Origin: Alloalcanivorax xenomutans
GTDB lineage: Bacteria > Pseudomonadota > Gammaproteobacteria > Pseudomonadales > Alcanivoracaceae
Direction of reading: 5' to 3'
Length of the DNA stretch: 64,000 nt
NCBI RefSeq assembly: GCF_900217905.1
Contig: NZ_OBMO01000005.1
Location: 62,001 to 126,000, forward strand
The notes beneath the pieces are model-generated. The model saw nothing but the letters and a program-made list of their open reading frames with translations, ran no database searches and was not told the origin of the DNA. The position numbers were made by a program, and so were the translations under genes. Below are positions 1-64,000 of this stretch, in pieces; the stretch's first letter is position 1; the number at the start of each line of letters is the position of its first letter.

Positions 1-141
1 GTGCATGAGTTACTTAATGACCATTTCGTTCTTGAGCGCATGGCTTCTGCTCATAATCCTTATGGAGATGGCCGGGCGGCAGGCCGAATTGTAAAGCATC
101 TGCTTGCCTGGCGTGATGGAGAGAGCTTGGAGAAAAGATGA
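1..141 (+). CDS. wecB: UDP-N-acetylglucosamine 2-epimerase, C-terminal end (partial)
   Basis: An open frame runs from the window edge to a TGA at 139-141 and encodes the last 46 residues of a longer protein. The stretch NPYGDGRAAGRIV matches the C-terminal NPYGDG-A--RI motif of non-hydrolysing UDP-GlcNAc 2-epimerases (WecB/MnaA), which make UDP-ManNAc for surface polysaccharides. The stop overlaps the start of the next gene in ATGA fashion, so the two are translationally coupled. The context, a polysaccharide assembly operon, agrees. Only the tail is visible, so the assignment rests on one motif plus context. Confidence 0.72.
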   Translation: MHELLNDHFVLERMASAHNPYGDGRAAGRIVKHLLAWRDGESLEKR

Positions 142-1520
142 GGAAAGACGAGGTGGGATCCGGTTATCCCGAAATGAGCAGATGGACGCTCAGCCAGAGA
201 ACAGGAGGAAGATTGGCTCTGGCGATATATACCGTTATCGCCGTTGCCATGTTGGTATGGCCGTTCTCTTATGAACTGTTTAAGAGTCAGCTGGTGGGAT
301 TAATCCTGCTCTTACCTATCGCGCTAAGGACGAAATTATCATTTTCCATAGCGAGAAGTATGGTGTCCTGGAGCTGGGGAGTCTATCTGGTTCTATTATT
401 TGGCGTTGCGCTCCATTTATTGCTTGGGGAGAATAACTCGGAGCTGCCCCTGTTCATGGTCTATGTAGTGAAGGTTCCCATTGTTTACTGTGCGGTTAAC
501 CTTACTTATCAAACATTGTTGTCCTCTGGTTGGAGCCGGGGACAAGCGCAATGTTGGCTATGGGCTGCAGTTGTTGTGCCTTTGATAGTGACACTATGTC
601 AGCTTCTTTTCCCATCCTTTCACAACTGGTCTATTGACGTCCTTGGGGGCTTCAGAGTCAGTGATGTAATCGCGCGGCACGCGGAAGGGCATCCATTTCG
701 TTTTTTTGGGCTGAACGGTTTTTTGTTTGCTTCCCATGCTGTCGCCTATGGGTTCTGTGCCCTGGCTTTGTGTATTGTTAGAGGTCAGTTGGCCTCCCCA
801 ATCATTCGAGCCGGGCTTTTTTTGGTTGAGATGTCTTGTCTACTTATGGCTCTTTTGGCTGGTAGGAGTGCGTTGCCGTTGGTTGCGCTTTATGTTCTGT
901 ATAGTCTTTGGGTGGCAAAACAGGGCAGGGTACGTTTTCTTCTGGTTGTATTTTATATAATGTTCTTTGCTCTGGCTGTATTGATTTTACAAAAATCCGA
1001 TGACGGTAGAAAATACTTATATTGGCTCGCGGAGCCTGTGCTGACATCTATAGAAAAAGGGCGCCTGGCGTCGCACTCGGTGGATGAAACTCTTGATTCC
1101 TATGCGGGAATTAGTCGCTCTGAAAAAGAGAAAGGATGTCAGTCCACCATTAAACAAATCGTTGGTTGTGGCGTTTACTTTCGTAGCAATGCAGAATATG
1201 CAAAGGTCGGATTGGTGGCTAGTGATTCCGGCTATGTGCGCTTTATATATGCGGTAGGGTATTTGGGGTTGGGGACTTTTGTTGCCTTTCTTATTATGAT
1301 TTTATGTCAGGTTGTCGTTGGGAGAGATTGGCTTAAAAAATTAAAAGAAAATTTATTTTGCGTGTTTTTTTTAATTTATGGTTTTGTGTTTTTGTTTAAA
1401 TCTGAATGGATGTATCAGAATTACTTTGTTTTTTATTATTTCTTGCTTGTTGTTCTGAGGAAAGAGGTGGTGCCTGATTATGGAAGTAATGTTCGTGAGA
1501 GCGTTCTTGCCTCATCTTGA
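138..1520 (+). CDS. O-antigen/exopolysaccharide polymerase-like membrane protein (Wzy/WaaL type)
   Basis: The 460-residue product is very hydrophobic, with about ten to twelve predicted membrane segments spread along its length. It has a larger soluble loop near residues 300-370 that contains several charged residues and two cysteines. This topology (many helices and one big periplasmic loop in the second half) is that of Wzy polymerases and O-antigen ligases, which are too divergent to separate by eye. It starts within the stop of the epimerase gene (ATGA) and overlaps the next glycosyltransferase gene by 41 bases. Codon use is AT-richer than in the housekeeping genes further right, as is usual for exchanged O-antigen loci. 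Polymerase is favoured because a flippase gene lies in the same operon. Confidence 0.65.
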   Translation: MRKDEVGSGYPEMSRWTLSQRTGGRLALAIYTVIAVAMLVWPFSYELFKSQLVGLILLLPIALRTKLSFSIARSMVSWSWGVYLVLLFGVALHLLLGENNSELPLFMVYVVKVPIVYCAVNLTYQTLLSSGWSRGQAQCWLWAAVVVPLIVTLCQLLFPSFHNWSIDVLGGFRVSDVIARHAEGHPFRFFGLNGFLFASHAVAYGFCALALCIVRGQLASPIIRAGLFLVEMSCLLMALLAGRSALPLVALYVLYSLWVAKQGRVRFLLVVFYIMFFALAVLILQKSDDGRKYLYWLAEPVLTSIEKGRLASHSVDETLDSYAGISRSEKEKGCQSTIKQIVGCGVYFRSNAEYAKVGLVASDSGYVRFIYAVGYLGLGTFVAFLIMILCQVVVGRDWLKKLKENLFCVFFLIYGFVFLFKSEWMYQNYFVFYYFLLVVLRKEVVPDYGSNVRESVLASS

Positions 1521-2592
1521 TTCAAGAATGAATAAATACGTGAGAGCGTTGAAGAGAAAGGGGTATGAATCTCGGTTCATTGGCTGGATCCGAGAAAATG
1601 AGGAAATTGGAGGTGACGAAAAAAGTCTGTTTTATCGGCGTACGGCCCTCTTGGGTGGTAGGTGGCGTAACGCACTGTCTTTGTTTGGATGGAATTTTTT
1701 TGTAATAAAGTCATTAATTAGGTCTCGAAAGCGTACGTCGGTAGTGCATGCGGTGGATCTTGACAGCGCACTGGCTGCGTACATTTTTTGTTGTATCTTT
1801 CGGACGCCCTTCGTTTTTGATATCTATGATCACTATGCCGATACACGAAGTGTAGGAGGATTGCCTGGAAAGCTTGCCTCCAGTATCGAACGCTTCCTGG
1901 CTCGCCGTGCCGATTTGACTTTGTTAGCGGATGAGTGCCGTTATCATCAACACCTATTGTCACCAGCTCCACATATTATGGTGGTGGAGAATGTGCCAGA
2001 TTTCGAATGGCCGGTAACCCCTATTTCAAATCTTCCGAGAACTCCTTTGAAAATAGGATACTTCGGGGTCCTTGAGCCAATAAATCGTGGCCTCGAAGAT
2101 CTCCTCCGGGCTTGTGCAGACTGGGACGGTGTCGAGTTACACATTGCAGGATATGGACCTCTTGAAGGCGAGGTAATGGAATACGAGAAGCGTCACAGCA
2201 ATGTGGTCTACCATGGTGCACTCTCTCACGAGCGGGGGCTGCGTGTGCTTTTGGAGATGCATTGTGTGGTTGGCTTTTATTATTTAACGGTGCCAAATCA
2301 TCGCTATGCTTCACCGAATAAGTACTATGAACACCTATTTCTTGGCCGGCCTCTGCTAACAACGAAAGGAACGCCTCCAGGAGATAAGGTGAATAGCGCG
2401 CTAACCGGGTGGAGCTTGGAAGAGGGAGAGCAACAAATAAGAAATTGGTTGCACGGTGTGATGTATGACGATGTTGTTGAGCGTGGCCGGCGTGCCCGTA
2501 CCCTATGGGCTGAATATTATGAAGATTACTCATTGAGGGTCCTGGAACACGAATACTGTGGCCGGCTTATGGAGCTGGCTAAATATGGATAA
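1480..2592 (+). CDS. glycosyltransferase, family 4-like
   Basis: The 370-residue protein has a GT-B layout: an N-terminal half starting MEVMFVRAFLPHLDSR that would bind the acceptor, and a C-terminal half with IGYFGVLEP followed by HIAGYGPLEGEV, typical of the nucleotide-sugar-binding half of GT1/GT4 enzymes. The usual E-x7-E region is represented by the SPNKYYEHLFLGRPLL stretch. It probably adds one sugar to the lipid-linked repeat unit at the inner face of the membrane. The start overlaps the polymerase gene by 41 bases and its end overlaps the next glycosyltransferase by 8 bases. The donor and acceptor cannot be read from sequence. Confidence 0.72.
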   Translation: MEVMFVRAFLPHLDSRMNKYVRALKRKGYESRFIGWIRENEEIGGDEKSLFYRRTALLGGRWRNALSLFGWNFFVIKSLIRSRKRTSVVHAVDLDSALAAYIFCCIFRTPFVFDIYDHYADTRSVGGLPGKLASSIERFLARRADLTLLADECRYHQHLLSPAPHIMVVENVPDFEWPVTPISNLPRTPLKIGYFGVLEPINRGLEDLLRACADWDGVELHIAGYGPLEGEVMEYEKRHSNVVYHGALSHERGLRVLLEMHCVVGFYYLTVPNHRYASPNKYYEHLFLGRPLLTTKGTPPGDKVNSALTGWSLEEGEQQIRNWLHGVMYDDVVERGRRARTLWAEYYEDYSLRVLEHEYCGRLMELAKYG

Positions 2593-3382
2593 TGTGCAAC
2601 CTCTCGTTTCGATCATTATGCCCGCCTACAATGCAGAGGCCACTCTGGAGGAGTCCATTAAGTCGGTCCTCGCCCAGACATTGCAGGATTGGGAGTTGAT
2701 TATTGCTGTCGACGCCGCGACGGATGGAACCCTTGCGATTGCCCTTGGATGGCAGAATAAAGATAGCCGAATTCGAGTTATTTTTGAAGAAGTAAACCAA
2801 GGGGTGGCAGGAATCCGGAATTTAGCGATGGCGCAGGCAAGCGGTAAGTATATCGCTTTCCTTGATAGCGATGACTTATGGCTTCCCGAGAAACTCTCAA
2901 TGCAGCTTTCCTTTATGTCGGAATCTGGCGCGCGGGTTTGTTATTCGGCATATCGTCGTTTTGATAAACAAGGGCCGCTGAATATAGTCATGCCACCTGA
3001 TCGAGTAGACTACCCGCGCCTACTTAGAGGCAATGTGATTGGTAATTTAACAGGGGTTGTTGAGAGAAGTTTAGTTGATGGTATCTGGTTTGAGCGCGTT
3101 GGTCATGAGGACTATCTGTTTTGGTTGAAAGTTCTGGCGCGAGCGGGAGTCGCCTACCGTGTTCCTGGAAATGCTCCGATTGCGGAGTATCGTGTTGCGG
3201 AAAATTCATTGTCAGCAAATAAGGTAAGGAATATGCGTTGGCAGTGGCATATTTATAGAAAAGAACTTGAACTTCCTTTGGCTCAATCTCTTTATTTTAT
3301 GGCTAGCTATGTGATTCTGGCGTTTTATAAGAGGGCTGGTTTGCGCTCACTTTTTTTCTCTGTGAAACCCGGAGGGAAATAG
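2585..3382 (+). CDS. glycosyltransferase family 2
   Basis: This is a GT-A enzyme of about 265 residues. The N-terminus carries the family 2 hallmark VSIIMPAYNAEATLEESI, then a nucleotide-binding FLDSDDLW motif (DxD equivalent) near residue 93, and a catalytic-region GHEDYLFWLK near residue 175. The ATG at 2585 was chosen over an upstream in-frame ATG at 2558 because conservation begins directly after it; it overlaps the previous gene by 8 bases. The protein would transfer a sugar during O-unit or exopolysaccharide assembly on the cytoplasmic side. Its stop shares one base with the GTG start of the flippase gene. Confidence 0.8.
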   Translation: MDNVQPLVSIIMPAYNAEATLEESIKSVLAQTLQDWELIIAVDAATDGTLAIALGWQNKDSRIRVIFEEVNQGVAGIRNLAMAQASGKYIAFLDSDDLWLPEKLSMQLSFMSESGARVCYSAYRRFDKQGPLNIVMPPDRVDYPRLLRGNVIGNLTGVVERSLVDGIWFERVGHEDYLFWLKVLARAGVAYRVPGNAPIAEYRVAENSLSANKVRNMRWQWHIYRKELELPLAQSLYFMASYVILAFYKRAGLRSLFFSVKPGGK

Positions 3383-4689
3383 TGCGTTTTTGCTTGACTA
3401 AGGTTCCTTCGTTGCGCTCTTATTCGAGTCTTCGGAGTCTGTTTTGGTTGATTTCTGAGAAAGCAGTACAGATTGCTTTTTCCGCTATTTCAGTTGGGTT
3501 GATTGCCAGAACGCTTGGCGTCGATGCTTTCGGCGACTTTCAATATGTGCTTTCGGTATTGTTTGTCTTCTCTTCTATCGCTTTATTGGTTGGTTCGGAA
3601 GTGGCGGCGCCGATACTAGTGGAAGCTTCCAGCAGAGAGCAGCGCAGGCAGGTTTTGGGGTCGCTATTTGGAGTTCGTCTGATTGTCGCTGGTGCCGCTT
3701 TTCTGGCTCTGATCGTGTGGGCTGTTATCGTCGAGCAGGAAAACTATTCGACACTCCTGGCCATTTTGGCATTATCTCTCTTGATAACCGAGCCATTTAA
3801 CGTCTTTCGATTAATAAGAGAAGTTCAGCAAAACACCCGCATCATAGCATGGATAAGAATCGCCAGCTCTTTCCTTAAAGTCATTCTTGTTTATATTTTG
3901 TACCGTAAAGAAGCGACTATTCTGGCATTCGCTTTATTGTATTCTGCGGAATATTTTTTTGTTGCATTTTGCTACTTTTTCTTTGTCAGGGAGGAAGGCA
4001 GGCCGTGGAATTGGAAGGTGGTAGCCGGAAAAATGATTTATTTTGTTCGTCATGGTTTTTTTGTTTGGCTCGGCGTGCTTTCAATGATGGCTATTCAGCG
4101 CTTGGATCGTGTGGCGATGGAAGGTTGGTTGCCTTCGGAGCTATATGGCCAGTATGCGGCTGCACTCAACTTGGTCGATAGCGCATGGTTTTTCGGGCCA
4201 GTCGCTGTAGCCGCATTGGCTCCCTCTATTGTTTACAGAGATGATTCTTTTTTTTCAGGAAAGGGAGCATTAAAATTTTTAGCCATGATGATGTTAATCG
4301 GATTAAGCGTTGCGATAGCGGTTTCGCTATTCGCACCATTTATTGTGCCCTTAATTTTTGGGCGGAATTTTCAAATTACTACAACGGTCGTTCAAGTCAG
4401 TATTTTTATACTTGTTCCTGGATTTGCTGCACTGAGTTTGGATGCCGTATTGGTTAAGAGTAAACAGCATCGAATGGTGACTTTAAAATGGTTGGCTGGT
4501 CTGATAGTGGCTTTAAGTATCCTCTTCATGCCATGGCAAGGGATGTCATGGGAGCGGGGGCCTTTGGCGATTTTTGCCGGTTACTTAGTCAGTTTTCTAT
4601 GTGGTTTGGTAGCTGCAGTACGCTATTTTGTTAGCTCAAGGAATCTCGGTGACGCTGGTGGCAAAGATGAGAATCGTACAGCTCTATGA
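3382..4689 (+). CDS. polysaccharide flippase (Wzx-like, oligosaccharide transporter family)
   Basis: The 435-residue protein has about 12 hydrophobic helices and no large soluble domain, like Wzx flippases of the MOP exporter superfamily. The N-terminal stretch ending ARTLGVDAFGDFQYVLS is typical of the family (A--LG---FG-Y). It would move undecaprenyl-linked oligosaccharide across the inner membrane. The start is a GTG with a strong GGAGGG ribosome site five bases upstream; it shares one base with the preceding stop. The 3' end overlaps the next glycosyltransferase by 23 bases. With the polymerase gene upstream it suggests a Wzx/Wzy-dependent pathway. Confidence 0.75.
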   Translation: MRFCLTKVPSLRSYSSLRSLFWLISEKAVQIAFSAISVGLIARTLGVDAFGDFQYVLSVLFVFSSIALLVGSEVAAPILVEASSREQRRQVLGSLFGVRLIVAGAAFLALIVWAVIVEQENYSTLLAILALSLLITEPFNVFRLIREVQQNTRIIAWIRIASSFLKVILVYILYRKEATILAFALLYSAEYFFVAFCYFFFVREEGRPWNWKVVAGKMIYFVRHGFFVWLGVLSMMAIQRLDRVAMEGWLPSELYGQYAAALNLVDSAWFFGPVAVAALAPSIVYRDDSFFSGKGALKFLAMMMLIGLSVAIAVSLFAPFIVPLIFGRNFQITTTVVQVSIFILVPGFAALSLDAVLVKSKQHRMVTLKWLAGLIVALSILFMPWQGMSWERGPLAIFAGYLVSFLCGLVAAVRYFVSSRNLGDAGGKDENRTAL

Positions 4690-5761
4690 CAGTTTTTGCG
4701 AGAAAGGCGGGGTGGAGCGCGTCGTCGCATTGCTGCTGAATGAATGGGCCAAACAGGGGCACGATGTAACTTTGATGGTGCGATACGGGGAGATTGATTC
4801 GATTTATCCCCTAGTTCCTGAAGTTAACCTGGTTACGTTGGGTAGGCGAGCAGCCAAGACTCGAGTCGCGCGAATAGTGAACTATGGTCGTGATGTGACA
4901 GCTTTACGTCATAGCCCTGATTTGACTCAGGCAGACGTTGTGATTGCGAACGGGCCGTGGTGTGGGTTGTTGGCCGTTTTGGCACTAAAAGGAATTCTAA
5001 GAAAAGGAGAGGGCCCCAAAGTCGTGGTGTGTGATCACAATAGCCCGTCAGCTTTCGGTTGGGGTACTCGCTTCCTTAGTCGACTTCTATACCGGAGAAC
5101 GGATTGCATCGTTGCTCTAACACAAGCCCAAGTTCCCTATTATCAGGATGTTGCACGGGAGATCCGTGTAATCCCCAATCCGGTAGAATTACCTGAGTCG
5201 CATGTGGAAGATAGAGTGCGAAACCCTGACTTTGTGCTAGCAATTGGACGCTTATCACGTCAGAAAGGGTTTGATCTCCTTTTGCCGGCCTGGGCGCAGG
5301 TAAGCAGAGAGGTACCGACTGCAAAACTTGTTATCGTAGGGGAGGGGGCGGAGGAGACGTCCTTGCGGAAGCAGGTGAGCGAGTTGGGATTGGGCGCGTG
5401 CGTGGAGCTGCATCCATTTACGGATGATGTTACTGCTTATTATCGGCAAGCAACTATATTTGTTATGAGTTCAAGGTTCGAAGGATTACCTTTGGTCCTT
5501 TTGGAGGCACAGGCTCATGGTTTACCCATTGTTTCATTCGATTGTGAGTATGGGCCTCGCCAGGTTGTCACTCATGAGAAAAACGGGCTTTTGTGTCCTC
5601 CTGAAGATCCTGATGGACTGGCGACCGCCCTTATTCGCCTATTGAAAGACCAAACTTCCAGAGCGGTGTACTCCTTCGCTGCCCAAGAAGCTGCCAGGAC
5701 CTACTCGCTGCCAGCTGTTATGGAGTATTGGTCGCGATTATTCGAGGATTTGCAGCAGTGA
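4667..5761 (+). CDS. glycosyltransferase family 4
   Basis: The 364-residue GT-B protein has an N-terminal CEKGGVERVVALLLNEWA motif, common in GT4 enzymes of the PimA/WaaG type. The C-terminal half contains LAIGRLSRQKGFDLLL, IVGEGAEE and the E-x7-E region SRFEGLPLVLLEAQAHGLP, which binds the nucleotide sugar. The ATG at 4667 is preferred over a TTG at 4628 because the family's conserved N-terminus starts there. It is the last gene of the polysaccharide operon; AT-richer DNA ends soon after it and a tRNA gene follows. Sugar specificity is unknown. Confidence 0.82.
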   Translation: MRIVQLYDSFCEKGGVERVVALLLNEWAKQGHDVTLMVRYGEIDSIYPLVPEVNLVTLGRRAAKTRVARIVNYGRDVTALRHSPDLTQADVVIANGPWCGLLAVLALKGILRKGEGPKVVVCDHNSPSAFGWGTRFLSRLLYRRTDCIVALTQAQVPYYQDVAREIRVIPNPVELPESHVEDRVRNPDFVLAIGRLSRQKGFDLLLPAWAQVSREVPTAKLVIVGEGAEETSLRKQVSELGLGACVELHPFTDDVTAYYRQATIFVMSSRFEGLPLVLLEAQAHGLPIVSFDCEYGPRQVVTHEKNGLLCPPEDPDGLATALIRLLKDQTSRAVYSFAAQEAARTYSLPAVMEYWSRLFEDLQQ

Positions 5762-5878
5762 TGCCAGTTGAGGGCTGGGATGGCCTGCTGTTTCGCTTCT
5801 CTGCCCTGCTGTTCAACCAGGTAGCCGCGTACTGATGCGATGAGTAAGCGGCCTTGGCCACTCAATCCGCGCACAAAG

Positions 5879-5911
5879 AAAAAGGGCCTACCCAATGGAT
5901 AGACCCTTTTC
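5879..5911 (-). terminator. Rho-independent terminator of tRNA-Asn
   Basis: Directly downstream of the tRNA on the minus strand there is a hairpin with AAAAGGGTCTA pairing with TAGGCCCTTTT around a short loop, followed by a T-rich run. On the plus strand it also ends in T's, so it may stop transcription from the polysaccharide operon as well. Confidence 0.7.
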
Positions 5912-5915
5912 TATT

Positions 5916-5991
5916 TGGCTCCGCCTGCTGGGCTCGAACCAGCGACCCGCTGATTAACAGTCAGCTGCTCTACCAACTGAGCTAAGGCGGA
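5916..5991 (-). tRNA. tRNA-Asn (anticodon GTT)
   Basis: A 76-base cloverleaf reads on the minus strand from 5991 to 5916. The acceptor arms TCCGCCT and AGGCGGA pair, and discriminator G plus an encoded CCA follow. The D-arm contains AGCTCAGTTGGTAGAGC, the anticodon stem GCTGA/TCAGC encloses the loop CTGTTAA with anticodon GTT, and the T-arm contains GGTTCGAGCC. It lies between the foreign-looking polysaccharide cluster and the aspC gene. A consensus promoter lies upstream and a hairpin terminator lies downstream. Confidence 0.97.
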
Positions 5992-6008
5992 ATGTCTTGA
6001 GGCCGCGT

Positions 6009-6037
6009 ATATTAGTGGCGGCTTTCGGGGGCGTCAA
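6009..6037 (-). promoter_or_regulatory. sigma-70 promoter of tRNA-Asn
   Basis: On the minus strand TTGACG (6037-6032) is followed after 17 bases by TAATAT (6014-6009), an almost perfect -35/-10 pair. The -10 box lies 18 bases before the mature tRNA 5' end. The -35 box is inside the loop and stem of the hairpin at 6026-6045. Confidence 0.75.
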
Positions 6038-6045
6038 CACCCCCG
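6026..6045 (-). terminator. hairpin after aspC
   Basis: A perfect CGGGGG / CCCCCG stem with an 8-base loop starts 15 bases after the aspC stop on the minus strand. It lacks a long T-run. It is the only strong structure between aspC and the tRNA gene, so it probably acts as a terminator or mRNA 3' end. Confidence 0.55.
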
Positions 6046-6059
6046 AGTCCGTTTGTTGC

Positions 6060-7250
6060 TTATTTGTTCAATACCTTCTCGATTCGGCTCACCGCGTCCT
6101 TCAAGGTGTCCAGGCCCACCGCGAAGGACAGGCGCAGACAGCCGGGGGCGCCAAAGGCGGAACCCGGTACCAGAGCGACGCCGGCCTCTTCCAGCAGCCT
6201 GGTGGCGAGTTCGGTGCAGCTGGACACGCCGTCCATTTCGGCGATGGCGGCGGAGAAGTCGGCGAAGGCGTAGAAAGTGCCGTCACCGGGGGCGCAGCTG
6301 ACGCCGGGCAGGGCGTTCAGGGCTTCCACCACATAGTCGTGGCGTTCCTTGAATGCCTTGACCATGTCCGCCACGCATTGTTGATCGCCGGCCAGGGCCG
6401 CTTCGGCGGCGGCCTGGCTGATGGAGGCCGGGTTGGAGGTGCTCTGGCTCTGCACCTTCTTCATGGCGCCAATCAGCTTCTGCGGGCCGGCGGCATAGCC
6501 GATCCGCCAGCCGGTCATGGAATAGGCCTTGGAGACGCCGTTCATGACCACGGTGCGGTCGTACAGGTCCGGGCAGGCGTTGACGATGTTCACGAACGGC
6601 TGGCCGGTCCACAGGATGTGCTCGTACATGTCGTCGGTGGCGACCACGATGTCCGGGTGCTGCTTGAGCACTTCACCCAGCGCCGCCAGCTCTTCCTTGG
6701 TGTAGGCCATGCCGGACGGGTTGGACGGGCTGTTGATCACGAACAGGCGGGTTTTCGGCGTGATCGCCGCGGCCAGCTGTTCCGGGGTGATCTTGAAGCG
6801 GTTTTCCAGGGTGGTTTCCAGGATCACCGGTACGCCGCCGGCTACTTTCACCATATCCGGGTAGCTGACCCAGTAGGGGGCCGGGATGATCGCTTCGTCA
6901 CCGTCGTTGAACAGGGCCAGGGCCATGTTGAAGAAGCTCTGCTTGCCGCCGCTGGAGACCAGCACCTGGGCCGGTTCGTAGCTCAGGTCGTTCTCACGCT
7001 TGAACTTGTCGACGATGGCCTGTTTCAGGCCGGGAGTGCCGTCCACCGCGGTGTATTTGGTCTTGCCGGCATTGATCGCCTCGATGGCGGCCTGTTTGAT
7101 ATGATCCGGGGTATCGAAATCCGGCTCACCGGCGCCCAGTCCAATAATGTCCTTGCCCTGAGCACGCAGCTCGGCGGCCTTGGAGGTCACCGCCAGGGTC
7201 GGGGAAGGCTTGATACGTTGGACGCGGTCGGAAAGGTTGATATCGGACAT
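6060..7250 (-). CDS. aspC: pyridoxal-phosphate aminotransferase, aspartate aminotransferase family
   Basis: This class I/II aminotransferase of 396 residues interconverts amino and oxo acids (most likely aspartate/oxaloacetate with glutamate/2-oxoglutarate) in the cytoplasm. Visible marks are the N-terminal GLGAGEPDFDTPDHI (substrate-binding region), the NSPSNPSG motif, and the PLP-lysine in SKAYSMTGWRIGY near residue 238. A C-terminal arginine lies in CLRLSFAV. The ATG at 7250 has a GAGGAG ribosome site just upstream and starts the normal MSDINLSDRVQ N-terminus; an upstream in-frame start at 7307 would add 19 unusual residues. It is transcribed toward tRNA-Asn and divergently from uvrB. Type Ib (AAT1-like) enzymes can also be prephenate aminotransferases, so substrate range is inferred. 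Confidence 0.88.
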   Translation of the reverse strand: MSDINLSDRVQRIKPSPTLAVTSKAAELRAQGKDIIGLGAGEPDFDTPDHIKQAAIEAINAGKTKYTAVDGTPGLKQAIVDKFKRENDLSYEPAQVLVSSGGKQSFFNMALALFNDGDEAIIPAPYWVSYPDMVKVAGGVPVILETTLENRFKITPEQLAAAITPKTRLFVINSPSNPSGMAYTKEELAALGEVLKQHPDIVVATDDMYEHILWTGQPFVNIVNACPDLYDRTVVMNGVSKAYSMTGWRIGYAAGPQKLIGAMKKVQSQSTSNPASISQAAAEAALAGDQQCVADMVKAFKERHDYVVEALNALPGVSCAPGDGTFYAFADFSAAIAEMDGVSSCTELATRLLEEAGVALVPGSAFGAPGCLRLSFAVGLDTLKDAVSRIEKVLNK

Positions 7251-7351
7251 GCACTCCTCATCTATCGGATGATGATTGGAACCCGGTTTTGACACGGACC
7301 GGGGCACGCAATATTACCGCATCTGGCTTGCCCCTGATAGGGTGTCGGGTT

Positions 7352-7403
7352 TCGTGGGAGCGGTCGATCGACCGCGATATCGCGGCCCCTGGGCCGTTCC
7401 CAC
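7352..7403. repeat. palindromic REP-like element
   Basis: A 52-base imperfect palindrome has outer arms CGTGGGAGCGG and CCGTTCCCACG and inner arms rich in GCGGTC/GACCGC. It lies in the 268-base gap between divergent aspC and uvrB. The GTGGGAGC core is shared with other repeats in this window. Confidence 0.6.
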
Positions 7404-7518
7404 GGGCAGCGGCCGGGTGGCCAATCACTACTGACAGAGGCTGTCGGGAGGCAGGTGGATACTGTCTCGCGCCGCCCTTTCCCTACAGCAGGACAGTCCC
7501 ACAGGACAGCGATACACC

Positions 7519-9534
7519 ATGGCAGACACCGCGTTTAAATTGCACTCGGATTACCAGCCCGCCGGGGATCAGCCCACCGCCATCGCGCAATTGGTGGAAG
7601 GGCTAGAGGATGGGCTTGGCCACCAGACTCTGCTCGGGGTGACCGGGTCGGGGAAGACGTTCACCATGGCCAATGTGATCCAGCAGGTGCAGCGCCCGAC
7701 CCTGGTGATGGCGCACAATAAAACCTTGGCCGCCCAGCTGTACGGCGAGTTCAAGGCATTCTTCCCGGAAAACGCGGTGGAGTATTTCGTTTCCTACTAC
7801 GATTACTACCAGCCGGAAGCCTACGTGCCCAGCTCGGACACCTTTATCGACAAGGACGCCTCGGTGAACGAGCACATCGAGCAGATGCGCCTGTCCGCCA
7901 CCAAGGCCATTATCGAGCGCCCGGACACCATCATCGTCGCCACGGTGTCGGCCATTTACGGTCTGGGTGATCCCGCCAGCTACCATGCCATGGTGTTGCA
8001 TCTGGTGCGTGGTGATCACATCGACCAGCGCGACCTGCTGCGGCGTCTGGCGGAGCTGCAGTACACCCGCAACGAGATGGACTTCCGCCGCGCCACCTAC
8101 CGGGTGCGCGGTGACGTGATCGATATCTTCCCGGCGGAAGAGGAGAGCAAGGCGGTACGTCTGGAGCTGTTCGATGACGAGATCGAGGACATCAGCATCT
8201 TCGATCCGCTCACCGGCGAAGTGATCAAGCGGGTGGGGCGCGTCACCATTTACCCCAAGAGCCACTATGTGACGCCCCGGGAAACCGTGCTCAAGGCCAT
8301 CGAGATGATCAAGGAGGAGCTGGCCGACCGCCTCAAGCTGCTGCGGGACAACAACAAGCTGGTGGAGGCACAGCGGCTGGAGCAGCGCACCCGTTTCGAC
8401 ATCGAGATGCTTCAGGAACTGGGCTATTGCAACGGTGTGGAGAACTACTCGCGGCTGTTCTCCGGCCGGCAGCCCGGCGAGGCGCCGCCGACGCTGTTCG
8501 ACTATCTGCCGCCGGACTCGTTGCTGATCATGGATGAGTCCCACGTCACCGTGCCGCAGCTGGGCGCCATGTACAAAGGCGACCGCTCCCGCAAGGAAAC
8601 CCTGGTGGAATACGGCTTTCGGCTGCCCTCGGCGCTGGACAACCGGCCCCTCAAGTTCGAGGAATGGGAGCGGCTGGCCCCGCAGATGGTGTTTGTCTCC
8701 GCCACACCGGGCCCCTACGAGGAAAAACACGCCGGCCAGGTGGTGGAGCAGGTGGTGCGGCCCACCGGGCTGGTGGACCCGGCCATCGAAATCCGCCCCG
8801 CCGGCAGCCAGGTGGACGACCTGCTGGGCGAGGCCCGGGAATGCATCGCCAAAGGCGAGCGGGTGCTGGTGACCACGCTGACCAAGCGCATGGCGGAAGA
8901 CCTCACCGAGTACCTGAACGAAAACGGCATCAAGGTGCGCTACCTGCACTCCGACATCGACACCGTGGAGCGGGTGGAGATCATCCGCGACCTGCGTCTG
9001 GGCAGGTTCGATGTGCTGGTGGGGATCAACCTGTTGCGTGAGGGGCTGGACATGCCGGAAGTGGCGCTGGTGGCCATTCTTGACGCTGACAAGGAAGGCT
9101 TCCTGCGCTCCGACCGTTCCCTGATCCAGACCATCGGCCGGGCGGCGCGTAACATCCAGGGGCGGGCCATTCTCTACGCCGACCAGGTCACCGGCTCCAT
9201 GCGCCGCGCCATCGACGAAACCGAGCGCCGCCGGACCAAGCAGATCGAACATAACAAGGCGATGGGCATTACCCCGCAAGGGCTGGTCAAGCAGGTGCGG
9301 GACATCATGGATGACGCCTATACCACTGGCGCCGGCCAGCCGGAGCGCAAGCGCACCCGGAAGGTAGCGGACGACCGCGAGAAATACGTGGCCCGCTCAC
9401 CGGCGGAGGTGGCCAAGGAAATCGATCAGCTGGAAGCGAAGATGATGGAGCACGCCAAGAATCTGGAGTTCGAGCAGGCCGCGGCCCTGCGCGACCGCAT
9501 CCATCGCCTGCGGGAAGAAGGGTTTATGCGGTGA
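7519..9534 (+). CDS. uvrB: excinuclease ABC subunit B
   Basis: UvrB is the damage-verification helicase-like subunit of nucleotide excision repair; it is loaded by UvrA and then recruits UvrC. The 671-residue length is normal. Seen in order: Walker A GVTGSGKT near residue 40, the beta-hairpin region with [12 protein letters not shown] near residue 95, motif II MDESHVT near residue 340, the helicase motifs [17 protein letters not shown] and QTIGRAARN, and a C-terminal UVR domain ([19 protein letters not shown]) that binds UvrC. No clear LexA box is visible upstream. The gene stands alone, followed by a palindromic repeat that may terminate it. Confidence 0.97.
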
Positions 9535-9538
9535 GTTC

Positions 9539-9610
9539 CTTCGCCTGCGGGCAGGCTCCCACAGCGGCTTCGTCAGCACGTTTTTTTGTGGGAGCCTGCC
9601 TGCAGGCGAA
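9539..9610. repeat. inverted repeat (REPIN-like) between uvrB and cysZ
   Basis: The arms TTCGCCTGCGGGCAGGCTCC (continuing CACA) and the reverse complement ending GCCTGCCTGCAGGCGAA flank a short spacer with TTTTTTT. It separates the convergent genes uvrB and cysZ and could stop transcription from both sides. The sequence family recurs at 28.8, 31.3 and 34.4 kb. Confidence 0.75.
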
Positions 9611-9630
9611 TAGTCGGCCGTGAAGTCTCG

Positions 9631-10407
9631 CTACACCACCTCCGGCATCACCTCCGGGCTCAACTCCTTCACCCAGATCAGCGTCCCGGCGATCACCGCC
9701 ACCGGCATGATGAACAGATTCACCAGCGGCAGCATGGTCAGCCCCATCACCAGCGAGCCGAACGTCAGCACCAGCCAGCGCTTGCGTTTGAGCCGCACCA
9801 GCATCTCCTCGAACGACACCTGACGGTTATCCGCGCCATAGTCGATGTACTGCATGCCCAGCAACCAGCCGGACCACAGGAACCACACCGCCGACGCGAA
9901 GACGTTCACCACTGGAATAAAATAAAGCACCACCACCACGAACAGCACCAGTAGCGCCCGCCACAACCAATACAACGTCTTGCGGATCTCCCGTTTGAAA
10001 GTCCGCCAGACCATCGCGCCGATGGACTCGTCCGGCATCGGCCGGCTGGTGACCTGGATATCCACTTTCTCCGCCAGAAAACCCATGAACGGCGCCGCGA
10101 TCAACTGTACGCCCAGGGTGAAGACGCTGGCGAACACCCCCAACAACAGAATCCACACCAGCACCACCGCCGCGTTGGCCAGAAACTGGATCAGCCCGTT
10201 GAGAAAGCTCAACCCGCCATCAAGCGCCCAGCCCGCCGTCACCGCCGAAATCCAGCCCCCGATCCAGGTCGCCGAGAGCCAGTACAGCACCCCGAACACC
10301 AGCACGTTAAAGGCCATCGGCACCAGTACATACCAACGCAGGCCCGGGCTGCGCGCCAGGCCGAAGGCCTGACTCAAATAGGAAAACGCACGACTGATCT
10401 GCTGCAC
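9631..10407 (-). CDS. cysZ: sulfate transporter CysZ
   Basis: The 258-residue inner-membrane protein belongs to the CysZ/EI24 family, which takes up sulfate for cysteine synthesis. The N-terminus MQQISRAFSYLSQAFGLARS and the motif RPGLRWYVLVP-type (here SPGLRWYVLVPM) are family features, as are four hydrophobic stretches and the central FLAEKVDIQ region. The start is a GTG at 10407 with an AGGGTGG ribosome site. It is convergent with uvrB and divergent from the accessory island that begins at 10.6 kb. Confidence 0.9.
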   Translation of the reverse strand: MQQISRAFSYLSQAFGLARSPGLRWYVLVPMAFNVLVFGVLYWLSATWIGGWISAVTAGWALDGGLSFLNGLIQFLANAAVVLVWILLLGVFASVFTLGVQLIAAPFMGFLAEKVDIQVTSRPMPDESIGAMVWRTFKREIRKTLYWLWRALLVLFVVVVLYFIPVVNVFASAVWFLWSGWLLGMQYIDYGADNRQVSFEEMLVRLKRKRWLVLTFGSLVMGLTMLPLVNLFIMPVAVIAGTLIWVKELSPEVMPEVV

Positions 10408-10594
10408 GGTCCACCCTGTCTTCGGCTACGGAAACACCGCGGAGTCTAACGGGGTGGGAGGGTATGCGCCAATTTATCGTGAAATGACAATTGAAAAATA
10501 TTGTGGAGAAGTAGTAGTTATTAGTGTCGTGCAAGGGAGCATAACTGCACAGCAACATTGGGGCTAAAATAACTGACATGGAGATTGTCGACGT

Positions 10595-10933
10595 ATGAAC
10601 AGGGTGAAGTCATTTCTTCCGTTTATCTTGATTGCCTTTTGTGCTCAATCCGTTTTTGCTGCTCCTCAGTGGTATAGAGGTGAGGTGACCCGCATCTATC
10701 AATATGGTGCCGCCGGTCAATTCACCATCACCATGGATCCCCCCCTTAATTTCTGCAAATACAATTATGCCTATTTCTCTGGGGAGAGATTCGAAGATCC
10801 AGAGCGTCTTCAGGTCGCGTTATCCATCGTTCTGTCCGCCATGCATGGCGGGCGCACGATCGGTGTTGTTATTGATCCTGAGGATCTGACATCCGATGGC
10901 CTGTGTTTGGTGCGTAGCCTGGACATACGGTAA
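10595..10933 (+). CDS. small secreted protein upstream of the Rhs gene
   Basis: This is a 112-residue protein with a clear Sec signal peptide (MNRVKSFLPFILIAFCAQSVFA, cut after AFA or thereabouts). The mature part begins APQWYRGEVTRIYQYG and contains two cysteines. I do not recognise a named family. Its layout (signal peptide, G-x-V-x-x-I start, a beta-rich core ending with a hydrophobic strand, about 90 mature residues) resembles the products at 18548-18898 and 19601-19978, so all three may be distant paralogs. It sits 34 bases upstream of the giant Rhs gene in the same direction, probably co-transcribed. Confidence 0.65.
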   Translation: MNRVKSFLPFILIAFCAQSVFAAPQWYRGEVTRIYQYGAAGQFTITMDPPLNFCKYNYAYFSGERFEDPERLQVALSIVLSAMHGGRTIGVVIDPEDLTSDGLCLVRSLDIR

Positions 10934-10967
10934 GTCTCTCTGACAAGGATGAAAAAAGGGGTGGGGT

Positions 10968-13900
10968 ATGTTCACGCGCTGTATCGCGGGTTTGTTGCTC
11001 TTATGTCTTCGAGGCTCGAATCAAGTAGCAGTTCGAGTCCATCGTAAATGTCTTCGTGTTCTTCTTGTGGTTTTGTTTGCCGTTGCGGGCTCCGCAATGG
11101 CGGCTCTTCCCTTGAATGAAAACAGGTATGACATTTACTACGGTGATATCGACAGCGTGGAAAATGGATTGGATGGGCTCCCGGATATCCTGCTTAAGCC
11201 TCGTCAGCAGTATGTTCTGATATCGACCAAGGTTTCGTTTCCCGCTCCGATTGATTCTGGTTATCAACCATTGCTGTTTTGTGGAACCAGTAGTGGCAAC
11301 TTCGTTGCCTGTACGATGCGTGAGGGGGCTGACTTGCCCGGATCGCCAAGCAGCGAATTCGAGTTCCTGATCGGGGATCTTGACAATGATGGCACTCCCG
11401 ACGTTCTTCTGAAGTCCAATTCTCCCGATGAAAACAGCCTCTTCCTGAGGAGCAAGGGTGATGGAACTTTCCAGCTGGCGGACCAGTTCACCCATATCGG
11501 AGATGAATTGGTGTCGGGGGGCGCCGAAGTCGATATAGGGCAAAATCGGGACGCTGATGGTGATGTCATTCAGTTCGACGTTAATAAATACTCTCAGTGG
11601 ACAGGATCTGGGTTCTCGGAACCCAAATCGATTGAGCTGAGCACATCTCTGGTCGGGTCCTCCGCCTCTTCCTTCTCTGTGGAATTGGGGCAGGCCCAGT
11701 TTTCCTTACCTATCCAGCTCCCCAAAGGCGGCGCTGGCGTTGATCCTTCATTCTCCGTCCAGTACTCCAGCGGCTCGGGTTATGGCCAGGCGGGCATGGG
11801 ATTCAACATATCCGGGACTTCCGCCATTGAGCGTTGCGGAAAGAGTTATGAGCGGGATGGCCTGGTAACCGGCGTTAAGGGGAACGATCAGGATCTGGCC
11901 TGCCTTGATGGCAACCGACTGGTACTGGTATCTGGTGCCTATTGGGGTAACGGCTCTATTTATCAGACCGAGGCGGAGTCCGATCGTAAGATCGTCTACA
12001 GCCAGGGAGGCTTTACCGTCCATGGGAAGAACGGTGATGTCATGTATTACGGCAGCCGGGCGGATACCCGTATCACTGGCCGCTTGTCCAGCAACGCGGT
12101 TGGGCGTTGGGTTCTGGATGGCGTGGAAGACCGCTTGGGGTATGGATATCGGGTAACGTACCAGCCTGGCTCCGCCGGCTACTTCCCCCAGAAGATCGAG
12201 TACACGGTCAAGGACGGCCAGGCCGGCAGTGGGGATGCCGAGGTGGAGTTCACCTATGAGCCGGACCCCTATGGCTGGCGTACCGCGGTGCTGGGCAAGG
12301 TGTATAAGGTGGGGCTTCGTTTGGCCAGTGTGACCTCTCGAAGTCACGGTTCCGTGGCACGCCAATATCATTTCCGCTATGAAACCAGCCCAGCGACCAA
12401 ACGCTCGCTGTTGGCTCAATTCTTCGAGTGCGATGCCTCGGTTCGCTGTTTCGAACCCATCACTTTGAACTGGAAGAAAGAGCGTCAACCGGATTTTTCC
12501 AAGACCACGTACTCCCGCTTCCCTGGAACTCCTTCGACTGATTATGTGTTCGAAGAGGGACTGCATTATCCAGGCTTTGCCCGCTGGGTGGATATCAATC
12601 GGGATAAGTATGACGACTATTGCCGGATATCAGGTACCGGGGCTGGCTATGGCTCCGCCGCCGAAATCATATGTTATCTGAGCGATGGAAACGGGGGCTT
12701 TGGATCGCAGGTCGAAATTGATGCCGGATTGGTGGGAACACGCCTGCAACAAGATTCGGAGTCTCCGGTTCCTGATTGGGGGCGCCATAACTGGAATGTG
12801 GACCCTGCCTGGATCGATATCAACGATGACGGTCTGGTGGATCTGTGCTACTCCACTATCCAGGGTGATAATGACAGGCTGACCTGCCGCTTGAATAAAC
12901 CCAATCTGCAGAATGCGTTCAAAGAGCTCATTACTTTTGACGTGTCCCGCCCCGTCGGCAAGTTTTATGTCGGTCCCCGCTCCTGGATGGACTTTAACGG
13001 TAATGGCAAGATCGACTATTGCTATACCTATTTGAAAGACAACAAGAAGTACATCCGCTGTCTGGTTCAATCGGTCAACGGGTTCACGTTCTCGGAAGCC
13101 TTCACCAAGGAAATCTCCGACATGGCCGGCTACTGGGCCGATGTCAACGGCGATGGGCTGCCGGATTACTGTATTACCACCAAAACCAAGATTACTTGTC
13201 ATATCAATAATCAAGGCCAGGGCCTGAATGGCGGAATCTGGGCTAAAACCGGTACTCACTTTCAGGCCAATGAGCCAGATCGCTGGGTCTACAAAGGCAG
13301 CTCCACCAAGTATTTCAGCGCGCTGTTCACTGACTTCACCGGCAATGGATTCTCCGATTTCTGTCGCATCTATTGGACCACTAGTAACGGCAAGGGAGGT
13401 TATCGCGCTTCGTGCCTGGAATCCCTGGGCGATGGCTGGGGCAATGAAATCACCTCACCGTTCCTGCAGGTTACTCCAACAACCGCGCAAGACTATGAGC
13501 GGATGCCGGAAGCCACTCAGTTCATGGACGTCAACCAGGACGGCCGCATGGATTGGTGTGTGGAAAATACGGTGCCTGGCGTATCGGACACTCATTTAAC
13601 CTGTTTTATCTCCACGCCGGATGGCTTTGGTGCGTCTTCAGTGAAGTATCGCCTGCCCTATCTGGGATCGAACATCCGCGGCATGCGGGATATCAACCGG
13701 GGCTGGGCGGACATCAACGGTGATGGCCACGACAGCTACTGCGCCCTGTATTGGAAGTCTCTAGTCCCCCGTAACCGCGGCATGGCCTGCTTCGGTCCCC
13801 AGGTACCGGAACAAGGCGACCTGCTCACCGGCGTCACCAACGGCTTTGGGCTGGAATACGGTGTCACCTACAAGGACATCGCCGATCCCTCGGTGTATGC

Positions 13901-16900
13901 CTATGGTGGTCCTACCGGCAGTCACGGTCAGGTCTTCCTGACCAAAGGCATGAACGTTGTGTCAGAGCTGGAGGCCTCCGACGGCATCGGTGGCTACAAC
14001 ACCCAGCAATACTTCTACCGGAACTACGGCTACTACCCCAATGAATTTGGCGGGGTTGGCTTCGAGATGCTCAGGGTGACCTCGGAGAACGGAAGAAAAC
14101 GCCATGACATCTGGTTTAATCAGAACGTCCGCAACCATACCGTCGGTCAGGTGGATCGCTCCGAGACCTATTACGAGGTCGGTGGCGGGTTCCAACTGGT
14201 TGCCAGCGAGGAGAACGAGTGGCAGACCCAGATTTACCGGGGCCAGGGGTTCCCGCTACAGTCCGCGTCCAGTATATGGAACCGCAATGCCGGCATTTCC
14301 CTGCGTTACCGGTCTTTGCTCAAAGGCAGCGTCAGTAAGGAGTATGAGCTCGACGGCAGCCTGATCAAGACGGTGGCATCCAGCAATACCTACAAAAACA
14401 CCGGTGACTTACTGACACAGGAAGTCACTACCTCCGGGACCGGGCAGACGTTCAGCAAACGACTGGTCAACCAGTATCTGACCAACAACCTGACCTACTG
14501 GATCCTCGGCCGTCAGTCCCGTTCCGAAGCCACTTACTCTGGCTCTTATCAAGGGCAGGCGGTGCCCGCCATTACCAGAACGTCGGCCTGGACCTACTAT
14601 TCAGCGTCGCAGCCCGGTATCGGCGGCATGCTGAAATCCGAGATTGTCGAACCGGATCTGCCGGGACTACGTAAGGAAACCCGCTATACCTACAACGCCT
14701 ATGGGCTTACGGAAACGCGGGTGGAGAAGGGCGCTGGCGGCGCGGAACGAAGCACTCAATTCACCTATGATCCCACCGGCCGCTTCGTGGTGGCGACCCG
14801 CAATACGCTGGGGCACACCTCGAAAGCGACCTATGACCCGGTGCTGGGTGTCAAGCTGACGGAAAGTGACCCCAACAACGTCACCACCCGTTGGGATTAC
14901 GATTCCCTGGGCCGACCACTGACCGAATTCGGCGCGGATGGGCAGCGCCGGGAAACCCGCATCAAGGCCTGCATCAGCAACTGCCCGGGTAACGCGGTGT
15001 ATTACACCGAGAGCTGGCTGGCTGCCCGCAATGGCACGCCTATCAGCGGCCCGACCCGGGAATACACGGATCGGCTTGGCCGTACCATCGAAACGCGGGC
15101 CACCGGCTTTGGCGGCGAAACCATCGTGGTGAAGACGGAATATGACGCCAACGGTGACGTGACCCGCACCTCCGAGCCGCATGAGCTGGGCGGGGCCGTG
15201 TATTGGAATCAGGTGGTGTCCCGTGATGTTCTGGGGCGCCCCCTGGTGGAGCGGTCCGCTTCCGGTTTGACGTCCAACCATCAGTACAATGGACTCACCA
15301 CGCAACAAACGGTGTCCTGGAGCGACCCGGTGGGTGGCGGTCAGACCACCCAGGTGACCGTTCACACCAACGATGTTCAGGACCGTTTGCGCCGGGTGGT
15401 GGACGCGGCCAATCGGCAGCTTACCTACCAATACGATGCTTCAGGCAAGCTGCTGAAGGTGGTACTGCCAGACCAGGTGGAGCTGGTTAACACTTATGAC
15501 GCCCTGGGCCGAAAGGTCGGCTCCCAGGATCCGAACATCGGTCAATGGCAGTACGCCTATGACGATTTTGACCAGATCGTTCTGCAACAGAACGGTAGCG
15601 GCGCCCGGACCTGTTCGGCCTATGACGAACTCGGGCGGCTGATTTCCCGCACCGATGACTATCGGCCGTCCTTGACCTGGGCCCAGGCGTCCCAGGCGGC
15701 CTTGAACGGCTGCGCGGGGCAGGCCGCGACCCATAGCTGGAGCTATGACGCCCCGGCCAAAGGGGTGGGGCGTCTGGCTCTGGTGACCGCCAACAATGGC
15801 TATCGGGAAGAGCCCTTCTACGATGGGATTGGCCGGGTGGTGCAGGTGGACACCCGTTTCGATGGCCGTCAGTTCACCAGTTCAAGCCAGTTCGACAATG
15901 ATACCGGCCGCCTTGTACAAGAAACGCTGCCGCACCGGATCAACGGCCCGAGCCTGAGCGTGGAGTACCGCTACAACGCCCAGGGTGAATTGTATGAGAT
16001 TGGCAAGCCTGGTGAGGAAGACTATTACTGGCGGGCCAATGCCAAGACCGTGCGGGGTCAGATCAAGGATGTCTATCAGGGTAACGGCATCATCCGCAAA
16101 CTGTACGACCACGATTCGGCGTCCGGTTTCCTGACCCAGATCCGCTCCAAGATGACCTTCGATACCACCTGGGGCATCCAGAACGAGTTCTACGACTTCG
16201 ATGCCAAAGGACTGATGCGCAAGCGCACCCAGCAGGCGGTGGGTAACCTGGAGCAAGTGGAGGAAACCTTCGCATACGACGTGGTGGACCGCCTGGTGCA
16301 AGCCACGGTGGCCAACATGACCACCCCGGGGAACTCCTTCGAGCAGTCCATCGACTACGACGTCAACGGCAACATCCTGCAGCGCAATGACGTCGGCCAG
16401 TACCAGTATGGCGAAAGCTGCGAAGTAGGCGGTACCCAATACACGCCGGGACCCCATGCCGTTACCAGTGTTACAGGAGCCCGCAACGCCAGCTACTGCT
16501 ATGACAGTGGCGGCAACATGCTTTCTGGCGGTGGCAAGACTATCTCCTACACCGCTTTCAACAAGCCGGACCGGATTCAGGGGACCAGTGCGACGGTGGA
16601 CTTCGTCTATGGTCCGGACCGCGCCCTCCTGAAACAGGTCACCACCACCTCCGGGAAAATCACCAGCAAGATCTCTCTGGGTGGGTACGAGTACCTGGAT
16701 ATCCAGAAGAACGGGCAGACCACCATCAAGGAACGCTTCCGGATCACCGGGGACGTGGTGGTGTCCTTCGAAAACGGTGACGCCACCTCACCCAACGAAG
16801 AACACCTGTTCATGGACGGCATGGGCTCCGTGGTGGCCGTGGCCCACGGCCTTGGCGGCGTCACCGAACGCTACCGCTACGACCCCTGGGGCCGGCCACG

Positions 16901-18200
16901 CAAAGACGTGGACTGGACGGCGATTAGCGACGCCGCCTGGTTCGGCATGGAACGGGCGGAAAAAGCCACCAGCAAAGGCTACACCGGCCACGAAATGCTC
17001 GACGACGTCGGCATCATCCACATGGGCGGCCGCATCTACGACCCCACCATCAGCCGCTTCCTCAGCGCCGACCCGGTGATCAAGGGCCTGGACCAGGTGG
17101 AAAGCTACAACCGCTACAGCTACGCCCTCAACAACCCCATGAGCATCACCGACCCCAGCGGCTACTCCTGGCTGAGCAAGACCTGGAAGAAACTGCGGAA
17201 CTCGATCAAGAAGCGGATGGGGATTGTACTGGCGGTGTTCAATCCGCAAATGGCCATCGCGGAAGTGACATCCCGCTACGCAGGCAAGGAAATGGCTCGG
17301 TTTGCCGCGAGGAACAAGTTTGCGGGTGAGGTGTTTGGGATTGTTGGCATGGCGGGGTGCGGGGTATTTACCGGAGGGACAGGTGCGGCTGGATGTCTAA
17401 GTGCCTACCAGACCTGGGCCGCCGGGGCCGTTACCTACGGTAGTGGCGCTCCTATTGAAAAAGCACTCATGGCAGGCGTGAAGTCCGCTGCGCTGGCTTA
17501 TGCGGATGCGGGTGTGGCAGGCGCAATCGGTGACCTCAAGCTTGGCGCGATAGGAAGTGGTATCGCCCACGGTGCCCGTGGCGCAGCCTTCGCCCGCCTG
17601 CGAGGTGCCGATGTCAAATCCGGTGTCATCGGTGGTATGACCGAAGGAATGATCGGTAACAGAATCAAGGGATGGACCGACGGTGAGCGGGGCTCTGGGA
17701 CAGTATTGGCGGGGCTGGTTAGTGGTACTGTATCCGAGGCTACGGGGGGCAAGTTCATGGTGGGGGCTGCTACCGGGGCTATGGGGTATTTGTTTAACCA
17801 GATGGCTCATGGTGCGCAAAAGAGGCGAAGCTGTTCTGGTCAAATGTGTAGATCTGCTGGTAAAACCAGTAATGATCATGTCGCTGGTGCTACCGATGAC
17901 TTTCTTGACAATTACGACGATATGAGAGATGCCAACACAATTGGGGCTGACAAATATTTTCACTGTAAAGCGAATTGTGAAGCTTCTCAGCGTGGCCCAA
18001 CAGGGGAGCGAACTGCTGAATGGATAAGTAACACTAGAGAGTGGGTAGACCAAAATATTAAAGGTGACCCTTTATCCGCTAGCCAGGCTGACCAAAGAGC
18101 AAATATATATGGTCGCCAGCAAGGCAGCAGTCACCCTCAAGGTGATTGTAAAGTTTTGTGCTCGCCGTTTAGGCCAAATGGATTGGATCGGAAATACTAG
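10968..18200 (+). CDS. giant secreted SpvB/FG-GAP/Rhs polymorphic toxin-like protein
   Basis: This 2410-residue protein has an N-terminal export signal (hydrophobic LRVLLVVLFAVAGSAMA near residues 29-45). Domains in order: SpvB-type domain (about 235-500, LPKGGAGVDPSFSVQYSSG), FG-GAP/VCBS repeats with DxNxDG calcium loops (about 520-950), a TcdB-middle-like region (about 955-1130), many YD repeats (about 1230-1960) and the Rhs core ending GGRIYDPTISRFLSADPV and YSYALNNPMSITDPSGYS (about 2022-2067). The last 344 residues are a Gly/Ala-rich hydrophobic stretch and then a tip with GADKYFHCKANCEASQRGP and further cysteines. Such proteins form a cocoon that carries a C-terminal effector. The tip's activity is not recognised. 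DNA of the tip is AT-richer than the core, a sign of toxin exchange. A ribosome site AGGGGTGGGG precedes the start. Confidence 0.88.
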   Translation: MFTRCIAGLLLLCLRGSNQVAVRVHRKCLRVLLVVLFAVAGSAMAALPLNENRYDIYYGDIDSVENGLDGLPDILLKPRQQYVLISTKVSFPAPIDSGYQPLLFCGTSSGNFVACTMREGADLPGSPSSEFEFLIGDLDNDGTPDVLLKSNSPDENSLFLRSKGDGTFQLADQFTHIGDELVSGGAEVDIGQNRDADGDVIQFDVNKYSQWTGSGFSEPKSIELSTSLVGSSASSFSVELGQAQFSLPIQLPKGGAGVDPSFSVQYSSGSGYGQAGMGFNISGTSAIERCGKSYERDGLVTGVKGNDQDLACLDGNRLVLVSGAYWGNGSIYQTEAESDRKIVYSQGGFTVHGKNGDVMYYGSRADTRITGRLSSNAVGRWVLDGVEDRLGYGYRVTYQPGSAGYFPQKIEYTVKDGQAGSGDAEVEFTYEPDPYGWRTAVLGKVYKVGLRLASVTSRSHGSVARQYHFRYETSPATKRSLLAQFFECDASVRCFEPITLNWKKERQPDFSKTTYSRFPGTPSTDYVFEEGLHYPGFARWVDINRDKYDDYCRISGTGAGYGSAAEIICYLSDGNGGFGSQVEIDAGLVGTRLQQDSESPVPDWGRHNWNVDPAWIDINDDGLVDLCYSTIQGDNDRLTCRLNKPNLQNAFKELITFDVSRPVGKFYVGPRSWMDFNGNGKIDYCYTYLKDNKKYIRCLVQSVNGFTFSEAFTKEISDMAGYWADVNGDGLPDYCITTKTKITCHINNQGQGLNGGIWAKTGTHFQANEPDRWVYKGSSTKYFSALFTDFTGNGFSDFCRIYWTTSNGKGGYRASCLESLGDGWGNEITSPFLQVTPTTAQDYERMPEATQFMDVNQDGRMDWCVENTVPGVSDTHLTCFISTPDGFGASSVKYRLPYLGSNIRGMRDINRGWADINGDGHDSYCALYWKSLVPRNRGMACFGPQVPEQGDLLTGVTNGFGLEYGVTYKDIADPSVYAYGGPTGSHGQVFLTKGMNVVSELEASDGIGGYNTQQYFYRNYGYYPNEFGGVGFEMLRVTSENGRKRHDIWFNQNVRNHTVGQVDRSETYYEVGGGFQLVASEENEWQTQIYRGQGFPLQSASSIWNRNAGISLRYRSLLKGSVSKEYELDGSLIKTVASSNTYKNTGDLLTQEVTTSGTGQTFSKRLVNQYLTNNLTYWILGRQSRSEATYSGSYQGQAVPAITRTSAWTYYSASQPGIGGMLKSEIVEPDLPGLRKETRYTYNAYGLTETRVEKGAGGAERSTQFTYDPTGRFVVATRNTLGHTSKATYDPVLGVKLTESDPNNVTTRWDYDSLGRPLTEFGADGQRRETRIKACISNCPGNAVYYTESWLAARNGTPISGPTREYTDRLGRTIETRATGFGGETIVVKTEYDANGDVTRTSEPHELGGAVYWNQVVSRDVLGRPLVERSASGLTSNHQYNGLTTQQTVSWSDPVGGGQTTQVTVHTNDVQDRLRRVVDAANRQLTYQYDASGKLLKVVLPDQVELVNTYDALGRKVGSQDPNIGQWQYAYDDFDQIVLQQNGSGARTCSAYDELGRLISRTDDYRPSLTWAQASQAALNGCAGQAATHSWSYDAPAKGVGRLALVTANNGYREEPFYDGIGRVVQVDTRFDGRQFTSSSQFDNDTGRLVQETLPHRINGPSLSVEYRYNAQGELYEIGKPGEEDYYWRANAKTVRGQIKDVYQGNGIIRKLYDHDSASGFLTQIRSKMTFDTTWGIQNEFYDFDAKGLMRKRTQQAVGNLEQVEETFAYDVVDRLVQATVANMTTPGNSFEQSIDYDVNGNILQRNDVGQYQYGESCEVGGTQYTPGPHAVTSVTGARNASYCYDSGGNMLSGGGKTISYTAFNKPDRIQGTSATVDFVYGPDRALLKQVTTTSGKITSKISLGGYEYLDIQKNGQTTIKERFRITGDVVVSFENGDATSPNEEHLFMDGMGSVVAVAHGLGGVTERYRYDPWGRPRKDVDWTAISDAAWFGMERAEKATSKGYTGHEMLDDVGIIHMGGRIYDPTISRFLSADPVIKGLDQVESYNRYSYALNNPMSITDPSGYSWLSKTWKKLRNSIKKRMGIVLAVFNPQMAIAEVTSRYAGKEMARFAARNKFAGEVFGIVGMAGCGVFTGGTGAAGCLSAYQTWAAGAVTYGSGAPIEKALMAGVKSAALAYADAGVAGAIGDLKLGAIGSGIAHGARGAAFARLRGADVKSGVIGGMTEGMIGNRIKGWTDGERGSGTVLAGLVSGTVSEATGGKFMVGAATGAMGYLFNQMAHGAQKRRSCSGQMCRSAGKTSNDHVAGATDDFLDNYDDMRDANTIGADKYFHCKANCEASQRGPTGERTAEWISNTREWVDQNIKGDPLSASQADQRANIYGRQQGSSHPQGDCKVLCSPFRPNGLDRKY

Positions 18201-18202
18201 AT

Positions 18203-18349
18203 ATGAATAAATTATTATTATTCGCTGCAATACTATTTGTGTTAGTCGCTGGATTTTTTTGGCTGAAAGGCGAAATGAAAATTGATTCCTGTTTGGATAA
18301 TGGAGGTCGTTGGAATTATGAAACAAAATCCTGCGAATATTCTTCGTAG
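18203..18349 (+). CDS. 48-residue membrane-anchored ORF, candidate immunity protein of the Rhs toxin
   Basis: An ATG two bases after the Rhs stop opens a 48-codon frame. The product has an N-terminal transmembrane helix (LLLFAAILFVLVAGFFW) and a short tail with CLDNGGRWNYETKSCEY. The tail would face the periplasm or form a small disulfide-linked knob. CLD-GG-W-----C motifs are frequent in small accessory proteins of secretion and polymorphic-toxin loci. Immediate linkage, AT-rich composition matching the toxin tip, and membrane location make an immunity role likely; this is inference. The ribosome site is weak, suggesting coupling to the Rhs stop. Confidence 0.6.
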   Translation: MNKLLLFAAILFVLVAGFFWLKGEMKIDSCLDNGGRWNYETKSCEYSS

Positions 18350-18354
18350 GCTCT

Positions 18355-18400
18355 GGGGGGCAGGTCTTGCCTTGTGCCTTTCGAAGGGGTGAGGCTGGAA
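18355..18400. repeat. partial copy of an island-specific palindromic repeat
   Basis: GGGGGGCAGGTCTTGCCTT followed by TGTGCCTTTC resembles the left half of the elements at 18937 and 21854. The right half is missing or degraded. Confidence 0.4.
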
Positions 18401-18547
18401 TTTTTGTATAGATAAAGTAATGACTGGAGGAGCCACGGATGGCCAGACCGTTGCGCCTGGAGCTTCATACCCACTCTGAATCCTGTGGACAGAGGCCGGC
18501 TATAGATCTGATGGTTGTTTGTATTCTCGAAATCCAAAGGAAAAGGT

Positions 18548-18898
18548 ATGAATAGAGGAATATCGATCAGAACAGTATTGTTAGGGGCTTTACTTGTTTG
18601 TTCGATGACCGCCAGGGCAGAGCTGGTCTGGTCTGGCAATCTTGGCGTCTCTGAAATCATTACGGTGGATAACGGTGGCTTTCTGATTGGCTTTACGGCT
18701 CCGGTTGATCCCGCGTGTACGCAGTGGAGTACCAAACACCTCTGCGTGTATCCCGGCGAGCAGGGACTGACACTGGATGTCATTCCCTCCTATCTTGCTC
18801 TGGGGCTGAGCGCACTGACCACGGGAGCAGAGGTGAAGGCGCATTACGATAATGCTACTCCGCTCTGCTATGTGAAGTATCTCCAGATTGGTCGGTAG
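18548..18898 (+). CDS. small secreted protein downstream of the Rhs gene
   Basis: This is a 116-residue protein with a Sec signal (TVLLGALLVCSMTARA) and a mature part starting ELVWSGNLGVSEIITV. It contains three cysteines and ends with CYVKYLQIGR. The ATG at 18548 has an AAAGGAAAAGG ribosome site; an in-frame ATG at 18515 would put charged residues in front of the signal. No named family is recognised. Its pattern (short beta strands, FLIGFTAPVD, LALGLSALTTGAEVKAHY, terminal hydrophobic strand) parallels the 112-residue protein upstream of the Rhs gene and the one at 19601. Function unknown; possible secreted accessory or defence factors of the same island. Confidence 0.62.
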   Translation: MNRGISIRTVLLGALLVCSMTARAELVWSGNLGVSEIITVDNGGFLIGFTAPVDPACTQWSTKHLCVYPGEQGLTLDVIPSYLALGLSALTTGAEVKAHYDNATPLCYVKYLQIGR

Positions 18899-18936
18899 AA
18901 CCGGAGCAATACATCGTGAATGCGCTCGGGCTTTTA

Positions 18937-19009
18937 GGGGCGGGTCTTTCCACTTGCCTTTCTTGGCTGAGAAGGATGGCTGCAAAGCACCGGGCAAGAC
19001 CTGGCCCCC
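18937..19009. repeat. island-specific palindromic repeat, full copy
   Basis: A 73-base imperfect palindrome begins GGGGCGGGTCTTTCC and ends GGGCAAGACCTGGCCCCC, with TTGCCTTTCTTGGC in the left half. The ends are near reverse complements. A second full copy lies at 21854-21923 and a half copy at 18355. It differs from the GTGGGAGC repeats elsewhere in the window. Confidence 0.6.
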
Positions 19010-19057
19010 GTGGTGCTCTGTTGACGGTTACCTGAAATTATGGACGGGGCCATAGGT

Positions 19058-19495
19058 ATGTTCATTCGCATTTTTCTTTCTGTGCTCTTTGTATCTTTTG
19101 CTACGGGATGTACGACGATCGTACATAGTGATCTTGTTGGTGAGTGCAAAGTACTGGCATTTGATCAGAAGTTGTGGGTTGGCCGAGAGGAGGGGAGCGT
19201 TGGGCAGAATCTCATGACCTCTCTTCAGCAAGAAGAGATCATGTGGAGCAGAAAGAGTGTTGCAGGGATCGTAGAAAAAGGGACCAAAATCAGAGTTGAG
19301 AATGTCATTAGCGGGTGGAATGGCTCATCAGGAAGGTACTTGCGAGTACAAGTAAAAATATTGGATGGGCCATTTTCTGGAGTGGTTACAGATATTCCAG
19401 CTAAAGCTCCTTATCATCCTGGTCCTTCATGGGTGAATTTTACATTGGATCCAAACGAGCTGAGATTAGACCCTTATCTCCTCAAGGATTGTTAA
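19058..19495 (+). CDS. putative lipoprotein
   Basis: The 145-residue product begins MFIRIFLSVLFVSFATGC, a lipoprotein signal with a cysteine lipobox (ATGC), and continues with TTIVHSDLVGECKVL. The ATG at 19058 is chosen because the signal starts there; an in-frame ATG at 19040 would add six residues. The mature part has charged beta-rich sequence, for example RVENVISGWNG and RYLRVQVKILDGPFSG, and ends in a cysteine. No family is recognised. It lies in a run of small exported proteins after the Rhs gene, each with its own ribosome site and separated by 100-160 bases. Confidence 0.6.
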   Translation: MFIRIFLSVLFVSFATGCTTIVHSDLVGECKVLAFDQKLWVGREEGSVGQNLMTSLQQEEIMWSRKSVAGIVEKGTKIRVENVISGWNGSSGRYLRVQVKILDGPFSGVVTDIPAKAPYHPGPSWVNFTLDPNELRLDPYLLKDC

Positions 19496-19600
19496 AAAAG
19501 TACCCTGTTACCGCTTGGGGTCAGGGCTTATTCTGTGCTGGGGTTGAGCACGGAGTGCAAACCTGAGGCTTCATCGAGAGAATTTTTTTGGAGGTAGGAT

Positions 19601-19978
19601 ATGAAACGGATTGTTCTTTTTCTAGGTGTTTTCTTGGTGCCAGGACTGATCCAGGCCGGTGAGCCAACTTGTCATACCAGCACGGCGGCTCCTTACTGCT
19701 ACTATTTAGGTAAAGTGAAACAACTTTATATCAATGATAGTGGCGTAATGCTGCTTTACTTCGATACCCCGATGGCTTCTGGCGCGCCAGCGAGCGTTGG
19801 TATTGGCGGCGTGTCGAAATTCGTGGCGGGCGCGATTTCCTATAAGGACAAGCCGGAGTTTGCTTCCTACTTCTACAGCACGGCTCTGGCGGCTCAAACC
19901 ACAGGTAAAGACGTTAAGATTCAAATGAGGGGAACGGTTGGGGGATATTTAAAAATTGACCGTATATGGGTGGAGTGA
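19601..19978 (+). CDS. small secreted protein
   Basis: This is a 125-residue protein with signal peptide MKRIVLFLGVFLVPGLIQA and mature start GEPTCHTSTAAPYCYYLGKV. A good GGAGGTAGG ribosome site lies just upstream. The mature domain has GKVKQLYINDSGVMLLYFDTP and a terminal GGYLKIDRIWVE strand, which parallels the other two small secreted proteins flanking the Rhs gene. No family name can be given. It is convergent with the GFA-family gene; only 22 bases separate the two stops. Confidence 0.65.
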   Translation: MKRIVLFLGVFLVPGLIQAGEPTCHTSTAAPYCYYLGKVKQLYINDSGVMLLYFDTPMASGAPASVGIGGVSKFVAGAISYKDKPEFASYFYSTALAAQTTGKDVKIQMRGTVGGYLKIDRIWVE

Positions 19979-20000
19979 CCGGGAAGGCTCGCCAAATTCA

Positions 20001-20504
20001 TCAGGCGGGTCTGTGCCGCGTTTTTCGGTGTTGCCGGTCCTCCAACCCCAACCTCCGATGCCACTCGGCGATACTCTCCTCCGGATAGCCGTCAAAGCAT
20101 TTGTCGTTCTTTCCGGCTTCCACCTCCACCCAGTTGGCTTTGCTGTCCAGTAGCAGATGCACCCGTTCGGGCGGGATTGGCAGGTCGGTGTCGATGGCCG
20201 AGGCGAACGGGTGGACCAGTTCCGGCCAGCGTGGATCGAATACCCACAGGGCGCTGGCGCAGTGGTGGCAGAAGTGCCGTTCGCCAGGACTGGGTTCACC
20301 ATCAATGACGGCATGGTAGATGCTCTTATGCTCGGCGCCTTCCACGGAAAGCGTTTCGGCGCGGCCGCTGAGGTTGATGGCGTAGCCGCCACCGCCGGCG
20401 GTTTTGCGGCAGATGGAACAGTAGCAGCGCTGGTAGGGGTAAGGGTGTGGTGACTCGACGCTGAAATGTACCGCGCCGCAGTGGCAGGAACCGTGAAGCA
20501 ACAT
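20001..20504 (-). CDS. GFA family protein (glutathione-dependent formaldehyde-activating enzyme-like, CENP-V fold)
   Basis: The 167-residue zinc protein shows the GFA pattern: GSCHCGAVHFSV at the N-terminus, CYCSICRKTAGGGGYAIN about 20 residues on, and FCHHCASALW in the middle. These cysteines bind one or two zinc ions. Family members are carbon-sulfur lyase-like and most have no proven substrate. The ATG at 20504 has a GGGAGGG ribosome site; an upstream in-frame start at 20552 lacks one and would add 16 non-family residues. It is convergent with the small secreted protein gene and divergent from the broken hydrolase gene. Confidence 0.88.
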   Translation of the reverse strand: MLLHGSCHCGAVHFSVESPHPYPYQRCYCSICRKTAGGGGYAINLSGRAETLSVEGAEHKSIYHAVIDGEPSPGERHFCHHCASALWVFDPRWPELVHPFASAIDTDLPIPPERVHLLLDSKANWVEVEAGKNDKCFDGYPEESIAEWHRRLGLEDRQHRKTRHRPA

Positions 20505-20714
20505 GACTTTCCCTCCCGAGGTCCGGGCCGTCACTGACGATGGTGTCAGCACGGCAGGGGGTAATGCCGATGGCTATGGCACGAGGGTAAGTCGATCAAT
20601 CTGGACAGGCAATGGGAGAGCACGGAACTCCCCGGGTGAAGGAGCCTCCAACGTGATGAGGAAGGAAATGCCGTGTTTACCTTCTATACATTTTTCATCT
20701 GGGAGGAGAGTGCC

Positions 20715-21746
20715 ATGTCCATGGGGGCCCGATTCGTAGCAACGGGATTCGCTCTGTTCGCTTCGATTTTGTCCAGTTCCGGCGCCTGGGCGTCGGAAGG
20801 GGAGGCAGGAAACGCCGTTTATGACGGTGAGCTGTCCGGTTTCGACTACGCTTATCCGGTGAACCGGTTCGAATTTACTTCCCAAGGTGGGCCGATGCGG
20901 ATGGCTTATCTGGATGTCAAGCCGGAGACACCAAACGGGCGCACGGTGGTGCTGATGCACGGCAAGAATTTCTGCGCGGGCACTTGGGAGGGCACCATTG
21001 AGGCGCTCTCCGAGGCCGGGTATCGGGTGGTGGCGCCGGATCAGATCGGCTTTTGCAAATCCACCAAGCCCGAGAATTATCATTTCAGCTTTCATCAGTT
21101 GGCGGCCAACACCCATGCTTTGCTCGAGACGCTTGATATCGACAAGGTTACGGTGATGGGGCATTCCATGGGCGGCATGCTGGCCGTCCGTTATGCGCTG
21201 ATGTACCCGGATGGGGTGGAGTAGTTGGTGCTGGCCAATCCTATCGGATTGGAGGATTGGAAAGCGAAAGGCGTGCCGTATCAGGGCATCGACCAGGCCT
21301 ACCAGTCGGAATTGAAGAAGAGCGCGGAGGGCATCCGGGCGTATCAACAATCCACTTATTACGCCGGCCACTGGGAGCCGCGTTATGACCGCTGGGTGGA
21401 GATGCAGGCCGGGATGTATCGCGGCAAGGACCGGAAACGGGTGGCGTGGAATCAGGCGCTGACCTCCGACATGGTGTTCACGCAACCGGTGGTTTATGAG
21501 TTCAATCAGTTGCGGGTGCCGACTCTGTTGTTGATCGGCGAGCAGGACAACACGGCGATCGGCAAAGGGCTGGCCAGCGAGGAGGTTAAAAAGGAACTGG
21601 GCCGCTATGAGGTGCTGGGTGAGCAGGCCGCCGAGCGAATTCCCGATGCCACTTTGGTGGAGTTCCCGGAGCTGGGCCATTCTCCGCAGATTCAGGCGCC
21701 GGAGACGTTTCACAAGGCTCTGTTGGACGGGCTGAGCGAGCTGTAG
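20715..21746 (+). pseudogene. exported alpha/beta-hydrolase interrupted by an in-frame TAG
   Basis: The frame reads a signal peptide (TGFALFASILSSSGAWA), then a hydrolase domain with an oxyanion VVLMHGKNFCAGTW, the conserved DQIGFCKS, and the nucleophile elbow GHSMGG. At 21222-21224 a TAG interrupts the frame between YPDGVE and LVLANPIGLEDWK. The rest of the fold continues in the same frame, with the acid region LLIGEQDNTAIG and the catalytic histidine PELGHSPQIQAP, to 21746. One base change (CAG to TAG) explains it. The start has a GGGAGGAGAG ribosome site. Intact homologs are about 340 residues. It is probably inactive unless the amber codon is suppressed or is a sequencing error. Confidence 0.82.
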
Positions 21747-21853
21747 CGGACTCTGCTCGGGACAGGGCTGGTGCTGTGCCAGCGATCCTCAATGCCCTGG
21801 TGCCCCTGAATGGTTGGATTCGGATTACCTGGAGACCGATTGCCACGGCTAGC

Positions 21854-21923
21854 GGGGCGGTCTTGTGATTTGCTTTTCTTGGCCGGAAAGAAGGGCTGTG
21901 AGGTGCTGGGCAAGGTCCGCCCC
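21854..21923. repeat. island-specific palindromic repeat, full copy
   Basis: A 70-base element starts GGGGCGGTCTTGTG and ends GGGCAAGGTCCGCCCC. It shares TTGCTTTTCTTGGCCGG and AAGAAGGGCTG with the copy at 18937-19009. It lies in the 310-base gap between the broken hydrolase and the lipoprotein gene, where no gene is visible. Confidence 0.6.
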
Positions 21924-22056
21924 ATTGCCTTTTTGTGATGGCTGAACTTCTAAAAAGCGCATTCGTCAGGTGATACCATGACATCGATGCCATGCTACAT
22001 TTACGATTTAGAGCTACTACCTCCAATAAGCAATAAAAATTGGAAGGGCTATAATT

Positions 22057-23253
22057 ATGAAAGCAATCAGAAGGGTTTTGCCGTTCCTCGCATTGCTCCC
22101 CTCGCTAATGATCTCCGGGTGCCAAACGCCACGCCAGGCAGCGACCTCCGTGGAGGAGGCGTTGACGGATGAATGGAAGGCATCCGTGGTTTCCAGCAGA
22201 AGCAACATTGGCATGCGTACTGACATTGACATTCACACGCAACATATTTTCGTAAGAAATGATGGCTCTGCCTTGACCTCAGAGGTCATGGAAAAATTTG
22301 CTTCCCCCGTGGACTCCAAGAAAAACGGTGATCCGAAATTAGACTACGTATCAAGATGCAGGTCGTCATCAGGGTACTGCTTTAACATAGCCGTTTTCGG
22401 TAACAAGAACGTCAGCCACCATGTGCCATACGCCTTAGGGTTTGTTCCGAACTCAACCGCAGTCTACTTTGACATGGATGTCAGGTCTGATAGATATCCA
22501 GGCCGAATGATATTCGGGGAGAGGCAGAGAGGGATAAAGATCCTTGAGGGTGGCGCTGAAGTTCCCTTTGTTTGGTGGCAGTCATCGGCTGAAAAAGAAG
22601 TCGCTTTGTCTCAGGCTCTTATATACGCACGGGCGTATGATAGTGATGGATTAAATGCCTATCATGCCGCTAGAAAACGAGATGAGACTCTTGGCTCAGC
22701 CGGTAAAATTCTGGCCACTTCCAGTGCCGTGGCATTTGGCGCGGCTGGCATGGCTACCAACAGCATGACTCAAGAGCAGGCCGAAGATCTTGTCACGGGG
22801 GTTTACACGGGCGATGCGGAACAAACATTCAGTGCGTTTTCCAGTGATTCGGGTGCGAGCGCCGCGGGCGATGACTTCCGATTTGACGGCCTCCGGAATT
22901 TTACTGTAGACAGCTCAAGGCTGAGGGTATGCGTTTCCGATTATGAATGTGAGGATGGTGATAGAGTCAGTGTTTCGATCAACAATCAACCCATTTTCTA
23001 CAACCATGAAATTCTAAACACGCCCTCTTGTAGAAATGTCGATTTGAATGACCTGTCCAGCACGGGAACCGCTTTCTCAGGAGAGTCGTTTTCAATTAGG
23101 CTGATAGCAAACAATGGCACTGGATACAAAGGTCATTGCTCTCATAAAAATGTTAACACGGGAAAAATATCCATCTCTGGGGGAGGTGGTTCGGATCAAT
23201 GGAGCATTCGTGGAGGAGGAGGCACAAGCTCATCCGTTACGTTCATACCTTGA
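22057..23253 (+). CDS. large lipoprotein of unknown function
   Basis: The 398-residue protein has a lipoprotein signal ending LMISGC. The first part (to about residue 190) has no recognised motif. A short hydrophobic Gly/Ala stretch (SSAVAFGAAGMATNSM) lies near residue 225. The C-terminal third, from LRVCVSDYECEDGDRVSVSI to the Gly-rich end SIRGGGGTSSS, has four or more cysteines and looks like a beta-sandwich domain that ends many secreted proteins. The gene is AT-richer than the core genes and lies at the end of the Rhs island. A role in the envelope is inferred; no function can be assigned. Confidence 0.65.
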   Translation: MKAIRRVLPFLALLPSLMISGCQTPRQAATSVEEALTDEWKASVVSSRSNIGMRTDIDIHTQHIFVRNDGSALTSEVMEKFASPVDSKKNGDPKLDYVSRCRSSSGYCFNIAVFGNKNVSHHVPYALGFVPNSTAVYFDMDVRSDRYPGRMIFGERQRGIKILEGGAEVPFVWWQSSAEKEVALSQALIYARAYDSDGLNAYHAARKRDETLGSAGKILATSSAVAFGAAGMATNSMTQEQAEDLVTGVYTGDAEQTFSAFSSDSGASAAGDDFRFDGLRNFTVDSSRLRVCVSDYECEDGDRVSVSINNQPIFYNHEILNTPSCRNVDLNDLSSTGTAFSGESFSIRLIANNGTGYKGHCSHKNVNTGKISISGGGGSDQWSIRGGGGTSSSVTFIP

Positions 23254-23285
23254 TCGCAGGATGCTGGGGCGGGCTAGCGATGTGG

Positions 23286-23626
23286 TCAATGCACGCCAAA
23301 AAATGGCTCTCGCGGATGGTCCTGTAGCAAGCCGCCGCCAGTGATCAGAATCGCCCCGTGCTCCGAGGCCAGGAAGCCCAGAGATGATTATCGCCGGGGT
23401 CGGATGCTTCTCCACCTATTCCGGATGAGGGCTCGTGCCAAGCCGCATTGACCGTGATAACCGTCAAATGATCATCAATCTCGGATTCCTTCAGACCATG
23501 CAGGTGCGCCGGCTTCGGCCTTAGTAATACGGTCCTGTATTCCCGTAATAGGGCAGGGGAAATCAAGTAAATAATACCTCCTGCCAACATGGCATCGACG
23601 ATGCGTGCCGTTGCGCCCGGGTTTCT
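23286..23626 (-). pseudogene. PIN-domain (VapC-like) toxin remnant with frameshift
   Basis: Minus-strand sequence encodes ATARIVDAMLAGGIIYLISP, then LLREYRTVLLRPK and SDPGDNHLW, a good match to the middle and second half of PIN_3 family toxin ribonucleases. After LW the frame is lost; reading one base over continues with FLASEHGAILITGGG and a stop at 23286-23288. A single lost base near 23379 explains it. The N-terminus with the first catalytic aspartate is absent; a stop at 23627-23629 closes the frame. The gene is therefore broken at both ends. An antitoxin-like frame overlaps upstream. Confidence 0.6.
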
Positions 23627-23793
23627 TCAACGGCAAGACTCAGTGCTTCTTCTTCGTCGAATTGTGCGTTGGCTCTCGCTTTCGCTACCAGAGCGCGGGC
23701 ATCCGTCAGCGGTATGATGCTTCTAAGGCTGGAAGGCCCGGAATCGGAAGAGGGTTTCCGACCAGGGGAACCGGAGGCATCGGGGCCGTTCAT
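23563..23793 (-). pseudogene. possible antitoxin remnant next to the PIN-domain pseudogene
   Basis: A 76-codon frame on the minus strand contains DARALVAKARANAQFDEEEA followed by LSLAVEETRAQR, which resembles the short helical antitoxins that precede PIN_3 toxins. Its end runs out of frame into the toxin sequence (SSMPCWQEVLF), as if a deletion had joined the antitoxin's 3' part to the toxin's middle. The N-terminal 25 residues are low-complexity and unconvincing. It may not be expressed. The following 297 bases up to smc hold no visible gene. Confidence 0.35.
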
Positions 23794-24090
23794 GACAAAT
23801 GCTCGCTGGCGTGATCCAGCGCTTAGTATCGGAGCAGGGGGCCGGCGGGTCTGTCGGCCAAATCGGAAAGGTCTGTAGGCCCGGCCCGCAAGAGGGCGTA
23901 AGCCATGCCTTTATGAATATGTGTTTTTATGCACATGGAAGAGTTTGAGAGCTCATCCTCCCCCCTACGCCCTTTGTGTGATGAATTCAGGGCGGCATGT
24001 CGCTAGACTAACCGGTTTAAACAGTTTGTCCGTGGCTGGCGATGGCGTGGCCGGGCAGGGACGGTTCGCGGGAAGCGAGTAGCGCACTCT

Positions 24091-27000
24091 ATGAGACTGA
24101 AAAGCATCAAGCTGGCGGGGTTCAAGTCGTTCGTGGATCCCACGACGGCCCTGTTCCCGGATAACCTCACCGCCGTGGTGGGGCCCAATGGCTGTGGCAA
24201 GTCCAATATCATCGACGCCGTGCGCTGGGTAATGGGGGAGTCCTCCGCCAAGCATTTGCGCGGCGAGTCCATGGCGGACGTGATCTTCAACGGCTCCAAC
24301 TCCCGCAAACCGGTGGCGCAGGCCTCCATCGAGCTGGTGTTCGACAACGCCGAGGGCAAGATCCAGGGCGAGTACGGCAAGTTCAGCGAAATCTCGGTGC
24401 GGCGCCTGGTGACCCGGGACGGTCAGTCCAATTACTTCCTCAACGGCGCCAAGTGCCGCCGCAAGGACATCTCCGATATCTTCATGGGCACCGGTCTCGG
24501 CCCCCGCAGTTACGCCATTATCGAGCAGGGCATGATCTCCCGGTTGATCGAGGCGAAGCCGGAAGAGTTGCGGGTGTACATCGAGGAGGCCGCGGGCATT
24601 TCCAAGTACAAGGCCCGCCGCCGTGAGACCGAGAACCGCATGCGCCGCACCCGGGAGAACCTGGAGCGCCTGACCGACATTCGTGAGGAACTGGAACGGC
24701 AACTGGAGCGCCTCAGCCGTCAGGCCGCCGCGGCGGAGAAATACAAACAGTACAAGGAAGAGGAGCGCCACAAGAGCGCTCAGCTCAAAGCCTTGCGCTG
24801 GCAGGGCCTGGATCACCAGGTCAAGCAGTTGGACCACGTGATCGGCGAGTTGGACGTGAGCATGGAGGCCAAGGTGGCCGAGCAGCGCCACGTGGACGCC
24901 GAGATCGAGCGGCTGCGCGAAGGGCATAACGAGGCGCAGGAGCACTTTAATCAGGTTCAGCAGCACTTTTATGCGCTCGGCGCCGAGGTGGCGCGGCTGG
25001 AGCAGAGCATCCAGCATCAGCGCGAGCGCCATCAGCAATTGCATGAAGAGTTCGAGCAGGTTCGGGCCAGCTGGAAAGAGGCCGATGAACACCAGCGGCT
25101 GGACGGCGAAAAGCTGGCCATGCTGGAGGAACAGCTGGCGGAGCTTGAACCGCGGCTGGAAGAGAGCGGCGAGCTGCAGGACAGCGCCACCGAGACGCTG
25201 ACCCTGGCCGAGGAGGCCATGCAGGAGTGGCAGCAGGAGTGGGAGACCTTCAATAACCGGGCCGGCGAGTCACGCCGCCAGGCGGAGGTGGAACAGTCCC
25301 GCATCCAGCATCTGGAGAAATCCATCGAGCGCCTGCGCGACCGTATGGGACGGCTCGAAAAGGAGCAGGAATCCCTGGACTCCGGCCCGCTGGCCACCGA
25401 GATGCGTGAGCTTCAGGAGCAGGTGGCCGAACTGCAGATGCAGCGCGAAGAGAGCGAGATGAGCAGTGAGCGGCTGCAGGAAGAGATCAACCAACTGCGC
25501 CGCCAGAACGGGGATCGCGGCCGGGAACTGGATGAAGCCCGCGAGCGGCTGCAAACCCTGCGTGGCCGCCATACCTCCCTGGAGGCGCTGCAGAAGGCGG
25601 CCATGGGCGATGACGGCGCGGTGAGTGAATGGCTCACCCGCCACGAACTGGACGACCATCCGCGCCTGGCGGACCGTATCAACGTGGCCGAGGGCTGGGA
25701 AAAAGCGGTGGAAGCGGTGCTCGGCGATGCCCTGCAGGCGGTGGCCGTGGAAGGCCTGGACCAGGTCGGCGACTGGCTGGCGGACCTCACCCATGGCCGT
25801 GTCGCCATGGTCCAGCCGGGTTCGGACGCCGCCGCCGGCGGCTATACCGGAAAAACAGGCACGCCGTTGCGGGACAAGGTCTCCGGCAATGCTCCGGAAG
25901 GGCTGCTGGCCGGGGTTTACGCGGTGGAAGATCTGCCCGGAGCGCTGTCCCTGCGAGGGCAATTGAGTCCCGGTGAGTCGGTAGTCACCCGTGACGGCAT
26001 CTGGCTGGGGCCGGATTGGCTGCGTGTAGTGCGGGAAGAGGACCAGGAAGCGGGCATTCTGGAACGCCGCCGGCAGCTGGAAGCGCTGGAAGAGCAGATC
26101 GAAACCCTGACCACCACGGTGGAAGACCTCAAGGCGCGGCTGGAAGAGAACCGCGAGCAGGTGGCGGCGCTGGAGGAAGAGCGCGAGGAAGCCCAGCGCC
26201 AGGGCAGCCGGCTGAGCCGGGAACTGGGCGAGGTCAACGCCCAGGTCAGTGCCCGCCAGGTGCGCCTGGAGCAGATCACCATGCGCCAGGAACGGCTTGG
26301 CCGCGAGCTGGAGGAAACCCGCGGTCAGCTCGAACAGGAACAGGAACAGATCAAGGAAGCGCGGACGGTGCTGGCGGAAGCCCTGGACGCCATGGAGCAG
26401 GACTCCGGCGAGCGCGAGGCGCTGCTGTCGCGGCGCGACGATTACCGTCTGCGTCTGGATGACGCGCGGCAACAGGCGCGGCAGCATCGCGACCAGGCTC
26501 ATCAACTGGCCATGGAGGCCCAGGGGGCCCGTACCCAGGCGGATGCCCTGCGTCAGAACCTGGCCCGTCTGGAAGGGCAGGTGGCCAGCCTGGCCGAGCG
26601 CAAGGCGCTGCTGGAAAGCCAGCTCAGCGAGGGCGGCGACGACCTCGGCCTGGAGCTGCAACAGCAGCTGGAAGAAAAACTGGAGCTGCGCCTGGAGGCG
26701 GAGCAAAAGCTGGCCGACGCCCGCCGGAAGCTGGAAGAGGTGGAACACCAGATGCGCGATCTGGAAGGCCGCCGTGGCCAGTTCGAGCGCCAGGCCCAGG
26801 AAGTGCGTGACGCCATCAGCCAGAAGCGCATGCTCTGGCAGGAGTTGAGCACCCGCCGGCAGACCGTGGCCGAGCAGCTTGGCGAGCAGCATTTCGATCT
26901 GGAAACGGTACTCGCCAATCTGCCGGAGGACGCCAACGAACAGGCCTGGAACCAGGACCTGGAGCAGATCGCCCAGCGCATCGCCCGGCTCGGTCAGATC

Positions 27001-27603
27001 AACCTGGCCGCCATCGACGAATATCAGCAACAGTCCGAGCGCAAGCAGTATCTGGATCAGCAGAACGAGGATCTGGAAGACGCGCTGCGTACCCTGGACA
27101 ATGCCATTCGCAAGATCGACCGCGAGACCCGGACCCGCTTCAAGGAGTACTTCGACCGCATCAACAAAGGGCTGCAGGCGCTGTTTCCGAAGGTATTCGG
27201 CGGCGGGCACGCTTACCTGGAGCTGACCGGCGAGGACCTGCTGGATACCGGCGTGGCGATCATGGCGCGGCCGCCGGGCAAGCGCAACAGCACCATTCAC
27301 CTGCTGTCCGGGGGCGAAAAGGCGCTTACCGCCTTGTCGCTGGTGTTCAGTATTTTTGAACTCAACCCGGCACCGTTCTGTCTGTTGGATGAGGTGGACG
27401 CGCCTTTGGACGATGCCAACGTGGGCCGTTTCTGTAATCTGGTGCAGGAGATGTCGTCCCGGGTGCAGTTCATTTATATCACTCACAACAAGATCGCCAT
27501 GGAAATGGCCCACGCTCTGATGGGCGTGACCATGCACGAGCCCGGCGCCTCGCGTCTGGTCTCCGTGGACGTGGAAGAGGCCGCTGAAATGGCGGCCATG
27601 TAG
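24091..27603 (+). CDS. smc: chromosome segregation protein SMC
   Basis: SMC is the large coiled-coil ATPase of bacterial condensin, which organises and segregates the nucleoid with ScpA and ScpB. The 1170 residues show the full plan: N-terminal head with Walker A GPNGCGKSN near residue 32, a long coiled coil (about 170-500), a hinge (about 510-640, including HELDDHPRLADRINV), the returning coiled coil (about 670-1000), and a C-terminal head with signature LSGGEKALTALSL and Walker B CLLDEVDAPLDDANV. It is followed by zipA and ligA, an order known in pseudomonads and relatives. The start ATG is followed directly by the family's RLKSIKLAGFKSFVDPT. Confidence 0.97.
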   Translation: MRLKSIKLAGFKSFVDPTTALFPDNLTAVVGPNGCGKSNIIDAVRWVMGESSAKHLRGESMADVIFNGSNSRKPVAQASIELVFDNAEGKIQGEYGKFSEISVRRLVTRDGQSNYFLNGAKCRRKDISDIFMGTGLGPRSYAIIEQGMISRLIEAKPEELRVYIEEAAGISKYKARRRETENRMRRTRENLERLTDIREELERQLERLSRQAAAAEKYKQYKEEERHKSAQLKALRWQGLDHQVKQLDHVIGELDVSMEAKVAEQRHVDAEIERLREGHNEAQEHFNQVQQHFYALGAEVARLEQSIQHQRERHQQLHEEFEQVRASWKEADEHQRLDGEKLAMLEEQLAELEPRLEESGELQDSATETLTLAEEAMQEWQQEWETFNNRAGESRRQAEVEQSRIQHLEKSIERLRDRMGRLEKEQESLDSGPLATEMRELQEQVAELQMQREESEMSSERLQEEINQLRRQNGDRGRELDEARERLQTLRGRHTSLEALQKAAMGDDGAVSEWLTRHELDDHPRLADRINVAEGWEKAVEAVLGDALQAVAVEGLDQVGDWLADLTHGRVAMVQPGSDAAAGGYTGKTGTPLRDKVSGNAPEGLLAGVYAVEDLPGALSLRGQLSPGESVVTRDGIWLGPDWLRVVREEDQEAGILERRRQLEALEEQIETLTTTVEDLKARLEENREQVAALEEEREEAQRQGSRLSRELGEVNAQVSARQVRLEQITMRQERLGRELEETRGQLEQEQEQIKEARTVLAEALDAMEQDSGEREALLSRRDDYRLRLDDARQQARQHRDQAHQLAMEAQGARTQADALRQNLARLEGQVASLAERKALLESQLSEGGDDLGLELQQQLEEKLELRLEAEQKLADARRKLEEVEHQMRDLEGRRGQFERQAQEVRDAISQKRMLWQELSTRRQTVAEQLGEQHFDLETVLANLPEDANEQAWNQDLEQIAQRIARLGQINLAAIDEYQQQSERKQYLDQQNEDLEDALRTLDNAIRKIDRETRTRFKEYFDRINKGLQALFPKVFGGGHAYLELTGEDLLDTGVAIMARPPGKRNSTIHLLSGGEKALTALSLVFSIFELNPAPFCLLDEVDAPLDDANVGRFCNLVQEMSSRVQFIYITHNKIAMEMAHALMGVTMHEPGASRLVSVDVEEAAEMAAM

Positions 27604-27630
27604 CCGCGGCCAGGTAACAAGAGACAAACA

Positions 27631-27649
27631 GGCCCGGGGCCGCCGGGCC
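27631..27649 (+). terminator. GC hairpin after smc
   Basis: A GGCCCGG/CCGGGCC stem with a 5-base loop starts 27 bases after the smc stop. A T-rich run (TATATTTTTATG) comes only later, so it may be a weak or Rho-assisted terminator. Confidence 0.4.
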
Positions 27650-27837
27650 GTTAAACTGCTTATATTTTTATGTAACCAGGACACGCTCTTAAGAAGTTTT
27701 ACCTTATCGGCGTGAATCGCCCGGCTTCCATGCCGATAGCGCTTTGACAGCGGCGGGCGTGTAGCGAATGATTATCTGAACTGACGTTTAACCCTAATGT
27801 GGTGTCCGCTTGGGGGCACACGCTAAGGAAGGGGCAA

Positions 27838-28773
27838 ATGGGCCTGAATTTGGAAACACTGATCGGCATTCTGGTTATTCTGATTCTGCTGATTCTGGCC
27901 GACGGTGTGCGAAGAATGATCCGCGAACGGCACGGGCGCTTGCGTATGCGCATCGATCGCCGTTTCCGTCGTCCCGCCGGTGACGATGATGAAGAAGACG
28001 ATTTTCTCGACAGCAACCCGGAAGTGATCGGACGTCCCCGGGTGATCCGTCGCGGCGCCGATGGCGCGCCGTTGCCGGAAGATCGCGATGATCCGCCGAT
28101 CATGATGGAAGAAGATGAGGCACCGGACGACATGGCCGGACGGCGGGCGGAGCAGCAGAATCTGTTCGAAGATGAGGCCGAGCCGGAGCCGGAGCCGGAA
28201 GAGTCACTGCCGTCCATGCGCGCGAGCCGGGATCTGCCGGAGGATGAGCTGGAACCGGAACCGGAACCGCAACCGGCTCGTGAGGCCCCGCGGGCCCGTG
28301 CCGAGGCCCGCCAGCCCCATCGTGACGCGCCACCGCCGGAACGGCAGGTGCAGGAGGTGATCGTGTTCCATCTGATCGCGCGCCGCCCGGATCGTTTCGA
28401 CGGCGAGGCGATGCTCCGCTATCTGTTGGAATGCGGCCTGCGCTTCGGCGAGATGAACATCTTCCATCGTCATCGACAGGGCGACGAATATCCGGAATTC
28501 TCCGTGGCCAACGCGGTGGAGCCGGGTACCTTCGATATCCAGACCATGGAAGAGCAGGAATTCGCCGGCATTACTTTCTTCATGCAGTTGCCGGGGCCGC
28601 AAGATCCGTTGGCGGCGCTGGATCGCATGCTCACCACCGGCCGGCGCATGGCTGAAGGGCTGTACGGCGACCTGCGTGACGAGCAGCACAGCGTCTTGAC
28701 GCCGCAGACCATGGAACACCTGCGCCAGCGCGTGCAGGAGTTCGAGCGGCGTCAGCGCGTATCTCATAGCTGA
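27838..28773 (+). CDS. zipA: cell division protein ZipA
   Basis: ZipA anchors FtsZ to the inner membrane in gammaproteobacteria. The 311-residue product starts MGLNLETLIGILVILILLI, a single N-terminal membrane anchor. A highly charged, Pro/Glu-rich linker follows (about 60-170, with repeated EPEPE), and then the ZipA C-terminal domain (about 175-305, VIVFHLIARRPDRFDGEAML and MEEQEFAGITFFMQLPGP) that binds the FtsZ tail. The ATG at 27838 has an AAGGAAGGGG ribosome site; an in-frame start at 27799 would place charged residues before the anchor. It sits between smc and ligA. Confidence 0.95.
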   Translation: MGLNLETLIGILVILILLILADGVRRMIRERHGRLRMRIDRRFRRPAGDDDEEDDFLDSNPEVIGRPRVIRRGADGAPLPEDRDDPPIMMEEDEAPDDMAGRRAEQQNLFEDEAEPEPEPEESLPSMRASRDLPEDELEPEPEPQPAREAPRARAEARQPHRDAPPPERQVQEVIVFHLIARRPDRFDGEAMLRYLLECGLRFGEMNIFHRHRQGDEYPEFSVANAVEPGTFDIQTMEEQEFAGITFFMQLPGPQDPLAALDRMLTTGRRMAEGLYGDLRDEQHSVLTPQTMEHLRQRVQEFERRQRVSHS

Positions 28774-28794
28774 GGTCGGAGGCCTCAAGGCCAC

Positions 28795-28908
28795 TGTGGG
28801 AGCTTGCCTTGCAAGCGAATCTGTTGCGCAGAGGCCAATTCGCTTGCAAGGCAAGCTCCTACAGCGGCTTCGTAGCAAAATCCGTAGGAGCCAGCCTTGC
28901 TGGCGAAT
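28795..28908. repeat. REPIN-like inverted repeats between zipA and ligA
   Basis: GTGGGAGCTTGCCTTGCAAG (continuing CGAAT) is followed, 17 bases on, by its reverse complement ending CTCCTACA. Next come GCGGCTTCGTAG and half an element, GTAGGAGCCAGCCTTGCTGG. Arms and linker match the arrays at 34.4 kb. Confidence 0.75.
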
Positions 28909-28939
28909 TCGGGTTAAAACCGCCCCCCAGCGCCTGTAG

Positions 28940-31276
<2,337 letters not shown>

Positions 31277-31290
31277 GGCGGGATGCCGCG

Positions 31291-31385
31291 GTGGGAGCCT
31301 GCCTGTTGGCGAATGCGGTCTCTGGTGTGAGGTGTTCGCTTGCAGCGGCCCGCCGCCCGGACAAGCTCCCACAGTGGCTTCGTAG
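31291..31385. repeat. degenerate REPIN-like element after ligA
   Basis: GTGGGAGCCTGCCTGTTGGC and the opposite-facing GACAAGCTCCCACAGTGGCT (with TCGTAG after it) flank TTCGCTTGCAGCGG. The two arms are from the same repeat family but from different subtypes, so the palindrome is imperfect. Confidence 0.6.
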
Positions 31386-31473
31386 TCCGGTCCGTGGGCC
31401 GCACGCGATTCCCGTTTTCCCTTTCCGGAGGCCAACCGCTACCATGTCGCAAACCGGAATTCCGAGGTTACCC

Positions 31474-32052
31474 ATGCGAGCCCTGTTGTTGGCGCTGTTG
31501 CTGGTCGGACTGGCGGGCTGCGCGTCCACCCCGACCCAGACCGAAAACGTTTGCGCCGTGTTCGATCAGAAAGGGGGGTGGTTCAATAACTGGTACAAGG
31601 CCGCCAAGCGTACCGAGAAGGAATTCGGTGTGCCGGTACCGATCCTGATGGCGACGATCTACAAGGAATCCGGCTTCCAGGCCCGGATCAAACCGCCGCG
31701 CACCAAATTGTTGTGGATCATCCCCTGGAAACGCCCTTCCAGCGCCTACGGCTATCCGCAGGCGCTGGACGGCACCTGGGCCTGGTACCAGAAGGAAACC
31801 GGTCGCCGGGGGGCCAAGCGCTCCGACTTCGCCGACGCGGTGCACTTCGTCGGCTGGTACCACTACCAGAGCCATGTGCGTAATGGCATCCCGTTGAACG
31901 ACGCCTACCACCTGTACTTGGCTTATTACGCCGGCCACGGCGGCTATTCTCGCGGCGTATGGAAAAACAAACCCTACATGCAACGATCCGCCCGCCGGGC
32001 CGCCGCCATGGCCGATCAGTACCGGGCGCAGATGGCCCGTTGCGGGCGTTGA
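31474..32052 (+). CDS. transglycosylase SLT-domain lipoprotein
   Basis: The 192-residue protein has a lipoprotein signal (MRALLLALLLVGLAGC). The mature domain has PVPILMATIYKESGFQARI, where the glutamate in YKESG is the expected catalytic acid of lytic transglycosylases, and SAYGYPQALDGTWAWYQKET and YLAYYAGHGGYSRG motifs of the lysozyme-like fold. It probably cuts peptidoglycan from the periplasmic face of a membrane. The ATG at 31474 has GAGG seven bases upstream; an ATG at 31444 would add ten residues before the signal. It precedes yheU by nine bases, likely one operon. Confidence 0.85.
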   Translation: MRALLLALLLVGLAGCASTPTQTENVCAVFDQKGGWFNNWYKAAKRTEKEFGVPVPILMATIYKESGFQARIKPPRTKLLWIIPWKRPSSAYGYPQALDGTWAWYQKETGRRGAKRSDFADAVHFVGWYHYQSHVRNGIPLNDAYHLYLAYYAGHGGYSRGVWKNKPYMQRSARRAAAMADQYRAQMARCGR

Positions 32053-32061
32053 GGAGGGTAA

Positions 32062-32274
32062 ATGCCGATTGAAGTGCCCTGGCGGGAAGTGAGTGCCGAG
32101 ACCCTCACCAATCTGATCGAGGAATACGTGACCCGTGACGGCACCGATTACGGTGAGCAGGAAGTGCCGCTGGCCACCAAGGTGGAGCAGGTGCGCCGTA
32201 TGCTGGAGCGGGGCGAGTGCCGGCTGATGTTCGATGAAGCCACCGAGTCCGTGGACCTGGTTATGGTGTCCTGA
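32062..32274 (+). CDS. yheU: YheU family protein (UPF0270)
   Basis: This is a 70-residue soluble protein. IEVPWREVSAETLTNLIEEY, TRDGTDYGEQE and LATKVEQVRRMLERGE match the small YheU/UPF0270 family, whose members are about 70-75 residues and widespread in gammaproteobacteria. The function is unknown. It follows the transglycosylase gene after nine bases, with a GAGGAGGG ribosome site overlapping the intergenic space. Confidence 0.88.
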   Translation: MPIEVPWREVSAETLTNLIEEYVTRDGTDYGEQEVPLATKVEQVRRMLERGECRLMFDEATESVDLVMVS

Positions 32275-32378
32275 GAGGGCCGCTGGTCAGTTCTATCCAA
32301 AATCGCTGTGGACGCTTGCCCGGACAAGCTCCCACGGAAAGGACTACGATATACCGAAGCCAGCAGAGCAAATCGTTC

Positions 32379-34253
32379 CTACGCCCGCCGGGGCCGCTTC
32401 TTGCGCCGCTGGCGGTGCAGGAAACGCACCGGCGCCAGGGCTTCCGCCAGAGTGTCATCCACCGGCAGCGGCAAGCCGCTAAGCCGGTCCGCCAGCAGAT
32501 CCGCGCACAAGGGCGTGCCGGTGATACCCCGGCTGCCGTGAGCCAGGTTCAGCCAAACGCCGGGCGCTTCATCCAGAATCGGACCCAGCACCCGGGGCTG
32601 CGGGCCGCACAGTGGCAGGAAGTCGTTGCTTTGGCAGCGGAACGCCACCCGCCGATCCACCACTTCGATGTGCTCGCCGCCCAGTTCCCGCCACGCTTCC
32701 GGTAAGTACTGCTTCAGCTGCAGCAGATTCACCTGATCGTGATGGTCACTGGGCCGGGGGTTGTCATCGTGCAGATCGAAGGTGGCGCCGACACAATGCA
32801 GGCCGTCCACCGCCGGGGTCAGGTAGCCGCCATGGCAGCGGGCCTGTTGCCACTTGGCGCTGGCTTCGGTGGCCCGGCAGTAGCTGACCTGCCCGCGAAT
32901 GATCTTGAGCGGCAGCCAATGCAGGTCGTCGAAACGGCGGGCCTGGGCGGCGGTGGCCAGGATCAGCGTGTCGCCCTCCAACTCACCGCCTCCCTGCACG
33001 GACACACGCACCGGGTCGCCGGCCACATAACCGGTGATTTTGTCCCGGCGCACTTCGATGGCCGGATGATCCAGCAGCGTTTCGCACCAGGCGCCCGGGC
33101 GCAGATAGCCGCCGCCGGCGAGCAGCATGCCGCCATCTTCCCGGGGCCTCAGCAGGGTATCGGGCCAGACCTCGCTTTGCAGGGCCCCGTTCAGTTTGTC
33201 CTGCTGACGTTGGTCCACCGGATACTGCACCACGCCGTTCAGACGGCCCTGTTCCGGATTGGGAAATTCAAACCGGTTCAGCCAGCGCAGTGCGTGCACG
33301 TAACTCATCTGATAGAAGCGGTTCTGCGGTGTCAGATGAGCACTGGGTGTTGAGTAGACCACGCCGGCCAGATTGCCGGAGGCGCCTTGGGCAATGCCGG
33401 CCGGGTCCAGCACCGTTACCCGCCAGCCCCGTTCGGCCAGTGCCCGGGCGCTGCTGGCGCCGGCCAGACCGGCCCCGGCGATCACCGCGTGGCCACGCTG
33501 CCAGTGCCGGGCGGTCCAGTTGTCGTCGCCGAATTCGCCCACCGCCATGTGGCGTTTATGGCCGAAGCCGTCGATGCGGCGCACCTGAAAGCCCGCTTCC
33601 TGCAAGCCGCGACGCACCTCACCGGCGGCGGTGAAGGTGGCGAAAGTGGCGCCGGGGCGGCTCAGCCGGGCCAATTGCCGGAACAGCTCCGGCTGCCACA
33701 TGTGCGGATTGCGGGACGGCGCGAAGCCGTCCAGGAACCAGGCGTCCACGGTACTGTGGCAATGCCGCCACTGGGCGGTGGCCTCGCCGTACATTAGAGT
33801 GAGGCGCACACGTGGGTGCAGTTGCAGGCGATGGTAGCCGGGGCAGGGCGGCGGGTACTGCCGCTGCAAGGGCGCCACCAGATCGGCCAGATCCGGCCAG
33901 TGGGCCAGGGCGCGGGCCAGATCCTCGGCGTGCAGGGGATGCTTTTCCACCGACAGCAGATCCAGCAGGGTATCTTCCGGCGCCAGTCGCAGGAACAGGC
34001 GCGCCGCCAACAGCATGTTCAGGCCGGTGCCGAAACCGGTTTCGCCGATAACGAAATGCTGCCCGGGGCGCAGCGTCCGGAAGCGCTCCCGCAAGCGGTT
34101 GCCTTGCAGGAATACGTAATCGCTTTCCGCCATGCCGTCCTGACGGGAGAAGTACGGATCGTCGAAATCCGTCGCCACCGGCGTGTCCGCCTGCCAATCC
34201 AGCCGGGCCGGTTGCAGGGGTTCGAAGTCACCGTTGGATTCGCCGTTGGACAT
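32379..34253 (-). CDS. mnmC: bifunctional tRNA mnm5s2U34 biosynthesis protein MnmC
   Basis: MnmC completes 5-methylaminomethyl-2-thiouridine at tRNA position 34. The N-terminal half (1-240) is the SAM-dependent methyltransferase MnmD, with RLDWQADTPVATDFDDPYFS and the SAM loop FVIGETGFGTGLNML. The C-terminal half (about 260-600) is the FAD-dependent MnmC(o) oxidoreductase with the Rossmann GAGLAGASSARALAERGW and an FAD-family C-terminal HGSRGITG. The total of 624 residues is normal for the fused form. It is on the minus strand, convergent with yheU. Downstream functional partners cmoA and cmoB, also wobble-uridine enzymes, lie 12 kb away. Confidence 0.95.
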   Translation of the reverse strand: MSNGESNGDFEPLQPARLDWQADTPVATDFDDPYFSRQDGMAESDYVFLQGNRLRERFRTLRPGQHFVIGETGFGTGLNMLLAARLFLRLAPEDTLLDLLSVEKHPLHAEDLARALAHWPDLADLVAPLQRQYPPPCPGYHRLQLHPRVRLTLMYGEATAQWRHCHSTVDAWFLDGFAPSRNPHMWQPELFRQLARLSRPGATFATFTAAGEVRRGLQEAGFQVRRIDGFGHKRHMAVGEFGDDNWTARHWQRGHAVIAGAGLAGASSARALAERGWRVTVLDPAGIAQGASGNLAGVVYSTPSAHLTPQNRFYQMSYVHALRWLNRFEFPNPEQGRLNGVVQYPVDQRQQDKLNGALQSEVWPDTLLRPREDGGMLLAGGGYLRPGAWCETLLDHPAIEVRRDKITGYVAGDPVRVSVQGGGELEGDTLILATAAQARRFDDLHWLPLKIIRGQVSYCRATEASAKWQQARCHGGYLTPAVDGLHCVGATFDLHDDNPRPSDHHDQVNLLQLKQYLPEAWRELGGEHIEVVDRRVAFRCQSNDFLPLCGPQPRVLGPILDEAPGVWLNLAHGSRGITGTPLCADLLADRLSGLPLPVDDTLAEALAPVRFLHRQRRKKRPRRA

Positions 34254-34348
34254 GGGCGGAGGCTCTCCTCAGAATTGGGCTGTCGATCGCGCCGGCGAGT
34301 TTATCACGATGCGAGTCTGGCGTTTGCACGGAACCAGGAGTAACCACG

Positions 34349-34628
34349 AAGCCGCTGTGGGAAGCTTGCCTGCAAGCGAATGGGGTTCATTCGATGCATG
34401 GCGATATTCGCTTGCAGGCAAGCTCCCACAGCGGCTTCGTAGCAGGATCTGTGGGGGCCAGCCTGCTGGCGAATGGGGTTCATTCGATGCTTGGCGATAT
34501 TCGCTTGCAGGCAAGCTTCCCACAGCGGCTTCGTAGCAGGATCTGTGGGAGCCAGCCTGCTGGCGAATGCCGGTCCTCCGGTGTTGGCACATTCGCTTGC
34601 AGGCAAGCTCCCACAGTGGCTTCGTAGC
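34349..34628. repeat. tandem array of three REPIN-like units
   Basis: Three head-to-tail units of about 86-100 bases (34349-34448, 34449-34542, 34543-34628) fill most of the 410-base gap between mnmC and the AEC gene. Each unit has a left arm such as CTGTGGGAGCCAGCCTGCTG (continuing GCGAAT), a variable middle (two share GGGGTTCATTCGATGC), and the right arm ATTCGCTTGCAGGCAAGCTC, followed by CCACAGCGGCTTCGTAG. No gene is visible in this gap. Confidence 0.85.
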
Positions 34629-34663
34629 TAGTTGTTCGTGATTTCTGAACTCGGGAGATAGCT

Positions 34664-35533
34664 TTGATCTGGTCAGTAATGGCGCCGGTGGTGGCCTGTG
34701 CCGGCGTCGGTTATTTCTGGGGGCGTAGCGGACGTCCCTACGACATTGCCATGGTCAGCACGCTGGTGACCACCGTGGCCACACCGTGCCTGATCGTTGC
34801 TACGTTGGGTAAAACCGGACTGTCGCTGACGGCGCTGATGGAAATGGCCGGGCTTTACGCGGCGGTGTTCATCGGTACCGCGCTGGTCGCGCTGGCGGTG
34901 ATTCGTATCAGTGGCCGCTCGCCACGGGTGTTTCTGCCGGCCATGTTGTTTCCCAACACCGGCAACATGGGGCTGCCATTGTGTCTGCTCGCGTTTGGTG
35001 ACCACGGTCTGGCGTTGGCGCTGGCCTGGATGATGCTGTCGTCGGTATTGCAATTCTCCTTCGGCCTGGCGGTGGTCAGTGGCCAGGGGATATCGCGCAA
35101 GCTGTTCATGCACCCGATTCTGATATCGGTGGTGATCGCTTTGATCATGGTGATTTTTCGTATCCGCTTACCGGAGTGGCTGTTCAACAGTGTCAGCCTG
35201 ATTGGCGATCTGGTGATTCCGATGATGTTGATCACCCTGGGCGTGTCCCTGTCGCAACTGCGCGTCAATGACCTTGGCCCCGGCGCCGCGTTTGCCGTAT
35301 TGCGACTGGGCGCGGGATTCGTGTTGGCCTGGCTGATCTGTGCAGTGACCGGCACCGAAGGCATGGTGCGCGGCGTTGTGTTGATCCAATCCACCATGCC
35401 GGTGGCGGTGTTCAATTACCTGTTGGCGCAGACGTACCGCCAGGGCCCGGAGCAGGTGGCGGCCATGGTCATGTGTTCCACCGCCTTGTCGTTCGTGACT
35501 CTGCCGCTGTTACTGATGGTGGCGATGGGATAG
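34664..35533 (+). CDS. AEC family transporter (auxin efflux carrier-like permease)
   Basis: The 289-residue inner-membrane protein has about ten hydrophobic helices split into two halves, like AEC (PF03547) carriers that move malonate, other small organic acids or auxin. MLFPNTGNMGLPLCLLAFGD is the family's conserved N-terminal-half motif (PN-GNMG-P), and the C-terminal half has VVLIQSTMPVAVFNYLLA. The start is a TTG at 34664 with GGGAGA six bases upstream; the REPIN array lies in front. The substrate cannot be told from sequence. Confidence 0.88.
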   Translation: MIWSVMAPVVACAGVGYFWGRSGRPYDIAMVSTLVTTVATPCLIVATLGKTGLSLTALMEMAGLYAAVFIGTALVALAVIRISGRSPRVFLPAMLFPNTGNMGLPLCLLAFGDHGLALALAWMMLSSVLQFSFGLAVVSGQGISRKLFMHPILISVVIALIMVIFRIRLPEWLFNSVSLIGDLVIPMMLITLGVSLSQLRVNDLGPGAAFAVLRLGAGFVLAWLICAVTGTEGMVRGVVLIQSTMPVAVFNYLLAQTYRQGPEQVAAMVMCSTALSFVTLPLLLMVAMG

Positions 35534-35591
35534 AGCGGTCCGCGCGGGCCGGTGTACAGGCCGGGGGGCAGCGGTGTATAACTGGCGCCGG

Positions 35592-35614
35592 AAGGCCGGT
35601 TTCCGGCTTTCATT
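35592..35614 (+). terminator. weak hairpin after the AEC gene
   Basis: AAGGCCGG pairs with CCGGCTTT (one mismatch) around TTT and is followed by CATTTTC. It lies 59 bases after the AEC stop and just ahead of the next gene's ribosome site. Confidence 0.35.
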
Positions 35615-35631
35615 TTCATGCGGGAAGAATA

Positions 35632-35886
35632 ATGAATATCAAAGTGCTGACCATGTTGAGCGGGGCGATTTTGTTGAGTGGCTGTTTCGGCGGGGACGGA
35701 GGCGACAGTCATCAGAACACTCAAGCGGTTGCCAATACCCAGCCTGGCGCGCGTATCGTGCCGGCGGATCAGGTCATGAGTAGCGGCCGTCACCGTAATG
35801 AAGTCCAGGCCCCCAATGGCGCCGCGTCGGTTCAGGCCAGCAGCGAGAATTTCTCGGCCACCACGGAAGTTTCGGTGATTCGCTGA
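35632..35886 (+). CDS. small lipoprotein
   Basis: The 84-residue product begins MNIKVLTMLSGAILLSGC, an ideal lipoprotein signal. The mature part is Asp/Gly-rich (FGGDGGDSHQNTQ) and has low complexity, with no recognised domain. The ATG at 35632 has GGGAAGAA just upstream; longer in-frame starts read through intergenic sequence and are rejected. It is 19 bases ahead of the DUF6916-like gene and may be co-transcribed with it. Function unknown. Confidence 0.65.
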   Translation: MNIKVLTMLSGAILLSGCFGGDGGDSHQNTQAVANTQPGARIVPADQVMSSGRHRNEVQAPNGAASVQASSENFSATTEVSVIR

Positions 35887-35905
35887 CGTTGCCAGGGGGA
35901 ACGCG

Positions 35906-36211
35906 ATGATAACGTTGCAACAGTGGCGGGATTGTGAGGGGCAACCATTCACTTTGCCTGACGGTAACATTCTGGTTCTGGAGTCGGTGTCCATGCCGGT
36001 GGCGCCGGACGGCTGGGAGTGCTTTTCGCTGCTGTTCGCGGCGCCCTGCGAACTGGAGCAAGGCATGCGGACACTGCGCCATCCAACGTTGGGTGAGGAG
36101 GCCGTGTTTCTGGTTCCGTTGGGCCCTTTCGGCGCCACCGACGGTGCGCAGCGCTTCGAGGCGGTGTTCAATCGCCGGGCCGCCAAAATCGTGCGTCAGC
36201 GGACTGAGTGA
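35906..36211 (+). CDS. DUF6916-like small soluble protein
   Basis: This is a 101-residue soluble protein. The pattern QPFTLPDGNILVLESV, WECFSLLFAAPCELEQGMRT, LRHPTLGEEAVFLVPLGP and YEAVFN-like FEAVFNRRA is what I know from the DUF6916 family, small proteins that often lie near phage-tail-collar (microcystin-dependent MdpB-like) genes. No such collar gene is seen here, so the context does not help. No signal peptide is present. The assignment is from memory of the pattern and is moderate. Confidence 0.6.
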   Translation: MITLQQWRDCEGQPFTLPDGNILVLESVSMPVAPDGWECFSLLFAAPCELEQGMRTLRHPTLGEEAVFLVPLGPFGATDGAQRFEAVFNRRAAKIVRQRTE

Positions 36212-36392
36212 TAGAGACGGGGTTCGTCCATCCATAAAACGCCCCCCAGGGCGCCCTGTGCATTTAATGTTTGGCCGTGTCTGTCTTTACTTCTTTGTCT
36301 TTACCACTTTGCCAGGGCGGGAGCGGGAAGGGCATACCCTAAACAGGGAGGGTCATTTGGGAAGGGTATTGGCGTGGCGGCGAGAAACCCGG

Positions 36393-36995
36393 CTACTCAT
36401 GGGGTTTGGTCTGCGCGGCGCGAAACTCCGCCTGGGCCCGCTTGAGCAATAGCAACAGCCAGCGGCTGTTCTGGTCCCGCGAATAGCCCTCGAACAGCAA
36501 AAAATGGTCGCCCATGTGCATCAGCAGCAGCGCCTGGTCACGACGGTTACCGTTGTTGTCCAACCAGTGCCAGCGGCTGCTGGCGGTGGCATGGCCTTCC
36601 AGATCGAACAGCCGCTCCTCGTCCACGGTGAGCGACAGATCCGGGCGTTGCATAAGGTGATCCAGGCGCCGTTGCCGCAGTTGACCGTAGCGGCCGGACA
36701 CTGCCCGTCGCGGTGACATCCGTTCCCAGCCTCCCGGCATCGGCACCACCGTCACGGTGACGCGTTCGCCGGCCGGGGCCGGCAGGCGGTAACGCCACTG
36801 GCGCCGCCGTGGCGCGGTAATCTCGCCATCGGCTTCCAGGCCGGCCAGGGTCTTCGGCGTGCGGAAGCGGTGCACGTCCCAGTCGGGATCCTCAGCCAGC
36901 AAACGAGGAGGTGACGAGGTCTGGGTAATGTTCTGACAACCGCTCAATCCCAAGGCGAACAGCAGGAAAGTAAAAAAAAGAATCCTCACGGGCAC
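36393..36995 (-). CDS. putative lipoprotein
   Basis: The 200-residue product starts with a GTG at 36995 and carries a lipoprotein signal (VRILFFTFLLFALGLSGC). The mature part has WDVHRFRTPKTLAGLEADG and an Arg-rich middle (RQRRLDHLMQRPDLSLTVD), ending with HMGDHFLLFEGYSRDQNS. No domain is recognised. A longer in-frame extension to 37715 exists but lies antisense to the histidine-kinase gene and is rejected. It is divergent from the histidine kinase. Confidence 0.6.
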   Translation of the reverse strand: MPVRILFFTFLLFALGLSGCQNITQTSSPPRLLAEDPDWDVHRFRTPKTLAGLEADGEITAPRRRQWRYRLPAPAGERVTVTVVPMPGGWERMSPRRAVSGRYGQLRQRRLDHLMQRPDLSLTVDEERLFDLEGHATASSRWHWLDNNGNRRDQALLLMHMGDHFLLFEGYSRDQNSRWLLLLLKRAQAEFRAAQTKPHE

Positions 36996-37160
36996 GGTGG
37001 TTCCGTCGTTATGGATGAAGCGCCTATGATGACATAGTCGTTCCCGCCGCGGCTGCCCGCGGGCGCACAGTGTGCGGCGATGCGTCGTCATCGTCGGTGA
37101 TGGATGGCACAATGGAACGGCTCGGGAAGAGCACCGGTTGGCCCTGGATGGGAGAAGCGG

Positions 37161-39707
37161 TTGGCCAGTAAAAGAACAGCCTTTCCCGCCATTGCTTTGA
37201 TGGCGGCGTTGATCACGGTGCCGTTCGTGTTGTTGGCGCTGTTGATTCTGCAACACCGCCTGGCGGTACACGACAACTACCAACGCATGCTCGGTGATAT
37301 TCGTGCTTTCGAGGCCGGTTTGGCGGTGGCGCCGGTATTGGAGGAAGTCCGGGATCTGGCGGTGGGCATGGTCCACCTGGAATCCGCCGAGTTGAACATT
37401 CGCTATCGCGGCGCCCGCGAGCGAACCGATCAGCGTATCACCGCTTTCCTGGATACGCTGGTGGCGCTGCCGTCGCCGGGACTGCTGGATCAGGGCGGGG
37501 TGTTGCGCCGGGAATGGCGCGATTCGGCGGTGCGCACCGGCATGTCGGTGGAGGATGTGGCCGGGCCTTTCGATAACGTCGAGCAGATCAATGAGCGCTT
37601 GTACGCCACCCTGGCGGCGGTGCTGTATATGTCCGATCTGTCCACCGGCACCCGGCCGCAGCCCAGCGAAGCGCTGTCGCTGCCGCTCAATGGCTTGCGC
37701 GAATTGACGCTGCACGTTGGCCTGATCCGCTCCATCGCCATGTACACCAGTTTGCGCGGTGGCTATCTGAGCGGTTCCGATGCGCTTCGCCTTGAGGCCG
37801 CCCGCCTCAAACTGGAAGAACAGATTCTGCTTCTGGACGGGCAGGTGCAGGCGCTGGCGGCCCGCGCCGAGGATGCCGCCTTACGGCAGCAGTGGCGGCC
37901 GTTGCGCGATTCATTGATGGCCTATTTGCAGTGGGTGGATCAGCAATTGGTGGCCACGCCCCGCGTCACCGTGCCTTGGCGCGACGCTCTGGGGCAGGGC
38001 GGCGAACGGCAGCGGCGGGTGCACGAGTTCGCCGGGCTCACCGTGGAGCTGGCCCGCCGGCTGGTGCTGCAGGCTCACCAAAACGCCCGCTACGACACGC
38101 TCTGGACCATGGGCGGTATCGCCGTGCTGTATCTGGTGGTGCTGCTGTTGAGCGGGGTCTTTCTGCATTTCACCACCAGGGCCATCCGCGGGCGGGCAGA
38201 GCTGCGCGCCAAAAGCCGTTTTCTGGCGCGCATGAGTCACGAAATCCGCACGCCGCTCAATGGTGTGCTCGGATTGGCGGAACTGTTGCGGGAGACCAAT
38301 CCGTCGCCACGCCAACGGGAGTACATCGGCCTGATCGAGAACGCCGGCCGCACCTTGACCACGCTGATCAACGATGTGCTCGACTACGCCAAACTGGAGG
38401 CCGGCAAGCTGGAGCTGGAACCGGGACCGTTCGACCCGGCGGCGGAACTGAGCGATTGCGCGCGTATGTTCAGTCTGCCGGCCAGTGACAACGGCAATCT
38501 GATTCTGGTGGACGTGGACCCGGCCATGCCCGCGCAGGTGATAGGGGATGCGCCCCGGTTGCGTCAGGTATTCACCAATCTGTTGTCCAACGCGGTCAAA
38601 TTCACCCGCCAGGGCTGGATCCGGGTCACCGCTCGCTGTCTGGAGCACAGTGATGACCAGGTGTTGCTGGAATTCGCCGTCAGCGACAGTGGCATGGGCA
38701 TGAGCCGCGAGGAGCAGAAACGGTTATTCCAGCACTTTTCCCAGGCCAGCGCTTCGGTGACGCGACAATTCGGCGGCACCGGCCTGGGGCTTTCCATCAG
38801 CCAGGAACTGGTACGGCTGATGGGGGGCGAGATTCATGTCCGCAGTGCCATGGGCAAGGGCTCCCGATTCCGCTTTCGCATCCGCTTGCCGGTCTCGGCG
38901 CCGCCGGTGCCAATGGCGGAAATCCCCATGCGGCCGGCGCTGATGTGGGATCGCAGCGGAAATCTGGCGGCGCTGTTGAAAGGGGACCCGCGCTTCCAGT
39001 CGGTACGGATATTGGATTCGCTGGCGTCGTTATCGGCATTGCCGGTGGATAGGGACACACCGTTGTTGGTCAACGGCGTGCGTGACAGCGCGCAACTGGA
39101 CAGCGCTCTGCAGGCGATCCGGCGCAGTGGCGCCGGTCTCCAGGTGGTGGTGTTGTGCGGCATGCGGCAAAGCGATGATCTCAGCATGCGGGACGACGTT
39201 ACCCTGGTGCGCCGTTCGGTGCTCAGTGTCAGTGAGCTGCAGGAGCTGCTGTGTGACCGGGATGGCGCGGCGGCGCCCTTGTCGTCCCGTGCGTCCGGAG
39301 AGGAAGGGCGTGGGCTGCGGGTACTGGTGGCGGAGGACAATCCGGTCAATCAGATGGTGACACGGGGCTATCTGCAGCGCTTGGGCGTGCCGGCGCCACA
39401 TCTGGCCGACGACGGCGCCCAGGCCTTGCAGGCCTTCACCACCGCCGCCGGCGGTTTCCGGCTGGTATTGATGGACCTGGACATGCCGGTGATGGATGGC
39501 TTCACCAGCGCCCGCCGGATGCGGGAGATGGAACGGGAACAAGGCTGGCCGCCAACGGTGATTCTGGCGCTGAGCGCCCATATTCTACCCGAATACGCGG
39601 ACCGGCTGCGGGACGCCGGCATGGACGGCCAACTGATCAAACCGCTGACGCTGAGCGCGTTACAATCGGCATTACAACAATACCTGGGCGGTGTGTCCGC
39701 CCGATAA
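37161..39707 (+). CDS. hybrid sensor histidine kinase/response regulator
   Basis: The 848-residue inner-membrane protein has a first membrane helix at about 9-31, a periplasmic sensor domain (about 32-320) of unknown ligand, and a second helix near 325-347. The dimerisation/phosphoacceptor domain follows, with SRFLARMSHEIRTPLNGVLG (His near 362). The ATP-binding domain shows N-box NLLSNAVKFT, G1 DSGMGMS and G2 GGTGLGLSIS, and the C-terminal receiver has VLVAEDNPVNQMV, with the acceptor aspartate in LVLMDLDMPVMDG. The start is a TTG at 37161 with GGGAGA five bases upstream. No DNA-binding output is seen. It is 32 bases ahead of the exporter operon, which suggests joint expression. Confidence 0.88.
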   Translation: MASKRTAFPAIALMAALITVPFVLLALLILQHRLAVHDNYQRMLGDIRAFEAGLAVAPVLEEVRDLAVGMVHLESAELNIRYRGARERTDQRITAFLDTLVALPSPGLLDQGGVLRREWRDSAVRTGMSVEDVAGPFDNVEQINERLYATLAAVLYMSDLSTGTRPQPSEALSLPLNGLRELTLHVGLIRSIAMYTSLRGGYLSGSDALRLEAARLKLEEQILLLDGQVQALAARAEDAALRQQWRPLRDSLMAYLQWVDQQLVATPRVTVPWRDALGQGGERQRRVHEFAGLTVELARRLVLQAHQNARYDTLWTMGGIAVLYLVVLLLSGVFLHFTTRAIRGRAELRAKSRFLARMSHEIRTPLNGVLGLAELLRETNPSPRQREYIGLIENAGRTLTTLINDVLDYAKLEAGKLELEPGPFDPAAELSDCARMFSLPASDNGNLILVDVDPAMPAQVIGDAPRLRQVFTNLLSNAVKFTRQGWIRVTARCLEHSDDQVLLEFAVSDSGMGMSREEQKRLFQHFSQASASVTRQFGGTGLGLSISQELVRLMGGEIHVRSAMGKGSRFRFRIRLPVSAPPVPMAEIPMRPALMWDRSGNLAALLKGDPRFQSVRILDSLASLSALPVDRDTPLLVNGVRDSAQLDSALQAIRRSGAGLQVVVLCGMRQSDDLSMRDDVTLVRRSVLSVSELQELLCDRDGAAAPLSSRASGEEGRGLRVLVAEDNPVNQMVTRGYLQRLGVPAPHLADDGAQALQAFTTAAGGFRLVLMDLDMPVMDGFTSARRMREMEREQGWPPTVILALSAHILPEYADRLRDAGMDGQLIKPLTLSALQSALQQYLGGVSAR

Positions 39708-39739
39708 TATAGCCAAGATAACGAAGAAGGGAGCAAAGG

Positions 39740-41170
39740 ATGGCGGAGAAAGCACGGAGACCGGGGGCCGTGGCCCTGCTGCTGACCGCCTTGCTGTTGT
39801 GCCGGCCAGGGTTTGCCGACACGGCACTGACTTTCAGCCAGGCCTGGGAGCGGGTACTGGCCGAGGATCATGCTTTGGCGGCGGGGCTGGCCGGTCAGGA
39901 TCAGGCCCAGGCGTTGATGGAATCCGCTCGCTCCTTGCTGTTGCCGCGGGTGGAGCTGGTGGGGTCCTATACCCGGCTGGACAAGCCGGTGGAGCTGGAT
40001 GCCTTGTCAATGAAGCCTCTGGACAGCCTGGGCGATTCGCTGCCGGGGCAGCTGTTGATTCAATTACTGGGTGGTCAGGATGCTTTCATGACTCCGGTTA
40101 CGCGGCGGGATATCACCAGCAGTTCCCTGGTGGCGTTCTGGCCGCTGTACACCGGCGGAAAAATCAGTGCTACCCGCCGCACGTTGCAGCTGGGCCGGCG
40201 GGAAGCCGCGGCGCTCTATGAAGAGGTGCGCCGGGCCCGTTTCCTCGAGCTGGTATCGACCTACTACGGGCTGGTCACCGCGGAGAAACTGGTGCTGACC
40301 CAGGAGCAGGCGGAAAGCACCTTGGCGCATCATCTGCGGGCGGCGGAGGCGCTCCAGCGGCACGCGCAGATCGCCGAGGTGGAACGGCTGGCGGCGCGGT
40401 CCGCCTATGATCAGGCCCGCATCGCGGCCCGCGACGCCCGCGCGAAGAGGGACACCGCGCGCATGGTGCTGACCAGCCTGGTACACGCCGATAGCCCGGT
40501 GACGACTCGCTCCCGATTGTTCACCAATGCTGCTTTGCCACCACGACAAGAACTGCTTGATGGTCTCGCCGACCATCCCAGCCTGCGTGTGCTGGCACTG
40601 AAGAAAGAGCAGGCCGGCACCCTGGGTGAGGCCGCCCGTGGCGCCTACCACCCGGAGGTCTTTCTGTTCGGTGGGTACAGCGTTTATGAGGATGACTCCC
40701 TGGCCAGCGATCTGACGCCGGACTGGCTGGTGGGATTGGGCGTGCGTCTGCCGTTACTGGATCGTTCCGGCCGTGCTGGCAAAATTCGCGCCGCTGACAG
40801 CGCCGAGGAGCAGGCCCGGCAGTTGTACCAGGGGGCTCAGCGTAAACTTTCGGTATTGCTGGAGACCCAGTACCGGGAGGCGGATAACGCCCGCCGCACT
40901 TATCAGGATCTGGTCAGTAATGTGCTGTTGGCGGAGAAAACCCTGCACTTGCGTCAGCGTGCATTTGAAGAGGGGCTTGGCCGGGCGCTGGATGTGGTGG
41001 ATGCCCAGACCGCGCTTACCGCCGCCCGCACCCGCCGGGACGCGGCGGCATTCCGTTATGTGGTGGCGCTGGCCCAGATACTGGCGCTGAGCGGCCGGCA
41101 GGAGCAGTTTTTCCTTTATCAGAAAAAAGAGCGGAAACAAGAGCATCAGCAACAAGAGGACGCATCATGA
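39740..41170 (+). CDS. TolC family outer-membrane efflux protein
   Basis: The 476-residue protein has a signal peptide (VALLLTALLLCRPGFA) and two OEP (outer-membrane factor) halves: long helices with LTFSQAWERVLAEDHALAAG, LLLPRVELVGSYTRLD and ARSAYDQARIAARDAR, and in the second half SEEQARQLYQGAQRKL-type sequence (here SAEEQARQLYQGA). Such proteins form the trimeric channel-tunnel of type I exporters. A GGGAGCAAAGG ribosome site precedes it. It overlaps the HlyD gene by four bases (ATGA) and starts a four-gene exporter operon. Confidence 0.88.
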   Translation: MAEKARRPGAVALLLTALLLCRPGFADTALTFSQAWERVLAEDHALAAGLAGQDQAQALMESARSLLLPRVELVGSYTRLDKPVELDALSMKPLDSLGDSLPGQLLIQLLGGQDAFMTPVTRRDITSSSLVAFWPLYTGGKISATRRTLQLGRREAAALYEEVRRARFLELVSTYYGLVTAEKLVLTQEQAESTLAHHLRAAEALQRHAQIAEVERLAARSAYDQARIAARDARAKRDTARMVLTSLVHADSPVTTRSRLFTNAALPPRQELLDGLADHPSLRVLALKKEQAGTLGEAARGAYHPEVFLFGGYSVYEDDSLASDLTPDWLVGLGVRLPLLDRSGRAGKIRAADSAEEQARQLYQGAQRKLSVLLETQYREADNARRTYQDLVSNVLLAEKTLHLRQRAFEEGLGRALDVVDAQTALTAARTRRDAAAFRYVVALAQILALSGRQEQFFLYQKKERKQEHQQQEDAS

Positions 41171-42144
41171 GCGCACGTAAAGGATTGATCCTGTTGGTGC
41201 TGGCGGCGGTGGTGGTGATTATCGCGGTGCTGTTCTGGCAAGCCTATCGGGTGCCGCCGTTACGGTTGCAGGGGCAAGTGGAAGCGCGTCAATACATGGT
41301 GTCCTCGAAGGTGCCGGGCCGTCTCGCCGAGGTGAGGGTGCGCCGCGGTGACCGGGTGGATAAAGACCAGCCGGTATTCACCATCGACAGCCCGGAGCTG
41401 CGTGCCAAATTGGCCCAGGTGGAGGCCATCGATCGCATTTCCCGGGCATTGATCAGTGCGGTTGAGGGCGGCACCCGTGAAGAGAAAATCGCCGCAGCCC
41501 GCAGCGAGCATGAAAAAGCCAGGGTGGCCGAGCAACTGGCGGAAACCACTTACCGCCGGGTGCGCGCTCTGGCCGACGAGGGCTTGGTGGCGCGCCAACG
41601 TCTGGATGAGGCCTACACCGCCTGGCAGGTGGCGGTGAAGACCCGGGTGACCACCGGCGAAGTGCTGAAGCTGGCCGAACATGGCCCGCGCGATGAAGCG
41701 CGTGACGCCAGTGAAGCTACTGGTGATGTGACCGCCAGTCTGCGTTCGGAAGTGGCGGATTTGCTGGACGATACCCAGGCGCGCGCGCCTCATGCCGGTG
41801 AGGTGACCGACGTGCTGCTGCATTCCGGAGAGTTGGTGCCGCAAGGTTTTCCAGTGGTGATGCTGACCGACGCCAGCGACGCCTGGGCGTTGTTCAACGT
41901 GCGCGAGGATCTGCTCGAACAGTTCCAGCCGGGAAACCGGTTCACCGTGCGGATTCCCGCTCTGGACCGGGACGCCGGCTTTACCGTCAGCCATCTGGCG
42001 GTGCAGGGGGATTACGCCACCTGGAGCGCCACCGGAAAAGGGCAGGATTTCGATCTGCGTACCTTCGAAGTGGAGATGCGCCCGGATCAGCCCATACCCG
42101 GCCTGCGACCGGGCATGAGTGTTCTGCTGGACCTGGAGCCCTGA
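41167..42144 (+). CDS. HlyD family membrane-fusion (periplasmic adaptor) protein
   Basis: The 325-residue protein has one N-terminal membrane helix (LILLVLAAVVVIIAVLFW) and an adaptor body: the lipoyl-like half motif KVPGRLAEVRVRRGDRVDKD, a helical hairpin (about 90-190) and the second half with APHAGEVTDVLLHSGELVPQ. It would bridge the two inner-membrane permeases and the TolC-like channel. It overlaps the TolC-like gene by four bases; the permease gene starts one base after its stop. Resembles YhiI/EmrA-type adaptors used with ABC-2 permeases. Confidence 0.88.
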   Translation: MSARKGLILLVLAAVVVIIAVLFWQAYRVPPLRLQGQVEARQYMVSSKVPGRLAEVRVRRGDRVDKDQPVFTIDSPELRAKLAQVEAIDRISRALISAVEGGTREEKIAAARSEHEKARVAEQLAETTYRRVRALADEGLVARQRLDEAYTAWQVAVKTRVTTGEVLKLAEHGPRDEARDASEATGDVTASLRSEVADLLDDTQARAPHAGEVTDVLLHSGELVPQGFPVVMLTDASDAWALFNVREDLLEQFQPGNRFTVRIPALDRDAGFTVSHLAVQGDYATWSATGKGQDFDLRTFEVEMRPDQPIPGLRPGMSVLLDLEP

Positions 42145-42145
42145 A

Positions 42146-43270
42146 ATGATCGCCCCGGACGGCGTGGTCGCGCTGCGCGAGGAGCGGGGGTTGCGGCTGC
42201 TGGTGCTGTGGCTGCCGCCGCTGCTGACATTATTGTTCCTGGCTATTTTCGGCGGCGGTGAGCCTCGGCGGTTACCGGTGGGCGTGGTCGATCTGGACCA
42301 TGGCGCCGAAGCCCGTGCCCTGGTGCGCCATCTGGCCGCCAGTCCCGGCCTGGATCCGGGCCATGCCTACTCGTCGCCAGGAGCGGCCAAGGCGGCGCTG
42401 CAACGGGGTGATATCCTCGCCATGGTGGTGATCCCCGAGGCATTCGGTGCGGATTTGCGCGCCGGCCTCAGTCCCAAGGTCGCTGCTTTCCACAACAGCC
42501 AGTTTTTATTGTCCGGCAAATTTTTGTCCTCATCCCTCACCGCCGCTGGTCAGGATTTCGCCGTCCGTGCCGGCGTGGCGCTGCGTTTGGGGCGGGGACA
42601 GCCGGCGCCCCAAGTGGCGGCGACCGCCTTGCCAGTGCGCCCCCACATCAAGGCGCTGTACAACCCGGACATGAGTTATGCCCGTTTTCTGGTCACCGCC
42701 ATCGCGCCGGCCATGTGGCAGATCCTGATTGTGGTGGCCACGGTGCTGCTGCTGGTGTGGCGCCTGCGGCGGGCGCCGTTGCCCACGGCCTTCGGTGAGC
42801 GCTGCCGGACATTGTGGTCGCTGCTGTGGCCGGTAACGGCACTGCTCTGGTTGCAGGGATTGCTGATGCTGGTGATGTTCCAGGGCGGGCTGGATTGGCG
42901 GCCGGCCGGCAATGTGCTTTGGCTGGTATTGGGTCTGGGGTTGATGCTGTTGGCGGTACAGGCCATGGCGCTGATGATTCTGGCGCTGTCGGCGGAGCCG
43001 CTGCGGGCGCTCAGTCTGTGCGCCGCCTATCTGGCACCGGCATTCGCTTTCATGGGGGTAACCTTTCCGCGCGGCGACATGGTGACGCTGGCCAGGGTAT
43101 GGGGGGATTTGATGCCCTCCACGCACTATCTGCAGTTGCAAGTGGCGGTGGCGGATCACGGCGCCCCCTGGTCCGTACTGTGGCCACCGCTGCTGATCCT
43201 GCTGCTGTTTTTGTTGCCATTGCCGTTATCCGCCCGGGCCTTGCCGGAGCGTCTGGAGGTGTCTTCATGA
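42146..43270 (+). CDS. ABC-2 type permease, first of a pair
   Basis: The 374-residue inner-membrane protein has a first helix (LLVLWLPPLLTLLFLAIFGG), a large periplasmic domain with VGVVDLDHGAEARALVRHLA, and about five helices from residue 190 on. This is the ABC2_membrane_3 (YhgE/YhhJ-like) plan. The ATG at 42146 directly follows the HlyD stop; a start at 42119 is rejected because it would overlap HlyD without family match. It is paired with a similar permease that overlaps by four bases. No ATP-binding domain is present in either. Confidence 0.85.
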   Translation: MIAPDGVVALREERGLRLLVLWLPPLLTLLFLAIFGGGEPRRLPVGVVDLDHGAEARALVRHLAASPGLDPGHAYSSPGAAKAALQRGDILAMVVIPEAFGADLRAGLSPKVAAFHNSQFLLSGKFLSSSLTAAGQDFAVRAGVALRLGRGQPAPQVAATALPVRPHIKALYNPDMSYARFLVTAIAPAMWQILIVVATVLLLVWRLRRAPLPTAFGERCRTLWSLLWPVTALLWLQGLLMLVMFQGGLDWRPAGNVLWLVLGLGLMLLAVQAMALMILALSAEPLRALSLCAAYLAPAFAFMGVTFPRGDMVTLARVWGDLMPSTHYLQLQVAVADHGAPWSVLWPPLLILLLFLLPLPLSARALPERLEVSS

Positions 43271-44406
43271 ACCGGCCCGTTTGGTGGCGGGCCTGGCTGC
43301 GCGAGTGGCGGCTGGTGTACGGCGACACCTCGGTGCTGCTGGTGATTGCCGGCGGTGTATTGTTTTACGCGCTGCTGTACCCGCTGCCGTATCACCGCAA
43401 CGTGCCCGGTGAGCAGGCGGTGGCGGTGATCGACCAGGACCGCTCGGCGCTGTCCCGGCAACTGATCCGCATGGCCGACGCCACGCCGCAGGTGAGGATC
43501 GTGGCGCGGCCGTGGAGTGATGAGCAGGCGCGGATGCTGCTGGCCCGCGGGGAAGCCCACGGACTGCTGGTGATTCCCGAGCATTTTCAGCGGGACCTTT
43601 ATCTGGGGCGGCCCACTTCGTTGTCCTATGCCGGTGACGCCAGTTACTTCCTGATCTATGGCAATGTGGTGCAGGGCCTGCTCACCGCCGGCACCACTCT
43701 GGGGGTGGAGGCGCAGGCCATGCGCGCCTTGATGCAAGGAGAGTCACCAATGGCGATTCCCGGTGAGGTGATGCCGATGCGGCTGGTGACCAAGGCGGTA
43801 TTCAATGATGACAGCGGTTACATCGGCTACATCGTGCCCGCCGTGTTTGTCCTGATTCTGCATCAGACCCTGTTGATCACCGCTGGCTGCGTCACCGTGC
43901 GCGACCGTTTGCGCGGCGGGCTTGGATTGACCGCGCCGGGGCTGGCGTTGCCGCTGCGCTTATCGGTATTCGTGCTGATTTACCTGCTGCTGGCGGCGCT
44001 CTATTTCGGCTTCTTCTTCCACTTCTATGAGGTGCCCCGGTTGGCGGGCAAGGGGGCATTGCTGTTGGTGACCACTTTGCTGTTTGTCACCACGGGGCTG
44101 TGTGCCTTGTTCATGGGGCAACTGCTGCAACGGCCGGAATGGCCCACGGTGGTGGTGCTGGTGTCGTCATTGCCAATCGTGTTCACCGCTGGTTTCGTCT
44201 GGCCGGAAGCGGACATGCCCGGCTGGGTGCGCGGGCTTTCCTGGCTGGCCCCGGCCAAGCCGGGCATCATGGCGCTGCTGAAATTGAATCAAATGGGCGC
44301 GGGGCTGGATGCGATACGCCCGGAACTGACCGGATTGGTGGTGCAGGCATTGGGATATGGCGGCGCGGTGGTATTGATGGCGCGACGACAGGCCGCCCGG
44401 GCTTGA
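43267..44406 (+). CDS. ABC-2 type permease, second of a pair
   Basis: The 379-residue protein has the same plan as its neighbour: first helix near 20-40 (TSVLLVIAGGVLFYALLYPL), periplasmic VAVIDQDRSALSRQLIRMAD, then about five helices. The ATG at 43267 overlaps the previous stop (ATGA), so coupling is tight. Two different ABC2_membrane_3 permeases with one HlyD and one TolC partner would make a heterodimeric exporter. An ATPase gene is missing from the operon, so either one from elsewhere is used or the energy source differs. The cargo is unknown; YbhFSR- and YhhJ-type systems export lipophilic or drug-like compounds. Confidence 0.85.
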   Translation: MNRPVWWRAWLREWRLVYGDTSVLLVIAGGVLFYALLYPLPYHRNVPGEQAVAVIDQDRSALSRQLIRMADATPQVRIVARPWSDEQARMLLARGEAHGLLVIPEHFQRDLYLGRPTSLSYAGDASYFLIYGNVVQGLLTAGTTLGVEAQAMRALMQGESPMAIPGEVMPMRLVTKAVFNDDSGYIGYIVPAVFVLILHQTLLITAGCVTVRDRLRGGLGLTAPGLALPLRLSVFVLIYLLLAALYFGFFFHFYEVPRLAGKGALLLVTTLLFVTTGLCALFMGQLLQRPEWPTVVVLVSSLPIVFTAGFVWPEADMPGWVRGLSWLAPAKPGIMALLKLNQMGAGLDAIRPELTGLVVQALGYGGAVVLMARRQAARA

Positions 44407-44434
44407 GGCGCCTGTCGTTGGCCGGGATGGACCC

Positions 44435-45670
44435 CTAAGCTCTAAGCCGCCCCATTCGCAGTCGGCGCCAGCCCACCACGCCGGCCACTTTCAGCAGCGA
44501 ACTGAGGCCGCCGGCGTCCGGCAGCGGCGCCTTGCCACGGGCGATACGCCCCAATTGCAGGGTGTACCAGGACACCTCCATCATGGCCGCTTCGTCCACC
44601 ATGCGTACACCGGTGCGGATCGGCTTCACCCTGCAGTCGCGGGCGCGGCCATCCAGCAGGCGCCGGCTCAAGTCCGGTTCCACCACCAGAGGGCGAGCCA
44701 GGCCGACCATGTCGGTGGCGCCGTCGGCCAGGGCGCTGTTCATTCCCTCCAGCGTGCGGAAACCGCCGGTGACCATCAGCGGCACCGTCACCCGTTGCCG
44801 TACCTGTTCGGCGTAATCGAGGAAATAGGCCTCGCGCCGGCGGGTGGATTCCTTCACGCCCTGACCGGCCATGCGCGGCGATTCATAAGTGCCGCCGGAA
44901 ATCTCGATCAGATCCATGCCCCGCTGTGCCAGCGCTTCCACCACTTGCAGCGATTCGCCTTCTTCAAAGCCGCCTTTCTGGAAATCGGCGGAGTTGAGTT
45001 TGATGGATACCGGGAAGTCGTCGCCGACCCGGGCGCGAATGGCATCGTACACCTCAAGGACAAAGCGGCGGCGATTCTCGGCGTTGCCGCCGTATTCGTC
45101 TTCACGCTGATTGGACAGCGGTGACAGAAACTGACTGACCAGGTAACCGTGGGCGCCGTGAATCTGCACGCCAGTGAAACCGGCGTCGCGGGCGAGAGCG
45201 GCGGATTCACCGAAGCGGCGCACGATGTCGGCGATTTCGGCCTGCGTCAAAGCCCGCGGCAGATGGAAGAAGCGCCCCAGTTTGGGATCGCTGAACGGCA
45301 CCGCCGAGGGGGCCACCGCGCCGCGATTGAGCGCCTTCGGGGCTTGTTTGCCGGGATGATTGAGCTGCATCCAGATGTGCGTATTCTGCTCGCGCCCGGC
45401 CAGGGCCCAGCGTTCCAGCAGCCGTTTGTCACGGTTGTTTTCCAGCACCACGTTGCAGGGCTCGCCGATGGCGCGGCGGTCCACCATGACATTGCCGGTG
45501 ACCAGCAGGCCGGTGCCACCCCGGGCCCATTCGCGGTACAGCCGTACCAGGCGCGGCGTCACCCGGTTGCCCGGGGTGCCCAGGGTTTCGCTCATCGCCG
45601 ACTTGCCCAGGCGGTTCTTCAGGGTCGCGCCACAGGGCAGGGACAGCGGCTGGTCAAGGGTCACGGTCAT
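44435..45670 (-). CDS. NADH:flavin oxidoreductase/NADH oxidase family protein (Old Yellow Enzyme-like)
   Basis: The 411-residue TIM-barrel FMN protein begins MTVTLDQPLSLPCGATLKNR. Family marks are KSAMSETL, TGNVMVDRRAIGEP, WMQLNHPGKQAPK, the catalytic-region GFTGVQIHGAHGYLVSQFLS, RRRFVLEVYDAIRARVG and the FMN-phosphate region VTGGFRTLEGM. OYE-type enzymes reduce activated C=C bonds or act as 2,4-dienoyl-CoA-reductase-like flavoproteins; this one lacks the extra FeS/FAD domains of FadH. The ATG at 45670 is supported by the family N-terminus. It is convergent with the exporter operon and divergent from cmoA. The substrate is unknown. Confidence 0.85.
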   Translation of the reverse strand: MTVTLDQPLSLPCGATLKNRLGKSAMSETLGTPGNRVTPRLVRLYREWARGGTGLLVTGNVMVDRRAIGEPCNVVLENNRDKRLLERWALAGREQNTHIWMQLNHPGKQAPKALNRGAVAPSAVPFSDPKLGRFFHLPRALTQAEIADIVRRFGESAALARDAGFTGVQIHGAHGYLVSQFLSPLSNQREDEYGGNAENRRRFVLEVYDAIRARVGDDFPVSIKLNSADFQKGGFEEGESLQVVEALAQRGMDLIEISGGTYESPRMAGQGVKESTRRREAYFLDYAEQVRQRVTVPLMVTGGFRTLEGMNSALADGATDMVGLARPLVVEPDLSRRLLDGRARDCRVKPIRTGVRMVDEAAMMEVSWYTLQLGRIARGKAPLPDAGGLSSLLKVAGVVGWRRLRMGRLRA

Positions 45671-45834
45671 CTCGGGACTCCGGTGGATTCGATGGGCCCA
45701 TGATGCCCATTGAGGCCGGCTTTGCCGCGTCCTCTCGGGCCAAAAGCGGGGCCGATCCGCCATTGGAGCGGCCCCATTGATCCGTCATAATGCGCTCCCC
45801 GAATGGCCGGGCCGAGCACAACCGGGAGCGCCCC

Positions 45835-46566
45835 ATGACCGAGCAACGAGACGACATCTACGCCCAGCAGCGCGAACGCATCGAACGGTTTTCCTTCGAT
45901 GAGCGGGTGGTGCGTGTCTTCCCCGACATGATCAAGCGCTCGGTGCCCGGGTACGCCACCACCATCGACATGATCGGGGTGCTGGCGGCGCGCTACGCCC
46001 AGCCGGATACCTGCCTCTATGATCTGGGCTGTTCCCTGGGAGCCGCGACCCTGGCCATGGCGGCCCTGACGCCGCCGGACAAAGGCTCCCTGGTGGCGGT
46101 GGACAATTCCCCGGCGATGATCGAGAAGGCGCGGGACCTGTTGCGGGACCAGGGTTTGCAGGACCGGGTCCTTTTACGCCAGGCGGACGTGGCGGAGATG
46201 GCCTTCGAACCCACCTCGGTGGCGGTGCTCAATTTCACTCTGCAATTCATTCCCCTGGAACAACGCGACGCGCTGATTCAGCGTCTTGCCGACGCCACCC
46301 GCGAGGGCGGTATTCTGGTGCTGTCGGAGAAAATCCGCTTCGAGGACGCCGCCGAGAACGCCCTGCAAAGCGAGTGGCATCATGCGTTCAAACGCAACAA
46401 CGGCTATTCGGATCTGGAAATCAGCCAGAAGCGCAGCGCCATCGAGGAAGTGTTGTTACCGGAAACCCTGGCTGTCCATGAGGAGCGGCTGCGCCGGGCC
46501 GGTTACCGCGAGGTGCGGGTCTGGTTCCGCTGCTTCAATTTCATGTCGCTGGTGGCGGTACGTTGA
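45835..46566 (+). CDS. cmoA: carboxy-S-adenosyl-L-methionine synthase CmoA
   Basis: CmoA converts SAM and prephenate to carboxy-SAM, the donor for cmo5U34 formation in tRNA. The 243-residue protein shows [20 protein letters not shown] near residue 20 and the SAM loop [14 protein letters not shown], followed by [17 protein letters not shown]. The [15 protein letters not shown] and LSEKIRFED stretches are typical. The ATG at 45835 is the family start; an upstream start at 45790 would add 15 residues. Its TGA shares a base with the ATG of cmoB. Confidence 0.96.
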
Positions 46567-47534
46567 TGGAGACTTACCTGACGGCGTTGGGCGCGGCCCT
46601 GGAGCAGCACCTTGGCGAAGCGGCGGCGCCGATGCGGGCGCTCAGCCGGGAGCGTCTGGTCGAACGCCCCCACGGGGATCTGCCGCGTTGGCTGTCGGCT
46701 CTGGAGCGGTTGCCGCCGGGACCGGCGCCCTGTGACTTTGCCCGGGATACGGTGACCATCGGCGAACCCGGCGCGGCCGGGGATACGGAGGCCCTGCACC
46801 AGGGACTTACCGGGCTGATCCCCTGGCGCAAGGGGCCCTTTTGTTTCTTTGGCGAGCACATCGACACCGAATGGCGGTCGGACTGGAAATGGCAGCGAGT
46901 GGCGCCGCATCTCAGCGACCTGCGCGGCCGGCGCGTGCTGGACGTGGGCTGCGGCAGCGGCTACCACGGATGGCGCATGATCGGCGCAGGCGCCGACTGG
47001 GTACTCGGCATCGATCCCACCATTTTGTTCCTGGTGCAGTATCTGGCGGTGCGCCGCTACGCGCCGGCGGCGCCATTCTCTTTCGCGCCATTGCGGATGG
47101 AGGAATTGCCGGCCGCTCTGGAAGCGTTCGACACGGTGTTCTCCATGGGCGTGCTGTATCACCGCCGCTCACCGTTGGATCATCTGCTGGAGTTGCGCGA
47201 TGCGCTGCGCCCCGGTGGTGAACTGGTGCTGGAAACCCTGGTGGTGGAAGGCGATGAGCGTACCGTACTGATCCCTGAAGGCCGCTATGCCGCCATGCGC
47301 AATGTGTTCTTCCTGCCCAGCACCGCCCAGTTGTCGACCTGGCTGCGGCGCAGCGGCTTCGATCAGGTGCGTTGTGTGGATGAGTGCGTCACCACCACCA
47401 ATGAGCAGCGCGCCACCAAATGGATGCGCTTTCAGTCACTGCCGGACTTCCTCGATCCGGCGGACCCGTCCCGCACCCGGGAAGGGCTGCCAGCGCCACG
47501 CCGGGCAGTGATGATCGCGCGGCGAGCCCCCTGA
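46566..47534 (+). CDS. cmoB: tRNA U34 carboxymethyltransferase CmoB
   Basis: CmoB transfers the carboxymethyl group of carboxy-SAM to 5-hydroxyuridine at position 34, giving cmo5U. The 322-residue product has [20 protein letters not shown] (family motif), the SAM loop [31 protein letters not shown] and [20 protein letters not shown]. The ATG at 46566 is chosen over an in-frame TTG at 46563. It is fused operationally to cmoA by a one-base overlap, as in E. coli. Both, with MnmC, act on wobble uridines. Confidence 0.96.
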
Positions 47535-47625
47535 CCGCCGCTCTCGGCCGAGCCGTCCCGGCAGCCATGCCAGCGGCGGAACACAGGAGTATCATGGCGC
47601 TATTCACACGGGGTGCGAGGTTGCC

Positions 47626-47937
47626 ATGCTGTCTGTTGTTGTCGTTGCGTTGTCCAGTTCCGCCCTGACGCTGATCGTGGTGTCTCTGTGGGGGCATTTC
47701 TATTTTCAGCCGAAGCTGCGCCGGACCCTGGAAAAGGATATGGAAAAACAGGCGCGTCAGGCCGCCGAAGTAATAGGCGAAAGCGTGGAAGCGGCGGTCA
47801 AGCGTGGCCTCGCCGATGGCTTGCGCAACCTGCCCACCCGGGAAATCCTGGAAGAAACCAGCCGCAGCCTGGCCCGCTCCGGCAGCGAGATCGTCGGCGA
47901 ACGGCTGGGGAAGTTCTTCGGCAAGAAAGAAAGATGA
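47626..47937 (+). CDS. small single-span membrane protein with amphipathic tail
   Basis: The 103-residue protein begins MLSVVVVALSSSALTLIVVS, one membrane helix near residues 4-24, followed by a charged helical tail (RRTLEKDMEKQARQAAEVIG and ESVEAAVKRGLADGLRNLP). The layout is like the 94-residue product at 50408, which also lies near the DUF445 and phasin genes. Proteins of this form occur next to phasin genes in Pseudomonas-like bacteria. No name is known to me. The gene starts 91 bases after cmoB. Confidence 0.6.
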   Translation: MLSVVVVALSSSALTLIVVSLWGHFYFQPKLRRTLEKDMEKQARQAAEVIGESVEAAVKRGLADGLRNLPTREILEETSRSLARSGSEIVGERLGKFFGKKER

Positions 47938-47940
47938 AAA

Positions 47941-48163
47941 AAGCAGGGAACAGTTAACAGGGAATAGTTAACAACGAAAAGCAAAGGGCATTGCGATTCT
48001 GCAAGGGCTGATTGCGTATCAGCAATCCGGTGCTATTGGTTACCTTTTCCTTTCAAGACAACGGAGCTGCCCTGGGTTTGGGCGCGGCCTCGTTACTTCC
48101 CGGTCACGCCTTCCGCTTTCGCGCAACTATTCACTGTGCACTGTTCACTATTAACTGCTTTTC
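47941..48163. repeat. inverted repeat pair with AACAGTTAACAG-type motifs
   Basis: The left arm (47941-47980) reads GCAGGGAACAGTTAACAGGG and AATAGTTAAC. The right arm (48121-48163) carries the same words reversed, with AACTATTCACTG, CACTGTTCACTATTAACTGC and TTTTC. Together they span a 223-base AT-rich-ended block between convergent genes. It could be a MITE-like or bidirectional terminator element; the arms are imperfect. No gene is visible between them. Confidence 0.45.
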
Positions 48164-48909
48164 TTGTTTCCCCACAGTCTTCCCAGCAGCAACGCCAGAC
48201 CCAGGCTGAGCAGGGTCAGGGACAGATAGTCGTGTGAAAGGGTTTGCCAGAGGCTGTGCCAGTCGCCTTGGACGCGCATGAAGGCGGCGCTGATCAGGCC
48301 CAGGCCGACCAGCAGAAAAGCCAGGTCCAGCCGGCGTGAGCGGCGCAATTCCAGGCGCATCTGCCGGAGCTCATCCAACAGGTCTTCCTGCAGCAGCCGC
48401 TGCTCCGCCAACTGAGTGGCCAGTTCGCCAACCTGGGTGGGCAGGGTGGCTAGGCGTTCCAGCCAGGCCGGGTCCTCCCGGCGCAGCAAGGCGAGCAGAT
48501 CGTGCAGACGCACGTGATCATCGAGCCAGTTACGGACCAGCGGCCACAGGCTGAACTCGCTGATCATTTGCTCCAGCCGCAGCAGGAGATCCTCGGGACC
48601 GGTGATGCGCAGTTCCTCGCTACTGCTGTTGGGCGCCAGCAGCCAGTGGAGCAGGGCGCCGAGAGGGGCGCGGATGCGAATATCCACCTGGCCTTCGTAG
48701 TCGGTGAGCAACTCGATGCCGTCGGCGTAAATCAGCACATACAACACCCAGCGTGGCTGATCGCCCCGCAAACGCACCACGGTGCCGTCCAACGCCGCCA
48801 GTTGATCACGGCCGCGGCTGTGAGCGGTGAGCACCTGATTGAGCAGGCTTTCCAGGGTGCCGTAAAGGAGCAGCCCGGAAAGGCCGGTGGTGGTGGGTGA
48901 AGCGGGCAT
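48151..48909 (-). CDS. SCP2/UbiJ-like protein with C-terminal membrane helices
   Basis: The 252-residue protein has an N-terminal SCP2-like lipid-binding region: GLSGLLLYGTLESLLNQVLT, then LDGTVVRLRGDQPRWVLYVL and YEGQVDIRIRAPLGALLHWL, with ELRITGPEDLLLRLEQMIS. This order matches UbiJ, the accessory factor that binds ubiquinone precursors, and related proteins. The rest differs: a coiled coil (about 155-195) and two hydrophobic helices (about 198-215 and 225-245) close the protein. UbiJ in E. coli has about 200 residues and no membrane segments. The ATG at 48909 has an AAGGACAGG ribosome site. No ubiE or ubiB lies adjacent, so a true ubiquinone role is uncertain. Confidence 0.6.
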   Translation of the reverse strand: MPASPTTTGLSGLLLYGTLESLLNQVLTAHSRGRDQLAALDGTVVRLRGDQPRWVLYVLIYADGIELLTDYEGQVDIRIRAPLGALLHWLLAPNSSSEELRITGPEDLLLRLEQMISEFSLWPLVRNWLDDHVRLHDLLALLRREDPAWLERLATLPTQVGELATQLAEQRLLQEDLLDELRQMRLELRRSRRLDLAFLLVGLGLISAAFMRVQGDWHSLWQTLSHDYLSLTLLSLGLALLLGRLWGNKKSS

Positions 48910-49184
48910 GCCTGTCCTTGTGGTGTGTACCTGGTCGCGTGAATGAAAAACCCAGCCCGAAGTATGGCCTTTTGCCGGCGGAGTTGCCAAAAATTACGCG
49001 ATGGTGGTTATCCGGGGCCACCCTCATGCTTATACTAGGCACTTTAATCAGCACATCACATTGGCTGTTTTGACTCGGTGTGGCGGTTACACAAACTGTT
49101 CGGCGCGATGCTTGATCGTTAGAGTACTCCAGACTGGCGCCTGCCGTGCCGTTGGTGACCGATGCCAGGGGAGTCTTTACCCAG

Positions 49185-50405
49185 ATGTTGGATTCTTTTT
49201 TTTCCCACCCGGACTTCTGGAAGTTATTCAGTATTCCGTTTATTGCCGGGGCGGTCGGTTGGGTCACCAACTGGGCGGCCGTGCAGATGACCTTCTATCC
49301 CCTCGAGTTCATCGGTATCCGTCCGATTTTCGGCTGGCAGGGCATCATTCCGTCCAAGGTGGAAAAGATGGCCGGCATCGTGGTGGAGAAAACCCTGCAG
49401 AAGCTCGGCAGCCTGGACGAGTTCTTCCGTGAGATGGAGCCGGAGAAAATCGCCGCCCACCTGACCAAAAGCATCCAGGCGCGGATGGAAGAATACGTCG
49501 ATGAGGTGATGACCGAGCGCAATTCCGTGCTTTGGGAGAACCTGCCACTGGTGGTGCGCCGCCGGGTTTACAGCCGTGCCAGGCGGGCCATTCCAGCGGT
49601 GATGGATAATGTGGTCGAGGACATCAGCCGCAACCTGGAAAGCCTGGTGGACATGAAGCACATGATCGTCAGCCGCATGCGCGAGGACAAGGCGCTGATG
49701 GTGCAGATGTTCAAGGAAGTGGGTGAGCCCGAGTTCCGTTTCGTCACCAATTCCGGCTTCTACTTTGGTTTTCTGTTCGGCCTGATTCAGGTGCCGGTGT
49801 TTATTTTCGTGCCTGGCAACTGGGTGTTGCCGTTGTTCGGCTTTATTGTCGGTATCGCCACCAACTGGCTGGCCCTGAACGTGATCTTCCGGCCGCTGAA
49901 CCCGGTGCGGGTGGGGCCATTCCGGGTCCAGGGGCTGTTCCTGAAACGCCAGAAGGATGTGGCGGAATCGTTTGCCCGGCTCACCACCGAAGAGCTGGTG
50001 ACGCTGCGCAATATTATGTACCAGGTGGTCAACGGACCACGTGGTGACCGCACCAAGGCGTTGATCAAGCGTCATCTCAAGCCGCTGCTCAGTGGCGGTG
50101 TGGTGCGGACCGCGGCGCAGTTGACGGTGGGGCCGGGGGGCTATGCCGACCTCAAACGCGCGGTGGAGGACAAAGCCGTGGATCTGGCGGTGGAGCCGTT
50201 CGAGGACGACAACTTCAACCGCGAGCGCAGCTCCATTATCGAGCGGCTGATGTGTGATCGCATGCAGGCGCTCAGTTCCGTGGAGTTCCAGGACCTGCTG
50301 CGTCCGGCCTTCCAGGAGGATGAGTGGATCCTGATCCTGGTCGGGGGCTTCCTCGGCGCCATGGCCGGGCTGGCGCAATTGATCTTCGTGTTTGGAGTGG
50401 CCTGA
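49185..50405 (+). CDS. DUF445 family membrane protein
   Basis: The 406-residue protein has the DUF445 plan: FIAGAVGWVTNWAAVQMTFY (N-terminal membrane helix and GW-TN-AA motif), GWQGIIPSKVEKMAGIVVEK, a helical coiled region, a repeat of the motif in the middle (GFIVGIATNWLALNVIFRPL), and a final hydrophobic helix (ILILVGGFLGAMAGLAQLIF). The ATG at 49185 has GGGGAG about 11 bases upstream; a GTG at 49146 would add 13 residues. DUF445 proteins are widespread inner-membrane proteins without known function. The next small membrane gene starts two bases after its stop. Confidence 0.85.
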   Translation: MLDSFFSHPDFWKLFSIPFIAGAVGWVTNWAAVQMTFYPLEFIGIRPIFGWQGIIPSKVEKMAGIVVEKTLQKLGSLDEFFREMEPEKIAAHLTKSIQARMEEYVDEVMTERNSVLWENLPLVVRRRVYSRARRAIPAVMDNVVEDISRNLESLVDMKHMIVSRMREDKALMVQMFKEVGEPEFRFVTNSGFYFGFLFGLIQVPVFIFVPGNWVLPLFGFIVGIATNWLALNVIFRPLNPVRVGPFRVQGLFLKRQKDVAESFARLTTEELVTLRNIMYQVVNGPRGDRTKALIKRHLKPLLSGGVVRTAAQLTVGPGGYADLKRAVEDKAVDLAVEPFEDDNFNRERSSIIERLMCDRMQALSSVEFQDLLRPAFQEDEWILILVGGFLGAMAGLAQLIFVFGVA

Positions 50406-50407
50406 CC

Positions 50408-50692
50408 ATGGCATCCCTGAGCCTGACCCCGGCAACCCTGGCCATGCTGTTGGTGGGCTGCGCCCTGATCTCCTCCCTGATCACTCTGAGCGTGGTGGGG
50501 CTGGCGGTGAAGTTCCGTCTCTGGCCGGCTCTGGAGCGCCATATCGACCAGCGCCTGGAGCTGGCGGCGGATCGCCTGGAAGAGCGCTTGCGTCGTCGTG
50601 TCAGCGGGCTGGCCAAGGACCTGGCCCGGGGCGTCGGTGGCCTGGTGGTGGGGCGTCGCGGCCGGGAAGACGACACCGACCCGGAAGCCTGA
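50408..50692 (+). CDS. small membrane protein linked to the DUF445 gene
   Basis: This is a 94-residue protein with one N-terminal membrane helix (ATLAMLLVGCALISSLITL) and a basic helical tail (RLEERLRRRVSGLAKDLARG). It resembles the 103-residue protein at 47626. The ATG at 50408 is two bases after the DUF445 stop, so the two are likely co-translated. A phasin gene follows 120 bases later. Function unknown. Confidence 0.65.
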   Translation: MASLSLTPATLAMLLVGCALISSLITLSVVGLAVKFRLWPALERHIDQRLELAADRLEERLRRRVSGLAKDLARGVGGLVVGRRGREDDTDPEA

Positions 50693-50812
50693 GGCCAGCC
50701 GGCTGTAGGACAATTCCCCCCATCTTTCCAAGTGCTTTCCCTTATACTGTAGGGCGTTTTTCACAGCGCGCCGGCGATGACCAGGACGGCGCCCGCTTTC
50801 GGGAGAAGCATC

Positions 50813-51262
50813 ATGTCCGATCAATCCAAGGACAATAACCAGGATAAAAAAGACGAACGCGGCCCTTTGCGCACCCTCACCGGTGCCTCCCGGGACCTGC
50901 GTAAGTACACCCACCAGATCTGGCTGGCGGGGCTTGGCGCTTTTGCCCGCGCGGAGGAAGAGGGCAGTGGTTTCTTCGACGCGCTGGTGGAAGCCGGCCG
51001 CCAGGTGGAAAAGCACACCCGCGAGAAAGCCCCGCGGGTGGAGGACATAAAGGAACGGGTTCGTCATCACACTGGCGAGACCATGGACCGCATGGAAAAA
51101 GCTTTCGATGACCGCCTGAGTAAGGCGTTGTCACGGTTGGGTATCCCCAACAAGCGGGAGGTGGAGGCGCTGCAACGCCGGGTCCAGGAGTTGACCGATG
51201 CCCTGGAAAGGATGGAGGACGAGGAGTCGGAGCCCGAATCCAAACCCCGGGACCCGGAATAA
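50813..51262 (+). CDS. phasin family protein (polyhydroxyalkanoate granule-associated)
   Basis: The 149-residue, hydrophilic protein carries the phasin motif RKYTHQIWLAGLGAFARAEEEGSGFF-type region (cut here as RKYTHQIWLAGLGAFARAEE) near residues 30-50, then charged helices (KHTREKAPRVEDIKERVRHH) and a C-terminal coiled coil ELTDALERMEDEESEPES. Phasins coat polyhydroxyalkanoate granules or act as stress-related chaperones in Pseudomonas-like species. The ATG at 50813 has GGGAGAAG upstream. No PHA synthase lies in the window, so storage polymer use is not shown. The gene ends where a long AT-rich gap starts. Confidence 0.85.
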   Translation: MSDQSKDNNQDKKDERGPLRTLTGASRDLRKYTHQIWLAGLGAFARAEEEGSGFFDALVEAGRQVEKHTREKAPRVEDIKERVRHHTGETMDRMEKAFDDRLSKALSRLGIPNKREVEALQRRVQELTDALERMEDEESEPESKPRDPE

Positions 51263-51374
51263 ATCGTGCTCCGTTTCCGTGGGATGCTGCCTTGGCAGCG
51301 AATCGACGTGTAAATCGGCTGCCCCACGACTCTGGGACAGCCGCGCCCTTGCTTTTCCCCTGCCTATTGCCAGC

Positions 51375-51896
51375 TTATTCACAAAGTTATCCACAGATTC
51401 GTCCGGCGTGCTCCACAGGGGCGCATCGGACTATGAAAAATAACGCTATTCATCCACAGGAATGACCTGGAACAGGGCAGAAGGCCAAAATCCGGACCTT
51501 GGCGTCTGTTCACTATTGACATCGACAAATCGGCCCGAAACTGTGCACAGCACCTGGTGGGATGTGAAAGTCGGTAACAAAACTTCCCAAAAGGTCTAAA
51601 TCGCTTAAAGTTGATTCCGTAACTTATTGAAAAACAAAGATTTTCTTTAATTGGTCAAAAAAACGTCAAATTGCGCAATCTCCCCTTATTAAGCCGTCAT
51701 GGCTTGTTTTCCTCACTTTCTCAACAGGGTTATCCACAGGAACTGTGGAAAACCGGCATGACCGTTCCAGGTCCCGGATTTTCCTTCCGTCAGTACGGTC
51801 AAAATCACACCAATGAACAGGTACCGGCGTACTGTCTGGGATGTGAGTCTTCTCGCACCGGTTATACACTGGTTTATCCACAGAAGCTGTGGGTAA
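51375..51896. other. AT-rich intergenic region with a DnaA-box cluster (oriC-like)
   Basis: This region makes up most of the 636-base gap between the phasin and the Tat dehydrogenase genes. It holds four consensus DnaA boxes on the plus strand: TTATTCACA at 51375-51383 and TTATCCACA at 51387-51395, 51730-51738 and 51874-51882. It also has TTTTCCACA on the minus strand at 51744-51752. Near matches are at 51450 (TCATCCACA), 51862 (TTATACACT) and 51888 (TTACCCACA, minus). Between the two outer groups lies an AT-rich stretch at about 51580-51690. No gene is seen here. The pattern suggests a replication-initiator binding region; whether it is oriC, a titration site or something else is not settled. 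Confidence 0.6.
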
Positions 51897-51898
51897 CC

Positions 51899-52801
51899 TC
51901 AGGCGAAGCCGCTCAGCAATCCCCCGTCCACCAGGAATGAGGTGCCAGTGACATAGGACGCGTCATCGGAAGCCAGCCAGACCGCGACCTTGGCCACCTC
52001 TTCCGCCGATGCAACGCGGCGCACCCCGCGAACCAGCTGGTTGGCCCGTGCCACCGCTTCCGGGTTGCTGCCGGTGGCACGCCGGAACATGGGGGTATCG
52101 GTTATGCCCGGGGCCACCACGCAGGCGCGCAGGCCCTGATCGGCGTAGTCGAGTGTGGCGCTTTGCGCGAGAGCTTCCAGGGCGGCCTTGCTACTGGCGT
52201 ACGCGGCGCCGCCCGGGCGGGTGGCGTAGGCGTGCTGGGAGGAGGTGATGACAATGCGTCCCGCACCGCTCTCCAGCAGCGGCGGGATCTGGTATTTCAT
52301 AGCCAGGAACACGCCGCGCAGATTGGTGTGGTGAATATGCTCCCAATCCTCCAGCGTCAATTGGTGCAGCGGTTTGAACAACACCTCGCCAGCGTTGTTG
52401 TAGCCCACGTCCAGACGCCCGTGGTGATCCAGTGTTTTATCGATAAAGGCGCGCACCTGCTCCGGCCGGGTGACGTCCGCTTCTATATACAGAGCCTGGC
52501 CGCCTTGTCGGGTGATCTCTTCTTGCACCTGCCGGCCCAGTGCGGTGCGCCGGCCGCAGAAGGTGACCCGGGCGCCTTCGGCGGCGAACAGGCGGGCGGC
52601 GGCGGCACCGATGCCCGAGGTGGCGCCGGTGATGGCAACGACCTTGCCGTGGAAGCGGCCTGGCGGGCGCGGCGGCGCGGGGGACGATTCCGCCTGGGCG
52701 GGGCTGGCGGAGAGGGTGGTGGACAGGAGGGTGGAGGGCGCGGCGCTGGCCGCCAGTCCGGTGGCTCCCAGCTTGAGAAAACGGCGACGATCCGGGGTCA
52801 T
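51899..52801 (-). CDS. short-chain dehydrogenase/reductase with Tat signal
   Basis: The 300-residue protein begins with a twin-arginine signal (MTPDRRRFLKLGATGLAASA) and continues with a classical SDR domain: nucleotide-binding GATSGIG, NNAGEV, catalytic SSQHAYATRPGGAAYASSKA with Ser-Tyr-Lys, and the C-terminal SYVTGTSFLVDGGL. It probably works in the periplasm or its signal is uncleaved; cofactor supply there is an open question. The start at 52801 is chosen for the RRRFLK motif; an upstream ATG at 52882 would add 27 residues. It is divergent from a LysR regulator with a palindrome between them. Confidence 0.8.
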   Translation of the reverse strand: MTPDRRRFLKLGATGLAASAAPSTLLSTTLSASPAQAESSPAPPRPPGRFHGKVVAITGATSGIGAAAARLFAAEGARVTFCGRRTALGRQVQEEITRQGGQALYIEADVTRPEQVRAFIDKTLDHHGRLDVGYNNAGEVLFKPLHQLTLEDWEHIHHTNLRGVFLAMKYQIPPLLESGAGRIVITSSQHAYATRPGGAAYASSKAALEALAQSATLDYADQGLRACVVAPGITDTPMFRRATGSNPEAVARANQLVRGVRRVASAEEVAKVAVWLASDDASYVTGTSFLVDGGLLSGFA

Positions 52802-52890
52802 GAGTTCAATGCCTTCGCGGTGGAATAGGGTGGCCTCCACCTTGCCGTCCGACAACCTGGGGATAAATGGGACTGGTCGCATGGTATTTT

Positions 52891-52903
52891 TGACTCCGAG
52901 TCA
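52891..52903. promoter_or_regulatory. palindromic operator candidate between SDR and LysR genes
   Basis: TGACTCCGAGTCA is a palindrome apart from its middle base and lies in the divergent intergenic region, 29 bases ahead of the LysR start. Next to it are ATTAATGCATGC words. LysR regulators commonly bind here and control the divergent gene. Confidence 0.45.
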
Positions 52904-52931
52904 TTAATGCATGCTTGGCAAGGCGGTCCTC

Positions 52932-53876
52932 ATGTCCCTGGAAACCACGGAAATCAGTGTCTTTGTCAGTGTCGTCAAACTGGGCAGTTTTGCCCGTGCC
53001 GCGCAGGAGCACGGCATGACCCCTTCCGGAGTCAGCCGTGTGGTATCCCGCCTGGAGGAGCGGTTGGCGGTGCGCTTGTTGCAGCGGTCCACCCGGCGGT
53101 TGTCGCTGACCGAATCCGGTGCCGTGTTGTTCCGGCGCGGCCAGCGTGTTCTGCAAGAACTGCAACAGACGGAAAGCGAGGTCACCGCCGCCAGCCGGCA
53201 TCCAAAGGGCGTTATTCGTGTCAACGCACCGGTGGTGTTCGGGCGGCAGCACATCGTGCCGTTGCTGAAACCGCTGCGTGATCGCTATCCGGAGCTGTCG
53301 ATTGAATTGGAATTGAGTGATCGCTTCATCGATCTCATAGACGGCGGCGTGGACCTGGCCATTCGCATCGGCGCACTGGAGGATTACCGTCTGGTGGCCC
53401 GCCGGCTGTGCGCCAACCGACGGTTGCTGGTGGCCAGCCCGGCCTATATTCGCCGCCATGGCGTGCCCCGTGAGCCGAAGGAACTGAGCGATCACCAGTG
53501 CCTGATCTTCACCGCGCTGGAGAAGCCGCGCCATTGGCGGCTGCAGGGGCCCGAGGGCACGGTGTCGGTACCGGTGGCGGGGCCCGTGGTCTGTAATAAC
53601 GGCGAGGTGCTGACCGAGGCCGCCAAGGCCGGCTTGGGCATCGCCATGGGGGTGACGTTCTCGATCGCCGATGCGTTGCTCTCCGGTGATCTGGTGCGGG
53701 TCTTGCCGGAGTACGAATTCGAGCCCTCGGCGGTGCATGCGGTTTACCCGTCGGCGCGGCAACTGTCGCGCAAGGTGCGGGCGGTGGTGGACTTCCTGGC
53801 CGAATCCTTGCCCGGGCCGCCGTCCTGGGATCTGGCGTTGCGCGGCAAGGTGGTGGGGTTCGAGCCGGCGCCCTGA
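52932..53876 (+). CDS. LysR family transcriptional regulator
   Basis: The 314-residue protein has an N-terminal helix-turn-helix (about 5-60: ISVFVSVVKLGSFARAAQEH, PSGVSRVVSRLEERLAVRLL) and a ligand-binding domain (about 90-300). It belongs to the CrgA/AphB-like branch with RLSLTESGAVLFRRGQRVLQ. The ATG at 52932 is preferred over one at 52911 because the HTH starts right after MSLETTE. It probably controls the divergent Tat-type dehydrogenase; the ligand is unknown. Its 3' side is followed by a foldback repeat. Confidence 0.9.
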   Translation: MSLETTEISVFVSVVKLGSFARAAQEHGMTPSGVSRVVSRLEERLAVRLLQRSTRRLSLTESGAVLFRRGQRVLQELQQTESEVTAASRHPKGVIRVNAPVVFGRQHIVPLLKPLRDRYPELSIELELSDRFIDLIDGGVDLAIRIGALEDYRLVARRLCANRRLLVASPAYIRRHGVPREPKELSDHQCLIFTALEKPRHWRLQGPEGTVSVPVAGPVVCNNGEVLTEAAKAGLGIAMGVTFSIADALLSGDLVRVLPEYEFEPSAVHAVYPSARQLSRKVRAVVDFLAESLPGPPSWDLALRGKVVGFEPAP

Positions 53877-53919
53877 TCTGTGGGGCGGCAAGGATACGAA
53901 TCAAGCTGCCTGTTGCCAG

Positions 53920-54035
53920 GTGGGGAGAGTCGACGGGCAGCGTTCCAGGACACGCTGCAAGCACATCCATGTGGGCTCGGGTTTGGCCTTCCCTGGCCAA
54001 ACACGGTCCTGGAACACTGCCCGCCGACTCTCCAC
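53920..54035. repeat. 116-base foldback element
   Basis: The outer arms of about 30 bases (GGGCAGCGTTCCAGGAC on the left; GTCCTGGAACACTGCCCGCC on the right) match with three mismatches. Inside is a second palindrome, GTTTGGCC TTCCCT GGCCAAAC (53981-54002). It occupies the 347-base gap between LysR and the decarboxylase gene; nothing else is visible there except a small GAGCCTCCGG-containing hairpin near 54128. Confidence 0.7.
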
Positions 54036-54223
54036 GAGCTCTGAAACCGCCTGCTTCGACTCACCTCCCGGGCTACGCGGCGGTATAGGGAGCGACAGTG
54101 GCCCATGAGCCGCGAGCTGTAGGATTGATGAGCCTCCGGCAAGAATGCCTTGAGGCACCGGGGCTGTTTCATGCTTCCGCCGCCGCCTAGTCTGGGGGGC
54201 TCATGAACCTCGAGGAGAAACGG

Positions 54224-55015
54224 ATGAGAAAAGCGGCGGGCATTTTTCTACTGTCGATAGGGTTGGCAGCGGGCGCCCGGGCGGAATTGGCGCCGGTAGA
54301 TCTGGTCTATCAGTTGGCGCCGACCACCGCGTTGAGCGCCGGTGTCCTGGAGGGCGGCACTCGCTTCAGCCGGATGCTGGCATTGGGGGACTTTGGCCTC
54401 GGTGCTCTTAGCCCGGTGGACGGCGAGATTATCGTGCTGGGTGGCAAGGCCTACCAGGCCGACCTGGAAGGCCGTATCAGGGCCGTGTCGGATCAGGAGC
54501 AAACCCCGTTTCTGACGGTGAAGCGGTTTACCCGGGATCAGCGTTTCACTTTGTCGCAAGTGCGGGGAATGGCGCACCTGGCCCGTGCTCTGGACGCCCG
54601 GCTGCCATCGGCCAACGGCGTTTACGCCGTGCGGCTGGACGGGCGTTTCCAAGCTCTGAAATTACGCAGCGTGCCCCGGCAAAAGCCGCCGTATCGGCCC
54701 ATTGATCAGGTGGTGGCCGAGCAGAACGTGTATGAGCTGGCTGATGTGACGGGTACTCTGGTGGGGTTCCGGTTACCGGATTACCTGGCCGCGGTCAGCG
54801 GTGCCGGCTATCACTTTCACTTCATTGACCAGGAGCGACGTCGGGGCGGTCATCTACTGGACTTGCGTGGTGAAGACCTGACCGTGTCCGTGGACCGTGG
54901 GGCCGGGGTGGCGCTGTTGTTGCCGGAAGACGAGGCCTTCGACGATGCCGACTTGCGCCTGGATTCACAAAGCACGGCCCGCTTTCAGCGGGCCGTGCGA
55001 GGGGAGGTGGAGTAG
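54224..55015 (+). CDS. budA: alpha-acetolactate decarboxylase (exported)
   Basis: The enzyme turns (S)-2-acetolactate into acetoin and CO2 at a zinc site. The 263-residue protein has a signal peptide (GIFLLSIGLAAGARA) and the family's late motif HFHFIDQERRRGGHLLD with zinc histidines, plus the earlier NGVYAVRLDGRF and QTPFLTVKRF. The ATG at 54224 has GAGGAGAAACGG just upstream. Export is known for some BudA/AldC relatives. No acetolactate synthase or butanediol dehydrogenase is adjacent, so the pathway role is unclear. It is convergent with the TRAP gene, three bases apart. Confidence 0.87.
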   Translation: MRKAAGIFLLSIGLAAGARAELAPVDLVYQLAPTTALSAGVLEGGTRFSRMLALGDFGLGALSPVDGEIIVLGGKAYQADLEGRIRAVSDQEQTPFLTVKRFTRDQRFTLSQVRGMAHLARALDARLPSANGVYAVRLDGRFQALKLRSVPRQKPPYRPIDQVVAEQNVYELADVTGTLVGFRLPDYLAAVSGAGYHFHFIDQERRRGGHLLDLRGEDLTVSVDRGAGVALLLPEDEAFDDADLRLDSQSTARFQRAVRGEVE

Positions 55016-55018
55016 CGC

Positions 55019-56194
55019 TTACAGCCCGTACTTGCTGACGTCCACTTTCGAGTAGATTTCTTTCCAGTACAGGTCCGCCAGCGCCTCGCTGCTGTCCACG
55101 TCCTTGACCAGTGTCATCCATTTCTCCAACAGAGGACGGAAGGTGGCGATCATCTCCGCGGCGTCGTCCACGCCGTATTTTGTCTGGTAGTTGGCGGCGA
55201 TGGTCTCCATGTCCTTTTCGATGAACTGTTCGGCGGTGGTGACCATGGCGTCGTCGGCTTCGTGCATGGCGATGCCTTTTTCCTTGGCTTGCTTGAGCGC
55301 GCGCTCGTCATCGATGCGATAGCCCCAGGTCACATTGGCATTGGAGTCGGCGGCGGCGTGCAGAACCGCCTTACGCTGTTTCTCATCGAGAGCGCGCCAC
55401 ACTTTGCGGTTGGTGCTCAGGGACAGGCCTCCGTAGATGCCAAGAGGGGCGCCCAGAGTGATGTCGGTGGTGACTTCCATCAGGTTGAAGCTGATCAGTT
55501 CGGCGGCGGCCTGCATGGTGCAGTCCACGGCGCCCTGGCTCAGGCCCTCGTAGATTTCGTTCACCGACATGGTCACCGGCGTGGCGTTCAGTGCTTCGGC
55601 CGCCCGGGCCCATTGCGCGCCGCCCACGCGGACCCGTTTGTCGCTGAGGTCCTTGAGGGTATCCACGGGCTTGTTGCAGAGAAAATAGTAGGGGGACGCC
55701 GCTGAGCCGCCGCTGAAAACATGGTCGTGGGCTTCCCATTCCGCGACACACTTCGGACAGTGTTCGAATACGAACTCGCTGACCGCGCCGGCGTAGGCGA
55801 GATTGGACAGGGATTTCGGAGCGCCCATCAGATCGGTGAGCATGGTTAGTTCGGCCACCAGGTTGGTGCGCGGATATTCGGACGGGAAGTAGGGATAGAT
55901 CATGGAGCCGATGTCGGTCATGCCTTTTTCCACCCCGCCGGACATTTCCGCGAAGCTGAGCAGGGACATCATATAGACCTTGGCGGTGAGGTCGCCGCCG
56001 GAGTAGTCCTCAAGCGATTCGGCGAACTTCTCCGCCGCCAGGCCGCCAAGGGAATTCGGCGCTGAGCCGGTGGCGTAACGTAGCTGTTTGGCCGCCACCC
56101 CGGAGCTGAACAGCAAAGCGGCGAGAGCGGCAAGCAGGGCAGTGAAAGCGGGGCCGCGACGGGAGGCCGCGCCCCATGAACGAAATACCGGCAT
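55019..56194 (-). CDS. TRAP transporter substrate-binding protein (DctP family)
   Basis: The 391-residue periplasmic protein has a signal peptide (AFTALLAALAALLFSSGVAA) and mature start KQLRYATGSAPNSLGG. The DctP fold is marked by VEKGMTDIGSMIYPYFPSEY, LSDKRVRVGGAQWARAAEAL and VNEIYEGLSQGAVDCTMQAA. It delivers an organic acid or acyl compound to a TRAP permease. No DctQ/DctM permease genes are in the window, so it is an orphan here. The start has a GGAGAAC ribosome site. It is divergent from a broken acyl-CoA ligase gene, which hints at related acid substrates. Confidence 0.85.
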   Translation of the reverse strand: MPVFRSWGAASRRGPAFTALLAALAALLFSSGVAAKQLRYATGSAPNSLGGLAAEKFAESLEDYSGGDLTAKVYMMSLLSFAEMSGGVEKGMTDIGSMIYPYFPSEYPRTNLVAELTMLTDLMGAPKSLSNLAYAGAVSEFVFEHCPKCVAEWEAHDHVFSGGSAASPYYFLCNKPVDTLKDLSDKRVRVGGAQWARAAEALNATPVTMSVNEIYEGLSQGAVDCTMQAAAELISFNLMEVTTDITLGAPLGIYGGLSLSTNRKVWRALDEKQRKAVLHAAADSNANVTWGYRIDDERALKQAKEKGIAMHEADDAMVTTAEQFIEKDMETIAANYQTKYGVDDAAEMIATFRPLLEKWMTLVKDVDSSEALADLYWKEIYSKVDVSKYGL

Positions 56195-56403
56195 GGGAAT
56201 GTTCTCCTTCTTATATGACCCGAAATGGGTCTTTCATCCTGTCGGTGGGCGGCGGCAATTAACGTCGTCGGAATGGACGATTATCAAACCCTGATGTTAT
56301 CGCGGCCGCTCGCCTGTCCAGGCCGACATCGTTCAATCCGACGATGGTGCCGGCGCGGGCAGGGGGTTTAATGGGGTGTTCAGGGCAATAGCAAGGACAA
56401 GCC

Positions 56404-58298
56404 ATGATTTTGCATTCCCGGCGGTGGATTGATCATTACGTTGGCGAGGGGCGTTGGGGCCAACGCACCTTATTGGACCAGTTCGCACATAACCGCGACG
56501 CCCACCCGGACCGGGAAGCGGTGGTGGACCCGCCAGACCGGCCGGATCTGGTCGGCACGCCGGCCCGTTCGCTGAGCTATGAGGCGTTCGGCCGGGCGGT
56601 GGATGCCACCGCCGCGGAACTGATCCGGCGTGGGTTGGCAAAGGACGACATCGTGGTGGCCCAGCTCCCCAATATCTGGGAGCTGGCCATGCTCTACCTG
56701 GCGGTGGCCCGCGCCGGTGGCGTTCTTACCGCGTTGCCATTGCAATGGCGGGCCACCGATGTGGGCTATGTGGCGGAACTCACCGGTGCGCGCTTGTATA
56801 TCGCCGCCGATCACGCCAAGGGCTTTGATTATATCGCCATGGGCAGGACGCTGGGTTTCGAGCAATGTCTTTCCCTGGCCGAACTGACCGCCATCGCCGA
56901 AGGGCCGGTGGGGCCGTTACCGCCAGTGACGGTGGACGCCAACGATATCTTCACCCTGTGCTGGACCTCCGGGACCGAGTCCAGCCTAAGAGCCTGTTCA
57001 TAGTCTTTACGCCACCGCGTTGCTGCTGGAAAAGCCGCCAGAGGGCGTTGCGGACTGCAGGCTCTGGTGGGGCCAAAGTCAAAGGCCGCAGCGTCGTCTG
57101 GCGGCTTTTCCAGCGCAACCCGAAGGGCCGGGTCCCTTTTGCCGTCAGACCGCGATTACGCTTGTTTATGTAGAATGACTACACCGCACAATCGAAATCA
57201 CGCCCTGACGACAAAATGAACTCCGGCGCGGTGGCGTAAAGACTATGAACAGGCTCTCCGGGCTGCCCGATGAGCCACAACAGTTGGTTCTCCCATATCG
57301 GTCCGCTGATGCGGACCTCCGGGCTGCGGGAAGGGGACCGGCAATTGTGCGTGGCGCCGCTGGTCAACATGACCGCGCTGGGCGTCAATTATGTGTCCTG
57401 GCTGGTTTCCGCCGGCACCCTGGTTCTGCATCATCCACTGACCATGCCGGTGCTGCTGGAACAACTCTCCGAGCAGAACATCCACTTCACTATTCTGGTG
57501 CCGGCGGTACTGAACATGATCGCCAAGCTGCCGGACGTGGATCGCATCGATCTGTCCTCGGTGCGCGCCATCACCACCGGTTCGGCGCCGCCGTCACTGT
57601 GGACGCTGGAGGAATTCAAGCGTCGCTGGGGCATCGAAATCATCAATATCTGGGGACAGAACGAGGGCACCTGCCTGATCGCCGGGCCGGCGGATGTACC
57701 GGAACTGGAGCGGCGGGTGGATCACCTGCCGTTCTGGGGCAAGCCCGGTTGCCGCTGGCCGTCCGGAGTGGATGGGGTAAGTGTCAAGCTGCTGGATGAC
57801 GAGGACCGGGAGGTGACCGAACCGGGGGGTATCGGCGAATTGTGCTATCGGGCACCGAGTCTGTTCGCCGGTTACTTCAAACGGCCGGATTTGACCGAAA
57901 AAGCGTTCACCGCTGATGGCTACTTCCGTACCGGTGACTTGTTCGTGATCCGGGATGACGCCCATGTTGGCTTCCATGATCGCAAAAAGGACATGGTGAT
58001 CCGGGGCGGTTTCAATATTTCCAGCGCGGAAGTGGAGAACGCGGTGCAGGCGCATCCAGCGGTCCTGGACGCGGCGGTAATTCCGCAGCCGGACGAGGTG
58101 ATGGGGGAGCGGGTGTGTGTCTGCGTGGTGGCGCGGGAACCGGCGTCGCCGCCGACCCTGGATGATATCACCGGCTTTCTGCGTGAATCCGGCATGAGCC
58201 TCTACAAGCTGCCGGAGGCACTGCGCATCGTCGATGCGATCCCCCGCAACCCGGTGGGCAAGATACTGAAACGGCGGTTACGGGATGAGGTGGGGTAG
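56404..58298 (+). pseudogene. AMP-dependent acyl-CoA ligase interrupted by a MITE
   Basis: The first part (56404-56988) encodes an N-terminal domain ending in LCWTSGTESSL, the start of the adenylation P-loop. A 269-base insert follows, and the second part (57258-58298) continues with GCPMSHNSWFSHIGPL and shows AITTGSAPPSL, WGQNEGTC, GYFRTGDL, the hinge KDMVIRGGFNISSAEVENAV and the C-terminal lysine motif NPVGKILKRRL. Removing the insert rejoins SGTESSL and PGCP in frame, so disruption is recent. Reading into the insert gives a stop 5 codons on. An ATG at 57270 could still translate the C-terminal part, but the adenylation motif would be lost. Intact members are about 540 residues. Confidence 0.87.
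56989..57257. mobile_element. 269-bp MITE with perfect 31-bp terminal inverted repeats
   Basis: The element has ends AGAGCCTGTTCATAGTCTTT (continuing ACGCCACCGCG) in exact inverted copy at the other side. A second nested palindrome inside uses GCTGGAAAAGCCGCCAGA and GTCTGGCGGCTTTTCCAGC. No transposase is encoded, so it would be mobilised in trans by an IS with similar ends. No clear target duplication flanks it. It interrupts an acyl-CoA ligase gene. Confidence 0.88.
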
Positions 58299-58311
58299 GG
58301 CCGGCGGTTGT

Positions 58312-58355
58312 TTTCACCCTCTCCCTTAGAGGGGAGAGGGGGGGAGAGGGTGAAA
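58312..58355. terminator. bidirectional hairpin terminator
   Basis: TTTCACCCTCTCC pairs with GGAGAGGGTGAAA around a loop of G-rich sequence with a second inner CTCCC/GGGAG match. It lies between the convergent acyl-CoA ligase remnant and the acyl-CoA synthetase gene, with T's on one side and A's on the other. Confidence 0.7.
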
Positions 58356-58373
58356 GAATAACGGCAAACAGAC

Positions 58374-60203
58374 TCAGAAACGATATTCGCCGCCGTCGAT
58401 ACCCTTCTGCATTTCTTCGCTGAGGCGCTGGTAGCAGTTTTCGCCGGGCAGCAGAACGTAGACCGGATCGTCGTGTTTGCTCAGGTCGTATTTCTCGTCC
58501 TTCAGCTTGTTTTTCTGGTGCTTGAAGGTGCCGGTGGTTTCCACTCCATGGTCGGTAATGCGCAGGAATACCGGAATGGCATAGGGCGGCAACTCACGTT
58601 TGAGATAGTCGCACAGGGCCTGGAAATCCACCTCGTCGTGGGGCCGGTCCAGACGCAGCTCGGCCATGCCGGCGCGGCCGTTGGTGTCGGGAATTTCCAC
58701 CCCGTAAACAACCGACTCGATGATCGCCTCGAAGCCATCCAGGATCTGTTCCACTTCGGTGGTGGAGACGTTTTCCCCTTTCCAGCGGAAGGTGTCACCG
58801 AGACGATCGACGAACTGGGCGTGGCGGAAACCAATGTCCCGCATCATATCGCCGGTGTTGAACCAGGCATCGCCTTTCTTGAACACGTCGCGGAAGATCG
58901 CCTTTTCGGTTTTTTCCTTGTCGGTATAGCCGTCGAACGGGGTCTTGTCGGTGATCTCACCGAGCATCAGGCCGGACTCGCCCTTGCTCACCTTGATCAT
59001 GAAACCCTTGGCGTCGCGCACCGGCTGATCCGCTTCCTTGTCGTACTTGACGATAGCGTAGCTCACCGGGGAAAAGCCCACGGTGTTGTCGAAGTTGAAC
59101 ACATTGGTGAAGGCCACGTTGCCCTCGGAAGAGGCGTAGAACTCCTCCACGCGTTCAATGCCGAAACGCTCCTTGAAGTCTTTCCAGATACTCGGCCGCA
59201 GACCGTTGCCAACGATGGTGTGCACGCGGTTGTTGCTGTCGTCGGCCTTGCGGGGCTGCTCGTGCAGATAACGGCACAACTCGCCGACATAGCCGAACGC
59301 GGTGCAGTTATGCTGACGGATATCGTCCCAGAAGCGGCTGGCGGAGAAGCGGCGCGCCAGCACCAGGCCACCACGGGCGGCGATCACGGAGGCCCAGCAG
59401 ATGACCATGCCGGTGGCATGGTAGAAGGGCAGAGTGCAATACAGGCGATCGTCCTTGTCCAGGCGCACGGCGGAGTAGCCGAAAGCGCCGAACGCTTTTT
59501 GCCAGCGGCCGTGGTTGAAGACCACCGCCTTCGGCAGACCGGTGGTGCCGGAGGTGTAAATGTAGAACAGCGGATCCTTGAGACGGCTCTGGTTGGTGCC
59601 GGCCGGGTTCTCGCTGGAGCAGTTCTGGATCTCGGTGGCCAGGTTCTTGTAGCCGGCCGGTGCTTCACCCGGATTTTGCAGCGTGTCGGCATCGGCCAGA
59701 TAGAAGAAGTTGGTCTTCAGATCCAGATCGTCACGGACTTCCTCGATGGCTTCGATCAATTCGCCGCCGATGATGGCGGCCTTGGGCTCCACCAGATTGA
59801 TGCTGTGGGTGAGGACCTTGCCTCGCTGGGAGGTGTTCACCAGAGCGGCGCAGATGCCCAGTTTGGCACAGGCCAGCACCGTGGCCACCAGTTCCGGGCG
59901 GTTCTCGATATCCACCACCACGGTGTCGCCTTTCTTCAGCCCGATGGAGGCGAAGTAGTCGGCGATGCGGTTGGCCCAGGCGTTGAATTGCCGGTAGGTG
60001 AGTTCGGTGTCCTGGTGAATAACGGCGATGCCGTTGGGGTTGGCGGCGGTGGCGGCCTCGAATTCGACCCCCAGCCCCAGCGGTTTGGTGGTGTCGGTGA
60101 TCTTGCTCATCTTGGAGCCCTTCAACAGCCCGGGCAGATTGGCAACGATCTCGGGAACCTTCGACAGAATCTTCGGCAACGTAATGACGTCGGCGCTGCT
60201 CAT
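58374..60203 (-). CDS. long-/very-long-chain acyl-CoA synthetase, FATP type
   Basis: The 609-residue AMP-forming ligase has the P-loop YIYTSGTTGLPKAVVFNHGR near 220, the second core motif YASSEGN near 355, FNTGDMM and DRLGDTFRWKGENVSTTEVE near 485, and a C-terminal lysine region HQKNKLKDE. The A-motif YASSEGNVAFTN is the FATP/VLACS (fatty-acid transport protein) variant. AtuH of Pseudomonas, in the citronellol operon, is of this type. The gene lies downstream of the carboxylase gene after a 368-base gap, so it may have its own promoter. It activates fatty or isoprenoid acids to CoA esters; the chain length is not readable. Confidence 0.85.
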   Translation of the reverse strand: MSSADVITLPKILSKVPEIVANLPGLLKGSKMSKITDTTKPLGLGVEFEAATAANPNGIAVIHQDTELTYRQFNAWANRIADYFASIGLKKGDTVVVDIENRPELVATVLACAKLGICAALVNTSQRGKVLTHSINLVEPKAAIIGGELIEAIEEVRDDLDLKTNFFYLADADTLQNPGEAPAGYKNLATEIQNCSSENPAGTNQSRLKDPLFYIYTSGTTGLPKAVVFNHGRWQKAFGAFGYSAVRLDKDDRLYCTLPFYHATGMVICWASVIAARGGLVLARRFSASRFWDDIRQHNCTAFGYVGELCRYLHEQPRKADDSNNRVHTIVGNGLRPSIWKDFKERFGIERVEEFYASSEGNVAFTNVFNFDNTVGFSPVSYAIVKYDKEADQPVRDAKGFMIKVSKGESGLMLGEITDKTPFDGYTDKEKTEKAIFRDVFKKGDAWFNTGDMMRDIGFRHAQFVDRLGDTFRWKGENVSTTEVEQILDGFEAIIESVVYGVEIPDTNGRAGMAELRLDRPHDEVDFQALCDYLKRELPPYAIPVFLRITDHGVETTGTFKHQKNKLKDEKYDLSKHDDPVYVLLPGENCYQRLSEEMQKGIDGGEYRF

Positions 60204-60571
60204 GGCATCTCCACTCTCTGATTCTCTATGTTCTTGGAATACCCGGGTCGTGCCGGGAGTCCACTACCAGCAAAGGGCTGAAAAGGGCTTCTCCGAAGGC
60301 GTGCCGCCGCCGCTCCGACAATAGGAGGGGGGATGCGCCGTGATCCGGAGATGACCAAATATTCGCGGCGAACAATCGTAAGTCGACCGCGGATGGGCGC
60401 TACCATAACCGGCGCCCCGGAGGCGGGCAAGCGGTGATCGAACGGACCCATCGGTCACCGTCCTGATTGGTTAAAACATCGCCAATCGGGACAATGGAGC
60501 CCCACGCCAGCCGCCATTCAAACACAGCCCGGAGGCCAGGGCATTTGCCCGGCCGCCGGGGGAGCGCGCCA
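60204..60571. other. intergenic region with an inverted repeat
   Basis: This 368-base stretch separates the carboxylase and FATP synthetase genes. No gene is visible. Near the carboxylase side CCTGATTGG (60462-60470) faces CCAATCGGG (60482-60490) with 11 bases between, which could be a terminator stem or a regulator site. A promoter for the synthetase should lie here; none can be named with confidence. Confidence 0.3.
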
Positions 60572-62524
60572 TCAGGTTGGGGCCACGTCCGCTTCCAGCG
60601 CCACCAGTAATTGCTGGCGCCGTACCTGATCGCCCACCGCCACCGCCACCTCGGTCACGGTGCCGTCGCAATCGGCTTTGAGCACATGCTCCATTTTCAT
60701 CGCCTCCATGACGGCCAGCACCTGGCCGCGCCGCACCTGCTCGCCGACGCTGGCGGAGAGGCTCACCACGGCGCCGTCCATGGGCGCGCTCAGCCGGCCG
60801 GAGCCAGGGCCGTCCCGGCCGGCGGCCGGCTGATGGGTCAGGTCCTGGAACACGGCCTTGTCGGCGCCGTGTTGCAGCCATAGCTGATCACCGTGTCGGC
60901 ACCAATGAAAGCGGCGGCGGATGCCATCCACTTCGGCGACGACGGATTCGTCATCCATTTCCTCCAGCGCCACCGGTAGTTCACCCGCGACACGGGTTCC
61001 CTGGAGGGTGAGGGTCCGGCTGTGCTCGCCACAGCCCAGCGTCAGAGGCTGCGCGCCCAGGGCGCTGGACTGCCAGCCGCGGCCTGGCCCGTTCCGGCGG
61101 TGATCCTGGTGCCGGGCGAACAGCAGCGCCGCCACCGACCACAAGGCATCACCGGGTTGTGCGGGCGTGAGACTGGGGTCGCCGGCGAAATCGGCGCCAA
61201 TAAAGGCGGTGGTGGCTTCACCGGCGGCGAACACCGGGTGGCGCAGGATCGCGGCCAGGAAGGCACGGTTGTCATTGACGCCGGCGAGCACGGTGTCTTC
61301 CACCGCGCGCAGCAGCCGGCGCCGGGCTTCCTCCCGAGTGGCGCCGTGGGCGATGATCTTGGCCAGCATCGGGTCGTAGTGGCTGCCCACCTGGTCGCCT
61401 TCACGCAGGCCGTGATCCACCCGGATCCCTTCTCCGCTGGCCGGGCGCCAGCGCCGTACCGGGCCGGTTTGCGGCAGATAGCCCTGGGCGGGATCCTCCG
61501 CATAGAGGCGGACCTCCATGGCGTGACCGGTCAGGGTGACCTGGTCCTGGGTCAGCGGCAGGGCTTCGCCGGCGGCCACTTTCAGTTGCCAGGCCACCAG
61601 ATCCTGGCCGGTGACCAGTTCGGTAACCGGATGTTCCACCTGCAGACGGGTATTCATCTCCAGAAAATAGAACTCACCGTCGGCGCCCAGCAGGAACTCC
61701 ACCGTGCCCGCGCCCACATAGCCGCAGGCGCGGGCGGCATTGACCGCCGCCTCGCCCATGCGCCGCCGCAAGGTTGCGTCCAGGGCCGGGGAGGGGGCTT
61801 CCTCCACCACCTTCTGATGGCGGCGTTGCACCGAGCAGTCCCGCTCACCGAGGTGGATGACATTGCCGTGGTGATCCCCGAACACCTGAATTTCCACGTG
61901 GCGCGGCGTGCTCACCGCCCGCTCCAGGATCAGCTCGTCGTTGCCGAAGCTGTTACGGGCTTCCTGGCGGGCGCTGTTCAGTTGCGCCGGGATCTCCGTC
62001 TCGTCGGTGACCACGCGCATGCCGCGTCCGCCGCCGCCGGCGCTGGCCTTGATCATTAGTGGCAGGCCGATGCGCCGCGCTTCTCGCAGCAGGGTATCGT
62101 CACTCTGATCCTCGCCCTGATAACCGGGCACACAGGGCACCCCGGCCTCTTCCATGGCGATTTTCGACAGCCGTTTCGAGCCCATCAGCCGGATCGCGGC
62201 CACCGGCGGGCCGATAAAGGTGATGCCGGCGTTCTCGCAGGCCCGGGCGAAGTCGCTGTTTTCAGAAAGGAAACCGTAGCCTGGGTGGACCGCGTCGGCG
62301 CTGCTGCGGCGGCAGGCGTCGAGCAGCGCGCCGATGTTGAGGTAGGAAGCGGTGGCATTGGCCGGCCCGATACAAAGTGCTTCATCCGCCAACCGTACAT
62401 GGCGGGCATCGCGGTCCGCCTCGGAATACACCGCCACGGTGCGATAACCCAGGGCCTGGGCACTGGCGATGACGCGGCAGGCGATTTCGCCACGGTTGGC
62501 GATCAGAATTTTGTCGAAGCTCAT
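60572..62524 (-). CDS. biotin-dependent acyl-CoA carboxylase alpha subunit (AtuF/LiuD-like)
   Basis: The 650-residue protein has a biotin carboxylase N-terminal half (ILIANRGEIACRVIASAQAL, ATP-grasp loop KASAGGGGRGMRV near 160, EMNTRLQVEHPVTELVTG near 285), a linker, and a C-terminal biotinyl domain with AMKM in VMEAMKMEHVLKAD (biotin lysine near 616). It carboxylates a branched unsaturated acyl-CoA with a beta subunit from elsewhere; geranyl-CoA (AtuF) or 3-methylcrotonyl-CoA (LiuD) are both possible. The neighbours (acyl-CoA dehydrogenase, enoyl-CoA hydratase and FATP synthetase in atuD-E-F-H-like order) favour geranyl-CoA carboxylase. It starts two bases after the hydratase gene. Confidence 0.8.
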   Translation of the reverse strand: MSFDKILIANRGEIACRVIASAQALGYRTVAVYSEADRDARHVRLADEALCIGPANATASYLNIGALLDACRRSSADAVHPGYGFLSENSDFARACENAGITFIGPPVAAIRLMGSKRLSKIAMEEAGVPCVPGYQGEDQSDDTLLREARRIGLPLMIKASAGGGGRGMRVVTDETEIPAQLNSARQEARNSFGNDELILERAVSTPRHVEIQVFGDHHGNVIHLGERDCSVQRRHQKVVEEAPSPALDATLRRRMGEAAVNAARACGYVGAGTVEFLLGADGEFYFLEMNTRLQVEHPVTELVTGQDLVAWQLKVAAGEALPLTQDQVTLTGHAMEVRLYAEDPAQGYLPQTGPVRRWRPASGEGIRVDHGLREGDQVGSHYDPMLAKIIAHGATREEARRRLLRAVEDTVLAGVNDNRAFLAAILRHPVFAAGEATTAFIGADFAGDPSLTPAQPGDALWSVAALLFARHQDHRRNGPGRGWQSSALGAQPLTLGCGEHSRTLTLQGTRVAGELPVALEEMDDESVVAEVDGIRRRFHWCRHGDQLWLQHGADKAVFQDLTHQPAAGRDGPGSGRLSAPMDGAVVSLSASVGEQVRRGQVLAVMEAMKMEHVLKADCDGTVTEVAVAVGDQVRRQQLLVALEADVAPT

Positions 62525-62526
62525 GG

Positions 62527-63342
62527 TTATTCCTTATCCGTCGACCAGGACGGTGCGCGTTTCTGTACGAAGGCCAGTGTGCCTTCCTGACCCTCCTCGC
62601 TGGTGACGGCGTCGGCGAAGTCCCGGGCGGCCTGATCAAGCACCGCGTCCAGCGGCTGCTCGTCCACGCTCAGCACCAATTGCTTGGTCACCCGGTTGGC
62701 GTGGGGCGCGCACCGGCGGATTTGTTCCAGCACCTGCCGCAACCGTTGCTCCAGCTCCTCGGTGGAATCGGCCACCTCGTGCACCACCCCGAGCGCCTGG
62801 GCGCCGTGACCATCGAAGCGGCCGCCGGTGAGCGCCAGCCGGCGGGCCTGGGTCAGGCCGATGCGGCGTACCACGAACGGGGCGATCTGCGCCGGAATCA
62901 CGCCCAGGCCGGTTTCCGGCAGCCCGAAGCGGGCATCGCCGGCGGCCAGCGCCACATCGGAGACGCACGCCAGACCAAAGCCGCCGCCGAGCACGGCGCC
63001 TTCCAATACGCACACCAAAACCGCCGGCAGCCTTTCGGCGCGGCTGACCATGGCGCCGAAACGCCGGTTCAGGGTGAAGAACGCCTGATCGTCGCCGGCC
63101 GCCGCCTGCTGACGGGCGCCGGCCATGTCCTTGATGTCGCCGCCGGCGCAGAAATGGCCGCCGGCGCCACGCAACACCACGGCACGGACATCCGGATTGG
63201 CTTCCACCCAGTCGAATACCGCCATCAGCTCGTCAACCATGATCAGGCTCATGGCGTTGCGGCTTTGCGGCCGGTTCAGCGTGACGGAGAGGGTGGTACC
63301 ATCACGGTGGAGGGTGATTGTTTCGGTTTCAGGTAGCGTCAT
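62527..63342 (-). CDS. enoyl-CoA hydratase/isomerase family protein (AtuE-like)
   Basis: The 271-residue crotonase-fold protein has LNRPQSRNAMSLIMVDELM, the oxyanion-hole GAGGHFCAGGDIKDMAG near 70, and LEGAVLGGGFGLACVSDVAL near 115 with catalytic-region FGLPETGLGVIPAQIAPFV. In the atu pathway the matching enzyme hydrates isohexenylglutaconyl-CoA. The ATG at 63342 is preferred to a GTG at 63354. It lies between an acyl-CoA dehydrogenase gene and the carboxylase alpha gene, both close, so one operon is likely. Confidence 0.8.
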   Translation of the reverse strand: MTLPETETITLHRDGTTLSVTLNRPQSRNAMSLIMVDELMAVFDWVEANPDVRAVVLRGAGGHFCAGGDIKDMAGARQQAAAGDDQAFFTLNRRFGAMVSRAERLPAVLVCVLEGAVLGGGFGLACVSDVALAAGDARFGLPETGLGVIPAQIAPFVVRRIGLTQARRLALTGGRFDGHGAQALGVVHEVADSTEELEQRLRQVLEQIRRCAPHANRVTKQLVLSVDEQPLDAVLDQAARDFADAVTSEEGQEGTLAFVQKRAPSWSTDKE

Positions 63343-63388
63343 GGCAGGTCTCACTCGGCTTTGGGGCTGACGTCGGAGGTCCGATCCA

Positions 63389-64000
63389 TTATTTCTTTTT
63401 GCCCGGCAGCGTGTTCATGGTCTTGCAGATGATGCCGAGCATGATTTCGTCGGCGCCGCCGCCAATGGAACCAAGCCGGCCATCACGATAGAGCTGGCTG
63501 GCCGGGTTGTCCCACATGAAGCCGTTGCCACCCCAGAACTGGAGGCAGGAGTCCGCCACTTCCCGTGCCAGCCGGCCCACCTTCAGTTTCGCCATGGAGG
63601 CCAGTTGCAGCACGTCCTGGCCGTTGATGTAGAGGTCACAGGCGCGGTAGGTGAGGGCGCGCAGGGCTTCCACCTCGGTTTGCAATTCGGCCAGACGGAA
63701 GTGCACGGTCTGATTGTCCAGCAGGCTCATGCCAAACACCTTGCGCTCGCGGGCGTACTCGATGGTTTCGTTGATCACGTGTTCCATGCCCTTGAGGCTG
63801 TTGGAGGCGGCGAACAGGCGCTCTTCCTGGAACTGCATCATCTGCATCATGAAGCCCATGCCTTCCTGGCCGATCAGGTTGCGTTGCGGCACGCGCACGT
63901 TATCGAAGAACACCTGGGCGGTTTCCGAGGAGCGCATGCCCAGTTTGTCCAGCGGCTTGTCCACGGTGATGCCGGCGGCGTCCTTGGGGACCACGATCAG
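63389..64000 (-). CDS. acyl-CoA dehydrogenase (AtuD-like), C-terminal part (partial)
   Basis: An open frame runs from beyond the right edge to a stop at 63389 and shows the C-terminal 203 residues of an acyl-CoA dehydrogenase: KLGMRSSETAQVFFDNVRVP, the helical FAD domain with EYARERKVFGMSLLDNQ, and near the end QFWGGNGFMWDNPASQLYRD, then GSIGGGADEIMLGII. These features fit citronellyl-CoA dehydrogenase AtuD and relatives. Its position ahead of the hydratase and carboxylase genes supports that. The start and N-terminal domain lie outside the window. Confidence 0.82.
   Translation of the reverse strand: MIVVPKDAAGITVDKPLDKLGMRSSETAQVFFDNVRVPQRNLIGQEGMGFMMQMMQFQEERLFAASNSLKGMEHVINETIEYARERKVFGMSLLDNQTVHFRLAELQTEVEALRALTYRACDLYINGQDVLQLASMAKLKVGRLAREVADSCLQFWGGNGFMWDNPASQLYRDGRLGSIGGGADEIMLGIICKTMNTLPGKKK

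Follow-up and report, generated by a model that had tools for sequence, protein, structure and literature searches.

The 64,000-nt stretch of Alloalcanivorax xenomutans DNA analysed here (the window; C13:62001-126000 of a 4.35-Mb genome in 47 contigs) contains a dense cluster of DnaA boxes at 51375-51896, and the question raised by this locus is whether it serves to start replication, to take DnaA out of circulation, or to act upon DnaA in some other manner. A sequence-only reading had proposed an oriC candidate or a titration site. What is retained of the latter is the idea of a non-origin site acting on DnaA; the anatomy is that of a DARS, not of a plain titration or datA-like site. We infer, with fairly high confidence, that the element functions as a DARS2-type, IHF-coupled DnaA-reactivation locus in a tandem-core variant. 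The preference for DARS over titration follows from two cores of opposed boxes with exact 14/12 offsets and from the fixed distance at which an IHF-like site stands.

The cluster lies, as had been stated, in a 636-bp gap, bounded by the stop at 51262 of a phasin gene (PF05597; 50777-51262, plus strand) and the stop at 51899 of a convergent short-chain dehydrogenase (SDR) gene (PF00106/PF13561; 51899-52882, minus strand), an intergenic placement, as expected of a DARS, and here between convergent genes. The phasin gene, the left neighbour, points towards the element and served as synteny anchor; the closest named relatives of its protein are from Alloalcanivorax balearicus (97% identity) and Alcanivorax sp. 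24 (94%). An acyl-CoA synthetase-like gene (PF00501; 58374-60203, minus strand) is found 6.5 kb from the element, with other genes between. The gene name bcp was assigned by eye.

Words within one mismatch of TTATCCACA number 20 in the window, as compared to 7.0 (sd 2.7) in dinucleotide shuffles, with 0/100 shuffles reaching 20 or more, and seven of the 20 fall within 51375-51896; the claim that so many boxes are unlikely by chance was thus confirmed. The reported "four perfect" plus-strand boxes require a qualification: exact TTATCCACA occurs at 51387, 51730 and 51874, and the box at 51375 is TTATTCACA, so that the count of four is correct for the consensus TTATNCACA and the count for exact TTATCCACA is three. 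The one minus-strand consensus box (TTTTCCACA at 51744-51752) and near matches such as TTACCCACA (51888-51896, minus strand) were recovered as described. Conversely, the near match at 51450-51458 shows 0/9 invariant columns in relatives, and is thus not conserved. Genome-wide, exact TTATCCACA occurs 16 times among the matches listed, three of these in the cluster, and nowhere else in the genome do more than two TTATNCACA fall within 2 kb among the matches listed. The AT-rich stretch in a GC-rich genome also held up, 51590-51680 being 70% AT and the contigs mostly 55-66% GC.

DARS sites have been characterised in E. coli, where DARS1 and DARS2 are reported to have three boxes in common at equal spacing, box I being opposed to II and III, and the release of ADP is described as driven by the opposed DnaA molecules on boxes I and II. 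A core was defined here as a set of three DnaA boxes at offsets of 14 and 12, box I facing the opposite way to II and III. In E. coli K-12, both the bioD-uvrB gap (DARS1) and the rppH-mutH gap (DARS2) carry a plus-strand box, followed by a minus-strand box after 14 and another after 12; these reference loci (L173 and L174), and datA (L175), were assigned by gene neighbours, published map positions and the geometry found. The window holds the mirror image of this core twice, at 51862(+)/51874(+)/51888(-) and 51718(+)/51730(+)/51744(-), the box number, orientation and spacing of a DARS thus being present in duplicate. The middle core comprises a degenerate box III, TTCTCAACA (51718-51726, plus strand), box II, TTATCCACA (51730-51738, plus strand; 9/9 columns invariant), and box I, TTTTCCACA (51744-51752, minus strand; 8/9 columns invariant), opposed to II at offset 14. 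The right core comprises box III, TTATACACT (51862-51870, plus strand), box II, TTATCCACA (51874-51882, plus strand), and box I, TTACCCACA (51888-51896, minus strand), likewise opposed at offset 14. Each core has two mismatches to the consensus; box III of the middle core (TTCTCAACA) is weak, and boxes I and III of the right core deviate from the consensus as well. In addition, a direct pair is found on the left, consisting of TTATTCACA in a III-like position (51375-51383, plus strand; 5/9 columns invariant in 12 genomes) and TTATCCACA at offset 12, as for II/III (51387-51395, plus strand; 9/9 columns invariant); no box I is present at the offset-14 place of this pair.

Allowing up to three mismatches, the genome itself contains four cores, as opposed to 0 for the reversed pattern: two in the element, one at C12:126996 and one at C39:16387. 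Across the order, a core with at most two mismatches was found in 229/390 genomes and 101/142 genera, and none at this threshold in the remaining 161/390 genomes, whereas the reversed pattern gave 0 among the genomes listed in the order-wide scan. Lengthening each core spacing by one base gave 0/95 genomes, versus 56 of the same 95 with the real core.

Every column of the 12-row genus alignment was scanned for the IHF consensus. This revealed one clear IHF-like place, WATCAANNNNTTR read on the minus strand at 51620-51632 within the AT-rich stretch (51590-51680), which occupies the same aligned place in 12/12 genus sequences, with one mismatch in 11 rows, including the window's own, and two in G002. 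Among letter-shuffled motifs, 1/300 equalled this conservation. As a consensus match, the site provides the IHF-like element at a set distance that is characteristic of DARS2: its distance to box III is 85 bp for the middle core; the right core has no IHF-like match within 140 bp. E. coli DARS2 has corresponding matches on the minus strand at 58 bp and on the plus strand at 74 bp from box III, separated by 3 bp. IBS1 and IBS2 of DARS2 are likewise described as 3 bp apart and as required for activity, which is reported to be lowered when they are shifted by 5 or 10 bp (Kasho et al. 2014). No IHF-like match was found within 140 bp of the core in E. coli DARS1. The genome of the window encodes IHF-alpha, and SeqA was not found in it. 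For Fis, a scan with two consensus forms gave no place common to all 12 sequences, and the GGTYAA...C block shows a loose Fis-like match in 9/12.

The element was matched by DNA search in 12/13 genus genomes, several over part of its length only, and these 12 were aligned; the thirteenth, G006, gave no DNA match but a weaker profile match (E 6.7e-10), and stands outside the alignments. A 252-bp inner block aligns without gaps in 11 sequences. Invariant columns are concentrated at box and box-like positions (61/81, versus 100/480 elsewhere in the 12 aligned sequences). Outside the boxes, conservation is seen in the block TTCACTATTGACA (51509-51521), invariant in all aligned genus sequences, in the block CTGTGCACAG (51541-51550), which contains half a DnaA box on either strand and has 8/9 columns (51541-51549) invariant, in a strongly conserved A-tract block, TTGGTCAAAAAAACGTCAAA (51651-51670; 16/20 columns from 51649 invariant), and in the genus alignment also in the block GGTCAAAATCACACCA (51797-51812) between the middle and right cores. 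In the genus, almost every base of the blocks at 51509-51521 and 51651-51670 is conserved; the two are distinct from both the DnaA boxes and the IHF-like site, and share TTGAC-like words in opposite directions. To our knowledge, neither has a counterpart in DARS2.

A first conserved-block pattern was too narrow, matching 3/390 genomes and missing the window's own. The block profile, by comparison, matches 45/46 genomes and 8/8 genera of the family, some of these matches being at other loci and the kin not being independent. Among 18 loci of other genera from the profile search, a phasin gene lies beside the match in 12 and an acyl-CoA synthetase gene in 15. Taking named phasin loci as the starting point, 26/33 have a core in the flanking DNA examined, the first core being on the same strand relative to phasin; in the other 7/33 no core was found in that DNA, two of these loci ending within 0.5 kb after the phasin gene and another, from DG881, having a core 8.7 kb further on. 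The cores beside a phasin or acyl-CoA synthetase gene (locus A) are found well away from dnaA, at chromosome fractions of 0.36 (G396), 0.37 (G397), 0.39 (G400, a two-contig assembly), 0.39 (G002), 0.42 (G009) and 0.45 (G376). The dnaA gene was taken as the origin in four of these six figures, and the skew was tested in G002 and G009. The range of 0.36-0.45 from dnaA in six relatives places the element between oriC and terminus, where DARS sites are reported to lie.

The spacing between core and IHF-like site recurs beyond the genus. In other genera, an IHF-like site was recognised at 84-86 bp in 13/18 locus-A loci, in five of these next to both cores; the remaining 5/18 (L159, L163, L168, L169 and L245) show no match at that distance. 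This count leaves out L165, which is the same place as L244, and L166. In G399 (L166, L251) and G404 (L247), a core is accompanied by an IHF-like site at 85 bp, with no phasin or acyl-CoA synthetase found near, and these loci were kept out of the locus-A count and the position figures.

An independent sample was available in 86 loci of other families with 87 distinct cores, selected without use of the IHF motif; they represent nearly all places among the matches listed outside the family, some near-duplicates having been dropped by hand. An IHF-like site on the expected strand 83-87 bp from box III was found for 43/87 of these cores, against a background mean of 0.135 per strand and offset and a next best four-base bin of 8 cores on the expected strand. 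The 43 cores span 11 families, several sharing one genus, such that kinship is not independent. None of 120 shuffled motifs reached 43, and the best, at 42, equals a near copy of the IHF motif. In a further nine cores, all from family f37 (L299-L320), the IHF-like site is found on the opposite strand at 71 bp, which may represent an arrangement of the module particular to this clade, and 35/87 have neither the 83-87 bp nor the 71 bp site. Neither dnaA nor rpmH was found in any of the 86 loci, within roughly 1-1.5 kb on each side (less at contig ends), and 6/87 cores lie inside an open frame of at least 120 residues. One locus, L326, contains both a phasin and an acyl-CoA synthetase gene.

Compared with E. 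coli DARS2 (rppH-mutH, 455 bp), the element has in common the three-box core with I opposed to II/III at offsets of 14 and 12, an IHF-consensus match that lies on the side of box III and is oriented like the DARS2 plus match at 74 bp, and an intergenic location between oriC and terminus. It differs in having two tandem cores in place of one, in adding the left pair and the conserved blocks 51509-51521 and 51651-51670, in its flanking genes, and in an IHF-like site at 85 bp as opposed to 74 bp, about one helical turn more. Furthermore, no Fis site was recognised in the element, whereas activation of DARS2 requires Fis-binding sites (FBS2-3), and the element is nearer the terminus, at 0.36-0.45 versus about 0.2 of the chromosome as calculated from published map positions. 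Local alignment of the element with DARS2 scored 34, with shuffles up to 43, i.e. no overall similarity beyond shuffles. The purC-side locus described below scored 30 with DARS2 (shuffle maximum 32) and 42 with the element (30), and in all three whole-element alignments the core-like part alone aligns. E. coli DARS1 (bioD-uvrB) shares the core geometry and has closely similar boxes, TTATCCACT-5-TGTGGATAA-3-TGTGTATTA as compared to TTACCCACA-5-TGTGGATAA-3-AGTGTATAA in the right core of the window. Unlike the element, DARS1 has a single core and lacks an IHF-like match in its vicinity.

The number of boxes and the AT-rich core would also be in line with the true oriC of the chromosome, an assignment that now retains next to no probability. 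Genome-wide, the sole DnaA match falls at 154.7-155.2 kb of contig C34, with rpmH adjoining, in a region that has its own DnaA boxes and an AT-rich stretch between them; the absence of dnaA and rpmH from the cluster, cited earlier against an origin, was thereby corroborated, and the position of dnaA established. A skew minimum elsewhere had been named beforehand as evidence against oriC, and such a minimum was found: the cumulative GC skew of C34 (4-kb steps) reaches it at ~160 kb, within about 5 kb of dnaA/rpmH, and then rises. On C13, the skew is positive in 38/40 steps over the 160 kb examined, with no turn at the cluster (113.4 kb). In two single-contig relatives the skew was taken from 20 samples of 20 kb each. 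All samples of G002 (dnaA at 484 bp, cluster at 1.934 Mb) are positive over 0.1-2.3 Mb and negative over 2.55-4.7 Mb. In G009 (dnaA at 1.433 Mb, cluster at 0.124 Mb) the skew is negative or near zero over 0.01-1.18 Mb, weak over 1.34-1.66 Mb and positive over 1.82-3.05 Mb. The turn is thus at or near dnaA in both, and the skew signs and dnaA positions place the cluster inside one chromosome arm. A second, backup or relict chromosomal origin, similar to the second autonomously replicating element of Pseudomonas aeruginosa, is very unlikely as well. Boxes do flank the 70% AT stretch on both sides at conserved spacing, and P. aeruginosa is reported to have two autonomously replicating elements, only one of them essential, the second lying, like the element, apart from the main one (Jiang et al. 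2006, as described in PMC4403523 and PMC4285127, which mention DnaA boxes in P. aeruginosa origins in general). Against this, no skew turn is seen at the site in the window's own contig or in G002; in G009 the skew is negative at the site itself, and beyond two near-zero samples at 0.22 and 0.38 Mb it returns to negative values. The dnaA/rpmH region moreover has its own boxes, AT-rich stretch and nearby skew minimum, and both neighbouring genes converge on the element.

A datA-like or plain titration site, whose boxes would restrain initiation by sequestering DnaA or, together with IHF, by accelerating ATP hydrolysis, deserves more weight than a second origin, albeit we consider it unlikely. 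Four plus-strand TTATNCACA in direct orientation within 522 bp represent a density seen nowhere else among the matches listed, and direct boxes around an IHF-like site do exist in the element, reminiscent of the IHF site reported between the boxes of datA, which is also intergenic. Still, the essential boxes of datA are described as direct, far apart, around one IHF site and near oriC, whereas the conserved cores of the window are opposed and far from dnaA. Titration does not need opposed pairs at exact 14/12 offsets, yet precisely these recur through the order. The distance of 0.36-0.45 of the chromosome from dnaA also speaks against a datA-like role, as datA relocated to the terminus is reported to lose its effect in rich medium, letting untimely initiations through. 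Thus, datA or pure titration is less likely than DARS. Alternatively, the TTGACA word in the block 51509-51521 and the long, rigid conservation could reflect a DnaA-controlled transcription signal or a non-coding RNA gene, and not a DnaA-regulating site. The flanking genes are convergent, and consequently neither is driven from the element; an Rfam search of the element gave no match up to E = 1, and conservation is densest in the boxes. We assign this explanation a very small probability.

For the DARS2-type reading, a mechanism can be outlined by analogy, with the chemistry taken from E. coli; DnaA binding, IHF binding, nucleotide exchange and timing are all to be understood as predictions. 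In each core, DnaA on box I would face DnaA on box II, opposed as in the E. coli DARS sites, and this pair would cause ADP to leave ADP-DnaA, with box III adding a third molecule. The middle core would be switched on at the right time through a DNA bend introduced by IHF bound ~85 bp from its box III. The released apo-DnaA could then rebind ATP and initiate a new round from the true oriC next to dnaA.

According to Kasho et al. (2014), conservation of the DARS2 core is specific to those gammaproteobacteria that are related to E. coli, and two reviews, citing Fujimitsu 2009, refer to DARS-like sequences in many proteobacterial species or in a number of Gammaproteobacteria. No description of DARS in the order studied here was found in the open-licence literature searched. 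If the reading is correct, a core with an IHF site at 83-87 bp occurs in at least 12 families of one order (the 11 above and the window's own). This would provide a simple, searchable sequence signature and open DnaA recharging beyond the E. coli clade to direct tests, and the role of the spacing could be read from the tandem form and the different helical setting of IHF. The chances appear about even that an IHF-coupled DARS system operates, independently of the E. coli clade, in much of this GTDB order. Such a genome would have one or several loci with the module of core, 85 bp and IHF site, and in Alcanivoracaceae the module would be doubled at a site remote from the origin, in an organism without SeqA. 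DnaA recharging would in that case be an ancient and general gammaproteobacterial cell-cycle control, extending beyond E. coli and its close kin.

Several additional features of the genome were noted. A second DARS-like locus is found at C12:126996-127030 (L242:6997), flanked by purC (PF01259) and the gene for cytochrome bd subunit II (PF02322); a mismatch-free IHF consensus lies 86 bp from box III of its core, followed after another 30 bp by a second IHF-like site. Copies of this purC-side locus occur in other genera and at four loci of another family, f25, in which purC was identified at 69-74% identity, a fifth match having 22%. Seven purC-side loci were compared: an IHF-like site at 85-86 bp is present in 7/7, five without mismatch, a second one ~30 bp further on in 7/7, and the cytochrome bd gene was seen in three. 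A single core at C39:16387-16421 (L243:7388) lies upstream of a ParA-like ATPase gene, at the start of a P450 frame, and has no IHF-like site within 140 bp.

Within the window, 51276-51313, between the phasin stop and the left boxes, is a short dispersed repeat, REP-like by its spread. It has many copies in the window's own genome and in G001, G002 and G012, and none in the other nine genus genomes among the matches listed. Finally, positions 1-6000 and 17000-20000 of the window have a lower GC content (0.45-0.53) and a raised skew, and are perhaps foreign DNA.
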